In this document: piece by piece, positions 1 to 64,000 of the stretch
How positions within the stretch are numbered: the stretch's first letter is position 1
Layout of the letters: each line of letters starts with the position of its first letter
DNA from: Akkermansia muciniphila
Lineage (GTDB): Bacteria; Verrucomicrobiota; Verrucomicrobiia; Limisphaerales; BJHT01
Reading direction: 5' to 3'
Length of the DNA: 64,000 bases
Assembly (NCBI GenBank): GCA_945861535.1
Contig: CAMAUZ010000015.1
Location: forward strand, 1-64,000
Notes under the pieces: model-generated
The model's database searches: none
Told to the model about the DNA's origin: nothing
The model's input: the letters and a program-made list of their open reading frames with translations, nothing else
Position numbers and translations under genes: made by a program

Positions 1-128
1 CGGAGTGCGGAGTGCGGAGTGCGGAGTGCGGAGTGCGGAGTGCGGAGTGCGGAGTGCGGAGTGCGGAGTGCGGAGTGCGGAGTGCGGAGTGCGGAGTGCG
101 GAGTGCGGAGTGCGGAGTGCGGAGTGCG
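1..128. repeat. 7-bp tandem minisatellite (CGGAGTG)n
   Basis: About 18 uninterrupted copies of the heptamer CGGAGTG fill the first 128 bases and probably continue upstream of the window. Seven is not a multiple of three, so all three frames are read in turn. The reading frames through it encode only a Cys/Arg-rich repeat and are not real genes. From 129 to about 540 I see no gene, RNA or palindrome. Confidence 0.95.
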
Positions 129-540
129 TTATTATTTCCCCAGACCTCATAGTGATTTCGTGGAGGATGGAAAAAACCAGGGTAGGAAGTCGAGACAATT
201 CTTCAGATTTCTTTTCCGAAGACTGTTCAGATAGGTCCGCACGAGGTAAACTGTCACCGTTTTCCACCCCGGATTGGCAGGAAGTGAGGTGCGGAGTATC
301 TGACTACGGCGGGGCAAGGTTGGCGCTTTGTACCCGTGGAGGTGAATGATCAGACACAGACCAGCGGACGGAGCGGAGCCCCAGCTCCCTCGCCCGGTGA
401 GGCACGAACGGGGCGAGGAGTTGCTCCGCAGTGCGGCCCGAGCGGGCAAGACGCCGGCGCTCGGGCCGGGGATGGTCCGCGCAGCGGGCGCAGAGCGCAT
501 CTCAGTTTCGTGGCCGCGGCTTGGCGTCCGCGCCAGCCGG

Positions 541-674
541 GTGGGGCAGGGATCCTTGCCTGCCAGTTGGCGGGGCATCCCTGCCCCGTGTTCCCAGTTC
601 GGCGGGGGTGCTCGGCCATGGAAACGGGCGGCAGGGATGCCGCCCAAACTGGCAGGCAAGGATGCCTGCCCCAC
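541..674. repeat. Palindromic interspersed repeat, family A (copy 1)
   Basis: The left arm (541-568) and right arm (647-674) are 28-bp inverted copies with one mismatch; the core is GGCATCCTTGCCTGCC. A second inner palindrome built on GGGGCATCCCTGCC lies between them. Further copies are at 21957-22080 and 40142-40276, with a half copy at 8350-8420. The element sits just upstream of the cyclase start, so the open frame running through it is not evidence of an earlier start. Confidence 0.85.
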
Positions 675-771
675 CCCGCCCGCGCCCGTGCCGCCGGAGG
701 TTGCCTCGAGCACGGCACCCGTGCCTGCCGCAGGTTGCAGGAAACTGAGATGCGCCCGCGGGCGCAGAGAA

Positions 772-2853
772 ATGGAGAGCAGCCTTGAGTCGGAGCGGGG
801 GTTTTGTTTCCCTTCCGGTGAATTGAAAATCCAACCGCACAAGCTCACGCCGCTGTTGCTCTCGCTCGCGGTGTTCGGGGTCGTGGCGCTCGTGCAATTC
901 CTGCCGCGGTGGATTCCCGCCTTCGATGTGGCGCAGCGCCTGGAGTGGATGACTTATGACTGGCGGGTGCGCCAGGCCTTCGAACGGCCCGCGCCGGTGG
1001 CCACCAATCTGGCGGCCATTTTCATCGACAACGACAGCCTCAAGGTTTTCAACGACAAGTTCCGCTACAGTTGGCCGTGGCCGCGGCATTTGCACGGCCG
1101 GCTGGTGCGCGAGCTGGCGCTGGAGGGCGCCAAGGTCATCGGCTTCGACATTTTCTTCATCGAGCTGCAGCCGGACTTCACCGAGACGCGGGTGCTGGTT
1201 CCGGGGAAGGGGAAGATCAGTTCGGACGACTATCTCGCCACGCAGCTCCACGCCGCGGGCAACGTGATCCTCGGCGCGCCTGGGGAGACTTCCGCGGGCC
1301 AGTGGCGGCTGCTGCCGCCAGCGGAGTTGTTTCGCACGAATGCGCTGGCGCTGGCGCACGCGACGAGCGACCGCGATTCGGATGGGGTGCTGCGGCGCGC
1401 CCGGGCGTTCAAGGACGATCCGCAGGCGGGCCGCGTGTGGCACCTCGGCCTGCACATGGCGGCGCAGGCGCTGGGGTTGGATTTGAATGCCGCCACAGTC
1501 GAGCCGGGGCGGATTATTCTGCGGGGCCAGAGCGGCGTGGAGCGGATCATCCCCGTGGATGACAAGGGGTTTTTCCATATCGACTGGCACATCGCGTGGA
1601 ATGACAAGCGGCTGTTCAAGGCGTCGTTTGAAGATGTCATCGAGCTGGAGGAAAGCCGCGCGGCCGGGGGCGAGATCGAACCCGCGCTCACCGACAAGCT
1701 GGTTTTCGTCGGGTCGATCGGGTCGGGGAACAACATCTCGGACGTCGGCGCGTCGCCGCTGGAGAAGGAGACCTACCTGCTGAGCAAGCATTGGAACGTG
1801 GCCAATTCGCTGCTGACGGGGCGGTTCATCCGGCGCAGTTCGGCGCTGACGGAATTGCTGGCGATCCTCGCGCTGGCGGGGCTTTCGTTCTTCGTCACCA
1901 ACCGGCTGCGGGCGCCGTGGGCGACGGTAGCGGTGCTCGGGGCGGCGGGGGCGTGGGTGGTGGTGGCGACGCTCTGGTTTATTCGCGAGCGGTATTGGCT
2001 GCCGATCGTGCTGCCCGTGGGCGGCGGGCTGCTGTTGAACCACGCCAGCCTCGTCACCCATCAATTGCTCTTTGAACAGCGAGAGAAGCGGCGGGTGAAG
2101 GATGTTTTTTCCAAACTGGTTTCGCCCAACGTCGTCAACGAACTGCTCAGCACCGAGAAACTCAATCTCAACGGCAGCCTGCGCGACATCACCGTGTTCT
2201 TCGCCGACGTGCGCGGCTTCACCGAACTGACCGACACCAACGCCTCCAAGGCCGACGCCTACGTGAAGCAGCAACAGCTTACCGGCGAAGCGGCCAGCGC
2301 CTACTACGATCAGCAGGCGCGCGAGACGCTCGAAACGGTGAACACCTACCTCGCCACCATCGCCGACCAGATCAAGAAACACGTCGGCACGCTGGACAAG
2401 TACATCGGCGATTGCGTGATGGCGTTCTGGGGTGCGCCGACACCGAATTCGCAGCACGCGCTCAGTTGCGTGCGCGCCGCGGTGGATACGCAGCGCGGCC
2501 TGTACGCGCTGAACCTGCGCCGGGCCGAGGAGAACAAGCGCCGTGAAACGGACAATCCCGCGCGCCTCACCGCCGGACAACCGCCGTTGCCGATGTTGCC
2601 ACTGCTTTCGCTGGGCACGGGCATCAACTCCGGCACTTGCATCGTCGGGCTGATGGGGTCGGATGACACGATTTTGAATTACACCGTGTTCGGTCGCGAA
2701 GTGAATCTGGCGAGCCGCCTCGAAGGCGTTTCCGGGCGCGGCCGCATCATCATCGGCGAGGCCACCTACCGCGGCGTGCTGCGCGATGATCCCGTCCTCG
2801 CTGCGAAATGTGTCGAACTGCCGCCCGTCGCCGTGAAAGGCTTCAAAGGCTAG
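772..2853 (+). CDS. CHASE2-domain adenylate/guanylate cyclase, interrupted by an amber codon
   Basis: This is a class III nucleotide cyclase that would make cAMP or cGMP in response to a signal sensed outside the membrane. From the ATG at 772 the protein has one membrane segment (about residues 25-45), an extracytoplasmic CHASE2 domain (about 50-330), two or three closely spaced membrane segments (about 345-430) and a C-terminal cyclase domain. Catalytic signatures are present: FFADVRGFT (metal Asp), DKYIGDCVMAFWG (Lys and second Asp) and VNLASRLE (Asn/Arg). The frame is open back to 346, but that part only translates a palindromic repeat, so 772 is preferred, although its ribosome binding site is weak. 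The frame stops with TAG at 2851 immediately after VKGFKG. Most cyclases of this family continue there with a short strand of the type VxxYEV, and exactly that follows in frame. The gene may therefore be slightly truncated, or read through. Confidence 0.88.
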   Translation: MESSLESERGFCFPSGELKIQPHKLTPLLLSLAVFGVVALVQFLPRWIPAFDVAQRLEWMTYDWRVRQAFERPAPVATNLAAIFIDNDSLKVFNDKFRYSWPWPRHLHGRLVRELALEGAKVIGFDIFFIELQPDFTETRVLVPGKGKISSDDYLATQLHAAGNVILGAPGETSAGQWRLLPPAELFRTNALALAHATSDRDSDGVLRRARAFKDDPQAGRVWHLGLHMAAQALGLDLNAATVEPGRIILRGQSGVERIIPVDDKGFFHIDWHIAWNDKRLFKASFEDVIELEESRAAGGEIEPALTDKLVFVGSIGSGNNISDVGASPLEKETYLLSKHWNVANSLLTGRFIRRSSALTELLAILALAGLSFFVTNRLRAPWATVAVLGAAGAWVVVATLWFIRERYWLPIVLPVGGGLLLNHASLVTHQLLFEQREKRRVKDVFSKLVSPNVVNELLSTEKLNLNGSLRDITVFFADVRGFTELTDTNASKADAYVKQQQLTGEAASAYYDQQARETLETVNTYLATIADQIKKHVGTLDKYIGDCVMAFWGAPTPNSQHALSCVRAAVDTQRGLYALNLRRAEENKRRETDNPARLTAGQPPLPMLPLLSLGTGINSGTCIVGLMGSDDTILNYTVFGREVNLASRLEGVSGRGRIIIGEATYRGVLRDDPVLAAKCVELPPVAVKGFKG

Positions 2854-3003
2854 GTCCGGATTTACGAAGTGCCGTGGAAGGAAACTCCCCCGGCGCCGGC
2901 CGCTCCGGCACCAACGACCGCAGCCGCCACGCCGGTGCCCGCACCCGGGGCCGCACCAGCCGCGTCGCCGCCCCAGTCGCTTCCAACCGGGAGCGCAGGC
3001 TGA
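2854..3003 (+). other. In-frame continuation of the cyclase after the amber stop
   Basis: After TAG at 2851-2853 the same frame stays open for 49 codons to a TGA at 3001-3003. It begins with VRIYEVPWKE, the usual end of class III cyclase domains, and continues as a Pro/Ala-rich tail. This looks like the original C-terminus separated by a single base change (a sense codon to TAG), a sequencing error, or a readthrough site. Confidence 0.7.
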
Positions 3004-3090
3004 CAAGCCCCGGAGCGCCGTCTCCCGACCGGCGCGCGCCACGCCCCTGCAGCGACGCGTCGATTTGCGCCGGTTTGAAAACCCCTGTCT

Positions 3091-3154
3091 GGAGTCCGGC
3101 GTTTACGCGGTTGGTGCGTCGCGCGCCCGGCGGACCGCGTAAACGCGGAACTCC
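3091..3154. repeat. Inverted repeat with GTTTACGCGGT arms
   Basis: A 21-nt arm (3091-3111) and its near-perfect reverse complement (3134-3154) flank a 22-nt loop; the core is GCGTTTACGCGGT. It lies in the gap between the cyclase and coaD. It is a REP-like hairpin, not a canonical terminator, because no T-run follows. Confidence 0.75.
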
Positions 3155-3252
3155 AAACCCAGGCCCTCGCGCCGCAAGTGACTTTTCGGGCAGGCTCTTC
3201 GGAAATCAGCGCTCCGTTTCCCCGCCAAATCCGCAGTTTCCGGGGTAAAACC

Positions 3253-3280
3253 TTGAAGTTTGCCACGGCAAGGTAAGACT
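3253..3280 (+). promoter_or_regulatory. Possible promoter of coaD, very close to the start codon
   Basis: TTGAAG at 3253-3258 and AAGACT at 3275-3280 are 16 nt apart, and the ATG follows 6 nt after the putative -10. No Shine-Dalgarno sequence is visible. The same geometry recurs before pilT, the subtilase and the transposase. Confidence 0.35.
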
Positions 3281-3286
3281 GCGCCC

Positions 3287-3778
3287 ATGCGTACGGTGAT
3301 TTATCCCGGCAGTTTCGACCCCATCACCAACGGGCACCTCGACGTCATCGAGCGCGCCGCCAAACTGTTCGACCGGGTGATCGTCGGCGTCGCCGAGAAC
3401 GAGAGCAAGAAGGCGCTCTTCACCCTGCCGGAGCGATGCGAGCTGATCACCCGCGCGACCCGCCATTTGAAAAATGTCACCGCCGACACTTTCTCCGGCC
3501 TCCTCGTGGACTACGTGGTGCGCCGGAAGGCCCAGGCGATCATCCGCGGGCTGCGGGCCATTTCCGACTTCGAGTACGAATTCCAGATGGCGCTCATGAA
3601 CCGCAAGCTGGCCGACCGGGTCGAGACGCTCTTCATGATGCCCAAGGAGCAGTACACGTTCATCAGTTCGCGCCTCGTCAAGGAAGTCGCCATGCTCGGC
3701 GGCGACATCGGCGAGTTCGTCCCGCGCCACGTCCAGCAGGCCCTGCGCGCGCGCCTGACCAAACCCCAACGCCCCTGA
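3287..3778 (+). CDS. coaD: Pantetheine-phosphate adenylyltransferase
   Basis: Transfers AMP from ATP to 4'-phosphopantetheine to give dephospho-CoA, the penultimate step of coenzyme A synthesis in the cytoplasm. The 163-residue length is normal for bacterial CoaD. The nucleotidyltransferase signature GSFDPITNGH at residues 8-17 holds the T/HxGH ATP-binding motif. The second signature ISSRLVKEV is near residue 128, with the expected Arg/Ser-rich phosphate-binding residues, and RGLRAISDFEYE contains the usual pantetheine-site Arg. It is the first gene of a tight run with yceD, rpmF, plsX and fabH, which joins CoA supply to fatty acid and phospholipid synthesis. Translation from ATG 3287 begins directly with the conserved first strand, so this start is firm. 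Confidence 0.97.
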   Translation: MRTVIYPGSFDPITNGHLDVIERAAKLFDRVIVGVAENESKKALFTLPERCELITRATRHLKNVTADTFSGLLVDYVVRRKAQAIIRGLRAISDFEYEFQMALMNRKLADRVETLFMMPKEQYTFISSRLVKEVAMLGGDIGEFVPRHVQQALRARLTKPQRP

Positions 3779-3791
3779 ACGCCCTTGACCT

Positions 3792-4280
3792 ATGCCACTC
3801 CTGCTCAATCTCCGGGAACTCGAAGAGGAGTCCCTCGAACTGCAAGGCACCGTGCCCGCCACGGAACTGGACCTCGGCCATCTGGACGAGGTGATTCACC
3901 TGCGGGAACCCCTGACCTACGACGTGACCGCGACGTTGCTGGAAGATGCGGTCCTCGTGGAGGGATCGTTTTCCCTGCCCCTGCACTGCGACTGCGTCCG
4001 CTGCTTGAAACCGTTTTTGACCCAGTTCGCCATCCCCGACTGGATCCTCCACCTGCCGTTGTCGGGCGAAGACAAGGTTTCGGTCGTCAATGACTGTGTG
4101 GACTTGACGCCGTACCTGCGCGAAGACATTCTGCTCGGGATTCCGCAGCATCCGCTGTGTGAACAAGGTTGCCCCGGGCTGCCCCTCAAGGTGTCTGGCA
4201 TTGGCAAGCAGCCTCTGGGTTCCGATCAGATACTCCAAAAAGTTTCTGCCTGGGACGAACTGAACAAACTGAAGTTGTAG
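3792..4280 (+). CDS. yceD: YceD/DUF177 family protein (23S rRNA accumulation)
   Basis: A 162-residue member of the DUF177 family. Its members in bacteria and plants are needed for normal accumulation of 23S rRNA or large-subunit precursors. The characteristic cysteine centre is visible: Cys66, Cys68 and Cys71 in LHCDCVRCLKPF, plus Cys123 and Cys127, which may bind zinc. The gene directly precedes rpmF, the nearly universal arrangement of this family, and starts 13 nt after coaD. I infer co-transcription and a role in large ribosomal subunit biogenesis. The molecular activity of the family is not settled, so no reaction is claimed. Confidence 0.9.
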   Translation: MPLLLNLRELEEESLELQGTVPATELDLGHLDEVIHLREPLTYDVTATLLEDAVLVEGSFSLPLHCDCVRCLKPFLTQFAIPDWILHLPLSGEDKVSVVNDCVDLTPYLREDILLGIPQHPLCEQGCPGLPLKVSGIGKQPLGSDQILQKVSAWDELNKLKL

Positions 4281-4295
4281 CAAAGAAAGTCATTT

Positions 4296-4484
4296 ATGGG
4301 CGTACCCAAGCGTAAACCCTCCCACAGCCGCCAGCGGCAACGGCGCGCGTATAACAGCGTGCTGACCCTGCCTCAATTGACCACCTGCCCGCAATGCGCG
4401 GCGCCGTACGTCTCCCACCGGGTCTGCCCGGCCTGCGGATTCTATAACGGCCGACAGGTGATCAATGTCGAGGTCAAAGCCTGA
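4296..4484 (+). CDS. rpmF: 50S ribosomal protein L32
   Basis: Small, basic 62-residue protein of the large ribosomal subunit. It opens with the family signature GVPKRKPSHSRQRQRR, which threads into rRNA. Four cysteines form a zinc-ribbon pair, Cys31-x2-Cys34 and Cys44-x2-Cys47, so this is the zinc-binding (C+) paralogue type. It starts 15 nt after yceD and is followed by a hairpin before plsX. The yceD-rpmF-plsX-fabH order is widely conserved and couples ribosome and lipid synthesis. Confidence 0.97.
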   Translation: MGVPKRKPSHSRQRQRRAYNSVLTLPQLTTCPQCAAPYVSHRVCPACGFYNGRQVINVEVKA

Positions 4485-4496
4485 TTTCAGCCGTTG

Positions 4497-4525
4497 AGAG
4501 CGCGGAAGGTCACCCTCCGCGCTCT
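4497..4525 (+). terminator. Hairpin between rpmF and plsX (partial terminator or attenuator)
   Basis: AGAGCGCGGA (4497-4506) pairs perfectly with TCCGCGCTCT (4516-4525) across a 9-nt loop and is followed by TTCCGTTT, only a weak T-run. Set between a ribosomal protein gene and lipid genes, it would let rpmF be expressed above plsX-fabH. It could instead be an mRNA stabiliser. Confidence 0.5.
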
Positions 4526-4533
4526 TTCCGTTT

Positions 4534-5580
4534 ATGCGAATCGTCGTGGATGTCATGGGCGGCGACCACGGGTGTGGCGTGGTGCTTGACGGCGTCAAAC
4601 TCGCCCTCGCCAACATCCCGCAGATCACGGAACTCCATGTCGTCGGCCGCGAGCCGGAGATTCAGGCCGCGCTGGCCAAAAACGGTTGTCGCGATCCCCG
4701 CCTGAAAATCGTCCACGCCTCCGAGGTCCTGACGATGGAGGACAAGCCCGTCGTCGGGCTCCGCAAGAAAAAGGACTGTTCGATCGCCCGCGCCGTCGAA
4801 ATGCTCAAGGCCGGGAAAGGCGACGCCATGGTCTCACCCGGCAACACCGGCGGCGTCGTCACTGCGGCCACCCTGCGCCTGCGTACCATCGAGCAGGTGG
4901 ACCGTCCGGCCATCGCCACGGTCATCCCGACCCCGCACAACGACTTCGTCCTTCTCGACGCCGGAGCCAACGTCGAGTGCAAGCCGCATCACCTGCTGGA
5001 TTTCGCCATCATGGGCAGCGTTTATTCGCGCGAAATCCTCGGCTGCAAAAAACCCCGCGTCGGCATCCTCAGCGTCGGCACCGAAGCCACCAAGGGCAAC
5101 GATCTCACCCTCGCCGCGTTCCAACTCTGCCAGCAGGTCGAGCTTAATTTCATCGGCAACGTCGAGGGCCACGACCTGTTCGCCGGCCACGTCGATGTCG
5201 TCGTCTGCGACGGCTTCACCGGGAACATCGTGCTCAAGACCTGCGAGAGCTTGGCCACCGAAATGTTCGGCTGGCTGAAGCGCGAGTTGACCAGCAACCC
5301 GCAACGCAAGCTCGGTGCCGTCCTTTCCCAAGGCGCGTTCCGCACGATCAAACGCCGCATGGACCCCGAAAACTTCGGCGGCGCGCCGCTCCTCGGCCTT
5401 AACGGCAACGTCATCATCGCCCACGGCGGTGCGCGCGAGAAATCCATCCTGCTCGCCATCCAACAGGGCGTGGACGCCATCAAAAACCAGATCAACCAGG
5501 TGATCCTCCGAGAAGTCACCCAAGCCAAGGCGCGCCTCGCGTCCACCACGGCCCAACCCCCAGCCCCAGCGACCGCATGA
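4534..5580 (+). CDS. plsX: Phosphate acyltransferase PlsX
   Basis: Makes acyl-phosphate from acyl-ACP and phosphate, the first step of the PlsX/PlsY route to phosphatidic acid; it is a peripheral membrane enzyme. The 348-residue length fits. The N-terminus RIVVDVMGGDHG is diagnostic, and GNTGG, LLDAGAN and GFTGNIVLKTCES are the conserved PlsX blocks. The last residues are a short Ala/Pro-rich tail. The stop overlaps the fabH start (ATGA at 5577-5580), so the two are translationally coupled. Confidence 0.96.
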   Translation: MRIVVDVMGGDHGCGVVLDGVKLALANIPQITELHVVGREPEIQAALAKNGCRDPRLKIVHASEVLTMEDKPVVGLRKKKDCSIARAVEMLKAGKGDAMVSPGNTGGVVTAATLRLRTIEQVDRPAIATVIPTPHNDFVLLDAGANVECKPHHLLDFAIMGSVYSREILGCKKPRVGILSVGTEATKGNDLTLAAFQLCQQVELNFIGNVEGHDLFAGHVDVVVCDGFTGNIVLKTCESLATEMFGWLKRELTSNPQRKLGAVLSQGAFRTIKRRMDPENFGGAPLLGLNGNVIIAHGGAREKSILLAIQQGVDAIKNQINQVILREVTQAKARLASTTAQPPAPATA

Positions 5581-6614
5581 GCACCCTACCGGCCCGGAAA
5601 TTCCGCAATCCCCGCGCCAAGCACGATTTCAAAGGCCGCACCTGCTCGATCGCTGGCGTGGGTTCCTACGTTCCCGAACGCATCGTCACCAACGCCGAAC
5701 TGGAGAAACTGGTCGAGACCACCGACGACTGGATCACCAGCCGCACCGGCATCAAGGAACGCCGCGTCGCCGCCGCCAACGAATTCACGTCCGACCTCGG
5801 TGCCAAAGCCGCCCAGCGCGCGATGGAAAATGCCGGCGTCACCGCCGACCAGATCGACCTGATCATCGTCTCCACCATCACCCCCGACATGCCGTTTCCC
5901 TCGACGGCCTGCCTGGTGCAGCAAAAACTCGGGGCCACCCGCGCCGCCGCCTTCGATCTCGAAGCCGCCTGCTCCGGCTTCATCTACGGCCTCGAAGTCG
6001 GCCAGCAGTTCATCATGTCGCGCACCTACGACACCGTGCTCGTCATCGGGGCCGAGAAACTTTCCTCCATCATAAACTGGAAAGACCGCAACACCTGCGT
6101 CCTCTTCGGCGATGGCGCCGGCGCCGCCATCCTCCAGAGCCGCCCCAATTCCCACGGCCTCCTCACCGCCTGCATGGGTGCCGACGGGGCCAAGGCCGAG
6201 CTGCTTTCCATGCCCGGCGGCGGCAGCCGGGTCCCCGCCACCGTCGCCTCCGTCAACGACGGCCTCCATTTCCTCCGCATGGAAGGCAAGGAAACCTTCA
6301 AAAGCGCCGTCAACGCCATGTGCAGCGCCGCCAACGAAGTCCTGCGCCGCTGCGAAATCGACATCACCCAGGTCAAGTGCATCATCCCGCACCAGGCCAA
6401 CCAGCGCATCATCGACGCCGTGGGCGACCGCCTCGGGGCCAAGCCCGGCCAAGTCTTCGTCAACCTCCACAAATACGGCAACACCTCCGCCGCCTCCGTC
6501 GCCATCGCCCTCGATGAAGCCGTCACCTCCGGCCAGATCCAGCGCGGCGACCTCATCCTCCTCGTCGTCTTCGGTGCCGGACTCACCTGGGGCGCCGCCG
6601 TGATCGAGTGGTGA
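5577..6614 (+). CDS. fabH: 3-oxoacyl-[acyl-carrier-protein] synthase III
   Basis: Starts type II fatty acid synthesis by condensing acetyl-CoA (or another acyl-CoA) with malonyl-ACP. It is a 345-residue thiolase-fold enzyme with the full catalytic triad: Cys132 in EAACSGF, His272 in IPHQAN and Asn302 in YGNTSAAS. An extra N-terminal stretch of about 20 residues, rich in Arg/Lys, precedes the usual beginning IAGVGSYVPERIVTN. It overlaps plsX by four bases and is the last gene of the coaD-yceD-rpmF-plsX-fabH run. Confidence 0.97.
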   Translation: MSTLPARKFRNPRAKHDFKGRTCSIAGVGSYVPERIVTNAELEKLVETTDDWITSRTGIKERRVAAANEFTSDLGAKAAQRAMENAGVTADQIDLIIVSTITPDMPFPSTACLVQQKLGATRAAAFDLEAACSGFIYGLEVGQQFIMSRTYDTVLVIGAEKLSSIINWKDRNTCVLFGDGAGAAILQSRPNSHGLLTACMGADGAKAELLSMPGGGSRVPATVASVNDGLHFLRMEGKETFKSAVNAMCSAANEVLRRCEIDITQVKCIIPHQANQRIIDAVGDRLGAKPGQVFVNLHKYGNTSAASVAIALDEAVTSGQIQRGDLILLVVFGAGLTWGAAVIEW

Positions 6615-6683
6615 AATTAAGTTAAGGCGCGGAACATTTCCGCCGATGGGAGGAAGAGACTGTGGTAACCTCTTAACAATCCT

Positions 6684-7025
6684 ATGGGCGCCAAACAAAT
6701 TCCTTCCGCGAGGGATCTCAACCCCCTCAACGTTCAATCCCCCGAAACCACGCTCTCCCTCGGCGCCGGCGAATACACCCTCTGGCAGAGCGGCATCGAG
6801 TTCCACTCACCCAAACCCCTGGCCTTGTGGGGCGAAATGGCCGTTGAGGTCACCGCCGTCGCCAACCAGAAGAAAATCAGCGCCAACGGCATCGTCGTCG
6901 AATGCCGCGGCAACCGCCACAAGGGCTACGCCGTGACCATGGTGTTCATGAACCTGACCAAGCAGGCCCAAGGCGAGTTGGGCCACCTCCTCCAGCCCAA
7001 GCAACAGCCCCGCGTCCAGCTCTGA
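6684..7025 (+). CDS. Small PilZ-like domain protein
   Basis: A 113-residue cytoplasmic protein. Residues 35-100 look like a PilZ-type beta barrel: GIEFHSPKPLALWGEM, then VEVTAV, SANGIVVECRG and YAVTMVFMNL. The usual c-di-GMP RxxxR and DxSxxG residues are not clearly present, so binding of the second messenger cannot be asserted. The purine-rich GGGAGGAAG about 35 nt upstream is too far away to be a ribosome binding site. The next gene is a pilT-type ATPase, and PilZ proteins often regulate type IV pili, which makes a motility role plausible but inferred. Confidence 0.65.
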   Translation: MGAKQIPSARDLNPLNVQSPETTLSLGAGEYTLWQSGIEFHSPKPLALWGEMAVEVTAVANQKKISANGIVVECRGNRHKGYAVTMVFMNLTKQAQGELGHLLQPKQQPRVQL

Positions 7026-7212
7026 GGCGCGCCGCCGTCGGCTCCGGAGACCACCAGCGCCCCCGCATCCGGCGTCGGGGAAGGCACTCAGCTTGTAGCA
7101 GCTCCGCACGCTCCCGTCCCGCCCAAGTTTTCCGCGACGGCGCGGAAAACCACATCCGACGCCGCGTGAACTCCCCCACCACCGGCGCGGAAGCACTTTC
7201 TTTTCTTACCCC

Positions 7213-7240
7213 TTGCCACGCCCACCGACCTCGCTAGTTT
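7213..7240 (+). promoter_or_regulatory. Possible promoter of the pilT-type gene
   Basis: TTGCCA (7213-7218), a 16-nt spacer and TAGTTT (7235-7240) lie 7 nt before the ATG. There is no room for a leader with a Shine-Dalgarno sequence, so a leaderless transcript is likely if the promoter is real. Confidence 0.45.
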
Positions 7241-7247
7241 CGCGCCC

Positions 7248-8342
7248 ATGTCCGACGCCGTCAGCTATTTCAACGACATCCTCAAGGCCGCCGCCGAAAG
7301 CGGAACCTCCGACATTCACATCAAAGCGGGCAGCCCCGTGACCTTCCGCATCAGCCGGAAGCTCCACTCCGGCGAGTTCATTCCCGACCAGGCCTGGATG
7401 TCCGAACTCATCGACAACATCACGCCCAAGCACATGAAGGCGGGCTTGGAGACGGACCGCGAGACGGACTATTCCTATCTGTGCCCCGGCGTCGGGCGCT
7501 TTCGTACCAACGTGTTTCAGGCCCTCGGCCGCTGGTGCATCGTCATGCGCCTGGTCAAGAACACCATCCCGTCGATGGAGCAGCTCGGCCTGCCCGACAT
7601 CCTCCGCACCATCGCCGAATCCCCGCGCGGCATCATCCTGCTGGCCGGCACCACCGGCTCCGGCAAGTCCACGACGCTCGCCGCCATGCTCGAGCACGTT
7701 AATGCCAACTTCCGCAAGCACGTCGTCACCCTCGAAGACCCCATCGAATTCGTCTTCGAGGAAAACCAGTGCATCATCGAGCAGCGCGAGCTCACGCTCG
7801 ACACCATGAGCTTCCAGCGCGGCATGAAGAGCGCCCTCCGCCAGGACCCCGACATCATCATGGTCGGCGAAATGCGCGACGCCATCAGCTTCCAGACCTC
7901 CATCAGCGCGGCCGACACCGGCACGATGGTCATGTCCACCATGCACACCACGAGCGCGTCCAGCTCCGTTGGCCGCATCTTGGAATTCTTCAAGCAGGAC
8001 GAGCGCGACACCATCCGCCGCCAGCTCGCCGGCACCCTCAAGGCCGTCATCTGCCAGCGCATGTGCCCCACCGTCGATGGCCGCATGACCCCCGCGCAGG
8101 AGATCATGATCAACACCGGCACCGTCAAGAAAGCCATCGAGGAAAACCAGCTCGGCAAGCTCGCCCAGATCATCGAGGCCAGCGAAGGCGACGGGATGCA
8201 GAGCTTCAACCAGGCCGTGTATAAACTCGCGCAGGAAGGCAAGATCACCCGCGAAGCCGCCTACGAAAAAGCCAACAACGCCCAAGCCGTGAAGATGATG
8301 TTCGACGGCATCTTCCTCAGCACCGGCGGCATCGTTGGTTAG
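7248..8342 (+). CDS. pilT: PilT-type retraction ATPase of type IV pili
   Basis: A hexameric secretion ATPase that powers pilus disassembly and twitching. The 364-residue length and architecture match PilT/PilU: an N-terminal PAS-like domain (about 1-110) and a RecA-like core. Walker A is GTTGSGKST (134-142), the Asp box TLEDPIEF (161-168), Walker B DPDIIMVGEMRD (200-211) and the His box TGTMVMSTMHT (224-234). The PilT retraction motif usually reads AIRNLIRE; it is not obvious here, so the protein may be a PilU-like or divergent paralogue. No other pilus assembly genes are adjacent, although two prepilin-like genes occur 13-16 kb downstream. Confidence 0.92.
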   Translation: MSDAVSYFNDILKAAAESGTSDIHIKAGSPVTFRISRKLHSGEFIPDQAWMSELIDNITPKHMKAGLETDRETDYSYLCPGVGRFRTNVFQALGRWCIVMRLVKNTIPSMEQLGLPDILRTIAESPRGIILLAGTTGSGKSTTLAAMLEHVNANFRKHVVTLEDPIEFVFEENQCIIEQRELTLDTMSFQRGMKSALRQDPDIIMVGEMRDAISFQTSISAADTGTMVMSTMHTTSASSSVGRILEFFKQDERDTIRRQLAGTLKAVICQRMCPTVDGRMTPAQEIMINTGTVKKAIEENQLGKLAQIIEASEGDGMQSFNQAVYKLAQEGKITREAAYEKANNAQAVKMMFDGIFLSTGGIVG

Positions 8343-8349
8343 CCAACCG

Positions 8350-8420
8350 CCGCGGGCGTCGGGCAGTCATCCGTGCCTGCCAGTTCACGGGGCATCCCCG
8401 CCCCGTGTTCCCGGTTCCGC
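8350..8420. repeat. Half copy of palindromic repeat family A
   Basis: Contains the GTGCCTGCCAGTT and GGGGCATCC blocks of family A without the matching right arm. It is probably a decayed element. Confidence 0.6.
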
Positions 8421-8499
8421 CGCCCGGCAGTTCGCCCGCCCCGGCTTTCCCTCGGCAACGACCAAGGGTGTGATTGAAAGCGGGTGAGGGAAGCGAGGT

Positions 8500-8579
8500 G
8501 GTAGGGCGCGTCTGTCCTCAGCGCGCCGCGGCTCCGTGGGTACCCGCAAGCGGCGCGCTGAGGACAGACGCGCCCTACC
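8500..8579. repeat. Long hairpin, family F (GTAGGGCGCGTCTGTCCTCA)
   Basis: A 29-nt arm (8500-8528) is repeated as an essentially perfect inverted copy (8551-8579) around a short loop. Relatives occur at 36641-36724 and, partly, 41803-41860. There is no T-run after it, so it is an interspersed palindrome, though it could act as a terminator between pilT and the next gene. Confidence 0.85.
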
Positions 8580-8664
8580 CACCAGTCTTGCAACGCAGCC
8601 TAGCCGGAAACCAGTTCACCCACTTTTAATCACGCCCAAAAAACCCTCCCCTTCACAACGAAGG

Positions 8665-8692
8665 TTCCCTTTTCCGCGCCACGTCCTACACT
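8665..8692 (+). promoter_or_regulatory. Possible promoter of the subtilase gene
   Basis: TTCCCT (8665-8670), a 16-nt spacer and TACACT (8687-8692) are followed after 6 nt by the GTG start. It matches the geometry seen upstream of pilT and the transposase; the -35 match is weak. Confidence 0.35.
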
Positions 8693-8698
8693 GCCCCC

Positions 8699-10087
8699 GT
8701 GAAACCGCTGGCACGCTCTGCTCTCCTCCGTCTCGGCCTCGCCTGGCTCTGCCTGGCCGCCGTCTTCCCGACCTGCGCCGAGGACTCCCTGACTTGGGAC
8801 GCGCTCCGCGGCCGCGTCGATGCCGACATCCGCAGTTGGGATCTCCGTCAGTTGCTCGACAGCATCGCCGCCCAGTCCGGCTGGGAGATTTTCGTCCAAC
8901 CCGACGCCAAACAACCCGTCTCCGCCAAGTTCAAAAACCACTCCCCCGGCGAGGCGCTCAAAAAGCTGCTCACCGAACTGAACTTCGCCCTCCTCACCCC
9001 CACCAATCAGGTTCCGCGCCTCTACGTCTTCCGCTCCAAGCGCGACGAAGCCACCCAGAAAATCTCGCCCCCCGTCATCCGCAAACAATCGCAGGCCCTC
9101 GGCAACGAAGTCATCGCCCTGCTCAAATCCGGCACCGACGCCAAGAAGCTCGCCAGCGCGGTCGGCGGCAGCATCAAGGGCAAAATCGCCAATGCCTACC
9201 GCCTCGTCTTCGATTCCGACGCCGACGCCACAGCCGCCCGCCTCGCCCTCGCCGACATGGACCAGGTGCTCTCGCTCGATTCCAATTTCCCCATCGACCG
9301 CCCGCGTATTTCTGAAGTGCCCGCGCCCGCCGCCCCCCTGCCATTTTCCCTGCGCCCCACCCTCGGCCCCGACGGCGGCATGGTCATCGTCGCCGCCATC
9401 GACACCGCGATGCAGCGCGATGGCACCCAGCTCGGCAACTTTCTCCTCACGCCCATTTTCATTGCTGGCAATGCCGAGCTTTCCAAAACCCAGCCCACGC
9501 ACGGCACCTCCATGGCCGAGAACATCCTCCGCAGCATCGCCGCCAACCAATCCGCCAACTCCACCCCCGTGCGCATCCTGCCCGTGGATGTCTATGGCAA
9601 CAGCGAAACCACGACCACCTTCGACATCGCCAACGGCATCTCGCAGGCCGTGAAAAATGGCGCGCGCATCATCAACCTCAGTCTCGGCAGCGAAAGCGAC
9701 AGCACCCTCCTCCACACGATCATCAAAAACAGCGCGGACCAGGGCGTCGTGTTCTTCGCCGCCGCGGGCAACAAGCCGACCACCGCGCCCTTTTATCCCG
9801 CCGCCTACCGCGAAGTCACGGCGGTCACCGCCCGCGAAAGCAACGGCACCCTCGCCCCCTACGCCAACCGCGGCACGTTCGTCGATGTCGCGGCGCCGGG
9901 AACCAGCCTCGTGCAATTCAACAACCAGGGCTGGGTCGTCACCGGCACCTCGTCGTCCGCCGCGGCCGCCACGGGTTTCGCCGCCAGCCTCGTCGCCAGC
10001 GCCGGCAAGACCGCACCGGAAGCCCAGGCCCTCGTCCGCACCCGCTGGTCCGCCACAGCGCTCGTCGGCAACACCGGGCAGAATTAA
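8699..10087 (+). CDS. Secreted S8 (subtilisin-like) serine protease with STN-like N-terminus
   Basis: A 462-residue exported protease starting at GTG. Residues 1-27 form a signal peptide ending near TCAEDS. Residues 40-112 resemble the secretin/TonB short N-terminal (STN) fold: DADIRSWDLRQLLDSIA, then FVQPD and GEALKKLL. The peptidase domain has the triad Asp235 (VAAIDTAM), His268 (PTHGTSMAE) and Ser418 (GTSSSAAAATG), with the oxyanion Asn358 in AAAGN. The Pro usually four residues after the catalytic Ser is Ala here. No propeptide inhibitor domain of the I9 type is evident, so the N-terminal domain may replace it. Substrate unknown. It stands alone between repeat-rich gaps. Confidence 0.85.
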   Translation: MKPLARSALLRLGLAWLCLAAVFPTCAEDSLTWDALRGRVDADIRSWDLRQLLDSIAAQSGWEIFVQPDAKQPVSAKFKNHSPGEALKKLLTELNFALLTPTNQVPRLYVFRSKRDEATQKISPPVIRKQSQALGNEVIALLKSGTDAKKLASAVGGSIKGKIANAYRLVFDSDADATAARLALADMDQVLSLDSNFPIDRPRISEVPAPAAPLPFSLRPTLGPDGGMVIVAAIDTAMQRDGTQLGNFLLTPIFIAGNAELSKTQPTHGTSMAENILRSIAANQSANSTPVRILPVDVYGNSETTTTFDIANGISQAVKNGARIINLSLGSESDSTLLHTIIKNSADQGVVFFAAAGNKPTTAPFYPAAYREVTAVTARESNGTLAPYANRGTFVDVAAPGTSLVQFNNQGWVVTGTSSSAAAATGFAASLVASAGKTAPEAQALVRTRWSATALVGNTGQN

Positions 10088-10139
10088 ACGGATTCAGCGG
10101 TGCCATCCTGCCCGCACCGAGACCCGAACCAGTTAAAAA

Positions 10140-10249
10140 CCACTAACTGGTACTGACCGGCACTAATAAAACGGCCGCCCTGAATTCACTCACCACCGGT
10201 CGGATGGCTTCGTTCCCATTAGTGCAGGTTAGGGCCGGTTAGTGGTTTC
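10140..10249. repeat. Interspersed inverted repeat, family D
   Basis: CCACTAACTGGTACTGACC and its downstream inverted partner (10217-10249, ending in GGCCGGTTAGTGG) enclose about 50 nt. A sister element is at 22994-23105. The arms consist of short tandem ACTGAC-like units. Confidence 0.8.
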
Positions 10250-10292
10250 CAGTCCCCCTTCCCGCGACACCGCCGGGCTCCGGGGGCGCGGC

Positions 10293-10428
10293 CGGAGCGC
10301 GGCTGTGTCCCGCGCCGAGCGGGATCAGCCGCAGCGGCTCCGCCGGAAGTGACGGCCAGGGAGAAAACACAGCCTTCGCAAGCCTCGTCCGTGCTGCGGC
10401 TGGTCGCTGCGACACAGCCGCGCTCCGA
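10293..10428. repeat. Interspersed inverted repeat, family B (copy 1)
   Basis: GGAGCGCGGCTGTGTCC on the left and GACACAGCCGCGCTCC on the right bound the element. Inner arms carry AGCCGCAGCGGC and its complement. The same design recurs at 17138-17266, 31279-31408, 51885-52013 and 59919-60055, with a half copy at 55150-55185. With family D it accounts for most of the 422-nt gap before the next gene. Confidence 0.85.
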
Positions 10429-10509
10429 CCGCGGGCAGTCAAAGTTTCTTCTTCGTCGCGTTATTCTCGAAAGCGTGATTTCATCCCGCAGATAACTGCT
10501 GCGCGCGTT

Positions 10510-13500
10510 ATGAAATCTCTCAGCTTCGAATCTCTTGTGAAACCAGCGTCCGCCTCCCTGCGGAGCGCCGAGCATTGCTCGGCCTGTTCCGGTTTGGTCC
10601 GTCGTGCCGAGCAATGCTCGGCGCTCCGTGCTCGGGGCCGCGTCGGCACGGCCGCCCTCTTTATCACAGCGCTCCTGCTGGTGCTCGCCGCGTTCACTTC
10701 CCGCGCCGCCGCGCCGGACGCCGAGGCGCAGGAGATTCTGCGGACCGCCGGGGTGAAAGGTGGCATCGTCGTGCATCTGGGTGCGGGCGACGGGCGGTTG
10801 ACGGCGGCGCTGCGGGCGAACGCGAGCTATCAGGTTCACGGGCTGAGCACAGACGCAGCGACGATCCCGGCGGCGCGCGAGGCGATTCGCACGCTCGGCG
10901 TTTACGGGCCGGTCAGCGTGGACTTTCTCGACGGCAAGGAGCTTCCCTACATCGACAATCTGGTGAACCTGCTGGTCGCGGAAAATCTCGGTGGCGTGGC
11001 GATGAGCGAGGTGTTGCGCGTGCTGGTGCCGAATGGCGTGGCGCTCGTGAAACAGGACGGCAAATGGGTGAAGAGCGTGAAGCCGCGGCCGACGACGCTC
11101 GATGACTGGACGCACTACTACTACGACGCCAAGGGCAACGCGACGTCGCACGACCAGGTGGTCGCGCCGCCGGAGCGGTTGCAGTGGGTGGGCAATCCGC
11201 GGTGGTCGCGGCATCACGACCGCATGTCGAGCCTGAGCGCGATGGTGTCGGGCGGCGGGCGGATTTTTTACATCATGGACGAGGGGTCGCGCATTTCGAT
11301 CCTGCTGCCCGCAAAGTGGGCGATCGTCGCGCGCGACGCGTTCAACGGCACGGTCCTGTGGAAGCAGGCCATCAACCGCTGGCAGAGCACTCTCTGGCCG
11401 TTGAAATCCGGCCCGACGCAGCTCGCGCGCCGGCTCGTGGTGGATGGCGACCGCGTGTTGGTGACGCTGGGCATCGACGCGCCGGTGAGCCATCTGGACG
11501 CGGCGACCGGCAAGACCGTGCGGGTCTTCGAGAGCACGAAAGGCGCGGAGGAAATCCTGCACGTCAACGGCGTGCTCTACTGCCTCGTGAACCCGCGGCC
11601 GTGGGTGCTCGAGGACTTTGCGCCGAAGCACAACACCGGCGATCAGAAGCGTGTGGAGACGGAGTTCAACTGGGATCAGCAGCCGCGCGAACTGGTCGCG
11701 GTCGAGGTCGCGTCGGGGCGGCAGTTGTGGCGCAAGACCGACGTGAAAGTCGCGCCGCTCTCGCTGGCGACCGACGGGCAGCGGCTGATTTTTTACGATG
11801 GCGACAAACTCATCCAGCTCGATCCCGCGACGGGCACGCAGCGCTGGGCGGGGCCGCCCGCGCCGAAGCGAAAACTCTTCGAGTACAACTACGGCCCGCG
11901 CGTGGTGATGCACAGCAACGTGGTGCTCTACGCGGGCGGCGACGGCTCGATGAAGGGGCTGAATCTCGACTCGGGCAAGGAGCTGTGGAGCGCGCCGCAC
12001 AACAAGTCGGGCTACCGTTCGCCGGAAGATTTGATCGTGGCGGGCGGGCTGGTGTGGAACGCGGCGACGTTGTCCGGCGGCATGGCCGGCGAGTTCATCG
12101 GGCGCGATCCGTGGACGGGCGAGGCGAAGGTGCAGTTCCCGCCGGACGTGAACACCTATTGGTTTCACCACCGCTGCTACATCGCCAAGGCGACGGACCG
12201 GTTTCTCTTGCCGTCGCGCACGGGGATCGAGTTCGTGGACATCAAGGCGAAGCACTGGGACATCAACCACTGGGTGCGCGGCGCGTGCCTCTACGGCGTG
12301 CTGCCGTGCAACGGCCTGACCTACGCGGGGCCGCACAATTGCGCCTGCTATCCTGAGGCGAAGCTCGATGGCATGAACGCGCTCGCGCCCGGCACGATGT
12401 CCGCGCATCCGAAACCGCGCGCCGACGCGCAGCGCCTGGAACGCGGACCGGCCTTCGGGCAGGCCGTCACCGAACCCGACGCCGACGTGAACGACTGGCC
12501 GACCTATCGCCACGACGCCGCGCGCAGCGGCTACACGAGCCAGGCCCTCAAGCCCGATCTCGGCAAGGCATGGGAACTCAAGCTGGGCGGGCCATTGAGC
12601 GCGGTCACGATCGCGGCGGGGAAGCTCTTTGTCTCGCAGATCGACCAGCACACGATCCATGCGCTCGACGCGGTGACGGGGAAGCCGCAGTGGCATTTCA
12701 TCGCGGGCGGACGCGTGGATTCGCCGCCGACCTATTGGAAGGGCCGCGTGCTCTTCGGCGGCAAGGACGGCAGCGTGTACTGCCTGCGCGGCCGCGACGG
12801 CGCGCTGATCTGGCGGTATCGCGCCGCGCCGAGCGACCGGCGGCTCGGGGCCTTCGAGCAGGTGGAATCGGTGTGGCCGGTTCACGGCAGCGTGCTCGTG
12901 GAAAATGACACGGTTAGCTTCGTCGCGGGGCGCTCGATCTTTCTCGATGGCGGCCTGCATTTCTTCCGGCTCGACGCCGCGACGGGGCGCAAGCTGGTCG
13001 AGGAAAATTACGACGACAAAGATCCCGAGACGGGCCGCGACATCCAGGAACGCGTGAAGACGCTGCAAATGCCGGTCGGGCTGAACGACATTCTTTCGAG
13101 CGACAAAAAGTGGACCTACCTCCGCACGCAGAAGATCGGCGCGGACGGCAAGCGCGTGGACATCGGCCCGGTGTCGGGCGACGCGATCAAGCAGGGTGCC
13201 TCGCAGACGGGCGAGGGCGCGCACATTTTCGCGCCGATGGGTTTCCTCGATGACTCGTGGTTTCACCGCAGCTACTGGGTTTACGGGAAGAGCTTCGCGG
13301 GCGGGCACAACGGGTATTACCAGGCCGGCAAATACGCGCCGTCGGGCCGCATCCTCGTGTTCGATGAGAAGAACGTGTACGCCTACGGTCGCGAGCCGCA
13401 GTACTACAAATGGACCACCACGATGGAGCATCAGCTTTTCTCCGCGCCGAAAGACGCGCCCGTGGTGCCGGGTGTCGGCGAGGATGCGGCGCCCGCGGCT

Positions 13501-14586
13501 GGTCCGCGCGGCAAGGGCAAGCCGGGCGCAAACGTGGCGGCCGCAGCGGCCGGGATGGCCGTGACATTTCCCGATGCCGACAAGCTCGATCCGTCGGCCA
13601 AGCCGCTCACGATCGAGGCGTGGGTATCGCCAGATGCCAAGGACGGCGCGGTCGTTTCGCACGGCGGACCGCTGAATGGTTTTGCGCTGGTGATTCAGAA
13701 AGGCCAACCGGCGTTCCACGTTCGCAGCGCGAAGAATGCGGGCGCGGTCGTCGCGCCGAACGCGCTCAGCGAGGGCTGGCATCATCTGGCGGGCGTGCTC
13801 GCGGCGGACGGGCGGCTGCGCATTTTTGTCGATGGCAAACTGGCGGCCGAGGGCCACGGGCCGGGCTTGATCGCGGCGCGGCCGAAGAACCCGCTGCGCT
13901 TCGGATTCGAGGGCGGGATCACGGAGGACGGGCCGGTCGCGGCGTTCTCAGGCCTGCTGGATCACGTCGCCATTTATCATCGCGCGCTGACGGCGGCGGA
14001 ACTGCAGCACCACGCTGACCAGCCCAGCGAGGTCAAGCCGGAGCCGGGACTGGTTTTGTTCTGCACCTTCGACAAAGCGGACGCGCGGGACGAATCGGGT
14101 AGCCGCGCGCACGGCGTAATGACGGGCGTGCAATCGGGCAAGGGCAAGGTCAACGCGGGCTTGGTGTTCCGTCCGCCGAAACCCGTGAACGTGATCACGG
14201 CGAAGCTGCCCGCGCCGCGCAATTCGGGAATGTTCGTGCAACAGAACTGGCAGCGCTACGTGCCCGTCGTGACGCGCGCGATGGCGATGGCGGGCAAGAC
14301 GATTTTCCTCTCGGGTCCGCCGGACGTGGTGGATGAAGAGTACGCGTTCGAGCGGCTGACACAGAAGGACAAGTCGATCCTGCCGTTGCTCGCCAAGCAG
14401 GACGCAGCCTTGGATGGCAAAGGCGGCGGACGCTTGTTCGCGGTCTCGACGGAGAGCGGCGGGCAGAGCGCGGAGATTGATCTGGAGAGTCCGCCGATCT
14501 GGGACGGGATGGCGGTGGCGCAGGGGCGGCTCTACATCGCGGACATGGACGGCGTGGTGCGCTGCTACGGGCGCGCGAACGAGTGA
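10510..14586 (+). CDS. Large secreted PQQ-type beta-propeller protein with a LamG domain
   Basis: A 1358-residue exported protein. Residues 42-67 are the hydrophobic secretion signal. Residues 75-185 resemble a Rossmann/SAM-binding fold (VVHLGAGDGRLTAAL) and may be a degenerate methyltransferase domain. Two blocks of PQQ-like beta-propeller repeats follow (about 200-620 and 660-980), with recurring aliphatic-tryptophan units such as TGKPQWHF and DGALIWRY. A concanavalin A-like/LamG domain lies at about 1015-1165 (TIEAWV, WHHLAGVL, RIFVDGKLAAEG). The last 180 residues are again propeller-like. Such proteins are common in Verrucomicrobia and Planctomycetes; no enzymatic activity can be assigned. 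Residues 18-40 are encoded by a perfect inverted repeat placed just before the signal sequence, an unusual insertion that keeps the frame. Confidence 0.85.
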   Translation: MKSLSFESLVKPASASLRSAEHCSACSGLVRRAEQCSALRARGRVGTAALFITALLLVLAAFTSRAAAPDAEAQEILRTAGVKGGIVVHLGAGDGRLTAALRANASYQVHGLSTDAATIPAAREAIRTLGVYGPVSVDFLDGKELPYIDNLVNLLVAENLGGVAMSEVLRVLVPNGVALVKQDGKWVKSVKPRPTTLDDWTHYYYDAKGNATSHDQVVAPPERLQWVGNPRWSRHHDRMSSLSAMVSGGGRIFYIMDEGSRISILLPAKWAIVARDAFNGTVLWKQAINRWQSTLWPLKSGPTQLARRLVVDGDRVLVTLGIDAPVSHLDAATGKTVRVFESTKGAEEILHVNGVLYCLVNPRPWVLEDFAPKHNTGDQKRVETEFNWDQQPRELVAVEVASGRQLWRKTDVKVAPLSLATDGQRLIFYDGDKLIQLDPATGTQRWAGPPAPKRKLFEYNYGPRVVMHSNVVLYAGGDGSMKGLNLDSGKELWSAPHNKSGYRSPEDLIVAGGLVWNAATLSGGMAGEFIGRDPWTGEAKVQFPPDVNTYWFHHRCYIAKATDRFLLPSRTGIEFVDIKAKHWDINHWVRGACLYGVLPCNGLTYAGPHNCACYPEAKLDGMNALAPGTMSAHPKPRADAQRLERGPAFGQAVTEPDADVNDWPTYRHDAARSGYTSQALKPDLGKAWELKLGGPLSAVTIAAGKLFVSQIDQHTIHALDAVTGKPQWHFIAGGRVDSPPTYWKGRVLFGGKDGSVYCLRGRDGALIWRYRAAPSDRRLGAFEQVESVWPVHGSVLVENDTVSFVAGRSIFLDGGLHFFRLDAATGRKLVEENYDDKDPETGRDIQERVKTLQMPVGLNDILSSDKKWTYLRTQKIGADGKRVDIGPVSGDAIKQGASQTGEGAHIFAPMGFLDDSWFHRSYWVYGKSFAGGHNGYYQAGKYAPSGRILVFDEKNVYAYGREPQYYKWTTTMEHQLFSAPKDAPVVPGVGEDAAPAAGPRGKGKPGANVAAAAAGMAVTFPDADKLDPSAKPLTIEAWVSPDAKDGAVVSHGGPLNGFALVIQKGQPAFHVRSAKNAGAVVAPNALSEGWHHLAGVLAADGRLRIFVDGKLAAEGHGPGLIAARPKNPLRFGFEGGITEDGPVAAFSGLLDHVAIYHRALTAAELQHHADQPSEVKPEPGLVLFCTFDKADARDESGSRAHGVMTGVQSGKGKVNAGLVFRPPKPVNVITAKLPAPRNSGMFVQQNWQRYVPVVTRAMAMAGKTIFLSGPPDVVDEEYAFERLTQKDKSILPLLAKQDAALDGKGGGRLFAVSTESGGQSAEIDLESPPIWDGMAVAQGRLYIADMDGVVRCYGRANE
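10561..10628. repeat. Perfect 23-bp inverted repeat inside the start of a coding sequence
   Basis: Arms 10561-10583 and 10606-10628 are exact reverse complements with the core CGAGCATTGCTCGG. Only 68 nt long, it is translated as residues 18-40 of the propeller protein, between the initiator region and the signal peptide. Confidence 0.9.
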
Positions 14587-14646
14587 CAGGTCTGCCGCCA
14601 CTACTCAGCCGAACCGATTTTGATGAACCACAAAGCCACAGTTCCT

Positions 14647-14944
14647 GTCCCGGAGGGACGCCGGAGGAGATTAGCCGGGGGCAAGTCCGCGCCAGCGGAC
14701 GCCGCCCCCGGAAACGGTGCCGAGGACCTCGGTGCCCCAGCGGGGCATCGAAGAAATGGCCCGAGGCGCGAGCCGATCACTGCCGCCGCGATCTGCCCGA
14801 GGCGACGAGTGGTGGTCGAACTACCCCTGCCAGAAAATTCTTCGATGCCCCGCCGGGGCATGGTCCGTTCGGCGGCGCATCCGGGGGCCGCGCCCGCTGC
14901 GCGGGCTTGCCCCCGGCTAATTTCCTGCAGAGTCCCTCCGGGAC
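14647..14944. repeat. Interspersed inverted repeat, family C (copy 1)
   Basis: GTCCCGGAGGGAC begins and GTCCCTCCGGGAC ends the unit. Inside are AGATTAGCCGGGGGCAAG with its inverse CTTGCCCCCGGCTAAT, and CCCCAGCGGGGCATCGAAG with its inverse. Copies are at 17356-17663 and 52103-52376, with a decayed one at 57508-57918. The rest of the gap (14945-15191) contains no gene; a fragment reminiscent of the CACAGAGA-type repeat lies near 15126-15160. Confidence 0.88.
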
Positions 14945-15191
14945 GAGGACCAGATCCCTCGCGACCATACTTAGTTCGTCAGACGGCGGTCAGGCCGGCG
15001 GCAAAATCCTCGCGGCACCCGAGGATTTTGAAGAGTTGTAGTGCAGAGAGAAAAGCGAAATGGCCGGACCAAATTGGTTCACCGTTTGATGCCAGACCGG
15101 AGTCCACGCCGGCCTTGGTTTTTCTCTGTGTGCATCGTGTCTCTGTGGTTCCAACTGCGTCTCCCACTCCGATGGTTGCCGGTTTTTGATT

Positions 15192-17057
15192 ATGAAAAAA
15201 TTTTCCCACAACCGCCGGCCCATGGATCGCAGCAAGCGGGGCAAGCCGCGGTTTCCAAAAACATTTGTGCGCGACGAGCGCGGCGGTGCGCCAGGTGGCA
15301 AGCCTTTCGCCGGTGGTGAACGCGGTGGCGCGGGGGACCGCAGACCGTTCGTCGCTGGCGGGCGGGGCGGACCGGGTGGCGGCAAGCCCTTTGTCCGCGG
15401 GGAACGGGGCGGACCGCCGGGACGCCCGGCGTTCGCGCGCGATGATCGGCGCGGGCCGCCAGTGCGGAAGCCGTTTGTGCGCGACGAGCGTGAGGGACCG
15501 CCCGGACGCAAGCCGTTTGTGCGCGACGAGCGTGGCGGCGCGCCGGAGCGGAAGCCGTTCGTCGCGGGTGAGCGTCGTGGCCCGGCGGATTACAAGCGCT
15601 TCGATCGTGAAGGCCGGGCCGGTGCGCCGCCGCGCAAACCGTTTGTTCGGACCGCGTGGCGCGGGCCGGAGGAGAGCCGCCCGAGTGCGCCGGCCGAACG
15701 CGGTGGACCGCCGGAGCCGCGACCGTTCATGCGGGATGATCGCCGGGGTCCGCCGGAACGCCGGCCGTTCGTCAGCAGCGGCCGCAGCGGCCCGGGCGAA
15801 CGCAAACCGTTTGCCGCCGATGAACGCCGTGGACCTCCGGGCCGAAAGCCCTTCGTGCGTGGCGAACGCGATGATCGTCGCGGCCCGCCCGAGCGGCGGC
15901 CCTTTGTGCGCGACGAGCGCGGGGGACCGCCGGGGCGCAAGCCATTTGAACGCGCGGAACGCGGCGGGCCATCCGGACGCAAACCGTTCGTGCGTGATGA
16001 CCGGAGCGGTCCGCCATTGCGCAAACCGTTCGTCCCTCGCGAGCGGAGCGGGACGGGCGCGGGACCTGGTCGAGGACCGCGCGCAGATGCGGGTCCGAGC
16101 GCGAGCGCTGGTGCGGGCGCGGGTGCGAGCCGCGGCGATGATCGCGACGAACCACAGGTTTTGTCGGAGAACGAGCCGGTCATTCTCGCCGCGGGCGAGG
16201 TGCATTATCCAAAACCGATCAAGCCGCGTCCCGACGGCGCGCCGCCGTTGCATTGGCGCGCGGCGGAGATGGGGAAGACGCGCACCGGGCTGGCGCGGGC
16301 GTTGTCGAAGCTCGGCTACTGTTCACGCAATCAGGCGTGGGAATTGATCGTCGCCGGGCGCGTGGAATTGAACGGCGTGGTGGTGACCGACGGCGAGCAT
16401 CCGGTGGTGCTCGACTGGGATCAGATCACGGTGGATGGCGTGCCCGCGGTGAAACAGACCAAGGTTTATCTGATGCTGAACAAGCCGCGCGGACTGGTGA
16501 CGACAGCGAGCGACGAGCAGGGACGGCCGACGGTGTTCGAGTGTCTCGGCGATTTCCGCGTGCCGCATTTGTCGGCGGTTGGACGGCTCGATCAGGCGAG
16601 CGAAGGGCTGCTGCTGTTCACGAACGATCACGCGTGGGGCGCGCACCTGACCTCGCCCGAACGGCACGTCGCGAAGACGTATCACGTGCAGGTGGACCGC
16701 GTGGTGGATGAAGAGCTGGCGAAGAAAATCCAAGCGGGCGCGGAGAGCGAGGGCGAGCAGATCGCGGCGCGCAAGGTGTCCGTGCTGCGCCACGGCGAGA
16801 AAACGAGCTGGCTGGAGGTCGTTCTCGATGAAGGCCGCAACCGGCAAATCCGGCGACTGCTGGCGGCGTTCGAGTTGGAGGTGTTGCGCCTGGTCCGCGT
16901 GGCCATCGGCGATTTGCAACTCGGCACGCTGGCCAAGGGCGCGGTGCGACGGTTGACAGTTCCCGAAATCCAGCGCCTCGGCCCGGTCCCCGGCGCGCAG
17001 CCGAAACGCCCGCCGCGCGCGCGTCCGACCGAACGGCAGGTGCGCCGACGGTTCTGA
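15192..17057 (+). CDS. RsuA/RluB-family pseudouridine synthase with a long RG-rich repeat extension
   Basis: Isomerises uridine to pseudouridine in rRNA (RluB/RsuA/RluE/F class). From ATG 15192 the protein has 621 residues, more than twice the usual length. Residues 20-300 are disordered, Arg/Gly/Pro-rich repeats of a roughly 14-residue unit of the form RKPFVRDERGGPP. An Ala/Gly linker follows. The enzyme proper starts near residue 360 with an S4 RNA-binding domain (GLARALSKLGYCSRNQAWELI) and the synthase domain. The catalytic Asp467 lies in GRLDQASEGLLLFTND, and the late motif EGRNRQIRRLL is present. The C-terminus is again basic. The extension probably binds RNA, by analogy with RGG tails. 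The codon at 15186 (TTG) is also in frame but less likely. Confidence 0.9.
   Translation: MKKFSHNRRPMDRSKRGKPRFPKTFVRDERGGAPGGKPFAGGERGGAGDRRPFVAGGRGGPGGGKPFVRGERGGPPGRPAFARDDRRGPPVRKPFVRDEREGPPGRKPFVRDERGGAPERKPFVAGERRGPADYKRFDREGRAGAPPRKPFVRTAWRGPEESRPSAPAERGGPPEPRPFMRDDRRGPPERRPFVSSGRSGPGERKPFAADERRGPPGRKPFVRGERDDRRGPPERRPFVRDERGGPPGRKPFERAERGGPSGRKPFVRDDRSGPPLRKPFVPRERSGTGAGPGRGPRADAGPSASAGAGAGASRGDDRDEPQVLSENEPVILAAGEVHYPKPIKPRPDGAPPLHWRAAEMGKTRTGLARALSKLGYCSRNQAWELIVAGRVELNGVVVTDGEHPVVLDWDQITVDGVPAVKQTKVYLMLNKPRGLVTTASDEQGRPTVFECLGDFRVPHLSAVGRLDQASEGLLLFTNDHAWGAHLTSPERHVAKTYHVQVDRVVDEELAKKIQAGAESEGEQIAARKVSVLRHGEKTSWLEVVLDEGRNRQIRRLLAAFELEVLRLVRVAIGDLQLGTLAKGAVRRLTVPEIQRLGPVPGAQPKRPPRARPTERQVRRRF
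15255..16050 (+). repeat. Coding tandem repeat of about 42 bp in the synthase gene
   Basis: Roughly sixteen imperfect units encode variants of KPFVRDERGGPPGR. Units differ at wobble positions and in length (14-20 codons), so the array is old and kept by selection on the protein, not a fresh slippage product. Confidence 0.8.
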
Positions 17058-17137
17058 TCCGCGCCGCCGCACCGGGGGCGACCCGGCTTTGAACCACAGA
17101 GACGCGATGGACACAGAGCGGCGAAGCCACAACCCAA

Positions 17138-17266
17138 GGAGCGCGGCTGTGTCCGCCGAGGACCAGCCGCAGCGGCCGCGAAACCGTGCATGCCCCCGTT
17201 GGATTCCGAGGCGTCCCTTGCGGCCAACCCGCTGCGGCTGGTGCTCCGCGCACACAGCCGCGCTCC
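17138..17266. repeat. Family B repeat (copy 2), first part of a composite element
   Basis: Bounded by GGAGCGCGGCTGTG and CACAGCCGCGCTCC. It is preceded by CACAGAGACGCGATGGACAC and followed by family C copy 2. The whole block 17092-17790 resembles 51838-52480 in the same order and orientation, so the pair behaves as a single long duplicated element. The gap holds no gene. Confidence 0.85.
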
Positions 17267-17355
17267 GGGGAAATGCTCGCGGCGCGCGAGGATTTTGCCG
17301 CTGTTCTGGCCGCCAGCCGAGGCCCCGGAAAATTGTCGCCGCCGTTTTGCTCTTC

Positions 17356-17663
17356 GTCCCGGAGGGACACCGCAGGAAATTAGCCGGGGGCAAGCCCGCA
17401 CCAGCGGGCGCGGCCCCCGGTGGAAACCCAACGAGCCATGCCCCAGCGGGGCATCGAAGAAGGTTTTTGGCGCGGTCGTTCCGAAGCGGCTCCATCTCTA
17501 CTTGTTGGCGTGGGCAGATCGAATCGCCGGTGCGCGACCAGCAGCCACGGCTTTTTCTTCGATGCCCCGCTGGGGCACCGAACTACTCGCGACGAGTTCC
17601 GGGGGCGGCGTCCGCTGACGCGGACTTGCCCCCGGCTAATCTCCTCCGGTGCCCCTCCGGGAC
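17356..17663. repeat. Family C repeat (copy 2)
   Basis: Starts GTCCCGGAGGGAC and ends CCCCTCCGGGAC, with both inner inverted pairs of family C. After it, GCGTTCCAAACTCG at 17714-17727 recurs at 52427-52440 behind copy 3, showing that the homology extends beyond the palindrome. Confidence 0.85.
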
Positions 17664-17806
17664 TGCCACCGCGCGGCGACGCTTTGAGACAGGAACCCGG
17701 CGATGCGGAAGTAGCGTTCCAAACTCGGTCGGTTGCGCCTTCGCCGCGCGGTGTTCATCGTTTCTCTGTGGTCGCCTTCTGGCTTTCGACCGCACCGTAA
17801 AAGCAC

Positions 17807-18352
17807 ATGAAAAAGTGGCATTACCAACATCAAGGGCAGGCCTGCGGGCCGGTGGATCAAACGCATCTGGCGGCGTTGTTTCGCAACGGCACGCTGCCGG
17901 GTGACACGCTGATCTGGCAGGACGGCATGTCGGCGTGGCTGAGCGCGAACATGCTGGCGGAGTTTCAGGCGGACATCGCGGCGGCGGGCGCGGGGGCCGC
18001 CGGCAGTGGCGCGCCGCCGGTCATGGGGACCACGGACGCGGAGCAGCACAAAGTGTATGCGATGATCGCCTATCTTCCGTTGTTGTTTCTGATCGGGTTG
18101 CTGGCGGCGCCGCAGTCGCGCTTCGCGCGGTTCCACGCGAACCAGGGGATGATCCTGACCATCGCGATTGTGCTGGTGCAGCTTGCCGGCAGAATTCTCG
18201 GGGGACTCCCGTTTGTGGGCTGGATTCTCTGGCGCGCCTCGGAGGTGCTGGTTTTCGGCTGCGTGGTTTTGATCGTGCTCGGCATGGTCAACGCCGCCCG
18301 CGGCGAGAGCAAACGGCTGCCGGTGATCGGCGGCCACGATCTGCTCAAGTAG
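17807..18352 (+). CDS. GYF_2-domain membrane protein, DUF4870-like
   Basis: A 181-residue protein. Residues 1-55 form a GYF_2 domain (MKKWHYQHQGQACGPV, ending in DGMSAWL), a small peptide-binding module frequent at the N-terminus of bacterial membrane proteins. An Ala/Gly linker follows. Residues 80-165 contain about three membrane segments (AYLPLLFLIGLLAAP, MILTIAIVLVQLAGRIL and VLVFGCVVLIVLGMVNA), with the FHANQGM motif typical of DUF4870/TIC20-like proteins. Function unknown. It has no close neighbour and is bounded on both sides by repeats. Confidence 0.8.
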   Translation: MKKWHYQHQGQACGPVDQTHLAALFRNGTLPGDTLIWQDGMSAWLSANMLAEFQADIAAAGAGAAGSGAPPVMGTTDAEQHKVYAMIAYLPLLFLIGLLAAPQSRFARFHANQGMILTIAIVLVQLAGRILGGLPFVGWILWRASEVLVFGCVVLIVLGMVNAARGESKRLPVIGGHDLLK

Positions 18353-18377
18353 GCTCGAAGTCGCGGCGCGCGGCTTT

Positions 18378-18564
18378 GGAGTGCGGTGATTCGTCACCGC
18401 TTTCGCGAGGCGACTTGTCGCCGTCGAGCAGTCGGAGGCGTGAGTATGCGAGAGGGGCTTACACGGCTCGCGCCAGCGTCGGCGCGCGCGCGTGAACGGA
18501 TGCGCATCGGAGTTTGACGGCGATAAGTCGCCTGCGCAAAAGCGGTGACGAGTCACCGCACTCC
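18378..18564. repeat. Inverted repeat, family G
   Basis: GGAGTGCGGTGATTCGTCACCGC at the left and GCGGTGACGAGTCACCGCACTCC at the right enclose a second inverted pair built on GGCGACTTGTCGCC. A compact perfect relative is at 62526-62561. From 18608 to 18640 follows a CGTGTCCATCCGTGGTT-type short repeat, also found at 58010-58048 and 62573-62603. Confidence 0.85.
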
Positions 18565-18662
18565 ACAGCCTGCACGCCTGCCATCGCGGCTCCGTCGCGC
18601 TGGATTCAACCGTGTCCATTCGTGTCCATCCGTGGTTAAAATCCGGCTTTTAGTAAAATCCC

Positions 18663-19403
18663 ATGCACCTTGAGAAAGACCATCGCCCGTGGCCCGCGCC
18701 TGCGCGCCCGCCGACGTTGCGGATGCGCTGGTGCGACCTGGCTTTTCTGCACTGGCCGGTCCCGGCGTCGGCGCTGAAAAAGCATCTGCCGCCGGGATTG
18801 GAACTCGATGTGTTCGAGGGCCAGGCGTGGGTCGGGGTGGTGCCGTTTCGGATGGAGGATGTCGCGCCGCGCGGGGTGCCGGCGCTGCCGTGGTTGTCGG
18901 CGTTTGCGGAATTGAATCTGCGCACCTACGTCGTGGCGGAGGGCAAGCCGGGTGTGTGGTTCTTCACTTTGGATGCGGCCAATCCCGTGGCGGTGCGCGT
19001 GGCGCGGGCGCTGATGCATCTGCCGTATTTCGACGCGGCGATGCGGTGCGAGAAACGCGAGGGGTGGACACATTACGCGAGCGAGCGGACGCATCGGGGT
19101 GCGGCGGCGGCGGAACTTCGCGCGCGGTATCGGGCGACCGGCGCGGCTTCCCCGGTGCAGCGCGGGACGTTGGAGCACTGGCTCGTGGAGCGCTACTGCC
19201 TCTACGCGGCGGATGGTCAGCGGCGGATTTTTCGCGGCGAGATCGCGCACACGCCGTGGCCGCTGCAGCCGGGCGTGGTGGAGATGGAGGCGAACACGCT
19301 GACGGACGCGCTGGGTTTCCCTTTGTCCGACGCGCCGCCGTTGGTGCATTGCGCGCAGCGGCTGGACGTCGTGGCGTGGAGCTTGGAGGCGGTGAAGGTG
19401 TAG
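18663..19403 (+). CDS. DUF2071 (YqjF-like) family protein
   Basis: A 246-residue soluble protein of the DUF2071 family. Family landmarks are the opening TLRMRWCDLAFLHWPV, then LPPGLELDVFEGQAWVGVVPF, FAELNLRTYV and the late AHTPWPLQPG. The family has an acetoacetate-decarboxylase-like fold and no well-established reaction; no catalytic claim is made. It starts 3 nt after the run TTTTAGTAAAATCCC, an unusually A/T-rich stretch that could be a -10 region. It is monocistronic, with the convergent MFS gene downstream. Confidence 0.85.
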   Translation: MHLEKDHRPWPAPARPPTLRMRWCDLAFLHWPVPASALKKHLPPGLELDVFEGQAWVGVVPFRMEDVAPRGVPALPWLSAFAELNLRTYVVAEGKPGVWFFTLDAANPVAVRVARALMHLPYFDAAMRCEKREGWTHYASERTHRGAAAAELRARYRATGAASPVQRGTLEHWLVERYCLYAADGQRRIFRGEIAHTPWPLQPGVVEMEANTLTDALGFPLSDAPPLVHCAQRLDVVAWSLEAVKV

Positions 19404-19443
19404 GCCGGCGACGGGTCCGGACGCCGCACTCGGAACGGGTGGC

Positions 19444-19588
19444 ACAGGCTACCAGCCTGTACCGCCGGGCCACTGGCCCGGCGGAACGGCGAGGACGCTA
19501 CACTTGAAAATTACGCCGCGAAAATTAAGGGCGTCCTCCGCCTTCCGCGCGGCAGGTCGCCGCGCGGAACGGGCAGGTTGCCCGTTCC
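19444..19588. repeat. Cluster of short perfect palindromes
   Basis: Three hairpins in 145 nt: ACAGGCTACCAGCCTGT (19444-19460), the 23-nt CCGCCGGGCCA/TGGCCCGGCGG pair (19462-19484), and GGAACGGGCA/TGCCCGTTCC (19566-19588). They lie between two convergent genes and may jointly terminate both. Confidence 0.7.
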
Positions 19589-19637
19589 ACCCGAAGTTCG
19601 GGCGCGGCTTCCCTCTGCGCCCCCCGTCTCCACCCGC

Positions 19638-20978
19638 TCACATTTCCCGCACGTCCGCCGCCATCGTCTTCGCTTCAATCAACTCGTCCCGATGCGTCTC
19701 CTTCGCGAGCCAGACGGAGACGATGGTGATGAGCGCCATGACCACGAGATACACGGCGATGGGCCACGGCTGGCCGCCGGACCATTGCAGCAGCGCGGTG
19801 GCGATGAGCGGCGCAAGGCCGCCGGCGAGCGGCGAGGCGAGCTGGTAGCCGAGCGACGCGCCGCTGTAGCGCACGTTGGTGCCGAAGAGTTCGGAGAAAA
19901 ACGCCGCCTGCGGTCCATACATCGCCGAGTGCCCGATGAGTCCGACCACGATGGCCGCCCACACGGCGACCGTGCTCTTCTGATCGACGAGCCAGAAAAA
20001 CGGGAACGCAAACAGCGCCAGAAACACCGCCCCGCCGAGATACACCGGCCGCCGCCCGACGCGGTCGGAGAGCGCGCCGAAGCACGGGATGCAGACCAAC
20101 TGCACCGCCGAGCCGAGCAGCACGCCGTTGAGGATCGTGGCTTTCGGCAGGTCGAGCTGCTTGGTGGCGTAGCTGAGCACAAAGACGGTGAAGATGTAAA
20201 AGAAGGCGTTCTCGGCGAAGCGCGCGCCCATCGCGAGGAGGACGTTGCGCCGGTATTTGGTGAGCACTTCGAAAATTGGCGGGCGCGCCGTTTCCACCGC
20301 CGGCCGCGCGGCTTTCATCGCCAGGAAGACCGGGCTTTCCACCACGGCCAACCGGATGAACAGCCCAATGCCCAGCAGCAGCAGTCCGAGCAGGAACGGC
20401 ACGCGCCAGCCCCACGCGAGAAATTCCTTTTCCGGCAACGACGAGAACGCGTTGAACACCAGCGTCGCCAGCAGCAGCCCCGCGGGCACGCCCGCCTGCA
20501 CCCAGCTCGCGCGCAGGCCCCGGCGTTTCGCCGTGCCGTGCTCGACGGCCATCAGCACCGCGCCGCCCCATTCGCCGCCCACGCCGAGTCCTTGAATGAA
20601 GCGCAGCACCACGAGCAGCACCGGCGCCCACACGCCCGCCTGCTCGTACGTCGGCAGCACGCCGATGAGAAACGTCGCCACGCCCATGAGCATCAGCGTC
20701 GTGACGAGCATCGACTTGCGCCCGAGGGCGTCGCCGAAATGACCGAAGATGATCCCGCCCAGCGGCCGGGCGAAGAAGCCGACCGCATAGGTGGCAAAGG
20801 CCGCCATCGTGCCCGCGAGCGGATCAATGTTCGGAAAGAAGAGCCGGTTGAAGACGAGCGCCGCCGCGGTGCCGTAGAGGAAGAAGTCGTACCACTCGAT
20901 CATCGTGCCGATGAAACTGGCGAGCACGACCCGGTTGACGGAGGACGGCGAGAGGGTGGTGGCGGTGGTGGCGTTCAT
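19638..20978 (-). CDS. MFS transporter, metabolite:H+ symporter type
   Basis: A 446-residue inner-membrane transporter with 12 predicted membrane segments. It starts MNATTATTLSPSSVNRVVLA and has the MHS-family signature IGTMIEWYDFFLYGTAAAL, followed by the MFS loop motif GHFGDALGRKSMLV and the second copy ALSDRVGRRPVYL. The large N-terminal half motif RFIQGLGVGGEWGGAVLM is typical of ShiA/ProP/KgtP-like symporters of organic acids, osmolytes or shikimate. The substrate cannot be read from the sequence. ATG at 20978 is chosen because it begins directly before the first helix; an upstream in-frame ATG would add 20 Arg-rich residues. Confidence 0.9.
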   Translation of the reverse strand: MNATTATTLSPSSVNRVVLASFIGTMIEWYDFFLYGTAAALVFNRLFFPNIDPLAGTMAAFATYAVGFFARPLGGIIFGHFGDALGRKSMLVTTLMLMGVATFLIGVLPTYEQAGVWAPVLLVVLRFIQGLGVGGEWGGAVLMAVEHGTAKRRGLRASWVQAGVPAGLLLATLVFNAFSSLPEKEFLAWGWRVPFLLGLLLLGIGLFIRLAVVESPVFLAMKAARPAVETARPPIFEVLTKYRRNVLLAMGARFAENAFFYIFTVFVLSYATKQLDLPKATILNGVLLGSAVQLVCIPCFGALSDRVGRRPVYLGGAVFLALFAFPFFWLVDQKSTVAVWAAIVVGLIGHSAMYGPQAAFFSELFGTNVRYSGASLGYQLASPLAGGLAPLIATALLQWSGGQPWPIAVYLVVMALITIVSVWLAKETHRDELIEAKTMAADVREM

Positions 20979-21087
20979 GGGCGGGCGGCGTTGTGCCTGT
21001 CCCCAGCGCCGAACGCAAGCCGCGCCGCCGCGGCGCAACGGATCACGGCCAGCCAGCGCCCAGCGGGATGCTCGCGTGCTGCATCAG

Positions 21088-21792
21088 CTATTTCGCGTCC
21101 TCGCTGTTTGCGACCGTCGTGCCGATGGGGGAAGTGCCGGAGCTAAATGCCGGCGTGGTCCATTTGTGCATCTCGGCATGTCCGTCCGCGAAGGAAAATG
21201 CGCTCGACCGGGAATGATACGCCGCCGGAAAATCCGCGACATAGATCGAGGCATAGGTGAGCTGGACGTCCACCCGGAAGAACCCGTCGTTGATGGTCGT
21301 GCTGCCTTCATCCAGCGTCACGAAGTATTGCTCCGGCGTGGGAACGTCCTCGAAGGTCTTGAACAGGGTGAAGGTGTTGGGCACGTAGTCGCCATAGTTG
21401 CCGCCCATGAAATTGCTCATCGCCACGCTGCGCGCATTCTGACTCTTGTCGCCGGGGCATTTGTACAATTCGGGCGTCTGCGTGTAGCGGAACAACCAGC
21501 CGTTGGTGATGCTCGTCAGGTTGGGCGCACCGCCTACGACCCATTGCCGACAGGGCACCAGCACGCTGTAGTCCTCCGAGTACAACCGCCACGCGAGCAT
21601 GAACTGCCGCATGTTGCTCAGGCACTTCGCGCCGTGCGCCTTCTGCTTCGCCTGCCCCAGCGCCGGCAGCAGCATCGACGCGAGGATGCCAATGATGGCG
21701 ATCACGACCAGCAGTTCGATCAGCGTAAAGCCGCGACGTGCGGCGGGCCGCTGGGGAACAAGGGACGCAAGATTGTTGGAGATTGGTTTCAT
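21088..21792 (-). CDS. Prepilin-like protein with N-terminal methylation domain
   Basis: A 234-residue secreted or surface protein made as a type IV prepilin-like precursor. The leader reads [27 protein letters not shown], interrupted here by the prepilin peptidase site after Gly, with the conserved Glu at position +5 of the mature protein. Near the C-terminus is the H-X9-DG motif (His, nine residues, then [10 protein letters not shown]) common to these proteins in Planctomycetes and Verrucomicrobia. ATG 21792 gives an 18-residue stretch before the processing Gly-Phe. No pilus assembly genes are adjacent, and its role as a pseudopilin is inferred from the family only. Confidence 0.85.
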
Positions 21793-21956
21793 AACAAGGG
21801 CGGCGGTTTTCAAAGTAGGATGCGCAACAGTAAAGGCCCCACCACCGGCCGCGTCAACCCGGCGTTCCGGCAGCCGCGGTCCGGTGCGCGGAGGCACGGG
21901 GAACTGGTCCGTAAACCAACGCGCGGAGCGGGGGTTGCGCCGCCCACGCCGCCGGG

Positions 21957-22080
21957 GTGGGGCAGGCATCCGTGCCTGCCGGTTGATGGGGCATCCCTTG
22001 TTCCCGGTCCTGCCGCGTCACCGCGAGGAACGGGTGGCAGGGATGCCGCCCGAACCGTCAGGCAAGGACGCCTGCCCCAT
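21957..22080. repeat. Palindromic interspersed repeat, family A (copy 2)
   Basis: GTGGGGCAGGCATCCGTGCC on the left and GGACGCCTGCCCCAT on the right, with the GGGGCATCCC and GGGATGCCGCCC inner pair. It lies in a 379-nt divergent intergenic region that must also hold both promoters; no clear promoter was recognised. Confidence 0.85.
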
Positions 22081-22171
22081 AGTCGCATCGCCCGTTCCCC
22101 GCTCGCCACCCGCCAACCGCTCTGCTATTCACTCTCCTGTCCTGCGAAAAAAACTCCGGACCAATCTCATC

Positions 22172-22924
22172 ATGAATGCCATTCGCCTCTTTGTCGTGGT
22201 CGCGCTCCTCGGGAGCGGCGCGGCTGCCTTCTCCTTTTGGAAACGCGCCGAAACACTGGCCGGCGAAAACTCCGCGTTGCGCGCGGAACTGGAGACGCTC
22301 AAGGCCGCCCACGCGTCCGCCGCCGACTCGCCCGAGGCCAAGCAGCGCGACTACGAATTGAAGCGCCTGCGCGCCGACGCCGAGGAGGTCCACAAACTGC
22401 GCGGCGAACTGGCCCCCATGCGCGCCGGGGCCAAGGACCTCGAACGATTGCGCGCGGAAAATCTCCAGTTGCGCGGCGACAACCAGCAACTCCGCACCGC
22501 CAATGCCAGCGCCGCCGCCGCGGCCAATCCCGCCGCCGCGCCGCGTCCGGCCAGCGCCGATCAGTTTCCGCGCGAGGCGTGGTCCTTCGCCGGTTACGCC
22601 TCGCCCGAGGCGGCGCTCGTCTCCTCCATCTGGGCCATGCGCGAGGGCAATCCGCAGACCTACCTGCAAAGCCTCTCGCCCGAGGAACAGGCGCGCGTCG
22701 GCAAGTCGTGGCAGAACAAGCCCGAGACTGAAATCGTGGCCAAGCACCAGTCCGACGTGGCGGCCATCACCGGACTCCGCGTGCTGGACCGGCAGGCGGT
22801 TTCGCCGAACGAGGTCCTCATGAACGTTTACATCGAAGGCGTCGGCCGCATGGAGAAAGTCTCAATGAAACTGATCGGGAACGAATGGAAGTTCGGCGGG
22901 TATATCCGAACGCCGGGGAAGTGA
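22172..22924 (+). CDS. Membrane-anchored coiled-coil protein of unknown function
   Basis: A 250-residue protein. Residues 4-22 form a single N-terminal hydrophobic segment (signal anchor or signal peptide). Residues 25-110 are a heptad-rich coiled coil (LAGENSALRAELETLK, then ERLRAENLQLRGDNQQL). An Ala/Pro linker is followed by a compact C-terminal domain (about 130-250) containing SPEAALVSSIWAMREGN and GEWKF-like strands. The C-terminal part resembles small sigma-factor-associated or DUF4878/SnoaL-like folds only loosely. No family was recognised with confidence; the same architecture is common in Verrucomicrobia. Confidence 0.7.
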   Translation: MNAIRLFVVVALLGSGAAAFSFWKRAETLAGENSALRAELETLKAAHASAADSPEAKQRDYELKRLRADAEEVHKLRGELAPMRAGAKDLERLRAENLQLRGDNQQLRTANASAAAAANPAAAPRPASADQFPREAWSFAGYASPEAALVSSIWAMREGNPQTYLQSLSPEEQARVGKSWQNKPETEIVAKHQSDVAAITGLRVLDRQAVSPNEVLMNVYIEGVGRMEKVSMKLIGNEWKFGGYIRTPGK

Positions 22925-22993
22925 CAGGCGGCCGGCGGGCGGGACGCGACGCCGCCGCTTGGCAGACCCTGTAACCGCGAAGCAAAAGCCTCC

Positions 22994-23105
22994 AAACCAC
23001 TGACCGGCACTCATCGACACTAATGAAAAACAAACCAAGCCACGCATTCGGGGACTAAGTCCGATGGGTCTTCCCATAAGTGCCAGTCAGTGCCAGTCAG
23101 TGGTT
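22994..23105. repeat. Family D inverted repeat (copy 2)
   Basis: AACCACTGACCGGCACTCATC on the left and CCAGTCAGTGCCAGTCAGTGG on the right. The right arm carries the tandem AGTGCCAGTC unit twice. Similar in layout to 10140-10249. Confidence 0.8.
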
Positions 23106-23152
23106 CGAATCCTTCCCTGATTCAGTAAGTGTCGGTTCTACGACCCATCAAC

Positions 23153-23995
23153 ATGAAAGGCATTCCACTCAGGCAACCCGCCGCCTTCACCCTCCCGGAA
23201 TTACTGATCGTGGTGGCCGTCCTCTGTGTCGCAGCCGTGGTGGTGAGCTTCGGGCCGATCAAAAAGTCGAGAAACCTCGCCAACCGCGTCAAATGTCAGG
23301 GCAATCAAAAGTGCATCGGCACGGCATTTCGGGTGTTTGCCGACAGTAATGGGGGCAGATACCCGCTCGAAGCAATGCACCGGGGCACCAATTCCTATAT
23401 TGTGCCGGGTGGTGCCACCAATTCGCAGGTAAACTCCACCAATGCGGCGGCTTGGCAGGTTGCCCAGGCCATGTGGTCTGAGCTACAAACGCCCAAAGTG
23501 CTCCTCTGCCCGAGTGATCTCGCCCGACGCCCGGCTATCTGGGTGACCGACTTCGTCGGACTCGCGGGATATAGCCATCCGTGGGCGACTGACATGACGA
23601 AGACCAGTTTGGGCCACCCGGATAACCAGGACAAAGCCCTCAGCTATGCCTTCGGCGTGGCTGCCGACGAGAGCCGCCCGCTGGGCGTCCTGATCGTCGA
23701 TCGCAACGTGAACAATGTCGGCTTCTCGGGAGCCACCATCGCCACCAATTTAGCGTTCACCCGAACCCGCGTGGTGTTGAACCACAAAGCCGGACCGACA
23801 CAAGCCGTTTGGGTTACGGGCACACGGATACACGATCTCCAAGGCAACCTGTGCTACGCGGATGGCAGCCAAAACCGGGTGAATGTTGAGGGGCTGCGGG
23901 GATCCTTGGCCAATGCCATGACGAAGTATGGCGGAATGGCGCTCGGTTTGAGTTCGGGAACGATCACCAACCAGAATGAGATGCTGTTCCCATAG
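23153..23995 (+). CDS. Divergent prepilin-like protein
   Basis: A 280-residue protein with a prepilin-type leader: AAFTLPELLIVVAVLCVAAVV at residues 10-30. The processing residue preceding Phe is Ala, not Gly, and the motif reads FTLPE instead of FTLIE. The +5 Glu is kept. The remainder has pseudopilin-like features such as RVFADSNGGRYPLEA and a terminal YADGSQNRV block resembling the DG part of H-X9-DG. Ala for Gly at the cleavage site would be expected to slow prepilin peptidase, so processing is uncertain. The DNA looks less GC-rich than its neighbours, which may indicate a different origin. Confidence 0.75.
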   Translation: MKGIPLRQPAAFTLPELLIVVAVLCVAAVVVSFGPIKKSRNLANRVKCQGNQKCIGTAFRVFADSNGGRYPLEAMHRGTNSYIVPGGATNSQVNSTNAAAWQVAQAMWSELQTPKVLLCPSDLARRPAIWVTDFVGLAGYSHPWATDMTKTSLGHPDNQDKALSYAFGVAADESRPLGVLIVDRNVNNVGFSGATIATNLAFTRTRVVLNHKAGPTQAVWVTGTRIHDLQGNLCYADGSQNRVNVEGLRGSLANAMTKYGGMALGLSSGTITNQNEMLFP

Positions 23996-24145
23996 CATCT
24001 GAACCCGATGGTGCGATTAAGATCCGTGCGCACCGGATGACCTATGTCGCCCGCGTAATTTTCACCGTATTGCGCCAGCGTTCTTAAGCCCGTCGTGGTC
24101 TTCACCTACACTTCGAAGATACTCGAGGGCGCATTCGCGCGCCGG

Positions 24146-24500
24146 CTCGTAGCGCAGGTTTCCAAACCTGCTGTATCGCCGATTTCCAAATCGGCAGGGG
24201 CCGCGGGGTTTCGGACGCGTGCGACAAGCTGAGGCGTTGCGGGTGGCCGGACGGCCCGCGGGTTTGGAAACCCGCGATACAGCAGACTTGGAAGTCTGCG
24301 GTACGATGGCGTGCGCGGATGCGTTCCACGCACTGCCTCGCAGTGCAGGTTTCCAAACCTGCTGTATCGCCGATTTCTAAATCGGCGGGGGTCGCGGGGT
24401 TTCGGGCGCGTGCGACAAGCTGAGGCGTTGCGGGTGGCCGGACGGCCAGCGGGTTTGGAAACCCGCGATACAGCAGACTTGGAAGTCTGCGGTACGACGG
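24146..24500. repeat. Two tandem copies of a 165-nt complex inverted repeat, family H
   Basis: Copy 1 (24146-24309) and copy 2 (24336-24500) are nearly identical. Each is an inverted repeat: GCAGGTTTCCAAACCTGC and GATTTCCAAATCGGC on the left mirror GGGTTTGGAAACCCGC and GACTTGGAAGTCTGC on the right. The arms themselves are palindromic, so each copy can fold into a cruciform of several hairpins. The 590-nt gap around them has no gene. Confidence 0.9.
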
Positions 24501-24585
24501 CTGGGCGCGGAGGCGCCCCGACACTCACATCCCCCCATTTGCCTGTTTCCCACCACAGACCTCTGCGGCTACGGTGCGCGGCTTG

Positions 24586-27500
24586 ATGCCGCCCGATCCG
24601 CGAATGGAAGAACTGAAGGCGCTGCTCCCGCAGGCGATGTTGCCTGACTGGGCGCGGCTGGGGGCGCGCGCGGTACGGCTGTTTCGCGACCGGCATCATC
24701 CCGAGCAGCACGCGGCGTTGCTCGAACGTCTCCTGGCGCAGATTCGGGCGTCGGTGGCGTTGCGCGAGCAGCGGCGGGTGAATGTCCCGCGCGTGAGTTA
24801 TCCGCCGGATTTGCCGATCACGGCGCGCAAGGCTGAGATCGTGGCGGCCATTCGCGCGCATCAGGTCGTGGTGATCGCGGGCGAAACCGGCTCGGGCAAG
24901 ACGACGCAGTTGCCCAAGATGTGTCTGGAGGCCGGGCTGGGCATCGAGGCGAAGATTGGTTGCACGCAGCCGCGTCGCGTCGCCGCGCAATCCATCTCGC
25001 GCCGCATCGCGGAGGAATTGAACGTGGGCTGGGGTCGCGAGGTCGGCTGCACGATCCGCTTTGATGACCGCTCGAGTCCGCAGACGTACATCAAGCTGAT
25101 GACGGATGGCATCCTGCTCGCGGAAACCCAGGGCGACCCGGACCTTTCCGAGTACAACGCCATCATCATCGACGAGGCGCACGAGCGGAGCCTGAACATT
25201 GATTTTCTCCTCGGCCATTTGAATGGGCTGCTCGCGCGGCGGCGCGATTTGAAGCTCATCGTCACGTCGGCGACCATCGACACGGAGGCGTTTTCGCGGC
25301 ACTTCAACAACGCGCCGATCATCGAGGTGTCCGGTCGCATGTATCCGGTGGAAGTGATCTACCAACCGCTCGCGGCGGCGGGCGAGGAGAGCGGCGATGT
25401 GAGCTATGTCGAGGCCGCGGTCGCCACGGCGGAGCGCCTGCTCTACGAAACGAATGAGGGGGACGTGCTGGTGTTCATGCCGGGCGAGCGGGACATCCGC
25501 GAAACCACCGATCAGCTCGAAGGACGCTTCGGTCGCGAGATCGAAGTGATCCCGATGTTCGGGCGACTCAGCTCGGGGGACCAGCAGCGCGTGTTCACAC
25601 CGTCGCCGCGGCGCAAGCTGGTGATCGCGACGAACATCGCCGAGACCTCGCTGACCATTCCCGGCATCCGCTTCGTGATCGACGCCGGGCTGGCGCGCAT
25701 CAGCCGCTATAATCCGCGCACGCGCACGAAGCGGCTGCCCATCGAACCGATTTCGCAGAGCAGCGCCAATCAGCGGAAAGGCCGCGCGGGGCGCGTGCGC
25801 GATGGCGTGTGCATCCGGCTGTATGCGGAGGAGGATTTTCGCGAGCGCGCGCCGTTCACGCAGCCCGAGATTCAGCGGGCAAATCTGGCCGAGGTGATCT
25901 TGCGGATGAAGGCGTTTCACCTCGGGGACATCGAGACGTTCCCTTTCGTGCAGGTGCCGTCGCCGGGTGCGATTGCGGGCGGCTACGCGCTATTGCAGGA
26001 GCTTGGCGCGCTCGACGAGCAACGGAACCTGACACCGCTCGGACGTGACCTGGCACGACTGCCGATTGATCCGACGTTGGGCCGGATGCTGCTGCAATCG
26101 CAGCAGGAACATGCGCCGCGCGAGCTGCTCATCATCGCCGCCGGCCTGAGCATTCAGGACCCGCGCGAGCGGCCGCTCGAGCAACGGGACGCTGCGGCGG
26201 CCGCGCATCAGCGTTTCACGAGTCCGCAGTCGGATTTTCTCACGCTGCTGAACATTTGGAACGCGGTTCACGATCAGTGGGAGACGCTGCGCACGCAGGG
26301 GCAGCGGCGGAAGTTTTGTAAGCAGCATTTTCTCTCGTATCTGCGGATGCGCGAGTGGCAGGACCTGCACGCGCAGTTGCACGACGCGCTCGAGGATCTC
26401 GGCACGCTCAAGATTAACGAGAGCAACGCGGCCTACGACGCGATCCATCGCTCGATCCTCGCCGGGATGCTCGGCCACGTCGGGCGTCGCGAGGAGCGCA
26501 ACACCTACAAGGGCGCGGGGAACCGGCTCGTGACGGTGTTCCCCGGCTCGGCGCTGGCGGAACGCAACGAGCGCCCCGTGAAGGGGCGCGCGCCGGCGGG
26601 CTCGGAACGCGGCGCGGTGGTGAAGAAGCCGTCGCAGCCGCAGTGGATCGTCGCGGGGGAGATCGTCGAGACGTCGCAGTTGTTCGCGCGGACGCTGGCG
26701 GGGATTGATCCGCAGTGGATTTTTCAGGTCGCGCCGCATTGCTGCAAAATGACGCACCAGCAGCCGCTCTGGAGCGCGAGCGCGGGCCGCGTGTTGGTGG
26801 AGGAAATCATCACGCTGCACGGCCTCGAAGTGCAGCGGCGCAAGGTGGCTTACGGCAACATCAATGCGAAGGACGCGACGGCCATCTTCATCCGCTCGGC
26901 GCTGGTCGAGGAGGATTTGCTACCGCCACGCGTAACGGCCAATGCCGAGGGCGACGACGCGGACCCGGACGACGTGCGCGTGCTGACGGCGGAGCAGGGC
27001 AGGGGGGCCAAGCCGGACGAGGCGGCGATGCGGTATCGTTTCCTCGCGCACAATCGTGCCGTCCGACACAAGATCGAGAACTGGCAGACGCGTGTGCGGC
27101 GTTACGATCTCGCCGATCCCGATCAGGCGCTGTGCGATTTCTACGCGAAGCATTTGGAGAATGTTTCCTCGATCCACGAGTTGAACCGCGTGCTGCGCGA
27201 GCATCCCGAGCCGGATTTTCTCTGCGTTACCGAGGCGGCGCTGGCGGGCGATCAGGCGCTGAATTTCGATGCGGCGGCGTTTCCCGACGCGGTGCCCGTG
27301 GGCGGACAGCCGCTGGCGGTGGCCTACGCGTACGCGCCGGGCGAGGAGCACGACGGCGTCACGATCCGCGTGCCATTCACGCTGGCGCAGACGGTTTCGC
27401 CCGCGCTGCTCGAATGGGCGGTGCCGGGGTTGCGCGAGGAGAAAATCGCCGAGCTGCTGCGGGCGCTGCCCAAGGCCATCCGGCGCGAACTGATGCCGCT

Positions 27501-28731
27501 GCCGCCGAAGGTCGCGGAAATCGTGCGCGATTTTCAGCCCGGCGGCGTGGCGTTTCTCGCGGACCTGGCGCGGTTCCTTCGCGGGCGGTATGGCGTCGAG
27601 GTCACCGCGGCGGCGTGGCCCGCGGACGCGCTGCCCGCGCACTTGCGACCGCGCATCGAGATTGTGGGCAACGACCGCAAGCTGCTCGGTGCAGGACGCG
27701 ATCTCGGGGAACTGCGGCAACGCCTGGAAAGCGTGCAGGTCGCGCCGACGCGCGAACCGGCCGACTGGCAGCGGGCGGCGCGGCAATGGGAGCGCTTCGG
27801 GGTCAACGGCTGGACCTTCGGCGATTTGCCCGCGCGCGTGACAGTCAGCGAAGGCAACGGCCTGCCCGTGTATGCGTGGCCGGGCGTGGAATTTGCCGAG
27901 GGCGTGGTGAATGTGCGGCTCTTCCGCAGCGAGGACGCGGCGCGCGAGGCGAGCCTCACGGGCGAGCAGCGCCTGGTGGAACTGGCGATTCAGAAAGAAC
28001 TCGCGTGGGTGGAAAAGGACCTGCGCGCGCTGGCCACCTGCGCGGCGCTGTATGCGCCGCTGGGCGATGTCGAGGAGTTGAAGGAGACGGCGCTGGTGAA
28101 TCTGAAGCGCCACGTCTTGCCCGCGGAACCATTGCCAGCATTGACGGAAAGCGAGTTTCAGAAAGCCGTGGCCGCAGCGCGCGAACGCATTCCCGGCCTG
28201 GCGCAGCAACTGATCGATCGCGTCGGCCTGCTGCTCAAGCTGCGGCAGGAGGTGCAGCAACGCATCGGTGCGTCGGTCGCGGCGGCACCGGCGAAACCAC
28301 GCGCGCAGACGCTTTCTTCCTTCAGCCAACTCGGCGCGGCTGCGGTGGCGACGCCGCGTCCGGCGACCGGTTTGGCCGGAGATTTGGCCGCACTGATGCC
28401 ACCGCGATTTCTCGCACAGATCGGCTTCGAGCGGTTGCCGCATCTCGTCCGCTATCTCAAGGCGCTGCTCACCCGCGCCGAGCGGGCGGGATTAAATCCG
28501 GCGAAGGATCAGGAGCGGGCGCGGCAGGTCGCGCCGTATCTGGCGGCCCTGCACGCGCTGCAGGCGAAGGGCCTGAGGTCCGTCGCCGCGCGGCGGGAGG
28601 TGGAGGAATTCCGGTGGTTGGTCGAGGAATTCAAGGTGTCCGTGTTCGCGCAGGAACTCGGCACCGCCGTGCCCGTTTCACCCAAGCGTCTGGATCAGCA
28701 GCTCGAGCGCGTGCGGGATGCGGGTGGGTGA
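24586..28731 (+). CDS. hrpA: ATP-dependent RNA helicase, HrpA type
   Basis: A DEAH-box superfamily 2 helicase of 1381 residues, the usual size of HrpA, which in other bacteria acts in mRNA processing and in rescue of stalled or collided ribosomes. Motif I is GETGSGKT (99-106), motif II DEAH (196-199) and motif III SAT (228-230). NIAETSLTIPGIRFVIDAG and QRKGRAGRVRDG are motifs V and VI. They are followed by the winged-helix, ratchet and OB-fold domains and the long DUF3418-type C-terminal half specific to HrpA. The start is uncertain: GTG at 24574, ATG at 24586 or ATG at 24604 are all in frame, and none has a good ribosome binding site. It stands alone between repeat blocks. Confidence 0.93.
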   Translation: MPPDPRMEELKALLPQAMLPDWARLGARAVRLFRDRHHPEQHAALLERLLAQIRASVALREQRRVNVPRVSYPPDLPITARKAEIVAAIRAHQVVVIAGETGSGKTTQLPKMCLEAGLGIEAKIGCTQPRRVAAQSISRRIAEELNVGWGREVGCTIRFDDRSSPQTYIKLMTDGILLAETQGDPDLSEYNAIIIDEAHERSLNIDFLLGHLNGLLARRRDLKLIVTSATIDTEAFSRHFNNAPIIEVSGRMYPVEVIYQPLAAAGEESGDVSYVEAAVATAERLLYETNEGDVLVFMPGERDIRETTDQLEGRFGREIEVIPMFGRLSSGDQQRVFTPSPRRKLVIATNIAETSLTIPGIRFVIDAGLARISRYNPRTRTKRLPIEPISQSSANQRKGRAGRVRDGVCIRLYAEEDFRERAPFTQPEIQRANLAEVILRMKAFHLGDIETFPFVQVPSPGAIAGGYALLQELGALDEQRNLTPLGRDLARLPIDPTLGRMLLQSQQEHAPRELLIIAAGLSIQDPRERPLEQRDAAAAAHQRFTSPQSDFLTLLNIWNAVHDQWETLRTQGQRRKFCKQHFLSYLRMREWQDLHAQLHDALEDLGTLKINESNAAYDAIHRSILAGMLGHVGRREERNTYKGAGNRLVTVFPGSALAERNERPVKGRAPAGSERGAVVKKPSQPQWIVAGEIVETSQLFARTLAGIDPQWIFQVAPHCCKMTHQQPLWSASAGRVLVEEIITLHGLEVQRRKVAYGNINAKDATAIFIRSALVEEDLLPPRVTANAEGDDADPDDVRVLTAEQGRGAKPDEAAMRYRFLAHNRAVRHKIENWQTRVRRYDLADPDQALCDFYAKHLENVSSIHELNRVLREHPEPDFLCVTEAALAGDQALNFDAAAFPDAVPVGGQPLAVAYAYAPGEEHDGVTIRVPFTLAQTVSPALLEWAVPGLREEKIAELLRALPKAIRRELMPLPPKVAEIVRDFQPGGVAFLADLARFLRGRYGVEVTAAAWPADALPAHLRPRIEIVGNDRKLLGAGRDLGELRQRLESVQVAPTREPADWQRAARQWERFGVNGWTFGDLPARVTVSEGNGLPVYAWPGVEFAEGVVNVRLFRSEDAAREASLTGEQRLVELAIQKELAWVEKDLRALATCAALYAPLGDVEELKETALVNLKRHVLPAEPLPALTESEFQKAVAAARERIPGLAQQLIDRVGLLLKLRQEVQQRIGASVAAAPAKPRAQTLSSFSQLGAAAVATPRPATGLAGDLAALMPPRFLAQIGFERLPHLVRYLKALLTRAERAGLNPAKDQERARQVAPYLAALHALQAKGLRSVAARREVEEFRWLVEEFKVSVFAQELGTAVPVSPKRLDQQLERVRDAGG

Positions 28732-28745
28732 GGGCGCGCCCGCCT

Positions 28746-28927
28746 GTTGTAGGAGTCGAGGTAACGAGACTCTAACCTCCTTCCGCGAGCGGCCCGCCCA
28801 AATGGAGTCCGAGCGCCGGCTTGGCACCAAGCTCCGGTCCCACACACCTCGACCAAGTCAGCCCACGAGACTCAGTCCGCTTCTCGCGCTGAAATGGTCA
28901 GCTTCTCGTAACCTCGACTCCTACAAA
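28746..28927. repeat. Long inverted repeat, family E (copy 1)
   Basis: TTGTAGGAGTCGAGGTAACG on the left returns as CGTAACCTCGACTCCTACAA on the right, with GAGACTCTAACC inside. It lies between the convergent helicase and esterase genes. Other copies are at 48246-48343 and 58855-59034. Confidence 0.88.
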
Positions 28928-28963
28928 GGGGGGGGCGGGCCGGTCGCGGCCCCCTGCCCTGCC

Positions 28964-31174
28964 TCAATTTTTTACGACCACCTTGAGCCGCTCCTTGCCC
29001 CACCACTCTTTCGCGGCGACGGCGACCGGGTATTCGAAGCCGAGGGTCGTGGGTTGCCGCAGCGTGATCGCCGAGCGCTCGGTCGCGAGCGCCACGGCCT
29101 GCGGGACATCGAGGAAACGCAGCACGTTCAGATAATCCGGGCCGTCCTGGTGCGACGCCGGCAGGTCACGGAGATCAAGGGCGGTGACATCGGGGCCGAA
29201 GAGCGAGGCGTAAAGCGTGTTGGCCGCCATGTGACGGCTGCCGCGCAGCAGCACCGGCGCGGCGGTCGTCTCCGGCAACGTGCGCGCCGCCTGCAAGGCC
29301 CGGCGGATGTCCCACACGCGCATACCGTCGAGCGTCTGACCGAGGAGCATGAAACGCCGGCGCGTCTGGACGAGATGTTTCGGGTGGCGCGACAGCGCGG
29401 TCAAACCCACGCCGCGCGGCGCGAAATAGACATGCACCGTGCGGCCGGCTTTCACGAACGCCTGCCAGTCCCCATAGATTTTCGCCGTCTCGGGCGTGGC
29501 GGTGATCTGCACGCCCGGCTCGACCGCCGCGAGTTCGTCGCGCATTTCCCCCGCGAAACCGCCGACCATGGTGCCCAGCCAGTTCGACCAGTCGCGGTCG
29601 TCGAGGACGTTCAGCACCACCTGCTCGGCGCGATTCAGTCCGACCGGACTCGCGACGTAGAGCCGCAGCGGCACGGCGTTCTGACTCTCAAACTCGAAGG
29701 CGGTGAACTGCACGCCGTCGCGCTCGCGCGTGAACACGGGGCGCAGGTCCAACGGCGCGGCCTCACGCGGCCAACCGGCGAAGACGCGCTCCTTGAGCGC
29801 GACCATCCATTCGTTGCGCTGCATCGACCACGCGGGCGCGTCCTTCGGCACTGCGGGCGCTTTCGCCGGCGCGACAAAGGTCTCGTAGATGTGGCTGGTA
29901 CGTTCGTCCTCGGGGAGTTTCTCGAAGACCTTGAGCTGCTGCCCGGTGAAGAGTTTCGCGGCGTAATTTTCCACCGGCGTCTCCTCCTTTTTCAGAAAGC
30001 GGTTGAACCACCGCAGCACGGGCACTTGCAGTTCCTGCGTGTCCTTGTGCGGCCCCTCGGTGATGAGCAGGCCGAGGTTTCCGCCCGCGTTGTTCAACTC
30101 GTAAATCTTCCGCACCTTCTCGTGCAGCCGCACGACGCCTTCGAGCGGGAAGATCGGGTCCTTGTCGGTGTTGCAAATGAGCAGCGGGCGCGGCGCGACG
30201 AGCGCGGCCACCTGCGCATAATCCCAGCGATAGGTGTTCACCATGAACATGCAGTCGCAGTGCCCCTCGACCACGCCGTCGATGACGTGATTTTGCAGAT
30301 CCGTGATGCCCGCGACCGGACACGCGGCCTTGATGCGTTCATCGAGCGCCGCGATCCACCACGAGTACGCGCCGCCACCGGAACGGCCCGTCACGCCGAG
30401 GCGCTCGGGGTCCACTTCCTTGCGGCTCTGGAGATAATCGAGCGCGCGGATGCAATTCCACGCCTCGGTGCCGGCCGAGCTGTAGCCGCGCGAATTCCAC
30501 CACCACATGCCCTTGTTGTAGGTGCCGTGGTGAATGCCCTCGATCTCCCCCAGTTGCACCGTGTCGATGAGCAGCGCGACGTAGCCGTTGCGGGCGAACC
30601 ACGCGCCGTGATGCTGATAGCCGACCTTGCTGCCGTAGCTGACGTCGTTGGTCTTCACGAGCGAATGCCCGCACACGTAGAGAATCGCCGGCGCCGGGCG
30701 GTCGAGCTTCTTGGGAACGTAGAGATTCGCCGTGACGTAGAAGCCGGGCAGCGACTGGAAGTGAAGCTTTTCCACTGTGAATTCGGGATGGTCCACCGTG
30801 CCGGTCGTGGTCGCGTGCAGGTCGGACTTCGGCGGCAACGGCGCGAGGCTCAGCATCTCGAAGAGCTGCGCGCGGAGCTTGTCCTTGCGCGCGTTCCAGT
30901 CGGCGAGGCTCGCCACATCTGCCAGCGCGCGGTTGGCGACGGAGAACGTTTCCGCGCGAAAATACTCGGCGAACAGCTTGTCACCGGGCGTCGCGTTCGG
31001 CGGCAGCTTGCCGTACGGACTGGCGGCGTGAACGACAACCGTCAGCGCCAGCGACACGCACCCGCGCAGCCACCATGCGAACGCCCGCTGCGAGCGTGAC
31101 GGTGCCGCCCCTGTCGCAGGCGCAAGCGGCCGGACGTGGGGGAAAATCGGAGAACTAAGTCGGGTGAGGTTCAT
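28964..31174 (-). CDS. Secreted alpha/beta-hydrolase, acetyl xylan esterase-like
   Basis: A 736-residue exported protein with a hydrophobic signal at about residues 25-45 (WWLRGCVSLALTVVVHAAS). It has a first alpha/beta-hydrolase domain (about 100-400). The nucleophile elbow is GVTGRSGGGAYSW near residue 262; strand and lid motifs include AILYVCGHS, YVALLIDTVQLGE and ICNTDKDPIFPLEG (the acid-residue region), with His in ITEGPHKD. The C-terminal half (about 430-736) looks like a second, possibly degenerate hydrolase domain. The family includes acetyl xylan esterases and AXE1-type dienelactone hydrolases acting on plant polysaccharides. The substrate is inferred, not shown. ATG 31174 is chosen because the frame upstream only reads a repeat element. 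Confidence 0.82.
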   Translation of the reverse strand: MNLTRLSSPIFPHVRPLAPATGAAPSRSQRAFAWWLRGCVSLALTVVVHAASPYGKLPPNATPGDKLFAEYFRAETFSVANRALADVASLADWNARKDKLRAQLFEMLSLAPLPPKSDLHATTTGTVDHPEFTVEKLHFQSLPGFYVTANLYVPKKLDRPAPAILYVCGHSLVKTNDVSYGSKVGYQHHGAWFARNGYVALLIDTVQLGEIEGIHHGTYNKGMWWWNSRGYSSAGTEAWNCIRALDYLQSRKEVDPERLGVTGRSGGGAYSWWIAALDERIKAACPVAGITDLQNHVIDGVVEGHCDCMFMVNTYRWDYAQVAALVAPRPLLICNTDKDPIFPLEGVVRLHEKVRKIYELNNAGGNLGLLITEGPHKDTQELQVPVLRWFNRFLKKEETPVENYAAKLFTGQQLKVFEKLPEDERTSHIYETFVAPAKAPAVPKDAPAWSMQRNEWMVALKERVFAGWPREAAPLDLRPVFTRERDGVQFTAFEFESQNAVPLRLYVASPVGLNRAEQVVLNVLDDRDWSNWLGTMVGGFAGEMRDELAAVEPGVQITATPETAKIYGDWQAFVKAGRTVHVYFAPRGVGLTALSRHPKHLVQTRRRFMLLGQTLDGMRVWDIRRALQAARTLPETTAAPVLLRGSRHMAANTLYASLFGPDVTALDLRDLPASHQDGPDYLNVLRFLDVPQAVALATERSAITLRQPTTLGFEYPVAVAAKEWWGKERLKVVVKN

Positions 31175-31278
31175 ATTTATGGGCCGGTGTTGGAGGAAGA
31201 GACTCGTCGATTGACCACCGGCTCCGCGACAAAATTTTGTCGGCAATCCGCGGCGGCGGGCGGGCTTACTCCGGCCCC

Positions 31279-31408
31279 GGAGCGCGGCTGTGTCGCAGCG
31301 ACCAACCGCAGCACGCCCACCTTGCGAGGGTTCGCGGGTTCTCTGGTCCGTCACGACCGGCGAGGCCACTGCGGTTGATCCCACGCGGCGCGGGACACAG
31401 CCGCGCAC
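31279..31408. repeat. Family B repeat (copy 3), one end decayed
   Basis: GGAGCGCGGCTGTGTCGC at the left pairs with GGGACACAGCCGCGC at the right; the terminal CTCC is replaced by ACC. It sits 100 nt upstream of the esterase start. The remaining gap to 31672 shows nothing further that I can support. Confidence 0.8.
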
Positions 31409-31672
31409 CACCCGCGTGCCCGGAGCGTCGCCGCATCCACGTTCGCACGCGCGCCCGCAACCTCGAGATTCACCGCAATAATTGCCGCCGCCGCGTAACC
31501 CGCTTGACCGCTGCGACGACGGGGCCTATACATCGCCCCGCCGTTGAGGTTGGGTCTGCGGTGAGACATCGCCGATTCATCAGGCCGGGCGTCTGGCCGG
31601 TGGAAAAATGGAACACGCAGCTCGGTGACAACGGACCCGGTAGCCGCCCAAACGGCTCGGGAATGGCTGGTT

Positions 31673-31762
31673 GGAGAGATGGCTGAGTGGCCGAAAGCGA
31701 CGGTTTGCTAAATCGTTATACGGGTAACCGTATCGGGGGTTCGAATCCCCCTCTCTCCGCCA
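31673..31762 (+). tRNA. tRNA-Ser(GCT)
   Basis: Full cloverleaf with a 7-bp acceptor stem (GGAGAGA/TCTCTCC) and anticodon loop TTGCTAA, anticodon GCT at 31707-31709. A class II variable arm (ATACGG/CCGTAT) and the T-arm GGGGGTTCGAATCCCCC are present. The 3' CCA is encoded. Reads AGC/AGU serine codons. Confidence 0.97.
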
Positions 31763-31964
31763 AACCAAGCATCAAGGTCTCGGTATCTCCCCGCGGGAAG
31801 TCTCAACCACTGGCAGTGGTCTGATCCTGGACACGGCGGTTGGGACTGGGCTGCCACACCGATAAACGCCAACAAACACGGATGAAAAACGGGGTTCGTT
31901 GCGTCACCGGCTGGGTGAATGATGAGGTTCCCATCGAATCCCAATCACGCCGGACGAAGGATTC

Positions 31965-32663
31965 TCAAAGCTTCGGTGCCAAATCCACGCGCGCCTTTTT
32001 CAGCGCTTCCTCCAGCGCCTCGCGCTTGGTTTTCGCGGCGTCGATCCACGCGATGACCGCGCTGGGCATGGTGCTCACAGTGGCGCGCTCGACGCCGTCG
32101 AGCTTGGCGACGGCTTGGTAGGCGGCGTAGCGGCAGCCCTTGCAGTCCAGCACGCCGATGGGGATTTCCACCTTGGCCAGCTTGTCCGTCGGCACGGTGG
32201 ACCGCGCGGTGACGGTGAACGTGTTTTTGGAAGCCTGGCCGATAAGCGCGCTGAGACGCTCGATGATTTTTTCCGGTGCGGGCGGCTGCTTGGGCTTCGC
32301 GGTGGGGAAGAGCTTTTCCAATTGGAAGCGCAGCGTGACCTCGGCCTGCGCGGCATCGAGGCTGACCAGCGCCACGTCTGGCACAGTCTTCAACACTTCG
32401 CGCAAGTCCGTCTCGCGCTCCGGTGCGCTCAGGCCGATGAGCCGGTACGTGCCGGTCTGCTCCTCGGCGAGCGCCGCAGCCACGGACAGCAGCATCGCGA
32501 CCAGCCATGCGCCAAGGCCCTGGAGCGCCGGTCTCCGACCCGGCGCGAACCGAGAACCGCGACCCGCCGGGTCGGAGACCGGCGCTCCGTCCGCACTGTG
32601 TCCGTTCCGCGTCACCCCGCCCCCCACCATTCTGTGCCCATCATTTTGTAAAAATGTCTTCAT
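31965..32663 (-). CDS. Exported protein with an HMA-like C-terminal domain
   Basis: A 232-residue protein. A hydrophobic secretion signal lies at residues 50-67 (GAWLVAMLLSVAAALAEEQ). Residues 85-160 form a beta-alpha module without a clear family. Residues 165-232 resemble a heavy-metal-associated domain: Cys174-x2-Cys177 in VLDCKGCRYAAYQAV, followed by GVERATVSTMPSAVIAW. Residues 26-48 are encoded by a perfect inverted repeat, an odd insertion before the signal. Its ATG overlaps the stop of the upstream DUF1592 cytochrome (ATGA, 32660-32663), so the two are co-translated, and this fixes the start ahead of the repeat. Metal or redox involvement is inferred from the CxxC motif. Confidence 0.7.
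   Translation of the reverse strand: MKTFLQNDGHRMVGGGVTRNGHSADGAPVSDPAGRGSRFAPGRRPALQGLGAWLVAMLLSVAAALAEEQTGTYRLIGLSAPERETDLREVLKTVPDVALVSLDAAQAEVTLRFQLEKLFPTAKPKQPPAPEKIIERLSALIGQASKNTFTVTARSTVPTDKLAKVEIPIGVLDCKGCRYAAYQAVAKLDGVERATVSTMPSAVIAWIDAAKTKREALEEALKKARVDLAPKL
32522..32588. repeat. Perfect 24-bp inverted repeat inside a coding sequence (family K)
   Basis: Arms 32522-32545 and 32565-32588 are exact reverse complements, core GCCGGTCTCCGACCCGG. It is translated as residues 26-48 of the HMA-like protein. A half copy follows trmL at 45286-45308. Confidence 0.9.
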
Positions 32664-35275
32664 CGCGTTTGGAAAAGCTGGCTCTGCGTCAGCTCGTGAA
32701 TCAGTGAGCGCACGCCGCCGCCCTGTTTCTGCGGGTTCGCCACGAGGGCGGCGATCTGCTCGCGGTCGCTGAAGGCGAGTTCGCGGCCGGTGGCGTACAC
32801 CGCGAACTGTTGCGCGAGGTTCTTCAGGAGCAGCGGCGAGTCCGCAGCGGCGAGCGCCTGAAACTCGCGGATGCCACCGAACTTCCGCTCGTCCGGCAGC
32901 ACGCCGCTCGCGTCCACCTTCGGACCAAGCGTGAACTTGATACTGATGAACGGGTCAATCCCGCCGCGCGGCGCCGGCTCGCCCTCGCCGATGGAACGGT
33001 AGCGCGTGCGATAGCCGCCGATGACATCGAAGCTCTCCAGCGCAAAACCCGGCGGGTCCAGCTTCGCGTGACAGCCCGCGCAGGACGCGTTGTTGCGATG
33101 CTTGTCGAGCAACTCGCGGATGGTCGTCGCGCCGCGCACGTCCGGCTCCACGGCGGCGATGTTCGGCGGCGGCGGCTCCGGCGGCTGGCCGAAGAGGCGG
33201 TCCATCACGAACGCCCCGCGCGGCACGGGCGAAGTCGTGGTGCCGTTGGCGGTGATTTTCAAAATCGCGCCCTGCGTGAGAAAACCGCCGCGCGGACAAT
33301 CCGCCGGCAGCGGCACACGGCGAATCTGCGCGCCGGTCACGCCCGCGATGCCGTAGTGCTTGGCGAGCTTCTCATTCACCATCACGAAGTCCGACTTCAC
33401 CAGGTGCGTCGCGTCGAGATTGCGGTCGAGCAGTTCGCGAAAATAGGCGCGCGTCTCGGCCACCATCGAGTCCTGCAAATACGGATTGAATTCGGGGTAA
33501 AGCTTCTTGTCCGCGTCGTTCGCAGCGATGGCCCGAAGCTTGAGCCATTGGCCGAGGAAGTCCTCGACGAAGCGCTCCGACTTCTTGTCCTGGAGCAGCC
33601 GCTCGACTTCGCCGCGCAGCGTCTTTGCGTCGCGCAATTTGCCCGCGGCGGCCAGCTCGGCGAGCCGCGCGTCAGGCGTGGAATTCCAGAGGAAATAGGC
33701 GAGGCGGCTGGCGAGCGCGAAGTCATCGAGCTTTGCGACCGGCTCGACCAAGTAGAGAAAATCCGGCGAACACAATGCCGCGCGATACGCCCAGCGCATC
33801 GCGGTCTCGAAGCAATCGCCCGCCTTCAACCGCTCCCCGACCTTCGTCACGTAATCCTTCCGCACTTCCGCCGACACCGGCCGCCGAAACGCCTTCGGCA
33901 AAAAGCTCGCGAGCAACCGGTCCGCGTCGGCGAGCGCGTTCGTGCTTTGCACGGTCCACAGCCCCTTGTCCGGGTCGGGACGATTCTTGCCCGCGCCGAT
34001 CTGGCGGACCTTCTTGCGGGCAGGCGGCGTCACGCCGGGATTGGCCTTGGCATCAAACTCCACCAGCGGCAAATCGCCGAACAGCACGCGGTGCGCGACC
34101 GGCGGCCAGACCTCATGCAGCGGCCCCTCGATGTCCAGCCAGTCGCACGCGATGCCCGGCCCGGTGAACGCCAGCGCGTGGCCTTTGCGCGCGTAGTTCG
34201 CGGCGGGCGCGAGCGACGCGACGTTGAAGCCGATGATTTCGTTGTGATTCAGCCAGGTGACCAACTCGTGCTCCTTCGACTCGAGCGACGGCGCATCGTA
34301 GTAGCCCAGCACGTAGCTCGGGTGCTGCCCGCCACGCCCGTCGCCGGTGAGTTGCACTACGGAAAGCCGCGCCGCCTCCGTGCCACGCGCCGGGAGAACT
34401 TTCCCTTTGTCCCATTGAAAGGCCCACACCGAGGTGCGCACGCGATACCGGCCGGGATAAATCGTGACGTGCTCGATGAAATACGGACTCAGCGACTCGT
34501 CCTCGTGACGGAAGAGGCCGGTGCTGCTGTTCGTGGTGAAAATGCCCAACCGCTCGTGCGCGCCCTGATCCAGATGCGTCCACTCGCCCGCGGGCGGGAA
34601 GTCCGGGTCCGGCTGCTTGTTCTTCAGCAACACGCCATCGCCATTCATCACGACGTGCGTAACGAAGCCGCCCGCATTCATCAGTGAGATGCGGCGAAGC
34701 TGCCGCGTCGGCGCGTCGGGCCGGGTGGCAGTGGCGAGTTCCAGCGTGTGCTCGGCGGCCTCGACATACTTGGCGAGGTTCACATGCGAGATGTCCAGCG
34801 CGTCGCTGTTCTTGTCGAAGCCGTGCGCCGAGCCGTCGGCGGGCAGATTCCCCTGCAGTGCGATGCCCGGCATGTCGAAGAGGTCGCGAATCGTGTTCTC
34901 ATACTCCGCGCGTGTGAGCCGGCGCAGCCCCGTGCGGCCCGCCCCCGCGAGCTTCGCCTGCTCCGCCGCGAGCAGCGACTCGCGTAACGCCTTCACCACC
35001 GCCACCGTGTCCGCGACAGGCGGACGCGCCGTTTTCTTCGGCGGCATTTCGCCCGACTCGATGCGGTCATGCACCTTCACCCACCGCGCGAAATTCTCCG
35101 CGTTGGCGAAGTCCGGCTTGAGCGCGGTGAGATCGAGGTTGCCCTTCTTCGTGTCCGCGTCGTGGCACTCGATGCAATGCCGGGAGAAAAAGGCCGGCGG
35201 CGGAAACTCCGCGGCGTGGGTGGCAACGCCGGTGACGAAAAGCACCAAGCTTCGGAAAAGCCCACTCGCCATCAT
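32660..35275 (-). CDS. Planctomycete-type cytochrome with DUF1587/1595/1592/1588/1585 domains
   Basis: A secreted protein of about 871 residues typical of Planctomycetes and Verrucomicrobia. A signal peptide (MASGLFRSLVLFVTGVATHA) is followed by a cytochrome c-like domain with the heme motif CIECH near residue 35. DUF1587 starts at RTGLRRLTRAEYENTIRDLF, DUF1595 and DUF1592 follow in the middle (RLLASFLPKAFRRPV, then ALASRLAYFLWNSTPD), and DUF1588 includes NASCAGCHAKLDPPGF, which holds a second CxxCH. DUF1585 closes the protein (LAQQFAVYATGRELAF). The function is not established; a role in extracellular electron transfer or polysaccharide oxidation is often proposed. The usual DUF1552 partner is missing; the next gene is the overlapping HMA-like gene. 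The start could also be 35299. Confidence 0.88.
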   Translation of the reverse strand: MMASGLFRSLVLFVTGVATHAAEFPPPAFFSRHCIECHDADTKKGNLDLTALKPDFANAENFARWVKVHDRIESGEMPPKKTARPPVADTVAVVKALRESLLAAEQAKLAGAGRTGLRRLTRAEYENTIRDLFDMPGIALQGNLPADGSAHGFDKNSDALDISHVNLAKYVEAAEHTLELATATRPDAPTRQLRRISLMNAGGFVTHVVMNGDGVLLKNKQPDPDFPPAGEWTHLDQGAHERLGIFTTNSSTGLFRHEDESLSPYFIEHVTIYPGRYRVRTSVWAFQWDKGKVLPARGTEAARLSVVQLTGDGRGGQHPSYVLGYYDAPSLESKEHELVTWLNHNEIIGFNVASLAPAANYARKGHALAFTGPGIACDWLDIEGPLHEVWPPVAHRVLFGDLPLVEFDAKANPGVTPPARKKVRQIGAGKNRPDPDKGLWTVQSTNALADADRLLASFLPKAFRRPVSAEVRKDYVTKVGERLKAGDCFETAMRWAYRAALCSPDFLYLVEPVAKLDDFALASRLAYFLWNSTPDARLAELAAAGKLRDAKTLRGEVERLLQDKKSERFVEDFLGQWLKLRAIAANDADKKLYPEFNPYLQDSMVAETRAYFRELLDRNLDATHLVKSDFVMVNEKLAKHYGIAGVTGAQIRRVPLPADCPRGGFLTQGAILKITANGTTTSPVPRGAFVMDRLFGQPPEPPPPNIAAVEPDVRGATTIRELLDKHRNNASCAGCHAKLDPPGFALESFDVIGGYRTRYRSIGEGEPAPRGGIDPFISIKFTLGPKVDASGVLPDERKFGGIREFQALAAADSPLLLKNLAQQFAVYATGRELAFSDREQIAALVANPQKQGGGVRSLIHELTQSQLFQTR

Positions 35276-35427
35276 GAACCGCAGATTTAGCCAATGCACC
35301 CGCCTACGACGCGCCCCAAGGCCAGCCGCCGCAAGTCAAATTGATCTGGATTCGCCAGCCCAACCCCGGAGAGGCGTCACGAATCGCCCGGAGTCGCACA
35401 CTTCGTGAAACGCGCGCCAAGCCGGCG

Positions 35428-35515
35428 CAACCCCGTAGGGGTTCCCCATGAATAGCCAGGGGTCGCATGCCCCCTGGACCACGCACCGAGCGGGCACAAC
35501 CCCGGCGGGGTTGCC
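35428..35515. repeat. REP palindromes left of the transposase
   Basis: Three short hairpins: CAACCCCGTAGGGGTT, CCAGGGGTCGCATGCCCCCTGG and CAACCCCGGCGGGGTTG. Matching units are found on the other side of the transposase, some with GAATAGCC or GGCTATTC spacers. This is the expected arrangement of REP sequences around a RAYT gene. Confidence 0.85.
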
Positions 35516-35538
35516 CCATGCGCGGCGGACGCTACCCT
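35511..35538 (+). promoter_or_regulatory. Possible promoter of the Y1 transposase, overlapping a REP
   Basis: TTGCCC (35511-35516) at the edge of the last left REP, a 16-nt spacer, TACCCT (35533-35538), then ATG after 6 nt. REP folding would hide the -35 element, a possible self-limiting control. Confidence 0.35.
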
Positions 35539-35544
35539 CGCTGC

Positions 35545-35991
35545 ATGGCAACCTACACCGACATCACCTACCATCTTGTCTTCGGCACCAAGCACCGCGC
35601 GCGAGTTCTGGACAAGCCGCGGCGAGACGACCTCTATCGTTTCATCTGGGGAATATTGAAAGCCCGCGACTGCCATTTGTATCGGATTGGCGGGGTGGAA
35701 GATCATGTTCACATCCTGACTTCGCTGCATCCCTCGGTGGCACTGGCCGACCTCGTGAAGGAAATCAAAACCGCCACTTCCGCATGGATCAAAGGGCGGC
35801 AGGTGTTTCGCTCGTTCGAACATTGGCAGGAGGGCTACGGGGCTTTCACGGTAGCGGCGGAAGCGCGGCCAGCATTGATCGAATACATCAAGGGACAGGA
35901 GGCGCACCACGCGCGGGAGAGTTTCGTGGACGAACTGCGGCGCATGGTCGAGACCGCGCATCTGACCTGGCAGGCGGACCACCTGCCCTGA
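35545..35991 (+). CDS. REP-associated / IS200-like Y1 transposase (RAYT)
   Basis: A 148-residue HUH single-strand transposase of the Y1 class. The metal-binding HUH motif is EDHVHIL with His54 and His56. The nucleophile is probably Tyr114 in LIEYIKGQEAHH. The opening TYTDITYHLVFGTKHR is the usual first strand. It is flanked by palindromic REP units on both sides rather than by long inverted ends, and no TnpB is nearby, which fits a domesticated REP-mobilising enzyme better than an autonomous IS200. The protein is full length with no frameshift, so it may be active on the REPs of this genome. Confidence 0.9.
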   Translation: MATYTDITYHLVFGTKHRARVLDKPRRDDLYRFIWGILKARDCHLYRIGGVEDHVHILTSLHPSVALADLVKEIKTATSAWIKGRQVFRSFEHWQEGYGAFTVAAEARPALIEYIKGQEAHHARESFVDELRRMVETAHLTWQADHLP

Positions 35992-36011
35992 ATGGCGGCC
36001 TGGGCGCGCAT

Positions 36012-36190
36012 TGGGCAACCCCTGCGGGGTTGTGTTCGCACGGCTCCCAAACCAGGGGTCATGCGACCCCTGGCTATTCAGGGGGAACCCCGCCGGGGTT
36101 CGGGACTGGTGCGACGGATGTCCGGGGGTGTCGCTCGTCCCTCGCGCCACCCCCGGCTATTCATGGGGAACCCCGCCGGGGTTCACCCGG
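36012..36190. repeat. REP palindromes right of the transposase
   Basis: CAACCCCTGCGGGGTTG, CCAGGGGTCATGCGACCCCTGG and two AACCCCGCCGGGGTT hairpins, interspersed with GGCTATTCA spacers. They mirror the left-hand set at 35428-35515. Confidence 0.85.
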
Positions 36191-36265
36191 GGGTGGCCAG
36201 CAGCCGTTGGATTAACCCTCATGCCTGTTGGTAATTCCAACCCAGAATCCCAACGGGATTCCGGC

Positions 36266-36436
36266 CTCCAGCCCAGGGTTGCGAGGAACGAGCTACCCTG
36301 GGAAAGCAGTTCGATATTTCACAACCCCAACGGGGTTGCGGCCCACGGGTGGCTGGATGCCGCAACCCCGTTGGGGTTGAAGCAATTTTCCGGTGCCGAC
36401 CCAGGGGAGCTCGTTCCTCGCAACCCTGGGCTGGAG
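36266..36436. repeat. Large nested inverted repeat
   Basis: CTCCAGCCCAGGGTTGCGAG and its inverse CTCGCAACCCTGGGCTGGAG, each extended by a GGAACGAGCT block, enclose an inner palindromic pair built on CAACCCCAACGGGGTTG. A further AACCCCGTTGGGGTT follows at 36442-36456. Confidence 0.88.
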
Positions 36437-36504
36437 GACACAACCCCGTTGGGGTTGCCGAGAGTCGCGGGACACGCACCTGGTGACCCAGCATTCTTCG
36501 AATC

Positions 36505-36632
36505 GGAAAGTCCCGGCAGGGACGACAGAGGCGGGACGACGCACCGCATCTTTCGTCCCTGACGGGACTTGGTTCGCTGCCGACGCGGACCCAGCACTGA
36601 AGTGCTGGGCTATTTTCTTTCGCCCGCTGGGC
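36505..36632. repeat. 128-nt direct repeat, left copy
   Basis: Begins GGAAAGTCCCGGCAGGGACG and ends TCTTTCGCCCGCTGGG. It contains its own inverted pair (TCCCGGCAGGGACGA mirrored by TCGTCCCTGACGGGA) and CCCAGCACTGAAGTGCTGGG. It is matched almost base for base at 36835-36962. Confidence 0.85.
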
Positions 36633-36640
36633 TGAAGGCG

Positions 36641-36724
36641 GGTAGGGCGCGGTGTCCTCACCGCGCCGCCGAGAACCGGGGGCGTCCGGGTGGACGGCGG
36701 CGGGGTGAGGACACCCCGCCCTAC
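36641..36724. repeat. Family F hairpin (copy 2)
   Basis: GGTAGGGCGCGGTGTCCTCA on the left and TGAGGACACCCCGCCCTACC on the right, with a GC-rich loop. Related to 8500-8579. Confidence 0.85.
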
Positions 36725-36834
36725 CTCGGGGAGAATCCCAGTTTCTTGCAACGGCCTGTGTCCGCGGGCGCAGTCCCGCAGGGACGACCGAAAATAGCCC
36801 AGCACTTCAGTGCTGGGTTGGTGGCCGGGGAACC

Positions 36835-36962
36835 GGAAAGTCCCGGCAGGGACGAAAGAGGCGGGACGACGCACCGCTTCTTTCGTCCCTGCCGGGACTT
36901 GGTTTGCTGGCAACGCGGACCCAGCACTGAAGAGCTGGTCTCTTGTCTTTCGCCCGCTGGGC
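36835..36962. repeat. 128-nt direct repeat, right copy
   Basis: Same length and order of blocks as 36505-36632 with scattered substitutions. The segment 36781-36830 adds an inverted fragment of the same unit (GCCCAGCACTTCAGTGCTGGG). The block from 35992 to 37075 therefore holds only repeats and no gene. Confidence 0.85.
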
Positions 36963-37075
36963 GGACACGGCGAACCAAGCGGATGCATCTGAACCATGAT
37001 GCGCCCCGTATCGAGCACCATTTCTTGGAGACGGCTTTGGCGATGGTATAGGCGGGACGAAGGCCAATCGGTGGA

Positions 37076-40027
37076 TTACGGCCCGTAAATCATCAACTTC
37101 GGCAGTTTTTCCTTCAGCGCAGCTACAGCAGCGTTGCTCACCCCCGTGCAGCCGCTGATAACGAGCGTCTCTAGCGAAGCCAAGTCGCCGAGCGGCTTGA
37201 GGTCGCACACCCCCGAGCACCCTTTTAGGTAGAGTACTTTCAAAGAATCCGAGCCCGCGAGAGGATTTAGGTCGCTCACCTCTGAGCACCCGTTGAGCGA
37301 GAGAAAGATTAAGGAATCTAAATTCGAGAGCGGTTCGAGGGCGGTCACACCCGTGCAACCGTTTAGATTGAGTGAGACTAAGCCCGCCAAACCCGCCAGA
37401 GGCTGAAGGTCTCGAACATGTTCGCGTCGGCACCAGGCGGGCAAATCTCGACCTAAGACCAACTGCTCCTGCACCGACGGGAAGGTGACTGGATTGAGAT
37501 ACCGGGCGAGTTCGGCGAGGACGGCCGTACTCGGATCGTTGACATAGGTCGCGAGCTCCCCAAGCGCGTCCGGAGAGCCAATGGTGCCAAGAGCATGAAT
37601 GATGGCCACGCGGTGCCCGATGGATTCCGCATGCAGGCCGACGAGGAGCGGTACCGCGAGCTCGCCGCATGAGGCTAGAGCCTGCGCATCGGCAATGGTG
37701 TGAGGCGGGATGAACCCCTTGCGCAGCGCGTCGATTTGTTCACGGAGCTTCCGGTCCATGGCGACGACGGCGGCGATCTGCATGAGAAGGAGGTGGGCAC
37801 CATGTCTGGCTCGGCTCTGAGTGGCACTTTCGGTCTTGGGTGCTGGGAACCGGAGTATGATTTCTGCAATGAAGGCGTTCAGCTTCGTAGGCTCCGGTGC
37901 GGCACGCATGGCGGTGAAGCGGAGGACTGGCATCCAAATGGGGTCGGTGGCGTGCGTCGCTCGCTCGACGAGATGCTTCCGATCGAGCAGCGCATATCGG
38001 GAAGCGGCGAGCAGTTCCTTGAAGGTATTGTGGATGAATTCGATCCCGTCGCCCCTGCCTCGGCGGAGCAGACCGCTTAGAGTGAGAAAACCACGCAGGA
38101 TGTCCTGCGGCGGGGACGCTTCGCCGGCTGGGAGCGTAGCTATGTGCGCTGCGATAATGACGTTCACGTCTGGTTCGGGCAGGACCGACAAGCCGACCTC
38201 GAACATCTGGGTGGCGATGCCGGCGAGGATGGGAATTTTACCCAAAGAGTTGGTGAGCATATCGTAGCAATGCCACACGCTTTGGCCTGGTTTGACCGCC
38301 TGGTCGTGCGGGGCACGTCGGCTAAGGAGCATATCAACCAGTTTGTCGCATACCTCGAGGTCGTTCTGCGGCAGGTCGGCATCCGTCCCGAGGTGGAGGG
38401 CGCAGATCGCGGCTGCAAGGAGCGGGTTGGTCATCAAGCGCCCCAGCGGGGGGTTGCGGATGATCTGCTGCTCGAGGCGTTTCGCCTTCTGAGCCATGTC
38501 ACGCACCTTGCCGGTGTACTCGAAACGCTGGGCGACGGCGTCGTGCCAGTGAGTAATGAACATGCTGCGGTCGGCCGGTGAAAGGTCCGTAACGAGGGCG
38601 TGGGAAAAATCAAGCTTGCCCGGCCAGCCCGCCTCGACGGCGTCGGGCCGGCTAGTGATGACGTAGTGGCATGCTGGATAGGCCTCGATCCACCGGCGGA
38701 CTTCGCTGGCGAGGGTAGTGCGGAAGCGCTCAGGCACTTCGTCCACGCCATCAATGAGGAAGATGACGCGGCCTTTGGCGAGGTAGTCTTCAAAGAATTG
38801 AATTGGTACGGGGATGCTAGATGGGGCGACTTTCTGGAGTGCGCCCAATGGGTCGGGGAGTTTGCCAGCCTCGTAGTCACGTAGTCGGAGCAGTAGTGGA
38901 AGTTTGTCCACCCAGGGGCTTTTCGAGGGGATAACTTCTTCGGAGACTTCAGGTGGCTTCCCGGTAGCAAAGCTTTGTAGGTATTTCCCATCAAGCCTGA
39001 ATTCAGCGACCGCAGCTGCGGCTGAATCAATTATCGCAGCGAGACGTGGTGTTGCACAAGTCACAGCGATCCAGCGGAGCAAAGTGGATTTACCGCATCC
39101 CGCATGACCGGTGACGATGAGTCGAGGGGTCTTCGTGGGTAATCCGTCAAGCAGCTTATCCGCGCGGAGCGACTGTTCGGGCTTTCCTGAATTTGTCGCA
39201 GAAAGTGAGAGCGCGACGTAGGCGACAGTGAGCTCGTAGTTGCGCGCCTCCTCGTCCTTGAGGGTTATGCCTGGGAGGTCGAGATAGTTGTTCTGAATGC
39301 GGATGGCTTCTCGCAGACGGGTGTCAAATTCGGAAAAAGATACGGCGTCCACCTTGCCGGTTTTTGCCTCCTTGGCCATTCGTGCCGCAGCTATGTCTGA
39401 CCCGGTTGGCGCTGCGCCACGGCCAAGTTGTGCGGCAGGCGCGGCGAGCTTTCTGGCTGATGCGCGCAGACGCTCGGCGGCGGTTTTAATGTCTCGCTCG
39501 ACGACTTTCGTGAGTTCGTCAGCGGATTTGAAACTCTGCGCCAGCATGGGACGCAGTCCGCCCGTCTCGGTTTGCTTGAAGAAGCGCTGCACCGCCTGAA
39601 GCTGTGCCAGTTGCTCAGCGAGGGTCGGGGAGTTCACGTCAATCTCGGCGTTGCGGACGCAGCGGTACAGGAGCACCTGCGGCCGCTGCTGTCCGCCCGA
39701 CTCGTGCAAATCATAGGCGGTCGCAAACTCCGCCTCCGTGCCGGTCATCTCCGCCTTGGTGCGCGGATCGAACAGCCCGCTCGGCACCCCGAGGCGGGTC
39801 CACACGAGAATCATGACGATGTCGAAGTCCGCGACCGGGTCGTTCTGGAAAATGACGCGCTGCGCCTCGCCCACACCGGACGCACTCATCTTCCACGTCC
39901 GGAATTTGACCGGGCAGACGACGCTCTCGATATGGTCGCGGGAAGCGAGCAAGGCATCGCGCTCCGGCGCCATGTCGCCGGGGCAGCCGATGAAGACGTT
40001 CAGGGTTTTGGAGGTGTTTTTTGCCAT
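37076..40027 (-). CDS. NACHT NTPase with DUF4062-like N-terminus and C-terminal leucine-rich repeats (bacterial NLR-like)
   Basis: A 983-residue STAND NTPase, probably a phage or stress sensor. Residues 8-125 form a DUF4062-like domain (LNVFIGCPGDMAPERDALL, then IVMILVWTRLGVPSG and GTEAEFATAY). A helical linker follows. The NACHT core starts near 300 with Walker A GHAGCGKST (307-315), Walker B FLIDGVDE (423-430) and the TSRP sensor (458-461). Residues 480-760 are the winged-helix and helical bundle region; about 800-860 shows a HEAT-like repeat (GHRVAIIHALGTIG). The last 107 residues contain four 23-residue leucine-rich repeats of the form LxxLxLxGCxxVxDLxPL, each with a Cys. There is no operon partner and the effector domain is not an obvious nuclease or pore; the N-terminal domain may be the effector. 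The gene has visibly less GC-rich third positions than its neighbours and borders the REP/transposase island, both consistent with horizontal acquisition. Confidence 0.88.
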   Translation of the reverse strand: MAKNTSKTLNVFIGCPGDMAPERDALLASRDHIESVVCPVKFRTWKMSASGVGEAQRVIFQNDPVADFDIVMILVWTRLGVPSGLFDPRTKAEMTGTEAEFATAYDLHESGGQQRPQVLLYRCVRNAEIDVNSPTLAEQLAQLQAVQRFFKQTETGGLRPMLAQSFKSADELTKVVERDIKTAAERLRASARKLAAPAAQLGRGAAPTGSDIAAARMAKEAKTGKVDAVSFSEFDTRLREAIRIQNNYLDLPGITLKDEEARNYELTVAYVALSLSATNSGKPEQSLRADKLLDGLPTKTPRLIVTGHAGCGKSTLLRWIAVTCATPRLAAIIDSAAAAVAEFRLDGKYLQSFATGKPPEVSEEVIPSKSPWVDKLPLLLRLRDYEAGKLPDPLGALQKVAPSSIPVPIQFFEDYLAKGRVIFLIDGVDEVPERFRTTLASEVRRWIEAYPACHYVITSRPDAVEAGWPGKLDFSHALVTDLSPADRSMFITHWHDAVAQRFEYTGKVRDMAQKAKRLEQQIIRNPPLGRLMTNPLLAAAICALHLGTDADLPQNDLEVCDKLVDMLLSRRAPHDQAVKPGQSVWHCYDMLTNSLGKIPILAGIATQMFEVGLSVLPEPDVNVIIAAHIATLPAGEASPPQDILRGFLTLSGLLRRGRGDGIEFIHNTFKELLAASRYALLDRKHLVERATHATDPIWMPVLRFTAMRAAPEPTKLNAFIAEIILRFPAPKTESATQSRARHGAHLLLMQIAAVVAMDRKLREQIDALRKGFIPPHTIADAQALASCGELAVPLLVGLHAESIGHRVAIIHALGTIGSPDALGELATYVNDPSTAVLAELARYLNPVTFPSVQEQLVLGRDLPAWCRREHVRDLQPLAGLAGLVSLNLNGCTGVTALEPLSNLDSLIFLSLNGCSEVSDLNPLAGSDSLKVLYLKGCSGVCDLKPLGDLASLETLVISGCTGVSNAAVAALKEKLPKLMIYGP

Positions 40028-40141
40028 GCGGAGCGGACGGGAGAATTCAACAGATGCCCGCGCTTGCCCAGCAATTCCTGAGCAGGGGGGAGCGAGGACG
40101 CAGTGTCACATGGACGATCCGGGGGCGGAATCGGCGGTCCG

Positions 40142-40276
40142 GTGGGGCGGGCTTCCAGCCTGCCAGTTCGGGCGGCATCCGTGCCGCCCGTTTCCTTGGC
40201 GGACGTGCGGCGCGGCGGAGTTCGGGACCCGGGGCAGGGATGCCCCGTAACTGGCAGGCAAGGATGCCTGCCCCAC
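40142..40276. repeat. Family A repeat (copy 3)
   Basis: GTGGGGCGGGCTTCCAGCC on the left and GGCAAGGATGCCTGCCCCAC on the right, with the GGCATCCGTGCCGCC inner palindrome. It lies upstream of the NACHT gene and downstream of the symporter gene. Confidence 0.85.
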
Positions 40277-40314
40277 ACGCACGGCGGCTGCCCACGGCTT
40301 GGCTCGGCGCGTGG

Positions 40315-41640
40315 CTACCGGCGGGCGGCGCGGGCTTCGGCGCGGGTTTCCTGGGCGTCCACGACGGCGGTGGTCACGATGTCGGAGCCGACGTTGGTCA
40401 TGGTGCGTACCATGTCGAGCAGGCGGTCCACGCCGAGGACGATCCCGATGCCTTCGGGCGGCACGTTAAAGGTCGCCAGCAACCCCGCGATCAGCGGCAG
40501 CGAGGCGCCGGGGATGCCCGCGACGGCGACCGCGCTCAGCACCGCGAGCAGCAGGAGCGTGACCTGCTGGGCGAGGGAAAGTTCGATGCCGAACACCTGC
40601 GCGACGAAGAGCACGACGCAGCCTTCGTAGAGCGCCGTGCCGCTCATGTTCATCGTGGTGCCCAGCGGCAACACGAAGCCGGCGACGCTGGGGCGGAACC
40701 GGAGTGTTTCGCGGGCGCAATCGAGCGCGGCGGGCAGGGTGGCGTTGCTGGAGCTGGTGGAGAAGGCCGTGATCAACACGGCGCGGATGTCGCGGAAGAA
40801 TTGGAGCGGCCGGCGGTCGGTCCAGAATCGCAGCCACAGGGACATGGTGCCGAACAGGTGCAGCAGCAGCACGGCGATGCACCCGAGCGCGAACACGCCG
40901 AGCGCGAGCAGGATGTCCACGCCGATCTTCACGATCACGCTGTAGATCATCGCCGGCACCGCGTAGGGCGCGAGGCGCAGCGCGAAATGAACAATGCCGG
41001 TCATCAGCTCGCTCACGAGCTCGAGGGTTTCCTGGAGTTTGCGCCGCTTCTCCTCGGCGAGCTGCGTGCCGACCGCGCCGACCAGGATGGCGAAAAGGAT
41101 GAGCGGCAGTACATCGCCGATGGTGTTGTTGGTGTGGCCGACGACGGCGCCAAAGAGGTTTTTCGGCATGAACATTTCGACCAGGGTGACGAGGTTCATC
41201 TGGGGCGTCGTGGCACCGGCGGTGATGTGTTTCTGCGCGGCGCCGCCGAATTCCTGGAGCAGCCGTTCCTTGGCCGCCGGATCAAGGCGGCCGCCGGGTT
41301 GCAGGAGGTTCATCATGATCAGGCCGAGCGCCACGCCGATCGACATGTTGAGGAAGAAGAGGGTGAAGGTGCGGCCAGCGAGCGGGCCGAGTTTGTCGAG
41401 CCGGCCGAGCTGCACCACGCCAGCGGCGAGCGAGGCGAACACGAGCGGGATCACCACGAAGAAGAGCATCCGCAGGAAGACCTGCCCGACCGGGTCGAGC
41501 ACCTGGGTGGAAACCTGGCGCATGAATTCGAGCGCGCCGGGGGACGTGCGGCCGATGAGGAGCGTGGCGAGGCCGGCCACGCTGCCCAGGACAAGGCCGA
41601 TGAGAATACGGTTGGCGAGGGGACGGTTGGTCGCAGCCAT
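40315..41640 (-). CDS. Dicarboxylate/amino acid:cation symporter (DAACS family)
   Basis: A 441-residue membrane transporter that imports C4-dicarboxylates or glutamate/aspartate with Na+ or H+. The elevator-fold landmarks are present: the serine-rich hairpin AFSTSSSNATLP, the substrate helix PLGTTMNMSGTALYEG, and the late GIPGASLPLIAGLLATF and DRLLDMVRTMTNVGSDIV. The Asp in DRLLDM and the Asn in TMTNV correspond to conserved cation/substrate residues of GltPh-like proteins. ATG 41640 precedes the first helix with only ten polar residues. Neighbours give no hint of the substrate, so a specific symbol (dctA, gltP) is withheld. Confidence 0.93.
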   Translation of the reverse strand: MAATNRPLANRILIGLVLGSVAGLATLLIGRTSPGALEFMRQVSTQVLDPVGQVFLRMLFFVVIPLVFASLAAGVVQLGRLDKLGPLAGRTFTLFFLNMSIGVALGLIMMNLLQPGGRLDPAAKERLLQEFGGAAQKHITAGATTPQMNLVTLVEMFMPKNLFGAVVGHTNNTIGDVLPLILFAILVGAVGTQLAEEKRRKLQETLELVSELMTGIVHFALRLAPYAVPAMIYSVIVKIGVDILLALGVFALGCIAVLLLHLFGTMSLWLRFWTDRRPLQFFRDIRAVLITAFSTSSSNATLPAALDCARETLRFRPSVAGFVLPLGTTMNMSGTALYEGCVVLFVAQVFGIELSLAQQVTLLLLAVLSAVAVAGIPGASLPLIAGLLATFNVPPEGIGIVLGVDRLLDMVRTMTNVGSDIVTTAVVDAQETRAEARAARR

Positions 41641-41802
41641 GATAAGCGGCGAGGCTGCGGCGCGCGGGGCGGGTTGTCCAACGGGATTTGCCCGGGGCGC
41701 GAGATCATCGCGGGTACCGGAATTTGCACCCGCGTGGGAATATCGTGTGGCACGGAGGAAGCGCGTGTTTTCACGACCCCGATGCACCGCCGCCGGATGC
41801 GA

Positions 41803-41860
41803 GGGCGCGTGTGCTCCCCGGGGAGCGCACCCGGCGCGGTGAGGGCAGACGCGTCCTACC
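41803..41860. repeat. Degenerate family F hairpin
   Basis: GGGCGCGTGTGCTCCCCG and the distal GGTGAGGGCAGACGCGTCCTACC keep only part of the inverted symmetry of family F. Confidence 0.5.
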
Positions 41861-41903
41861 AGTCCCTTCCCCTTGTTGCGTCTTTTTGCGTTCTTTGCGG
41901 CCA

Positions 41904-42878
41904 TCACTCCCCGATCCGAATCTGTCCGGCCATCGCGCGCACTTTGGCGAGCGGCGGCAGGGTGCCGGCGCGGACTTGCACGGCGGCGGTAGCGGTGGCG
42001 ACGCCCCAGCGCAGCCATTCGAGCGGCGGTGCGTCCGCGAGAATTTGCAGCGCCGCCGCCGCCAGCAGCGAATCTCCCGCGCCCACCGTGTTGCACACCG
42101 GCACCTTCGGAATGCGCGCGAACGCCGCGAGATTCTCGCGTCCATTCACGAGCAGCCCGCCCGCACCCGCGCGCGAGACGAGCACCCAGCCACCCGTGGC
42201 TTCCGACATTTCCCGCGCCGCGCGCAGCACGGCGGCGTCAGTGCGCAGCTTGCGCCCGCACCACAGCTCCAGCTCGAATTCGTTGGGCTTGACCAGGAAC
42301 GGCCGCTCGCGCAGGCCGGGCGGCAGAGCCGGGCCATCGCAATCCAGCAGCGTGCGCACGCCCGCGGCGTTCGCCAGGCGCAGCATGCGGCCGTAAGTCG
42401 TCACCGGAGCCTGGCGCGGGAGACTTCCGGAAATAATGAAGAGGCCGGCGCGACGCAGTTCGTCCGCGGTCGCCGCGAAGGTCGCCGTCCACTCGGCGCG
42501 GGTGAAGCGCGGGCCGGGCTGGTTGAACCGCAGTTGCGGCCCGGCGTCCTGCGTCACCATCACGTTGGTCCGGCTGTCACCGGCGAGCGGGATCACGCGG
42601 GCGGCCAGCCGGCGGTCCGTGAGCTCGTGCGCCAGTTCGTCCCCGGCCCGCCCGCCCAGCGGAATCAAGAGCCGTGGATTTCCCCGCAGATGCTGCAACC
42701 AGCGGGCGACGTTGATGCCCTTGCCGCCGGCCCAGCGCGATTCGGCGCTCAGGACATTCTTCTCATCCCAACGGATGCGATCGACGCGCCACTCGGCGTC
42801 GATGGCGGGATTGAGCGAGAGGACGAGCGGGACAGGCGCACACGGCGACGGGGCGGGGAGCGGGGATTTTGATTTCAT
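41904..42878 (-). CDS. PfkB-family sugar kinase, 1-phosphofructokinase-like
   Basis: Phosphorylates a sugar or sugar phosphate with ATP; the closest subgroup is LacC/FruK (tagatose-6-phosphate or fructose-1-phosphate kinases). It has 324 residues. The first PfkB signature is AGGKGINVARWL (residues 50-61). The second is CNTVGAGDSLLAAA, with the catalytic Asp269 in GAGD. LNPAIDAEW near the N-terminus is the typical FruK/LacC opening (LNPAID). No PTS genes are nearby, so the substrate is unresolved. The ATG at 42878 is preferred because upstream codons read through a CACGGATG-type repeat. Confidence 0.88.
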   Translation of the reverse strand: MKSKSPLPAPSPCAPVPLVLSLNPAIDAEWRVDRIRWDEKNVLSAESRWAGGKGINVARWLQHLRGNPRLLIPLGGRAGDELAHELTDRRLAARVIPLAGDSRTNVMVTQDAGPQLRFNQPGPRFTRAEWTATFAATADELRRAGLFIISGSLPRQAPVTTYGRMLRLANAAGVRTLLDCDGPALPPGLRERPFLVKPNEFELELWCGRKLRTDAAVLRAAREMSEATGGWVLVSRAGAGGLLVNGRENLAAFARIPKVPVCNTVGAGDSLLAAAALQILADAPPLEWLRWGVATATAAVQVRAGTLPPLAKVRAMAGQIRIGE

Positions 42879-42894
42879 CGTAAAAGCTGGAATT

Positions 42895-42938
42895 GAACCA
42901 CGGATGCACACGGTTGAGCACCGATGCACGCGGATGCG
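42895..42938. repeat. Short tandem repeat of the CACGGATGCACACGG type
   Basis: Tandem 8-12-bp units GAACCACGGATGCACACGG and CACGCGGATGCG, related to the repeats at 18608-18640, 57927-58048 and 62573-62603. A half palindrome (AAGCGGCCTGAAGGCCGC) follows near 43040. No gene is recognised between 42939 and 43237. Confidence 0.65.
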
Positions 42939-43237
42939 AAAGGCACGTTCGCGGCGGGCAGCGCGGGCGCGCGGTGTTTACGCCGCTTCACCGTCCGAAC
43001 ACCGCACCGCATCCGAACACGCCCGGACGCTCCACGTTGAAGCGGCCTGAAGGCCGCGCTCCGCCGGCGCGCATCCCGAACCGCGCGCACCGTCGCACGG
43101 GCATTTTGGAAAATGAATGCCATTCGCGACGGGGCCGTGTTTCTATGCGCCGAAGCTCGGCCTCACACCGCGTGCCCGGCGGCGGGCGGCGGCGCGTGAA
43201 TCCCGAACGCACCGGCACCAACACTCGATTCAAAGAC

Positions 43238-43657
43238 ATGCGCATTCTGGCCCTGGACCACGGCACCGTCCGCATCGGCGTCGCCATCAGCGACGAGCTG
43301 CGGATGATCGCGCATCCGCTGGAGTTCATCCCGGCCGAGCCATTTGCGGGCTTCATCACGCGGCTGCAAACCATCCTGCGCGAGAAGCCCGCGAGCCTCA
43401 TTCTCATCGGCATGCCGCGCAACATGGACGGCTCGTACGGCCCCGCCGCCGGGAAGGTCCGCGACTTCATCGCCGCGCTGCAACCGCTGGTGGCCGTGCC
43501 GATCAAGACGTGGGACGAACGCCTGACCTCCGCGCAGGCGCATCGTTCGCTCAAGGAGGCGAACGTCCGGCAGAGGGATCGCAAAGACAAAATCGACAAG
43601 ATGGCCGCGGCGATTTTGCTGCAAAGTTATCTCGATGCCGCGCCGCCAGTGTCGTAG
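43238..43657 (+). CDS. ruvX: RuvX/YqgF family putative Holliday junction resolvase
   Basis: A 139-residue RNase H-fold protein, the YqgF/RuvX family, essential in many bacteria and linked to pre-16S rRNA 5'-end processing and to Holliday junction resolution. The first acidic residue is Asp7 in ILALDHGTVRIGVAIS. Conserved blocks LILIGMPRNMDGS and PIKTWDERLTSAQA supply the second and third. The C-terminal RKDKIDKMAAAILLQSYLD is the family end motif with its acidic residue. ATG 43238 gives the canonical length; the frame is open upstream but not conserved. Confidence 0.93.
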   Translation: MRILALDHGTVRIGVAISDELRMIAHPLEFIPAEPFAGFITRLQTILREKPASLILIGMPRNMDGSYGPAAGKVRDFIAALQPLVAVPIKTWDERLTSAQAHRSLKEANVRQRDRKDKIDKMAAAILLQSYLDAAPPVS

Positions 43658-43737
43658 CCGCAACGATGCGGTCGGCGCGCCGGCTTCCAGCCGCACCAAC
43701 GCGTCCAAACAACAGCAGCCCCACCTTTGACTCGCCT

Positions 43738-44802
43738 ATGAAACGCCCGCTCCCCGCTGAACCTACGGGCACCGACTCATCCACCGCTCCCGCGCTGACA
43801 CGACCGGAACCGACTCGACGCCGCCGCTCCGACGAGGACGGGACGCCACTCGCCGCCGACTCCCCTGCCCCGCTGCGGTTCAAGCTCGTCATCGCCTACG
43901 ACGGCACGAATTACGAAGGCTGGCAGGTGCAGAAGACCGGCACCGGCGTGCAGCAGCTCGTCGAGGAGGCGCTGGCGAGAATTTTCCCGAGCGCCCCGCG
44001 GTTGCACAGCTCCAGCCGCACGGACACGGGTGTTCACGCGCTCGGCATGGTCGCGCATCTGGACCTGCAGCCCGACGAGTTTCGCATGCCCGTCCGCAAG
44101 CTGCTGCTCGCGCTCAATCATTACCTGCCGCCGGACATCCGCGTGCAGCGCGCGGCCCGGTGCGCGTCCGGGTTTCATGCGCGCTTCGATGCCACCGGCA
44201 AGGAATACCGCTATCTGGTCTGGAATCACGCGGCAATGAATCCGCTGCTCCGCACGCAGGCGTGGCACGTCACGCGCCCGCTGGACCTGCGCGCCGTCCG
44301 CGCCGCCGCGCCGCTGTTTGTCGGCGAACACGATTTCAAATCGTTCGCCGCCGCGACGGGTTACGAGCGCGAGACCACCGTGCGCCGCCTCACGCGGTGC
44401 GTGGTGCGCAAGCATGGGCCGTTGCTCACGTTCATCATCGAGGGCAACGGGTTCCTGTACAAAATGTGCCGTGGCATCGTGGGCACGCTCGTGCAGGTCG
44501 GGCTGGGAAAAATCAATGCCGCGGACATCCGCGAGATTCTCGCGCAGCGCGACCGACGCGTGGCGGGGATGACGGCGCCGGCGCACGGGTTGGTGTTGTG
44601 GCGGGTTTTCTATGGCAAGGGCGTGGGCGCGCGGGAGGGCGATGGGACCGATGGGACCGATGCGACGGAGGGGACGGAGGGGACGAATAAGACTGAGCGG
44701 AACGAGCGCACGCCGCGGGTGCCACGAGTGCCGCGCACGCCGCGCACGCCGCGCACCGCACGCACGCCCCGCGTGCCGCGGACAGCCCGCACGGATGCCT
44801 GA
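43738..44802 (+). CDS. truA: tRNA pseudouridine(38-40) synthase
   Basis: Isomerises U38, U39 and U40 in the anticodon stem of many tRNAs. The protein has 354 residues; the enzyme core is residues 46-300. The catalytic Asp96 is in SSSRTDTGVHALG. Further motifs are AYDGTNYEGWQVQ, FHARFDATGKEYRY (which flips the uridine) and FLYKMCRGIVGTLV. Two unusual ends are attached: a 45-residue Pro/Arg/Asp-rich N-terminal extension and a C-terminal tail of about 50 residues. The tail is entirely low complexity, first GTDGTDATEGTEGT and then RTPRVPRVPRTPRTPR. It is encoded by a 9-bp minisatellite. Followed after 14 nt by trmL. Confidence 0.94.
   Translation: MKRPLPAEPTGTDSSTAPALTRPEPTRRRRSDEDGTPLAADSPAPLRFKLVIAYDGTNYEGWQVQKTGTGVQQLVEEALARIFPSAPRLHSSSRTDTGVHALGMVAHLDLQPDEFRMPVRKLLLALNHYLPPDIRVQRAARCASGFHARFDATGKEYRYLVWNHAAMNPLLRTQAWHVTRPLDLRAVRAAAPLFVGEHDFKSFAAATGYERETTVRRLTRCVVRKHGPLLTFIIEGNGFLYKMCRGIVGTLVQVGLGKINAADIREILAQRDRRVAGMTAPAHGLVLWRVFYGKGVGAREGDGTDGTDATEGTEGTNKTERNERTPRVPRVPRTPRTPRTARTPRVPRTARTDA
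44637..44799 (+). repeat. 9-bp minisatellite forming the truA 3' end
   Basis: Successive 9-nt units (GATGGGACC, GATGCGACG, GAGGGGACG, then GTGCCGCGC, ACGCCGCGC and variants) run to the stop codon. Nine is a multiple of three, so the tail stays in frame at any copy number. Confidence 0.85.
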
Positions 44803-44816
44803 GCCGCGCTGTCGCC

Positions 44817-45281
44817 ATGCACGTCGTCCTGCTCGAACCGGAGATTCCGCCCAACACGGGCAATGTCGCGCGGCTCTGCGCGGCCACGCACACGACCCTG
44901 CATCTCATCGAGCCGTTCGGCTTCCAACTTGATGACCGCCAGCTCAAGCGCGCCGGCATGGATTACTGGCGGCAGGTCACCTGGCAACGCTGGCCGAACT
45001 GGACGGAGTTCCGGCGCGCCCTGCCCACGGGCGCGCGGCTGTGGTTGATCGAATCGGATGGGCCGCGGCAGTACGCGGAGGTGGTTTACGGGCCGGATGA
45101 TTATCTCATTTTCGGCCGCGAGACGGCCGGGTTGCCGAAGGCGCTGCTGGCGGAGCATCGCGAAGGGTGGCTGCGCATCCCGATGTTCAACCCGCAGTCC
45201 CGCTCGTTGAACCTCTCGAACTGCGTGGCGCTCGTGCTCTTCGAGGCGCTGCGGCAGCAGGGCTTCGCGGGGGAAGTTTGA
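44817..45281 (+). CDS. trmL: tRNA (cytidine(34)-2'-O)-methyltransferase
   Basis: Methylates the 2'-OH of the wobble nucleotide of certain leucine tRNAs using SAM. A 154-residue minimal SPOUT enzyme. Motif 1 is EPEIPPNTGNVARLC, motif 2 IFGRETAGLP and motif 3 RSLNLSNCVALVLFEAL, together the trefoil-knot SAM site. The length matches TrmL (about 157 in E. coli). It follows truA by 14 nt, giving a small tRNA-modification unit with ruvX upstream. Confidence 0.94.
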   Translation: MHVVLLEPEIPPNTGNVARLCAATHTTLHLIEPFGFQLDDRQLKRAGMDYWRQVTWQRWPNWTEFRRALPTGARLWLIESDGPRQYAEVVYGPDDYLIFGRETAGLPKALLAEHREGWLRIPMFNPQSRSLNLSNCVALVLFEALRQQGFAGEV

Positions 45282-45285
45282 ACGC

Positions 45286-45308
45286 GCCGGATCGGAGATC
45301 GGCGCTCC
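45286..45308. repeat. Half of a family K palindrome
   Basis: CGCCGGATCGGAGATCGGCGCTCC resembles the right arm of 32565-32588 with minor changes and no partner arm. Confidence 0.55.
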
Positions 45309-45402
45309 GTGGGAAGGGACGCCAGGATCCGACGCCACCGCGCGAATCGCGCTCATCACTCCCGGGCTGCACCCCCGCCGACCACCCCGATCTGCGCCCC
45401 CG

Positions 45403-46503
45403 TCATTTCCCCACGATCTCCCGCAGCGCGGCGAGGCAGCGCTGGTTCTCGGCGGGCGTGCCGATGGAAATGCGGATGAACTCGGGGAGCTGGTAGCCGC
45501 CCATCGGCCGCACGATCACGCCGCGCTTCTGCAGCTCACCGACGACGCGCTGGCCGTCGCCGACCTTGATCATGATGAAGTTGGTCGGCGTGGGGACGAA
45601 TTCGAGGCCCAGTTCGCGCAGCGTTTGCTCGAACCGGCGCAGGCCCTCGCGGTTGTTGTGGCGCGTGCGCTGCAGGTGCTCGCGGTCGTCGAGCGCGGCG
45701 TGCGCGGCGGCCTGCGCGAGCGAGTTGATGTTGAAGGGCTGCCGCACTTTCTCCCAGGTCTTGATCAGCTCCGGATGGCCGACGCCGTAGCCGCAGCGGA
45801 AGCCGGCGAGGCCGTAAATCTTCGAGAAGGTACGCATCAACACGAGGTTCGGTCGCACATTGTTCCGGAGCAGCGGCAACAGGTCCACGGCGTCGTCGAG
45901 GAACTCGATATAGGCCTCGTCCATCACCAGCAGGACATGGTCGGGCACGCCGTTGACCAGTTCCACGACCTCCTCGCGCGGGGCGACGGTGCCGGTCGGG
46001 TTGTTCGGATTGGCGACGAACACCACACGCGTCGCCGGCGTGATCGCGCGCAGCATCGCGCGCAGGTCGTGCCCGTAGGCGTGGGCGGGGACGGTGATCA
46101 GATTGGCCCCGGCCATGCGCGCGATGATCGGGTAAATGGCGAAACAATACTGCGAGACGACCACATCGACGCCGGGCGCCATGACCGAATGACCGACGAA
46201 CTCGATGATCTCATTGGAGCCGTTGCCGAGGATCAAATGAGACGGGGTGACGCCGAGTTGGTCGGCAAGTTTTTGTTTCAGGCGGAAGGCGTTGCCATCG
46301 GGATAGAGGTGCGCCTGCGGCAGCATCTGCTGCACGGCGGCAAGGGCGCGAGGCGAGGGGCCGAGCGGGTTCTCGTTCGAGGCGAGCTTGATGATGTCAG
46401 TGGCGGGGATGCCGAGTTCGCGCGCGACTTCCTCGATGGGCCGGCCGGGTTGATAGACGGGCAGCGTGGCGAGCGTGGGATTGAAAGTGATGGGAAAAGC
46501 CAT
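45403..46503 (-). CDS. hisC: Histidinol-phosphate aminotransferase
   Basis: PLP-dependent class I/II aminotransferase that converts imidazole acetol phosphate to histidinol phosphate in histidine synthesis. It has 366 residues. Landmarks are KLASNENPLGPSP near residue 40, ANPNNPTGT (PLP contacts), VMDEAYIEF and the Schiff-base Lys228 in RTFSKIYGLAGFRCGYG. The C-terminal EFIRISIG carries the substrate-carboxylate Arg. No other his genes are near, so this may be the only copy or one of several paralogues with aromatic amino acid activity; the symbol follows overall similarity. Confidence 0.92.
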   Translation of the reverse strand: MAFPITFNPTLATLPVYQPGRPIEEVARELGIPATDIIKLASNENPLGPSPRALAAVQQMLPQAHLYPDGNAFRLKQKLADQLGVTPSHLILGNGSNEIIEFVGHSVMAPGVDVVVSQYCFAIYPIIARMAGANLITVPAHAYGHDLRAMLRAITPATRVVFVANPNNPTGTVAPREEVVELVNGVPDHVLLVMDEAYIEFLDDAVDLLPLLRNNVRPNLVLMRTFSKIYGLAGFRCGYGVGHPELIKTWEKVRQPFNINSLAQAAAHAALDDREHLQRTRHNNREGLRRFEQTLRELGLEFVPTPTNFIMIKVGDGQRVVGELQKRGVIVRPMGGYQLPEFIRISIGTPAENQRCLAALREIVGK

Positions 46504-47137
46504 TGGGTGTGCAGCGCGGCGCGGGGGCCGCAGGTCAGTTTAATGAGTTCGTGAGTTGTTTGTCGGCACCGGAAGCCAGGCCCGGCGGTCGATCTTGGCC
46601 GCGGGATGTTTTGCGCGCCGGGGCCGCGTCGGGCGCGCGCAGACTAGGGGCGGGCGGCGGCAAAACGCCAGTGGCATTTGCCACGCTGACGGGGACGGTG
46701 CCGCCGCCGAATTTATGGAGGCACGACGCCCCAAAAAAAACGCGCTGAGCTGCTTCACCGCCGAGGCACCGGAGGTGAAGCCAAGGGGCGTTGGAGGATT
46801 CGGTCCGGCTCCGGCCCGGGCGTCCGCAATCGACGAAACCCCAACGGAGTGCGCCTTCCCCGGGCGCGGCGAGGTGTCGGGCGGTGCGATGCGGTGCGAT
46901 GCGGATCAATTCCCGCGCGCTGGCCCGGGCGGACCTCGCTGCGGAAGGGGACGTCCGCGCTCCGGGCCGCAGTGTTCGACCGCTGTTTCCCGTACCTTCG
47001 CACGTCTGCGTTGTAACCGGAGAACAACTGCCCGTCGGCGCTGACCAACAACTTGGGGATGCACTGGGGCAGCGGGCCGGGTGGGTTCGCGGAAGGCCAG
47101 CGCCAAGGGCTCCGGCGTGTTGACCGTTGAAAAAAGG
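46504..47137. other. Gene-free interval
   Basis: No convincing gene is seen; open frames here have no family features. The stretch GGTGCGATGCGGTGCGATGCGG near 46885-46906 is a short tandem repeat. Promoters for hisC and for upstream transcription are expected at the left end but were not identified. Confidence 0.6.
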
Positions 47138-47213
47138 TGGTGGGCGATGAGGGACTCGAACCCCCGACCAACTGCGTGTAAAGCAGACGCGCTAGCCACT
47201 GCGCCAATCGCCC
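47138..47213 (-). tRNA. tRNA-Val(TAC)
   Basis: 76 nt with encoded CCA. Acceptor GGGCGAT/ATCGCCC; D-arm GCGC/GCGC; anticodon loop TTTACAC with anticodon TAC (complement of 47178-47180); T-arm GGGGG TTCGAGT CCCTC. The bottom pair of the anticodon stem is a T-T mismatch. Reads GUA and, with wobble modification, other valine codons. Confidence 0.96.
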
Positions 47214-47532
47214 AACCAATTGAACCGAAAGAGAATTACAAATCGGACCGGATCGCCCAACCAGCGTTCGATCCGCGGCTTTTCGGAATCCCGCCATGGC
47301 GCCAGCCGCGCACCACAGAAGCACACCCACAACCCACCGGAAAACTTTTGGCCAGCCTCAAATTACGCGGATTGGGCGGGTTGCGCGCCATCGGGGGCGG
47401 ACTATCCGGGCTTCCGGGCGGCAGGCAAGCTTGTTTGAAAATCACCGGCTGCCAACGCAGTGATTCATTAAAAGAACTCCGGATATGCCGCCGCCGGAGC
47501 TGCTGGCACCCCGAGACGGGAGGCGATTGCGT
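47214..47532. other. Gene-free interval
   Basis: About 320 nt upstream of the tRNA and downstream of the L,D-transpeptidase gene. It is less GC-rich than the neighbourhood. It should contain the tRNA promoter; nothing else was recognised. Confidence 0.6.
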
Positions 47533-48147
47533 TCACCGCCGGGTGATCCACACCAGGGTGCCGACGGGCGCGGCGGCGTAGAGCGGGAGCAGGTCGGCGG
47601 CGGCAAGGTGGACACAACCGCCGGATGCGGGACGGCCGATGGTGGCTTCGTCGCCGGTGCCGTGGATGTAGATGTAGCGTGCGTAGGTGTCCACGTTGCC
47701 GCCGCGATTGAAGCCGTCGTCGAGACCGGCGAGCCACAGGATGCGATGGGTGATGGCACCGGGGATCATGCCGTCGGCGAGATTTCCCACCGGCAGGCGG
47801 TCGCGGAAAATGGTGCCGACCGGCTGCGCGCCGCCGTGTTTCTCCGCGATGCGATGCAACCCCAGCGGCGTGCGGTTCGAGCCGGCGATCTGCCCGATGC
47901 CGTGACGCGAGGTGGAGCAGCGAAAGGTTTGCCGCAGTTCGTATGCGTCACTGGCGGCCTTGCCGGTCTCGGCGAGCAGTTTGATTTCACCGGTGCGGGC
48001 GCGGCGTTTCACGAACCACTCCAGGCGCTGCGTGGCGATGCGAACGACGAGCACGTGGCGCGGGAGCGGGACGCCAAGCCGCGCGGCGGTGAGCAGCAGC
48101 TTCGACGGCAGTCGCGGGGCGCGCGGTGGGCGGGCGGGGGCGTTCAT
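47533..48147 (-). CDS. L,D-transpeptidase (YkuD family)
   Basis: Forms 3-3 cross-links in peptidoglycan or attaches envelope proteins to it. A 204-residue protein with the YkuD catalytic domain at about 30-203. The active centre is RYIYIHGTGDEATIGRP (His162) followed by SGGCVHLAAADL, with nucleophile Cys178 of the S-x-G-C motif. The usual Arg after Cys-Val is His. No cleavable signal peptide is obvious from ATG 48147, which is unusual for an enzyme acting in the periplasm; the N-terminus is Arg/Pro-rich with a weak hydrophobic stretch. Confidence 0.85.
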   Translation of the reverse strand: MNAPARPPRAPRLPSKLLLTAARLGVPLPRHVLVVRIATQRLEWFVKRRARTGEIKLLAETGKAASDAYELRQTFRCSTSRHGIGQIAGSNRTPLGLHRIAEKHGGAQPVGTIFRDRLPVGNLADGMIPGAITHRILWLAGLDDGFNRGGNVDTYARYIYIHGTGDEATIGRPASGGCVHLAAADLLPLYAAAPVGTLVWITRR

Positions 48148-48245
48148 GGATTCAAGATGCAAGGAAGGTGGATGTCCCCCGAGCGATTGACTGGGGTGCT
48201 TCAGTGGTTCTTGCGATCGCGCGGACAGCAGGTCCAGCCCAGCCC

Positions 48246-48343
48246 TTGTAGGAGACGACGTAAGGAGACTCCAACCTCCTTTTTTTTCCCCAACCGCGCG
48301 CCTTCCGGAGAAAAGTTAGAGTCTCCTCACGTCGTCTCCTACA
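48246..48343. repeat. Family E inverted repeat (copy 2), overlapping the argA end
   Basis: TTGTAGGAGACGACGTAAGG on the left and CCTCACGTCGTCTCCTACA on the right, with a run of eight T in the loop. The right arm supplies the last residues and the TAA stop of argA. Confidence 0.88.
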
Positions 48344-49680
48344 GGCGGCTGGGCCGCGGCCGCCGCCGGCTTCGCGCGCTCGGGCGTCGCGAAACCGGAA
48401 CGCGTGAACTTCTTGACGAGAATCTTCGAGTTGCGGCCGCTCTGGTCGTATTTCTCGCGGCGCGTGGGCGGCAGGTCCTCGGGCGTACCTTCCACGAAGC
48501 CGCCTTTGCTGATGAAATAATTGAACGCCTGCGTGGAGAGCGTGATCAATTCATCAAGTCCCATCTCGACCGCCTTGTTCTCGACGAACTGGATGAGCTT
48601 GCGCCCGATGCCCTGGTTTTCGTGCGACGGGCTGACGTAGAGAAAGGCCAGTTCGCCGGTGTTGGACTCGGGATACACATGCAGTGCGACGCACGCCACG
48701 GGGTTGCGGTCGATCTCGAAGAGGTAGTAGTCGCCCACGTTTTTCTCGATCATCGCGCGGGTGCGTTTCACCAGTTCCTGCGTGGCCATCGAGGCCTTGG
48801 TGAGCCGCAGCAGCGCGCGGATGTCCTGTTTCAGCAAGGGCCGGATTTGCTGGTACTCGCTGGCGTAAATCAGCGTGCCGATGCCTTCGTTGGAAAAAAC
48901 TTCAGCGAGCAATCCCTCGTCCACGCGGCCATTGATGATGTGAACGCGCTGCACGCCCCGATTACATGCCGCGGCGGCGTGGACGGCCTTGGAAATCATC
49001 TCCGGCTGGAACTCGTAGCGATGGTGCGCGAGCAACTCGTCCAGGTCCGACACGCGCAACTGCCGGAGCAAGCGCCCGTGCCGCACCAGGCCGTCGGCGG
49101 TGGTCATGAAAATCAACTTCACCGCCTTGAGCGCCTCGGCCAGCGCTACGGCGACGGCATCCGAATTCACGCGATAGGTGCGACCGTCGCCATCAAAGCC
49201 GAGCGGCGGCACCACGGGGATGATGCCCTGCGCGAGGAGCATCTGGAGCATCTCGGTATCCACGCGCTCGACCTTGCCCGTGAGTTGGTGATCGACGCCG
49301 CCGATGATGCCGAGCGGATGCGCGATGATGGCGTTGGTGGAGACGGCGCGCAGGTCGTTCGCGGAGAGGCCCTCGAGGATTTCGTGCGTGAGGCGGTTGG
49401 CCGCGGTGAGCGCGAGTTTGAGCGTCTCGGCGTTGGTGATGCCGGTGCCGTCGAGGTTGGAAGCGGTGACTTTTTGCTCGGCGGCGAGCGCCTGGATTTG
49501 CGCGGCGGCCCCATGCACGAGCACCACGCGGATGCTCAGTGAGCGCAGGACGGCGAGGTCCAGCAGCAGGGTGGCAAAGTTGTCATCCGTGACGACCGCG
49601 CCATCCATCATGATGACGAAGGTCTTGTCGCGGAACCGTGGGATGTATTGCAGGATGCCCCGCAGGTCGGTTGGTTTCAC
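48316..49680 (-). CDS. argA: Amino-acid N-acetyltransferase (N-acetylglutamate synthase)
   Basis: Acetylates glutamate with acetyl-CoA, the first step of arginine synthesis. The 454-residue protein has the classical ArgA layout: an amino-acid kinase-like domain (about 1-290: FVIMMDGAVV, VLVHGAAAQI, NSDAVAVALAEAL) that serves as the arginine sensor, and a GNAT domain (about 295-440) with the acetyl-CoA loop SPSHENQGIGRKLIQFV. The last residues, PPVGDDVRRL, come from the arm of a family E repeat rather than from an ancestral C-terminus. Monocistronic as far as can be seen. Confidence 0.93.
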   Translation of the reverse strand: MKPTDLRGILQYIPRFRDKTFVIMMDGAVVTDDNFATLLLDLAVLRSLSIRVVLVHGAAAQIQALAAEQKVTASNLDGTGITNAETLKLALTAANRLTHEILEGLSANDLRAVSTNAIIAHPLGIIGGVDHQLTGKVERVDTEMLQMLLAQGIIPVVPPLGFDGDGRTYRVNSDAVAVALAEALKAVKLIFMTTADGLVRHGRLLRQLRVSDLDELLAHHRYEFQPEMISKAVHAAAACNRGVQRVHIINGRVDEGLLAEVFSNEGIGTLIYASEYQQIRPLLKQDIRALLRLTKASMATQELVKRTRAMIEKNVGDYYLFEIDRNPVACVALHVYPESNTGELAFLYVSPSHENQGIGRKLIQFVENKAVEMGLDELITLSTQAFNYFISKGGFVEGTPEDLPPTRREKYDQSGRNSKILVKKFTRSGFATPERAKPAAAAAQPPVGDDVRRL

Positions 49681-50383
49681 TTCTCGATTCCGTCATGCAC
49701 GACGGGCGGCCTTTGTAATTCCCGCGGCCCGCGATTCAACCTTTATTTCCCCGGCCGCCCCGATTTGGCGGGCCGGGGCGGAAGCTCAAAGAATAAAGCT
49801 CAAAGCTCAAGGGAAGCAGCAAGCTCCAGAAGCCAAAATGCGCGCGGGGGGATGCTGTGGTTCGCGATCAGTGAGGCCGACGCCCGCGGTCCCGCCGCGG
49901 TGCCGACGAAAAACGTCCGCACTCCAGACCCCGGGCTGAGTCTTGGTGCGAATGGGAGGTGCAAGAAACTGGCGCGCCCCGTCGGCGGCGCGGAAACAGA
50001 TCACAGGCGTTCTCATCACGCTGCCTCACGGCGACTCCGAGCCGGACCCGATTGCGACCATCGCCCGGTCCCGACCCTGCAGCGGCGCAACGGGGTGATG
50101 TACTGGATACCCGGCAGACCGAGCCGGATGTCCGCAGTCTCCTGACACACGCCGGATGCAAAGCGGAAAGAGTACGACGAAATGCCCTGGCACAGGCATG
50201 GTGGGCAGCGTGATTCAGTTGCAGAACAGACCCGTGCGCGGCCAGAAAGGCCCGCCTCATCTCCCGCGCGCCGGACGCGCCTGCGCCCGCCTCGTCGATG
50301 CTGAAACTTTTCTCCCGCCATCCGCGTCTCTGTCCCCAGCGCGATGACAATCCGTCGCATGAATTTCAACCCGCCCCAACTCT
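49681..50383. other. Gene-free divergent interval
   Basis: About 700 nt between divergent argA and the DUF1501 gene. It has one small tandem patch, AAGCTCAAAG near 49789-49810, but no convincing open frame, RNA or long palindrome. Promoters for both genes must lie here but I could not choose them with confidence. Confidence 0.6.
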
Positions 50384-51817
50384 ATGAACGCCGCTGAACA
50401 ATTTCTCCGCGACCACTCCGCACGCCCCGAGGACGCCTTTCTCACGCGCCGCCAGTGGTTGAACCGTTTCGGCATGGGCTTCGGCACGCTCGGTCTGGCC
50501 ACGTTGCTCGGTGAAAACTTCGCCGCCCAGTCCGCCAGCGCCGCGCCCGGCGGCTCGCTCAATCCGCTCGCGCCGCGCGACCCGCATTTCACGGCGAAAG
50601 CCAAACATGTCGTCCACATTTTCGCCCAAGGCGCGCCGTCGCAGGTGGACACTTGGGACCCGAAGCCGGCGCTGACGAAGCACGACGGCCAGAAGATGCC
50701 CGGGGCCGGCGGGGTGGCGTTCGGGTCGCCGTTCAAGTTCACCAAGCAGGGGCAGTCCGGGATCGAGGCCAGCGAGGTTTTCCCGCAGCTCGCCAAGCAC
50801 GTGGACGAGCTGGCCGTCATCCGCTCGATGCACACGGACATCCCGGCGCACGAGGTCGCCACCGTGTTCATAAACACCGGCTCGCTGCGCCTTTCCAAGC
50901 CGAGCCTCGGCGCATGGGCGCTCTACGGACTCGGCACGATCAACCAGAACATGCCCGGTTTCATTGCGTTGCGGCCGGGCAACAATCCCTCCGGCGGCAC
51001 GCAGAACTGGCAGTCGGCGTTTCTCCCCGGGATTTTCCAAGGCACGAGCATCAACACGAAGAACCCCAACGTGGAGGAGATGATCGAGAACATCCGCAAC
51101 CGTTACTTCGATCAAAAGGAGCAGCGCCGGCAGCTCGACCTCGTCCACCAACTCAACGCGATTCATTCGCAAAATCTCCAGAAGGACGCGCAACTCGAGG
51201 CGCGCATCGAGGCGTTCGAGATGGCCTACAAGATGCAGATGGCCGCCACCGACGCCTTCGACATCACCAAGGAACCCGACGCGATGCGGCAGCTCTACGG
51301 CACGAGCGCGCAGGGCAATCAGATGCTCATCGCGCGCCGCCTGATTGAACGCGGCGTGCGCTTCGTGCAGGTCTGGGCCGGCGGCTGGGATCATCATAAC
51401 AACCTCGAGACCCGCCTCGCCGGCAGCGCCCGCGAGATCGATCAGCCGGCCGCGGCTTTCCTCACCGATTTGAAACAGCGCGGCCTGCTCGACCAGACGC
51501 TCGTCCTCTGGGGCGGCGAATTCGGCCGCAAGCCCAGCCGCGACCGCAATGGTAATGACAACGCCGGCCGCGATCACAACAACCGCGGCTTCTGCGCATG
51601 GATGGCCGGCGGCGGCATCAAGGGCGGCACCCTCCACGGCGCGACGGATGAATTCGGTGGCACCGCCGTGAAGGACAAAATGCACATCCACGATCTCCAC
51701 GCCACGATCCTCCAGTTGCTCGGCTTCAATCACGAGAAACTCACCTTCCGCTACAACGGCCGCGATTTCCGCCTCACCGACAACTTCGGCAAAGTCGCCC
51801 GCAACATCATCGCATGA
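50384..51817 (+). CDS. DUF1501 (sulfatase-like) secreted protein
   Basis: A 477-residue protein of the DUF1501 family, a sulfatase/alkaline-phosphatase-fold group very abundant in Planctomycetes and Verrucomicrobia. The N-terminus carries a Tat-like signal: TRRQWLNRFGMGFGTLGLA with the Arg pair at 22-23. Family motifs include HVVHIFAQGAPSQVDTWDPK, VWAGGWDHHNN, LVLWGGEFGRKP, RDHNNRGFCAWMAGGGIKGG and HIHDLHATILQLLGF. The gene usually pairs with a PSD1/DUF1549/DUF1553 cytochrome gene; here that partner follows after 710 nt of repeats, in reversed order relative to most genomes. The reaction is unknown. Confidence 0.93.
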   Translation: MNAAEQFLRDHSARPEDAFLTRRQWLNRFGMGFGTLGLATLLGENFAAQSASAAPGGSLNPLAPRDPHFTAKAKHVVHIFAQGAPSQVDTWDPKPALTKHDGQKMPGAGGVAFGSPFKFTKQGQSGIEASEVFPQLAKHVDELAVIRSMHTDIPAHEVATVFINTGSLRLSKPSLGAWALYGLGTINQNMPGFIALRPGNNPSGGTQNWQSAFLPGIFQGTSINTKNPNVEEMIENIRNRYFDQKEQRRQLDLVHQLNAIHSQNLQKDAQLEARIEAFEMAYKMQMAATDAFDITKEPDAMRQLYGTSAQGNQMLIARRLIERGVRFVQVWAGGWDHHNNLETRLAGSAREIDQPAAAFLTDLKQRGLLDQTLVLWGGEFGRKPSRDRNGNDNAGRDHNNRGFCAWMAGGGIKGGTLHGATDEFGGTAVKDKMHIHDLHATILQLLGFNHEKLTFRYNGRDFRLTDNFGKVARNIIA

Positions 51818-51837
51818 GGTGAAGGAAACCAGAAAGG

Positions 51838-52480
51838 GAACCACCAAGACGCGATGAGCACAGAGCAGCGAAGCCGCAACCCAAGGAGCGCGGCTGTGTC
51901 CGCCGAGGACCAGCCGCAGCGGCCTCAAGCCCTCGCAGGCACACATTGGAATCAGAGCCGTCCCTTGCGGACACCCTGCTGCGGCTGGTGCGCCGCGCAC
52001 ACAGCCGCGCTCCGGGAGAAATCTTCGCGGCGCGCGCGGATTTCTCCGCTGCTGTGGTCGCCAGCCGACGAGCAAACAATTATTGCCAACACGTGGCTCT
52101 TGGTCCCGGAGGGACGCCGCAGGAAATTAGCCGGGGGCAAGCCCGCGCAGCGGGCGCGGCCCCCGGTTGCGCCGCCGAACGGGCCATGCCCCAGCGGGGC
52201 ATCGAAGAAGTTTTTGGCAGCGTCCGCCCCGCTGCGTTTCCGCCATCCCTCGGCACCGCGGGCCTTTTTCTTCGATGCCCCGTTGGGGCACGGAGCCAAG
52301 CGGCACCGCTTCCGGGGGCGGCGTCCGCTGCCGCGGACTTGCCCCCGGCTAATCTCCTCCGGTGTCCCGCCGGGACGGAAAACGGGCGGTCGCGCCCAGC
52401 CCCGGAAAACCCCCGGCGTACGAATGGCGTTCCAAACTCGTCCAGTTGCGGCTCCGCCGCGGTTTGTCCATCGAGCGTCT
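51838..52480. repeat. Composite repeat (family B + family C), second copy
   Basis: Contains family B copy 4 (51885-52013) and family C copy 3 (52103-52376). Flanks are shared with 17092-17790: a leading GACGCGATG-type stretch and a trailing GCGTTCCAAACTCG (52427-52440). It fills almost the whole gap between the DUF1501 and PSD1 genes. Confidence 0.85.
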
Positions 52481-52527
52481 GTATCTCAACAGCAGCGGCC
52501 CCACTGAATTGTTTCACCTAAATCCTT

Positions 52528-55116
52528 ATGCGCATTTCCTCCGCCTCCTTGTTGATACGCCAGCTTGTTGCCGCCAGCCGCGCGCTGGCTGTCGCGCTCA
52601 CGCTGTTCGCCACCGCCACCGTCACCACCGCTGCGGTTAAAAAGCCCCTCCCACCGCCGGTCAAGCCCCCCGTCCCAGCCCCTGCGACCGCGCCAGCCGC
52701 AGCCGCGGCCACGGCGACCGCCCCCACTCTCACCGCCGCACAAACGGAATTCTTCGAAAACAAAATCCGCCCCGTCCTCGCGACCAGTTGCCTCAAATGC
52801 CACAACGCCGCCGAAGGCAAGACCAAGGGCGGCCTCGCGCTCGACACGCGCGAAGGCGTGCTCAAAGGCGGCGACACCGGCCCCGCCGTCGTCCCCGGCA
52901 ATCCCGACCGCAGCCTCCTCATCAAAGCCATTCGTTACACCGACGCCGATCTCCAGATGCCGCCCAAAGGCGAGAAACTCTCCGACACCCAGATCGCCGA
53001 CTTCGTGAACTGGGTGAAAATGGGCGCGCCCCTTCCGCCCGCCGGCAAGACCAAGTACGCCGGCACCGCCACCGCCAAATCCCAGCATTGGGCTTTCCAA
53101 GCCGTCCGCAAGATCACGCCGCCCACCGTCACGCAATCCGCCTGGGTGGCCAATCCGCTCGACGCCTTCATTCTCGCCAAGCTCGAGGAGAAAGGCATGA
53201 AACCCAACGTCCCCGCCGACAAGCGCACGCTGATCCGCCGCGTCACCTTCGATCTCATCGGCCTGCCGCCCACGCCCGCGGAAGTGAAAGCCTTCGTCGA
53301 GGACACCGCGAAAGACGCCTACGAAAAACTCGTGGACCGCCTCCTCCAATCCCCGCACTACGGCGAGCGCTGGGGCCGCTACTGGCTCGATGTCGCCCGC
53401 TATTCCGACACCAAGGGCGAGGCCGCCAAACGCCGCGAGACGCCCGTGTATCCGTACGCGTGGACTTACCGTGATTACGTCATCCGCTCCTTCAACGAGG
53501 ACAAGCCCCTCCCGCAATTCATCATCGAGCAGATTGCCGCCGACAAGATGCCGGGCCTCAAGGACCGCGCGAACCTCGCCGCGCTGGGCTTCCTCACCGT
53601 CGGCGACCACTTCAACGGCAACAACAACGACATCATCAACGACCGCATCGACGTCGTGACCAAGGGCTTCCAGGCGCTCACCGTCACTTGCGCCCGCTGC
53701 CACGACCACATGTTCGATCCCATCCCGCAGCGCGACTACTATTCGCTGCACGGCATCTTCGCCAGCAGCATGGAGCCGAAGGAACTCCCCATCATCGGCA
53801 GCCCGCCCGACAAAACCGCCGCGCAGGAATATTGGAAACAACGCACCCAACTCCAAAGCCAGCTCGAAAGCTTCGGCAAGGGCGGCAAAGGCAAGGACAA
53901 CAAAAACCTCGCCAAGGAAAAACTCGAACTCCAGGCCCGCCTCGACGCGCTCGATGTCAACCATCCCGGCGCCCCCGGTCGCGCGATGATTCTCGAGGAC
54001 AAGGACAAACCCGGCGACTCCCCGATTTTCCTCCGCGGTGAGGCCGAGAACAAGGGCGACCTCGTCCCGCGCCGTTATCTCGAAGTCATCAACGGCGCGG
54101 TCCGCCGGCCTTTCTCCTACGGCAGCGGCCGCCTCGAACTCGCCTACGCCATCGGCAACCGTAACAACCCGCTCACCGCCCGCGTGATGGTCAACCGCGT
54201 CTGGCTCCACCATTTCGGCGAAGGCATCGTCACCACGCCCGACGACTTCGGCACGCAATCCGCGCCGCCGAGCCATCCCGAGCTGCTCGACTGGCTCGCA
54301 ACCACTTATATGGACCTCGGCTGGTCGATGAAGAAACTGCACAAACTCATCCTGCTCTCGAACACCTACCAGCAGAGCAGCGCGAACAATCCCCGCTACG
54401 CCCAGACCGATCCCTTCAACCGCCTCCTCTGGCGCGCGAACATCCGTCGCCTCGAGTTCGAGCCGCTCCGCGATTCCATCCTCGCCATGGGCGGCGTGCT
54501 CGACCGCACCGTCGGCGGCCGCTCGGTGAACCTCGCCGGCGAACCCGGCGGCGGCCGCATGATCAAGGGCCTGGGCAAAGCCGCCGGCTCGCTCCGCCCC
54601 GTCGGCTCCTACTCCACGCGCCGCACCGTCTATGGCTACATTGACCGCGCCAACCTCGCCGAGATGTTCAACCACTTCGATTTCGCCTCGCCCGAAATGC
54701 CCACCGGCAAACGCTACGAAACCATCGTCCCGCAACAGGCGCTCTTCCTGATGAACAGCCCGCTCGTCATCGAACAGGCGCGCAACCTCGTGAACCGTTC
54801 TGATTTCCAAAGCCTCAGCGACCCCGACGACCGCGTCACCTGGCTCTACGAACTCATCTTCCAACGCGCCCCCAGCCCCACCGAACTCAAGCTCGGCCTG
54901 CTCTTCTTCGAGGACGCCCCGATCGCCTCCTCCGGCTCCGCCGAGGTCGCCCTGCCCGTCTCCACCTCTCCGGCGACCACGCCCGTCGTCGCACCCGGCA
55001 AAGGCCGCCCGGCCCTGCGCGGTCCGGCACAAGGTGCGGCGGCAAAGCCCCTCACCGTCTGGGCCGAATTCGCCCACGCCCTCCTGCTCACCAACGAGGC
55101 ATCGTACGTGAACTGA
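52528..55116 (+). CDS. PSD1-type planctomycete cytochrome c protein (DUF1549/DUF1553)
   Basis: An 862-residue secreted protein. A signal sequence (about 1-36) is followed by a Pro/Ala linker. The PSCyt1 domain carries the heme motif SCLKCH (near residue 90) and [21 protein letters not shown]. PSCyt2/DUF1549 follows at about 205-400 ([15 protein letters not shown], then [17 protein letters not shown]) and contains a second heme-like CARCHDH. PSD1/DUF1553 occupies about 520-790 ([43 protein letters not shown]). These proteins are thought to be large outer-surface oxidoreductases linked to polysaccharide use, which is not proven. Partner of the DUF1501 gene upstream. Confidence 0.93.
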
Positions 55117-55417
55117 GGCCAAATTCGTCCGGCTGTCTCCCTCCCCCACGGAGCGCGGCTGTGTCACAGACCAGCCGCAGCAGCCCGGTGGACAAGCGGC
55201 GTTTCGAACTATTCCGTAACTGCGGTTTTGCGGACGCGCTCCGGGGCAGCTGCGGCGGGCACCCGCCCGCGGACGCAGCAAGCTGGAGCGCAGCGCGATG
55301 CCCGCCGAACCAACCGCCCCGCGCGGACGGCCGCACTCCGCGAGAGTCGCGCACCACGCCGTCCGGCGTTAACCCGCTTGCCCTCGCCGACGCCGTCGGC
55401 AGGATGCCGCCGCTTTC
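55117..55417. other. Gene-free interval with a half family B repeat
   Basis: GGAGCGCGGCTGTGTCACAGACCAG-type left half of family B at about 55150-55185 (no right arm). The rest shows no supported feature. Confidence 0.6.
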
Positions 55418-56335
55418 ATGAAACCGAAAATCTCCGCCTTTCCCAAATGCTACCTCGAGAAAATCGCCGGCGAACGGACGATGTCCGTGTTCGACTGGAT
55501 CGCCATGGCCAGGACGCTCGAGGCGGACGGTTTGGAAATGTATGAGGGCTTTTTCACCAGTCTCGAGGACGGCTACATCGACTCGGTCGGCGAGGCCATC
55601 CACGCCGCCGGGTTTGCGATGCCGATGCTTTGTTGCTCGCCGGATTTCACCCAACCGGAGCGCGCGGCGCGGCAGCGGGCCGTCGAGCACGAGGCGCGGA
55701 TGATTCACGTCACGCGGCGCCTGGGCGGTCCGCGCGCGGTCTGCCGCGTGCTCAGCGGGCAGCGGCGGCCGGAGGTCCGCATCGAGGACGGCATCGAGTG
55801 GGTGGTGGAATGCATCCAGGAATTGCTGCCGGTCGCGCGCGAGTGCGATGTGGTTTTGGGAATCGAAAATCATTACAAGGACGGCTTCTGGAAATTCCCC
55901 GAGTTCGCGCAGAAGAAAGATGTGTTCCTGAAAATCCTCGCCGCCATTCCGGACCGGAACCATTTCGGGGTGCAGTACGATCCCTCCAACGCGATCGTCG
56001 CCGGCGACGATCCGCTCGACTGGCTCGTGGCGGTGCAGGACCGCGTGGTGAGCATGCACGCCAGCGATCGGTCGTTGACCGCGGGCGCCAGCCTCGACGA
56101 ACTGCGCCAGAGCGACGGCACGCTCGGCTATTCGCCCAAGCTGAAACACGGCGTCGTCGGCAAAGGGCTGAATGACTACCCCGCGATCCTCACCTTGCTC
56201 GCGAAAAACCATTACGCCGGCTGGATCAGCATCGAGGACGGCATGAATGGCATGGTGGAAATGGCGGAGTCGCTGGCCTATCTGCATCGCATGGTGGACC
56301 GCTACTTTGGCGATCTTCCCGCTCCCCAAAAATGA
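55418..56335 (+). CDS. Sugar phosphate isomerase/epimerase (AP endonuclease 2 superfamily TIM barrel)
   Basis: A 305-residue TIM-barrel protein of the xylose isomerase-like/IolE-type superfamily that binds a divalent metal and acts on sugars or inositol derivatives. Metal-site candidates are the Glu in VVLGIENHYKDG, the Asp in FGVQYDPSNA, the His in VVSMHASDRS and the Glu in GWISIEDGMNG. LGYSPKLKHGVVGKG is the usual late loop (GxG with His). It begins with no signal peptide and overlaps the following dehydrogenase by four bases. The pair probably works on the same sugar; the substrate is unknown. Confidence 0.88.
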   Translation: MKPKISAFPKCYLEKIAGERTMSVFDWIAMARTLEADGLEMYEGFFTSLEDGYIDSVGEAIHAAGFAMPMLCCSPDFTQPERAARQRAVEHEARMIHVTRRLGGPRAVCRVLSGQRRPEVRIEDGIEWVVECIQELLPVARECDVVLGIENHYKDGFWKFPEFAQKKDVFLKILAAIPDRNHFGVQYDPSNAIVAGDDPLDWLVAVQDRVVSMHASDRSLTAGASLDELRQSDGTLGYSPKLKHGVVGKGLNDYPAILTLLAKNHYAGWISIEDGMNGMVEMAESLAYLHRMVDRYFGDLPAPQK

Positions 56336-57420
56336 AACCCGTTCGCACCGCACTGGTGGGTTGCGGGAAAGTTGGCGGCCTCCACGCATCCGCGCTGGCG
56401 GCGCTGCCCGAGTCAAAACTGGTCGCGGTCTGCGATCCGAGCCTGGACCGCGCGGAAGCTTTCGCCGCGCGGCACGGCGGACGCGCCTTTCGCGAGGTGC
56501 CGCAGATGCTTCGCGAATCCGGCGCGGAGGCGGTGTTCGTATGCACGCCGCACCCGCTCCACGCGGATTGCTCCGTGCTGGCCGCACAGGCAGGCCTGCA
56601 TGTGATGGTGGAGAAACCCATGGCCGCGAGCCTCGCCGACTGCGACGCGATGCTCGGGGCGGCGCGGAAATCCGGCGTGACGCTCGGCGTGATGAGCCAG
56701 CGGCGTTTCTACGAGCCGGTGCTGCGGATGAAGGCCGCCATCGACGCCGGGAAAATCGGCCGGCCGGTGCTCGGGGTGTTTCAGATGTTTAGCTGGCGGG
56801 ACCAGGCCTATTACGAATCCGATCCCTGGCGCGGAAAATGGGCGACCGAAGGCGGTGGCGTGCTGGTCAATCAGTCCCCGCATCAGCTCGATCTGCTCCG
56901 CTGGTTCATGGGGGATGTGGCGGAAATCAGCGGCCGCTGGAGCAATCTGAATCATCCCTACATCGAAGTGGACGACACCGCGGTGGCGACGCTCACCTTC
57001 CGCAATGGCGGCCTCGGCTCGATTGTCACGAGCCTGTCGCAGAAGCCGGGGATCTTCACCAAAGTGCATGTTCACGGGGCGAACGGCGCGTCCATCGGCG
57101 TCGAGACCGACCGCGGCGCGACCTTCATCGCGGGCGTTTCCAAAATCGCCGAGCCGCCCCTCAACGATCTCTGGACCATTCCCGGCGAGGAACATCTGCT
57201 GTCGGAATTTCAAGCCGCCGACCGCGCGCGCTTCGGGGCCATCGACGCCGTCGCGCATTATCACGCGCTGCAAATTCAGGATTTCCTGCGCGCCATCCAA
57301 GAGGGCCGGCCGCCGCTGGTGACCGGTGAAGATGGGCGCGCCGTGGTCGAGATGTTCTCCGCGATCTACGAATCTCACCGGCGCAAGGCAGCGGTGGCGC
57401 TGCCGCTGACGGGGGAGTGA
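56332..57420 (+). CDS. Gfo/Idh/MocA family oxidoreductase
   Basis: NAD(P)-dependent sugar or inositol dehydrogenase, 362 residues. The N-terminal Rossmann domain begins VRTALVGCGKVGGLHA, and the family catalytic motif is VEKPM with Lys95. The C-terminal domain has NQSPHQLDLLRWFMGD (His/Asp pair) and YIEVDDTAVATLTF. The ATG overlaps the isomerase stop (ATGA 56332-56335). The transcript probably ends downstream in a repeat-rich gap. Confidence 0.93.
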   Translation: MKPVRTALVGCGKVGGLHASALAALPESKLVAVCDPSLDRAEAFAARHGGRAFREVPQMLRESGAEAVFVCTPHPLHADCSVLAAQAGLHVMVEKPMAASLADCDAMLGAARKSGVTLGVMSQRRFYEPVLRMKAAIDAGKIGRPVLGVFQMFSWRDQAYYESDPWRGKWATEGGGVLVNQSPHQLDLLRWFMGDVAEISGRWSNLNHPYIEVDDTAVATLTFRNGGLGSIVTSLSQKPGIFTKVHVHGANGASIGVETDRGATFIAGVSKIAEPPLNDLWTIPGEEHLLSEFQAADRARFGAIDAVAHYHALQIQDFLRAIQEGRPPLVTGEDGRAVVEMFSAIYESHRRKAAVALPLTGE

Positions 57421-57507
57421 GCAGCGGCCGCAAGGTCGCACCGCTTTTCTCCGAAGCGCGGACTGGCAGCCGGTTGTGCTGAAGCCCGTGCGGCCATCTC
57501 CGCTTTG

Positions 57508-57918
57508 TGCCGGAGGCAGGCAAGAAATCAGCCGATGGTGAAGCGCAGCGGAACCACCGGGAAAACCGAACCAAAGAGCGCTGCGTCCCGGCGGGGCGCG
57601 AGAGCCGTGAAACCCCGCCGTCATGCCTCGCCACGGCGACGCGCGCACCGTTGGCACCAGCAGTTGGAACCACGAAATACCCGAAGCACACGAACGAAGC
57701 AGCCCTTCGAAAAACGGACCGGTTTACTCGGCGAGGGAAGCCTTCGTTGCGGTCCGATGCGGAGGCACAGCGACGGCGGAAGCGCCGCGGAGGCGAGCTG
57801 TGTTGGTGCGATTGCAGGGCTCTCGCGCCCCGCCGGGGCGCACGATCGGGTGGCGGTGGCAGGTCCGGTGGTTCCGCGGTGCTTCACCACCGGCTAATTT
57901 CTTACGTGCCTCCGGCAC
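57508..57918. repeat. Degenerate family C repeat (copy 4)
   Basis: GTGCCGGAGGCAGGCAAGAA and the distant TTTCTTACGTGCCTCCGGCAC form the outer pair; AATCAGCCGATGGTGAAGC mirrors GCTTCACCACCGGCTAATT. The layout is that of family C but the spacer is longer and the arms are diverged. No gene is seen in this interval. Confidence 0.75.
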
Positions 57919-57926
57919 GATGCGAT

Positions 57927-58048
57927 AGACACGGATACACGGATGAAACCCAGCGTGCGGAGCGGCGCTCGTCCGGCGAACACTGGATGGTCCGCATCCC
58001 CGTCCCCATCCGGGTTCATTCGTGTCCAACCGTGTCCAGCCGTGGTTG
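57927..58048. repeat. Inverted pair of CACGGATACACGGATG short repeats
   Basis: ACACGGATACACGGATGAA (57929-57947) and the inverse block TTCATTCGTGTCC with CGTGTCCAGCCGTGG (58014-58046) bracket about 65 nt. Same family as 18608-18640 and 62573-62603. Confidence 0.7.
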
Positions 58049-58057
58049 AGCTTCCGC

Positions 58058-58741
58058 CTACGGTTTCGCGGTTGTCTTTTCGCCGCTGATTTTGAGGTTC
58101 CGCACCTGGACGGATTTGCCGGCGGCGAGCCAACTCCGGACCTTGGGCGTGGCGAGGAACGCGTGCCGGGCGCGCAGTTCATGCCCGTCGAGATTCGCCG
58201 CCATCTGGTCGCCCTTCCACTCCACGCGCAGGTGATGCCACTCGCCGGCTTTCACCGGAACCGCCAGCCGGGCGATGGTGTGCGAGGGCTTCACGGAATC
58301 TTCCGCGATGCTCAGGGTCGTGGCCGTCACGACCACGCGGCCGACATGTTTGTCCGCATCGCAGCCCACGAGGAAGCTGCCCGGACCCTCGACCAAGAAC
58401 TCCACTTCGATCACCGCGGTCGCCAGTCCGACATTGTGATGCAAGACCGGAATGTGTTTTTCCTCCGGCAGATCGAGGACGCGCAGCACGCCGTCCTGCG
58501 GCGTCCATTTCCCCTTGGCGACACTGAAACTCGCATCAAGCGGTCCCTTGAAATCAGGCGTGGCAATCGCCGGCAGCGGGCGGTCGTGCAGAAGCAGCTT
58601 GCCCTCCTGCGCGAAGGCGTCCGACGCGGTGGCGAAGGCGAAGATAAGGCCGAAGACAAAAGCGAGATTCAGCGCGGGGCGACCAAGCGGTGAGATGACC
58701 TTCTGCGCGGACGGGGACTCGGATCGGGTTGTATTTTTCAT
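58058..58741 (-). CDS. Secreted LamG/DUF1080-like domain protein
   Basis: A 227-residue exported protein. A signal sequence lies at about residues 22-44 (ALNLAFVFGLIFAFATASDAFA). The rest is one jelly-roll domain of the DUF1080/concanavalin A class: SFSVAKGKWTPQDGVLRVLD, FLVGCDADKHVGR, AGEWHHLRVEWKGDQMAANLDGH, the last interrupted by no obvious catalytic residues. DUF1080 proteins include 3-keto-disaccharide hydrolases, and the neighbouring dehydrogenases make a role in sugar breakdown plausible, but this short version may only bind carbohydrate. Confidence 0.75.
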   Translation of the reverse strand: MKNTTRSESPSAQKVISPLGRPALNLAFVFGLIFAFATASDAFAQEGKLLLHDRPLPAIATPDFKGPLDASFSVAKGKWTPQDGVLRVLDLPEEKHIPVLHHNVGLATAVIEVEFLVEGPGSFLVGCDADKHVGRVVVTATTLSIAEDSVKPSHTIARLAVPVKAGEWHHLRVEWKGDQMAANLDGHELRARHAFLATPKVRSWLAAGKSVQVRNLKISGEKTTAKP

Positions 58742-58854
58742 TTTTAGCGAAACGGAATTGGAACCAGGAATGGAATCGGATGCCCCCGACCCTCCCGAAG
58801 TCGTCCGCCAAAGTCACCCCCGCATTCCGGTCGCACCGCGCTCCCCGCCCACCC

Positions 58855-59034
58855 TTGTAGGAGTCGAGGTCACGAGACTCTGACCATTTCTGCGCGAGCG
58901 GCGGACTGAATCTCATGGGCTGACTCGGGCGAGGCGCGTGGGACCGGAACCTGGTTGCAAGACGCGGCTTGGGATGTGTCCGGGCGGGCCGCTCGCGGAA
59001 GGAGGTTAGAGTCTCGTTACCTCGGCTCCTACAA
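58855..59034. repeat. Family E inverted repeat (copy 3)
   Basis: TTGTAGGAGTCGAGGTCACG on the left and CGTTACCTCGGCTCCTACAA on the right; GCGAGCGGCGGA mirrors GGGCCGCTCGCG inside. Its closest relative is 28746-28927, in opposite orientation. Confidence 0.88.
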
Positions 59035-59095
59035 AGGCGGGAGCGCGGGTGGCTCGCCCGCGAGATTGTGCGAGCCCCTCACTCGTGACCGATCC

Positions 59096-59123
59096 TTGCC
59101 TGCCCGGCGCGCGACTGTGACAG
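59096..59123 (+). promoter_or_regulatory. Possible promoter of the SDR gene
   Basis: TTGCCT (59096-59101), a 16-nt spacer and TGACAG (59118-59123), followed after 9 nt by the ATG. The -10 is a poor match; listed for its geometry. Confidence 0.3.
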
Positions 59124-59132
59124 TCCCGCGCC

Positions 59133-59906
59133 ATGCACTTGAATCTCGCCCAGCAGACGGTCGCAGTGTTCGGCGCGGCGCGCGGCATCGGGCGGGCAAT
59201 CGCGGAGGAATTTGTCACCGAGGGCTGCCGGGTCCACGGCTTCGACCGGAGCCCGGACCCCGCCCCGCCGCCCGCCGGCGCGACGAACGTTCAGGGCGAT
59301 GTCACCTCGTATGAGCAGGTGCGCGCCTTTGCCGCGGGGCTGGGCGAGGTCGATCACGTTGTCTATTCGGTCGGCGTCGGCTCGGGGAAATTCGGCTTTC
59401 CCTTCTGGAATCTCGAGCCGGGCGACTGGGCGCGCGTGTTGGAAATCAATCTCCTCGGCGCGGTGAACGTAGCGCACGCCTTCGCCCCGAAACTCATCAC
59501 GCGGCGGAAAGGTTCGCTGCTGTTCCTGGTCTCCGTCGCCGGCCAGATCGGCTCGCAGACCGACCCGCCCTACAGCGCGGCCAAGGCGGGACTCATCAAC
59601 TTCATGCAATGCGCCGCCAAAGACCTCGCGCCCCACGGCATCCGCGTGAACGCCCTCTCGCCGGGCATGGTCCAGACCGACCTGAATCAATCTGTCTGGC
59701 AGGCCGGCCAGGCCCGCCTCTCGCCCGCCGAGCGTCAAGACTACGCGAGCTGGGCTGAGGAAAAAATCCGCAAAGTGTCCCCGCTCGGCCGCTGGCAGAC
59801 GCCTGCGGAAATGGCGGCCATGGCGGTCTTCCTCGCCTCCGATCACGCGCAAAACATCACCGGCCAGACCCTCAACATCGACGGCGGCCAGGTGATGCAC
59901 GCGTGA
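59133..59906 (+). CDS. SDR-family NAD(P)-dependent oxidoreductase
   Basis: A 257-residue classical short-chain dehydrogenase. Cofactor motif GAARGIG (14-20), with Asp39 in GFDRS, which favours NAD+. The active site is Ser134, Tyr147 and Lys151 (DPPYSAAKAGLINF) with Asn106. The substrate-release motif is LSPGMVQTDLN, and the C-terminus GQTLNIDGGQVMHA is typical of sugar or acyl reductases. It is separated by 480 nt of repeats from the next gene, so operon membership is doubtful, but the neighbourhood suggests sugar catabolism. Confidence 0.92.
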   Translation: MHLNLAQQTVAVFGAARGIGRAIAEEFVTEGCRVHGFDRSPDPAPPPAGATNVQGDVTSYEQVRAFAAGLGEVDHVVYSVGVGSGKFGFPFWNLEPGDWARVLEINLLGAVNVAHAFAPKLITRRKGSLLFLVSVAGQIGSQTDPPYSAAKAGLINFMQCAAKDLAPHGIRVNALSPGMVQTDLNQSVWQAGQARLSPAERQDYASWAEEKIRKVSPLGRWQTPAEMAAMAVFLASDHAQNITGQTLNIDGGQVMHA

Positions 59907-59918
59907 TCCACAACCCGC

Positions 59919-60055
59919 GGAGCGCGGCTGTGTCCGCCGAGGACCAGCCGCAGCAGCCCCGGATCGTCGCGGGCACCCGCGGGCACCCGTTGGAATCCGC
60001 GGCGTCCCTTGCGGACAACGTGTTGCGGCTGGTGCTCCGCACACAGCCGCGCTTC
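59919..60055. repeat. Family B repeat (copy 5)
   Basis: GGAGCGCGGCTGTGTCC on the left and CACAGCCGCGC on the right. The inner block GTTGGAATCCGCGGCGTCCC matches those of copies 2 and 4. From 60056 to 60388 no gene is seen; the stretch TTCCTTTGCCTCCATTCCTTTGCC near 60167-60190 is a short tandem pair. Confidence 0.8.
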
Positions 60056-60388
60056 GGAAAAACCCTCGCGGCGCGGGGCCGTGTGGCGCACGGGAGGGGG
60101 GCGGCGGAATTGTTGGCAAAGGAATGGAGCCAAAGGGAGGGGGACAGGGATACTTCTGGTCTTCATTCCTTTGCCTCCATTCCTTTGCCAAATCCGGTTC
60201 GAGTTTGGGGGCGGATTCAGGTTGGCGACGGGGCGCTCGATCGAACGCACAATGTGCGGGGAACTCCGCCTCCTCACGTCGGCGGCTACAACCCGGCTTT
60301 CCGCCCGCCCCGCAGTTGAAATCCATCGGCCGGCCATGTCTTATCCGTCGCACCTGAACTTCCACCGCATGAAACCTGTCCTCTGCCG

Positions 60389-61402
60389 ATGAAACTCGCA
60401 CTGCTCGGACTCAAGGGCCACGTCACTGCCGTCGTCGCGGGGGCCAAGCTGCTCGGCGATGTCGAGATCGTCGCGGTCTCCGACAACAACCTGAAAGCCG
60501 CCGAGGCCTTCCTGAAACGCCTCCCGCAGCCCCACGCTGCGCAAGCCTACGAGCAATGGCAGCACGTCCTCGAACATACGCTGCCCGATGTCTGCTGCGT
60601 CGCTGACGAAAGTGGGATGCGCCTCGAGCAGTTGCTCGCGCTGCTCGCACGCGGCGTTCACATCATTTCCGAAAAGCCGCTCGTGACCACGCTCGCCGAT
60701 CTCGAGCGCCTGCGCGCCGCGTTCGCGAAATCCAAATCACAACTCACGATGCTGCTCGAACTGCGGCACCAGCCGAAATACGCGCGCGTCCGGGAGATCA
60801 TCCAGCGCGGTGGTATCGGCACGGTCTCGCAGGTGGCGACGCAGAAGTCTTACAAATGGGGCGAGCGCCCCGCGTGGCTCCAGAGCCGTGCCCGTCTCGG
60901 CGGCACGATTCCCTACATCGGCATCCATTCGCTCGACATCATCCGCTGGGTCACGGGCCTCGATTTCACCCAAGTCGCGGCGTTCCACGGGCGCAGCGGA
61001 CGGCCCGAGTTCGGCGAGACCGAGGACCAGGCCTCGATCCTCGCGCAGTTGTCCAACGGCGCGTCCGTCACGGCCCGCTTGGACTATCTGCGCCCCGCCA
61101 AGGCCGCCAGCCACGGCGACGATCGCCTCCGCGTCACCGGCACCAAGGGCGTGCTCGAAGTGAATGAGGGCGACGACGCCATCACGCTCGTCACCGACGC
61201 CGGCACCGAGCGCATTCCGTTTGAGGTCACCGAGAACATCTTCGTCGAGTTCGTGAAATTTCTTCGCGGCGGCCGGCCCCCGCGCATCACGGCGGACGAC
61301 AGCTTTTACATCACGGAGGTCGTGCTGCGGGCGCGCGAGGCGGCGGATGAAAGGAAACTGATCGCACTGCCGCCGTTGCGTCCCGTCCGCGGTTCCCGAT
61401 AG
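60389..61402 (+). CDS. Gfo/Idh/MocA family oxidoreductase
   Basis: A 337-residue NAD(P)-dependent dehydrogenase. The N-terminal Rossmann strand is LALLGLKGHVTAV, a less canonical Gly-rich loop. The catalytic motif is ISEKPL with Lys96. The C-terminal domain includes TIPYIGIHSLDIIRWVTGL with the His/Asp pair. It is the first of a likely four-gene run (60389 to beyond 64000) with the epimerase, GNAT and DapA-like genes, so a sugar acid pathway is inferred. Confidence 0.92.
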   Translation: MKLALLGLKGHVTAVVAGAKLLGDVEIVAVSDNNLKAAEAFLKRLPQPHAAQAYEQWQHVLEHTLPDVCCVADESGMRLEQLLALLARGVHIISEKPLVTTLADLERLRAAFAKSKSQLTMLLELRHQPKYARVREIIQRGGIGTVSQVATQKSYKWGERPAWLQSRARLGGTIPYIGIHSLDIIRWVTGLDFTQVAAFHGRSGRPEFGETEDQASILAQLSNGASVTARLDYLRPAKAASHGDDRLRVTGTKGVLEVNEGDDAITLVTDAGTERIPFEVTENIFVEFVKFLRGGRPPRITADDSFYITEVVLRAREAADERKLIALPPLRPVRGSR

Positions 61403-61444
61403 TTTCACCCCCATCGCCGCCATCACTGACCTGACCGCCGCCGC

Positions 61445-62473
61445 ATGAAACCGCTCCTGACGCTCGCCGACCTCGACGATCAACTCAGCCTCCCCACGCC
61501 CGGCGTGCTCGCCACGCTGCGCGCGCTCGATGGCGACGTGCTGGTTCTTGGCGCGGGCGGCAAGATGGGTCCCACGCTCGCCCGCATGGTGCGCCGCGGC
61601 CTCGACGAGATCAGCCGCCACGACCGCCGCGTCTTCGCGGTGTCGCGCTTCTCGTCCGCTGCCGCCGCCGCAGAACTCCAGCGGCACGGCGTGGAGACCA
61701 TCGCGTGCGACCTGCTGAATCGCGCCGCCGTCCAGGCCCTGCCCGACGCGCCCAATGTCATCTTTATGGCGGGCCAGAAATTCGGCACCAGCGAAGCGCC
61801 CGAGCTGACGTGGGTGATGAACACGCTCGTGCCCGCCATCGTGGCCGAGCGCTTCGCCCGCTCGCGCATCGTCGTGTTTTCCACCGGCTGCGTTTATCCG
61901 CTCGTGCCTGCCAACGGCCCCGGCTCGCACGAAAACGACGCCCTCGGTCCGCCCGGCGAATACGCCAACTCGTGCGTCGGCCGCGAACGCGTCTTCACCC
62001 ATTTCGCCAAACAAAACACCACGCCCACGCTGCTCTTCCGCCTCTGCTACGCGATCGATCTCCGCTACGGCGTGCTCTGCGACGTGGCGAACAAGGTCGC
62101 CCGCGGCCAGCCCGTCGATGTCACGATGGGCGCGGCCAATGTCATCTGGCAGGGCGACGCCAACGCCCGCGCCATCCAGTGCCTCGCGCACGCCGCCACG
62201 CCGCCGCTCGCGCTGAACGTGACCGGCCTTCAGCGCGTGGCCATCCGCTGGCTGGCGCAGCGCTTCGGCGAGCTGCTCGGGCGCGCGCCGGCCATCACCG
62301 GACAGGAAGGCGCGACCGCGTGGCTGTGGGATGCGACGCGCTCCTATGCGCTCTTCGGTCCGCCCGTCGTGGCGCTCGAGGAAATGATTGAAGCCACCGC
62401 ACAATGGGTCCGCCAAGGCGGCGCAACGCTCGGCAAGCCCACGCATTTTGAAACCACCGATGGCCGCTTTTGA
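61445..62473 (+). CDS. NAD-dependent epimerase/dehydratase family protein lacking the YxxxK lysine
   Basis: A 342-residue extended-SDR protein. The dinucleotide loop is LVLGAGGKMGPTLA (about 34-46) and the active-site Ser/Thr strand is VFSTGCVYP. At the YxxxK position it reads Tyr173-Ala-Asn-Ser-Cys177, so the catalytic Lys is Cys. The downstream Arg180 might substitute, or the protein may bind NAD(P) without the standard chemistry. It starts 43 nt after the dehydrogenase; TTGCGT-N16-GATAGT at the end of that gene could be an internal promoter. Its substrate is unknown. Confidence 0.85.
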   Translation: MKPLLTLADLDDQLSLPTPGVLATLRALDGDVLVLGAGGKMGPTLARMVRRGLDEISRHDRRVFAVSRFSSAAAAAELQRHGVETIACDLLNRAAVQALPDAPNVIFMAGQKFGTSEAPELTWVMNTLVPAIVAERFARSRIVVFSTGCVYPLVPANGPGSHENDALGPPGEYANSCVGRERVFTHFAKQNTTPTLLFRLCYAIDLRYGVLCDVANKVARGQPVDVTMGAANVIWQGDANARAIQCLAHAATPPLALNVTGLQRVAIRWLAQRFGELLGRAPAITGQEGATAWLWDATRSYALFGPPVVALEEMIEATAQWVRQGGATLGKPTHFETTDGRF

Positions 62474-62525
62474 TGCCCGATGCCGGATGCCGACGGCCGG
62501 CGCACGAGGTGCGCGTCCCCGTTCG

Positions 62526-62561
62526 GTTTGGAGTGCGGTGACTTGTCACCGCACTCCAAAC
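62526..62561. repeat. Perfect 36-nt palindrome, family G
   Basis: GTTTGGAGTGCGGTGAC, TT, then its exact reverse complement. Same core as 18378-18564. It is followed by CGTCCATCCGTG-type short repeats (62573-62603). It lies in the epimerase-GNAT spacer and could act as an intercistronic stabiliser or terminator. Confidence 0.9.
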
Positions 62562-62655
62562 GGCGGGCCGGTTTCATCCGCGTCCATCCGTGTTTATCCG
62601 TGGCCCAGTTTCTCCCCTCTGATCCCATCCAAGTCCGCCAGCCGACACCCTGACC

Positions 62656-63129
62656 ATGCAAATCCGCCTCTACCAACCTGCTGACCTCCCCGAGCTTCGC
62701 CGCATCACCGTCGAAGGTTTTGAGGGCATTGCCATTGATCAAAATGTCGAAAAGCAACTCGGCGTCCTCGGCGGCCACGACTGGCGCTGGCGCAAGGCGC
62801 GGCATGTGGACGAAGACTGCGTGGCCAACCCCACCGGCGTCTTCGTCGCGGTAGCCGAGGAAGATGGCAAAGTGCTCGGCTACATCTCCACGCGCCTTGA
62901 TCGCGAGGGCGGCAAGGGGCGCATCCCCAACCTCGCCGTGGACAAGGCCGCGCGCGGTCAGGGCGTCGGTCGCCAGCTCATCGAACACGCCCTCGAATAT
63001 TTCCGCCGCGAGGGCATGGCCTTCGCGATGATCGAAACCATGGTCAACAATCCCGTCGGCCAGCATCTCTACCCCTCCTGCGGATTCGTCGAAGCCGGCC
63101 GGCAGATTCATTACGCGCTGAAACTATGA
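62656..63129 (+). CDS. GNAT family N-acetyltransferase
   Basis: A 157-residue acetyltransferase. Motif A, which binds acetyl-CoA, is NLAVDKAARGQGVGRQL (R/Q-x-x-G-x-G/A). The core strand before it is VFVAVAEEDGKVLGYIS and motif B is VGQHLYPSCGFVEAG. The acceptor is unknown: a sugar amine, amino acid or protein. The stop overlaps the start of the DapA-like gene (ATGA 63126-63129), so the two are translationally coupled, which suggests a shared pathway. Confidence 0.88.
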   Translation: MQIRLYQPADLPELRRITVEGFEGIAIDQNVEKQLGVLGGHDWRWRKARHVDEDCVANPTGVFVAVAEEDGKVLGYISTRLDREGGKGRIPNLAVDKAARGQGVGRQLIEHALEYFRREGMAFAMIETMVNNPVGQHLYPSCGFVEAGRQIHYALKL

Positions 63130-64000
63130 ACCCCGACCTTCGCGCCCGCCTTCAGCACGGCCTCGCCATCCCGGCGCATCCGCTCGCACTCACCGCCGCG
63201 CGGCGGCTCGACGAGCGCCGGCAGCGCGCGCTCACGCGCTACTATCTCGCCGCGGGCGTTGGTGGATTGGCGGTCGGCGTTCACACGACGCAGTTCGCCA
63301 TCCGCGATCCCAAGGTCGGTCTCCTTCAGCCGGTGCTCGCGCTGGCCGCCGAGGAAATGTCGCGCGCCAAACACCCCCTTGTCCGCATCGCCGGCGTCTG
63401 CGGCCAGACCAAGCAAGCGGTGGCCGAAGCCCAGCTCGTGCGCGAACTCGGCTACCACGCCGCGCTCCTCAGCCTCGGCGCCCTGCGCGACGCCGATGAC
63501 GCCGCGCTCATCGCCCACTGTCGCGCCGTGGCCGAAGTCATCCCAGTCGTGGGTTTCTACCTCCAGCCCAGCGTCGGCGGACGCGTGCTGCCCTACGCGT
63601 TTTGGCGGCGCTTTGCGGAAATTGAAAACGTCGTCGCCATCAAGATCGCCCCGTTCAACCGCTATCAGACCCTCGACGTCGTTCGCGCCGTGATCGAAGC
63701 CGGCCGCGACGACATCGCGCTCTACACCGGCAACGACGACAACATCGTCGCCGATTTCCTCACGCCCTACCGCTGCGCCGGCCGCGAACGCCGCATCGTC
63801 GGCGGCCTGCTCGGTCACTGGTCCGTCTGGACCCGGCGCGCCGTCGAACTCCTCGACCGCTGCCGCTGCGCCGATGCCACGCCGGACTTGCTGCGCCTCG
63901 GCGTCGAAGTCACCGACAGCAACGCCGCCTTCTTCGATGCCGCCAACGCCTTCCGCGGTTGCATCGCCGGCCTGCACGAAGTGCTGCGCCGCCAGGGTTT
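63126..64000 (+). CDS. Dihydrodipicolinate synthase-family aldolase, truncated by the window end
   Basis: At least 291 residues of a class I aldolase of the DapA/NAL/KDG family, cut off at the right edge. The Schiff-base Lys173 is in NVVAIKIAPFNRYQT and the proton-relay Tyr145 in VVGFYLQPSVGG; the entry motif GVGGLAVGVHTTQF replaces the usual GTTGE loop. That loop is one of the clearest deviations from true dihydrodipicolinate synthase. Location next to sugar dehydrogenases favours a catabolic aldolase (for example of keto-deoxy sugar acids) over lysine synthesis. Start ATG 63126 is set by the four-base overlap with the GNAT gene. Confidence 0.88.
   Translation, partial: MNPDLRARLQHGLAIPAHPLALTAARRLDERRQRALTRYYLAAGVGGLAVGVHTTQFAIRDPKVGLLQPVLALAAEEMSRAKHPLVRIAGVCGQTKQAVAEAQLVRELGYHAALLSLGALRDADDAALIAHCRAVAEVIPVVGFYLQPSVGGRVLPYAFWRRFAEIENVVAIKIAPFNRYQTLDVVRAVIEAGRDDIALYTGNDDNIVADFLTPYRCAGRERRIVGGLLGHWSVWTRRAVELLDRCRCADATPDLLRLGVEVTDSNAAFFDAANAFRGCIAGLHEVLRRQG

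Follow-up and report, generated by a model that had tools for sequence, protein, structure and literature searches.

Two palindromes in signal-peptide n-regions of an Akkermansia muciniphila assembly are very likely REPIN-type mobile elements read as protein

How does a long perfect palindrome come to lie within the first codons of a gene for an exported protein, and does the ribosome read it? The question is raised twice by the 64,000-nucleotide stretch of an Akkermansia muciniphila assembly analysed here (GCA_945861535.1, contig CAMAUZ010000015.1; the window), once in a gene for a PQQ-propeller/laminin-G protein (gene 1) and once in a gene for an HMA-domain protein (gene 2; Table 1). The original prediction saw in the two palindromes either tolerated insertion points or a translational-control hairpin in front of a secretion signal. 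Our analysis makes it very likely that both are REPIN-type miniature mobile elements, which landed in the n-regions of two signal peptides, were kept there and are read through from the ancestral ATG.

Table 1. Positions of the two elements, their genes and neighbouring features in the window
Feature	Position	Strand	Remark
Palindrome 1: REPIN-type element, two inverted GGAG-tagged REP hairpins, AGCATTGCT sub-family	10561..10628	.	codons 18-40 of the PQQ/laminin-G gene
Gene 1: exported PQQ-propeller/laminin-G protein	10510..14586	+	ATG at 10510, 51 nt 5' of the element
Palindrome 2: REPIN-type element of the same superfamily, GTCTCCGAC sub-family	32522..32588	.	codons 26-48 of the HMA gene
Gene 2: exported HMA-domain protein	31965..32663	-	ATG overlaps the stop of the upstream gene
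Upstream gene: DUF1587/1592/1588/1585 protein	32660..35299	-	its stop codon overlaps, and served to place, the start of the HMA gene
Second GGAG-ended palindrome, 5' of gene 1 (GGAGCGCGGCTGTGTC ... GACACAGCCGCGCTCC)	10293..10426	.	partly visible in the sister species

The arms of palindrome 1 (10561-10583 and 10606-10628, 23 nt each) are 100% complementary around a 22-nt loop, and those of palindrome 2 (32522-32545 and 32565-32588, 24 nt each) are 100% complementary around a 19-nt loop. Both elements are open in frame and are followed in their ORFs by a hydrophobic signal-like segment; in gene 1 the hydrophobic core of the signal peptide lies 3' of the element. The predicted 23-bp inverted repeat that keeps the frame of gene 1 is thereby confirmed, by its arms as well as by the open ORF. 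For the HMA gene the in-frame location of the palindrome also stands. That it is a different palindrome does not, since the two share their ends and belong to one superfamily: the inner hairpins are unlike (GCCGAGC-ATT-GCTCGGC versus CCGGTC-TCC-GACCCGG), the ends GGAGCGCCG and CGGCGCTCC are common to both, and the pattern GGAGCGCCG..CGGCGCTCC has two matches in the window versus none in 100 shuffles.

Palindrome 1, used as query against the host genome (7.94 Mb, 169 contigs), returned dozens of dispersed copies whose similarity is confined to the element. With a strict family pattern, GGAGCGCCGN{36,60}CGGCGCTCC, the host genome yielded 72 copies (reversed-pattern control: 0) and a congeneric sister species 36 (reversed-pattern control: 1), which puts the copy number of the family in the host at 72 or more; the pattern search also showed that the sub-family of palindrome 2 has the same ends as the family of palindrome 1. 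Chance palindromes are ruled out by the 72 genome copies and by their absence from shuffled sequence. Each element runs from a GGAGCGCCG-hairpin over a loop of about 20 nt to an inverted copy ending in CGGCGCTCC. Each arm is itself a hairpin and is directly preceded by GGAG in 93 of 97 units, so that the element consists of two REPs facing each other. REPs are defined by a 5' tag GT[A/G]G at the hairpin foot (PMC3686654, PMC6006769). In the host the hairpin likewise follows directly downstream of the tag, which reads GGAG instead of GTAG or GTGG. Because the GT[A/G]G definition does not apply whereas the other testable REP features are present, we name the family a GGAG-tagged variant of REPIN. 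No target-site duplications were evident around the units, and no clean empty site turned up for either window copy.

Further palindromes occur in the window. Another GGAG-ended family, GGAGCGCGGCTGTGTCC..., occupies four places (17138-17266, 51885-52013, 59919 and the copy 5' of gene 1). In three long palindromes (8500-8579, 36641-36725 and 48247-48343) the first arm begins at or just after GTAG, which suggests REP pairs of other families with the canonical GTAG tag. The residues encoded before palindrome 2 (FLQNDGHRMVGGGV..) were considered as a second dispersed repeat and yielded no further copy in a 656-kb sample of host DNA.

Y1 transposase domains were found at nine places in the host genome. 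Only one of these genes, on contig 94, has GGAG-REPs, and has them on both sides; a RAYT-type gene flanked by inverted REPs of the family was thus observed directly. When the DNA is read directly, the frame of this transposase appears shifted 5' of the conserved domain, and no intact cognate transposase came to light. The window itself contains a Y1 (IS200-like) transposase gene at 35554-35898 with several CAACCCC-N4-GGGGTTG hairpins around it (35497-36463), and another host Y1 gene (contig 118, locus L032) is followed by repeated CTCGACATTCCAATGTCGAG-type hairpins, some of them preceded by GTAG. With its inverted pair of short REP hairpins, its 5' tetranucleotide tag, its dozens of copies per genome and its copies flanking a Y1 (HUH) transposase gene, the family resembles the REPINs and BIMEs associated with RAYTs; unlike them it bears GGAG instead of GT[A/G]G, has a sizeable intragenic share and flanks a transposase that looks frame-shifted.

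Translation probably begins upstream of both palindromes and runs through them, as had been predicted; this reading builds on gene arrangement and on comparison with relatives. The start of the HMA gene, which overlaps the upstream stop codon, has the same position in orthologues without the insert, and the only in-frame starts 3' of the palindromes (GTG in gene 1, ATG in gene 2) lie inside the hydrophobic cores; together these points make read-through likely. In gene 1, too, the start (MKSL) is common to one of the orthologues elsewhere in the order, which lie outside the genus and carry no element. Insert-free orthologues, the comparison proposed with the original prediction, thus exist for both genes. 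Alternatively, the element could be extragenic, with translation starting inside or after the palindrome and the 5' untranslated sequence open by chance. Such a start would agree with coding potential being detected only 3' of the elements (called starts 10681 and 32495), with a TTG in the loop at 10594 and with other copies that appear extragenic (e.g. at loci L091 and L075), and many N-terminal REPs have been flagged as possibly of the extragenic kind (PMC3733652). A start after the palindrome would, however, truncate the signal peptides, and the extragenic reading leaves out of account the upstream starts shared with insert-free orthologues; we consider it improbable.

In the sister species, gene 1 carries the insertion as well, with the frame kept; the insertion at 10561 predates the species split. 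At the corresponding n-region, the HMA orthologue of the sister species holds another palindrome, CCCGCAGATTCA..TGAATCTGCGGG. Two patterns for this palindrome were tried on the host sample, and neither found a copy.

A second alternative, in which the hairpin controls or pauses translation and has been selected for this role ahead of secretion signals, is very improbable. It would fit the stable folding of the mRNAs of the two window genes relative to shuffles (z -5.0 and -4.4), the position of the elements, which begin about 50-75 nt 3' of the start codon, and an arm divergence of 2.7% versus 16% in the loop between host and sister species, a contrast at 11 shared sites that is biased because exact element ends were used to retrieve the sister regions. 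Across these 11 sites a double-sided pair change occurred only once (locus L080). At the gene 1 site, where the sister sequence was fetched by protein and hence blind to the element, there are three arm changes, none of them compensated; selection on the hairpin was rejected as an explanation. Furthermore, orthologues outside the genus do without the element, and the same family lies in the middle of many genes for cytoplasmic enzymes. The supposed link to secretion signals found no support either: 8 of 20 open-frame copies at gene 5' ends precede a hydrophobic segment versus 30% of all genes, which is not significant by the automatic hydrophobicity criterion (p=0.24). Additional pre-signal cases were recognised by eye (loci L101, L102, L106, L116 and L077), in some of which the element itself provides the start codon. 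In L101 (283-351) and L106 (4990-5056) an ATG lies in the right arm of the element (AATGCTCGGCGCTCC) and may start the exported protein that follows. Given no significant pre-signal enrichment, no compensation at 10561 and relatives that lack or replace the elements, tolerated insertion is supported and a control hairpin is not. The element may still affect the rate of translation.

The placement of other copies was surveyed in about 656 kb of host DNA, sampled mostly around copies, and 66 copies were classified; gene calls came from a hexamer model built for the purpose, which gave a coding fraction of 0.78 and misplaces the starts of exported proteins. About 19 of the 66 copies lie in frame inside called gene bodies, and all three frames are used. 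Gene-body copies are rarer than under random placement (p = 5e-17); despite this depletion the family is far from extragenic. Genes with in-frame copies include valS, uvrD/pcrA, addA, addB and a DNA polymerase III alpha-like gene, and copies also occur in genes for a U32 peptidase and for an enzyme of fatty-acid oxidation. In-frame insertion into genes of functional proteins, a feature of the Rickettsia palindromic elements (RPEs), is thus shared by the family. The copies sit at N-terminal n-regions and at loops: the element-encoded stretches of ValRS (residues 211-258) and UvrD (residues 469-527) are missing from the solved homologues 1gax and 1pjr, respectively. This recurrence at other permissive sites was observed directly and, together with the other palindrome at the sister HMA site, speaks for the tolerated insertion points of the original prediction. 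Several other sites carry the element in both host and sister species. For the UvrD copy, a DNA-level comparison found no counterpart in the sister species; from the UvrD comparison across genomes, rows G001, G010, G006, G013 and G012, which were in wrong frames, were left out. In the UvrD gene of genome G003 (locus L174) the same loop holds LTPALSPSEGARE..RPLGGGEGRGEGE, which looks like another translated palindromic repeat. In the DNA polymerase III alpha-like gene (L085 4880-5420, L149 1000-1620) another repeat, of the GTAGCCGCCGACGTGAG type, encloses the loop that holds the element, and in the sister species that loop contains two element copies.

All six frames are open in 73% of the copies, versus 16% for intergenic and 12% for shuffled sequence. 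This intrinsic poverty in stop codons explains frame survival, for which six-frame openness leaves suitable length as the only need. At the two window sites the element measures 66-68 nt, so the frame after insertion hinges on small junction changes that went unseen. The following course of events is proposed. Two inverted REP hairpins, each with GGAG at its 5' side, probably travelled as single-stranded DNA, mobilised by a RAYT-type Y1 (HUH) transposase, and copies would have inserted into the n-regions of two signal peptides. They would have been retained because the n-region tolerates extra residues and because the element is nearly stop-free in any frame. The ribosome would start at the ancestral upstream ATG and read through the element, and the encoded peptide would have no function.

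The ValRS gene offers a view across genomes. The host element sits in the linker before the editing domain, and related genomes hold other palindromes there. Among the best 30 of 103 matching genomes (loci L217-L246), a choice by score that biases the frequency of inverted repeats upward, the loop was readable in 26 loci and contained an inverted repeat in 15, in 13 of which it was matched by at most 1 of 60 shuffles; in five genomes the loop comprises 6 residues and no insert. In G004 a member of the same GGAG family lies a few codons from the host position; the repeats of G077 and G083 are tagged with GTAG, that of G034 is preceded by GTGG, and G010 and G062 share an GGGAGCGC-type repeat. 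These sequences support a permissive site that received or replaced insertions more than once; alternatively, one ancient insertion may have undergone later sequence turnover. A literature search for a ValRS insertion hot spot returned no relevant paper, which is a weak negative. Only tentatively, and with doubt prevailing, do we suggest that the ValRS linker, the UvrD loop and signal-peptide n-regions are order-wide REP hot spots at which unrelated REP families repeatedly supply linker peptides. Such sites are possibly favoured by the REP/RAYT machinery or by selection for longer linkers.

The classic case of palindromes within protein genes is that of the Rickettsia RPEs. The elements described here resemble them, by description and not by sequence, as in-frame palindromic repeats in functional protein genes, and differ in occurring in another phylum and in flanking a RAYT-type transposase gene. 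Proteins with RPE-1-decorated N-termini have been reported to be expressed in vivo (PMC3733652). Intragenic REPs have been known since 2013, also from Verrucomicrobia (Di Nocera et al. 2013, PMC3733652): GTAG and CGTC REPs occur inside ORFs, most intragenic GTAG repeats were found in the Verrucomicrobium O. terrae, and the genes are often DnaE2, UvrABD and RecB and also tRNA-synthetase genes (PMC3733652). The host family likewise lies within ORFs, including DNA repair and tRNA-synthetase genes; it differs in the GGAG tag, in the evidence that translation of one N-terminal case begins upstream and in a ValRS loop with differing palindromes across an order. Apparently new are the GGAG tag in place of GT[A/G]G and the differing REP-like palindromes in the ValRS loop of about 13 genomes of the order.

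Mobile repeats that inserted into genes and are translated with them would account for a recurring oddity of such genomes, their intragenic palindromes. The ValRS loop, with significant inverted repeats of several families in about 13 genomes, allows a test of whether small mobile DNAs regularly contribute new linkers to essential proteins.

Follow-up and report, generated by a model that had tools for sequence, protein, structure and literature searches.

A probable REPIN-type mobile hairpin in the signal-peptide region of an HMA-like gene of a Verrucomicrobiota genome

What is a perfect 24-bp inverted repeat doing within the reading frame of a predicted exported protein, and is it translated? 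The question arises at positions 32522-32588 of a 64,000-nucleotide stretch of contig CAMAUZ010000015.1 (hereafter the window). A preliminary description made from the sequence alone had proposed that this was a second coding palindrome, fixed inside its frame, which the ribosome reads through from a start codon overlapping the preceding stop.

The palindrome and its host gene

The inverted repeat is exact. Its two 24-nt arms (32522-32545 on the plus strand and 32565-32588 on the minus strand) are complementary at 24 of 24 positions (100 %) and lie 19 nt apart, forming together with a spacer (32546-32564) that differs from copy to copy a 67-bp REPIN-like element belonging to a dispersed family. 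The left arm consists of a GGAG(CGC) foot and a mini-hairpin, GCCG-GTC-TCC-GAC-C-CGGC, and the right arm is identical to it in sequence on the other strand. Two perfect stems of ≥ 24 bp with loops of ≤ 60 nt are present in the window, as against four dinucleotide shuffles of the window in which no perfect stem was found, not even of 14 bp, and the repeat can be taken as real. Folding of the mRNA strand gave −65 kcal/mol compared to a shuffle mean of −37.3 kcal/mol (z −7.5), and Rfam returned no family match at the palindrome site. The element contains no stop in any of the six frames and spans codons 26-48 of a minus-strand ORF (31965-32663), placing the palindrome within a reading frame as had been proposed.

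This ORF encodes a predicted HMA/MerP-like exported protein of 232 aa, an assignment upheld by a Pfam HMA match (5.7e-7, residues 172-224) with a resemblance to MerP that falls below the NCBIfam cut-off (36.2 bits, cut-off 92.55). The hydrophobic core of its signal peptide, LVAMLLSVAAAL, is encoded by codons 54-65 (32469-32504, minus strand), and an arginine pair encoded by the element lies about 10 residues ahead of the core. The ATG start (32663-32661) overlaps the TGA stop (32662-32660) of the upstream minus-strand ORF (32660-35299), which from its domain matches encodes a DUF1592/DUF1588/DUF1587 planctomycete-type cytochrome protein. The ATGA overlap (32660-32663, minus strand) is therefore as first described, and recurs in four of five orthologs; no clear Shine-Dalgarno sequence was visible by eye upstream of the ORF. 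Comparison of the mature part with the congeneric ortholog in genome G001 gave dN 0.081 and dS 0.438 over 166 codons, indicating that this part of the gene is under purifying selection and therefore that the gene has not decayed. The ORF runs for 184 codons beyond the element. Codons 3-24, which precede the element, were considered as a copy of another known repeat and rejected as such, BLAST against the collected loci returning only four short matches at chance level.

A protein search with the HMA-like protein returned matches in 9 of 58 genomes, its own genome counted. Two of these (G003 and G024) are owed to copies of the element lying in other genes and one (G007) covers the HMA domain alone, with the remaining five (G034, G020, G038, G025 and G001) being orthologs which share the upstream gene. 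In G034, G020, G038 and G025 the HMA-like gene starts at the same ATGA and leads directly into the signal peptide, making these empty sites with n-regions of 3-8 residues compared to the 53 residues of the window gene. In the G025 ortholog a frame change separates the signal peptide from the HMA part, marking it as a broken or misassembled copy. The G001 ortholog (81 % identical across the alignment, its start lying 10 nt past a TAA) carries a different palindrome between the start and the hydrophobic core. This palindrome (L195:2036-2104, CCCGCAGATTCA...TGAATCTGCGGG) is a member of another dispersed family with 81 match rows in the window's own genome (G000) and 94 in G001, both strands counted, and we infer that the n-region of the HMA gene has been invaded twice, by unrelated repeats. 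The window palindrome itself is missing from all five orthologs. The description of it as fixed in the gene was not borne out; it is a copy of a mobile repeat.

A dispersed repeat family and its association with RAYTs

Searching with an 18-base half arm (≤ 2 mismatches) identified 36 matches in the genome to which the window belongs and none with a reversed-pattern control. At the loci concerned about 16 complete inverted pairs were counted by eye, along with solo arms such as that just 3′ of an ORF end within the window (45282-45310, minus strand). The arms are conserved, the spacers vary between copies, and the two arms of one element often differ in subtype (GATCTCCGATC versus GGTCTCCGACC). 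Among 431 arms, obtained at ≤ 6 mismatches in a search that favours the consensus and surely takes in chance matches, one inner arm pair was G-C in 176, A-T in 79 and C-G in 16 (65 % Watson-Crick overall), in line with each single arm forming a small REP-type hairpin of its own. An inverted doublet of conserved REP-like arms around a less conserved spacer, a predicted long hairpin, dispersal in many copies, solo arms and linkage to a RAYT are features which the family has in common with REPINs and their RAYTs as presented in the available portion of the original account (Bertels and Rainey 2011, PMC3116915).

Across the order, the half arm at ≤ 1 mismatch was found in 80 of 245 genomes with a maximum of 170 matches in one genome, although by our own count the reversed control gave one match in each of 12 of the 245, and some of the single-match genomes may be chance. 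The full element occurs in at least 111 stretches of named genomes; among the 111 listed, 95 are titled Verrucomicrobia or taxa within, 9 ‘bacterium’ and 7 Proteobacteria. The seven loci in MAGs titled Proteobacteria (RFSE01...), along with one locus titled Akkermansia muciniphila (CAMCFN010000046.1), carry titles which may be wrong. Of the 118 complete pairs in L083-L193, 117 were measured; the element is exactly 72 nt long in 61 of these and a multiple of three in 73, lengths which may reflect either selection for keeping the frame or a length set by transposition. Target-site duplications were not detected at these 117 elements (2-mers 2 versus 8.1 expected, 3-mers 2 versus 1.33, 4- and 5-mers 0), a result that fits single-strand insertion and proves nothing.

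The window contains a Y1_Tnp gene (35467-35991) which was considered as a mobiliser and rejected, as it scores as IS200/IS605 (69.9 bits, cut-off 55) and not as a RAYT (25.7 bits, cut-off 80); no arms were found in its 3.3-kb locus. A first set of Y1 transposase or RAYT loci also appeared negative, with arms (≤ 2 mismatches) in just 2 of 39, before the matching clade was found. Locus L244 has a Y1 transposase ORF with an outward-facing arm on either side and a further pair of arms in frame inside it. Such proteins are named REP-associated tyrosine transposase (RAYT) by NCBIfam (NF047646, an equivalog with a cut-off of 80 bits), three of the seven scanned scoring above the cut-off (L209 83.3, L258 82.1, L288 83.1) and four at 67-77 (L256, L286 and L287 at 75-77, L244 at 67.5). 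The motifs seen are NHVH, WQ or WE, and YIESNP, YIENNP, YIEYNP and similar. A RAYT structure model had its best PDB match in 4ER8, which shows E. coli TnpAREP together with a REP hairpin (E 5.6e-8 and a TM-score of 0.49 on query length; sequence match 4.3e-12).

In a tree of 40 RAYTs the eight REPIN-bearing rows group together with the RAYT of the window's own genome, L209 (support 92/88). Arms (≤ 5 mismatches) lie within 250 bp of 8 of the 9 RAYT rows of this clade compared to 4 of 31 others, and inside the RAYT gene itself in 7 of 9 compared to 0 of 31; L285-L288 were picked because their matches broke off at the expected insert site, and without those four the counts for internal arms are 4 of 5 and 0 of 31. 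The internal element is read openly in six of the nine, with L260 having a stop elsewhere and L285 being broken at the site. In the structure model the insertion falls in a low-confidence loop between helix 106-127 and strand 158-161 (mean pLDDT 56 for residues 131-140 and 51 for residues 141-150). L209 lacks an internal element, and the repeats to either side of it are of a sibling family only, the one found at 10562-10627 of the window. A specific RAYT flanked by the repeats was found for one RAYT clade in other genomes. At the level of whole genomes the link between RAYT and arms appears loose: at least 16 half arms, read by eye, are present in 8 of the 9 genomes that carry a clade RAYT and in 13 of the 236 without a recognised one, and G110, a genome with a clade RAYT, has zero arms at ≤ 1 mismatch. 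The inputs to the Fisher test are these counts read by eye, with clade membership known solely for the 40 RAYT rows.

In-frame copies and probable translation of the element

REPs are named for their extragenic location. The present family is mainly extragenic also: from 118 complete pairs in named loci, 11 of which lay too close to a locus end, 107 were tested and 8 fell in a frame that is free of stops and shows coding signal to either side, compared to 41.9 % of 3,000 random positions, in a test that misses copies near gene ends. Of the 16 complete pairs in the window's own genome our reading places 6 in frame, their hosts being the HMA gene, an O6-methylguanine methyltransferase, a UvrD-type helicase, a WD40/PSCyt1 protein, a patatin-like protein and an N6 methylase. 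Domain matches enclose or flank the element in five of the eight (ValS, DUF1015, D-amino-acid dehydrogenase, a GH115 enzyme and a NagB-like protein, the last scoring under curated cut-offs). From these sequences we regard insertion of the family inside genes as rare but real. The strongest evidence is a lone ValS gene (L116:3256-6279, CAIXUG010000056.1, MAG YR3_bin-1454), the sole match above the ValS cut-off in the sequence available for G247, in which the in-frame REPIN amounts to a 25-residue insertion relative to 1GAX, chain residues of the latter advancing from 366 to 373 as the query runs from 385 to 417. At L183 the element stands immediately ahead of the GFTLIELL of a prepilin-like leader. 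A further in-frame element lies within a 443-aa ORF (L202:689-2017, G024), followed directly by another repeat-like peptide (STINHQLLL); this ORF had no Pfam or NCBIfam match at 1e-5.

Returning to the window gene, in-frame ATG, GTG or TTG codons ahead of the hydrophobic core occur at positions 1, 12, 13 and 17, all of them upstream of the palindrome, and none lies between the palindrome and the core in this frame. The next ATG (codon 57) and the next GTG (codon 61) both fall within the core. A start downstream of the element would cut into the hydrophobic core, and therefore the palindrome should be translated. Read-through from the ATGA start, as put forward in the preliminary description, is thus very likely, being supported by the conservation of that start and the lack of a usable start ahead of the core.

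Alternatively, the palindrome might be a 5′ untranslated element, insertion having moved the functional start downstream and the region ahead of the signal peptide now forming leader RNA. Codon usage would be compatible with such a leader, the score being −2.2 for codons 1-24 and −3.7 for the element compared to +71.6 for the rest of the ORF; being neutral to slightly negative, these values provide no support for translation by themselves. CTG codons at positions 54, 58 and 59 also favour it, as does the caution, in the accessible text of a survey of intragenic REPs, that many REPs at ORF N-termini are actually extragenic (Di Nocera 2013, PMC3733652). However, initiation at codons 57 or 61 would leave too little signal peptide, the ATGA is conserved in all but one of the orthologs, and other copies such as that in ValS are unavoidably internal. 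We therefore consider an untranslated leader unlikely. The very stable fold just past the start of a coupled gene, with its perfectly matched arms, might instead suggest a regulatory hairpin of the HMA-like gene, an attenuator or a control of translational coupling retained for its function. A gene-specific hairpin of this kind was rejected on its absence from all five orthologs examined; the same sequence occurs at unrelated places in the genome and the stem pairs perfectly in both DNA strands, like that of any REPIN, so that this explanation is very improbable. The stem-loop is also G+C-rich, as would befit an intrinsic terminator, or an artefact of assembly. No T-run was seen by eye after the stem on the coding strand and the gene continues past the element under purifying selection, speaking against a terminator, and independent copies in many assemblies speak against an artefact; we give either next to no credence.

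Most probably the palindrome is a copy of a mobile REPIN-type hairpin, inserted in frame in the signal-peptide n-region of the HMA gene and translated from the ATGA. As a non-autonomous hairpin of two inverted REP-like arms, each with its GGAG(CGC) foot and own mini-hairpin, the element would have been moved in trans by a RAYT, an HUH, single-strand transposase, and have entered the n-region of the MerP/HMA-like gene. The ORF would have stayed open because the element lacks stops in every frame. Ribosomes initiating at the conserved overlap would then translate the element, perhaps with some slowing at the hairpin, to give a precursor with the extended n-region, and the insert would be removed along with the signal peptide leaving the mature protein unchanged. 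At N-termini it has been difficult to decide whether intragenic REPs are really translated; in the window gene the conserved ATGA and the signal-peptide core pin down the start. The lone ValS copy makes translation through a long and nearly perfect stem testable.

The GGAG foot, sibling families and known systems

The foot consensus of the arms is GGAG, which departs from the GT[AG]G (or GYAG, GYRG, GTMG) of GTAG-tagged REPs. A sibling REPIN at 10562-10627 of the window shares the GGAGCGC foot but differs in its inner stem; its family has 85 match rows in the window's own genome on both strands. This copy lies in the signal-peptide n-region of a plus-strand ORF (10510-14586) encoding a 1,358-aa PQQ-repeat/LamG protein. 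It is probably the first case to which the palindrome studied here had been counted as the second; the two belong to sibling families in the same kind of place and are not independent kinds. GGAGCGC is the commonest heptamer in the 300-bp flanks of the RAYTs, being present at 33 of 40 loci (9.2 expected from shuffles) and on both sides at 22 of 40, compared to 1.4 % of random window pairs, and the inner stems vary among these loci. Single heptamers show no enrichment in the window (40 versus 36 expected), yet at six separate places they stand as close inverted pairs. We take this pattern to indicate a group of GGAG-footed REPs on which this RAYT family would act.

The differences from described systems lie mainly in the foot and the location. 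The REPINs of PMC3116915 are, in the portion available, placed in extragenic space, in contrast to the 6 of 16 in-frame copies here, and the GGAG(CGC) foot also sets the present family apart from them. REPs in frame inside the tnpAREP gene are reported for TnpAREP subclass 2.4, corresponding to Bertels group 4 (Quentin 2018, PMC6006769), and an initial view of in-frame REPs inside RAYT genes as new was therefore rejected. The RAYTs described here, judged by motifs alone, closely fit the subclass 2.4 motifs NH[IFV]H, WQ and YIxNNP given there. The feet published for this subclass are GT[AG]G, unlike the GGAG found here, and a table in the same paper appears to place the variable insertion between beta3 and alphaC, as against helix 106-127 and strand 158-161 in our model. 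The foot of class 3 is given as CnGA in that source. A C precedes GGA in 66 % of the present arms, which read as CGGA would fit this foot; the RAYTs here carry the class 2.4 motifs without those of class 3. The GGAG foot thus appears to lie outside GT[AG]G and its variants as described in the available text of PMC6006769, with the CnGA of class 3 counting against its novelty.

Intragenic GTAG/CGTC REPs are, according to the accessible part of PMC3733652, commonest in Opitutus terrae and Rickettsia conorii. These likewise are REP dimers encoding 20-30 residues in unrelated genes, DNA-repair genes included, and O. terrae belongs to the same phylum; the family described here is set apart from them by its different tag. 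Rickettsia palindromic elements, likewise palindromic repeats translated in frame within genes, represent a functional analogue only, as from the text available they are approximately 150 bp long, encode a conserved peptide and occur in another phylum (PMC10969869). No description of the arm sequence or of its family was found among the matches listed in a search of the open-licence literature. For REPs, RAYTs or palindromic repeats in Verrucomicrobia only PMC3733652 was on point among the open-licence matches listed, judged on titles and the starts of abstracts. REPs in genes, RAYT genes included, are therefore known; the present family differs in its GGAG(CGC) foot and in occupying n-regions of export leaders.

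It is possible, and we propose it tentatively, that the Verrucomicrobiota have a GGAG(CGC)-footed RAYT/REPIN superfamily of their own, separate from the GT[AG]G REPs, with protein-compatible elements for which export-leader n-regions and a loop of their own transposase act as safe harbours and whose hairpins are routinely translated. If so, the favoured length of 72 nt, or 24 codons, and the absence of stops in six frames would represent an evolved protein compatibility, and the translation of selfish hairpins would extend to a lone aminoacyl-tRNA synthetase gene. The GGAG foot across the RAYT family would provide a natural test of the foot's role in dictating cleavage. Where proteins predicted in this group contain peptides such as GAPVSDPA...RRPAL or ERRSPTR...AGSETGAP, annotation should treat these as marks of inserted mobile DNA and not as domains.

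A number of further repeats were observed. A third family (GGAGCGCGGCTGTGTC...) contributes inverted pairs with GGAGCGC feet at 10294-10426, 17138-17266, 51885-52013 and 55150-55242 of the window. A second group of heptamers stands beside the RAYTs, namely GGCTGGC at 27 of 40 loci (6.2 expected) and GCTGGCA at 24 (4.2 expected), which may represent coding sequence upstream of the search query. Two Rfam matches to Acido-Lenti-1 (36590-36633 on the plus strand and 36772-36817 on the minus strand) fall in a repeat-dense stretch near the IS200-like transposase gene (35467-35991), raising the possibility that the ‘sRNA’ family Acido-Lenti-1 is in turn a palindromic repeat of the dispersed kind.
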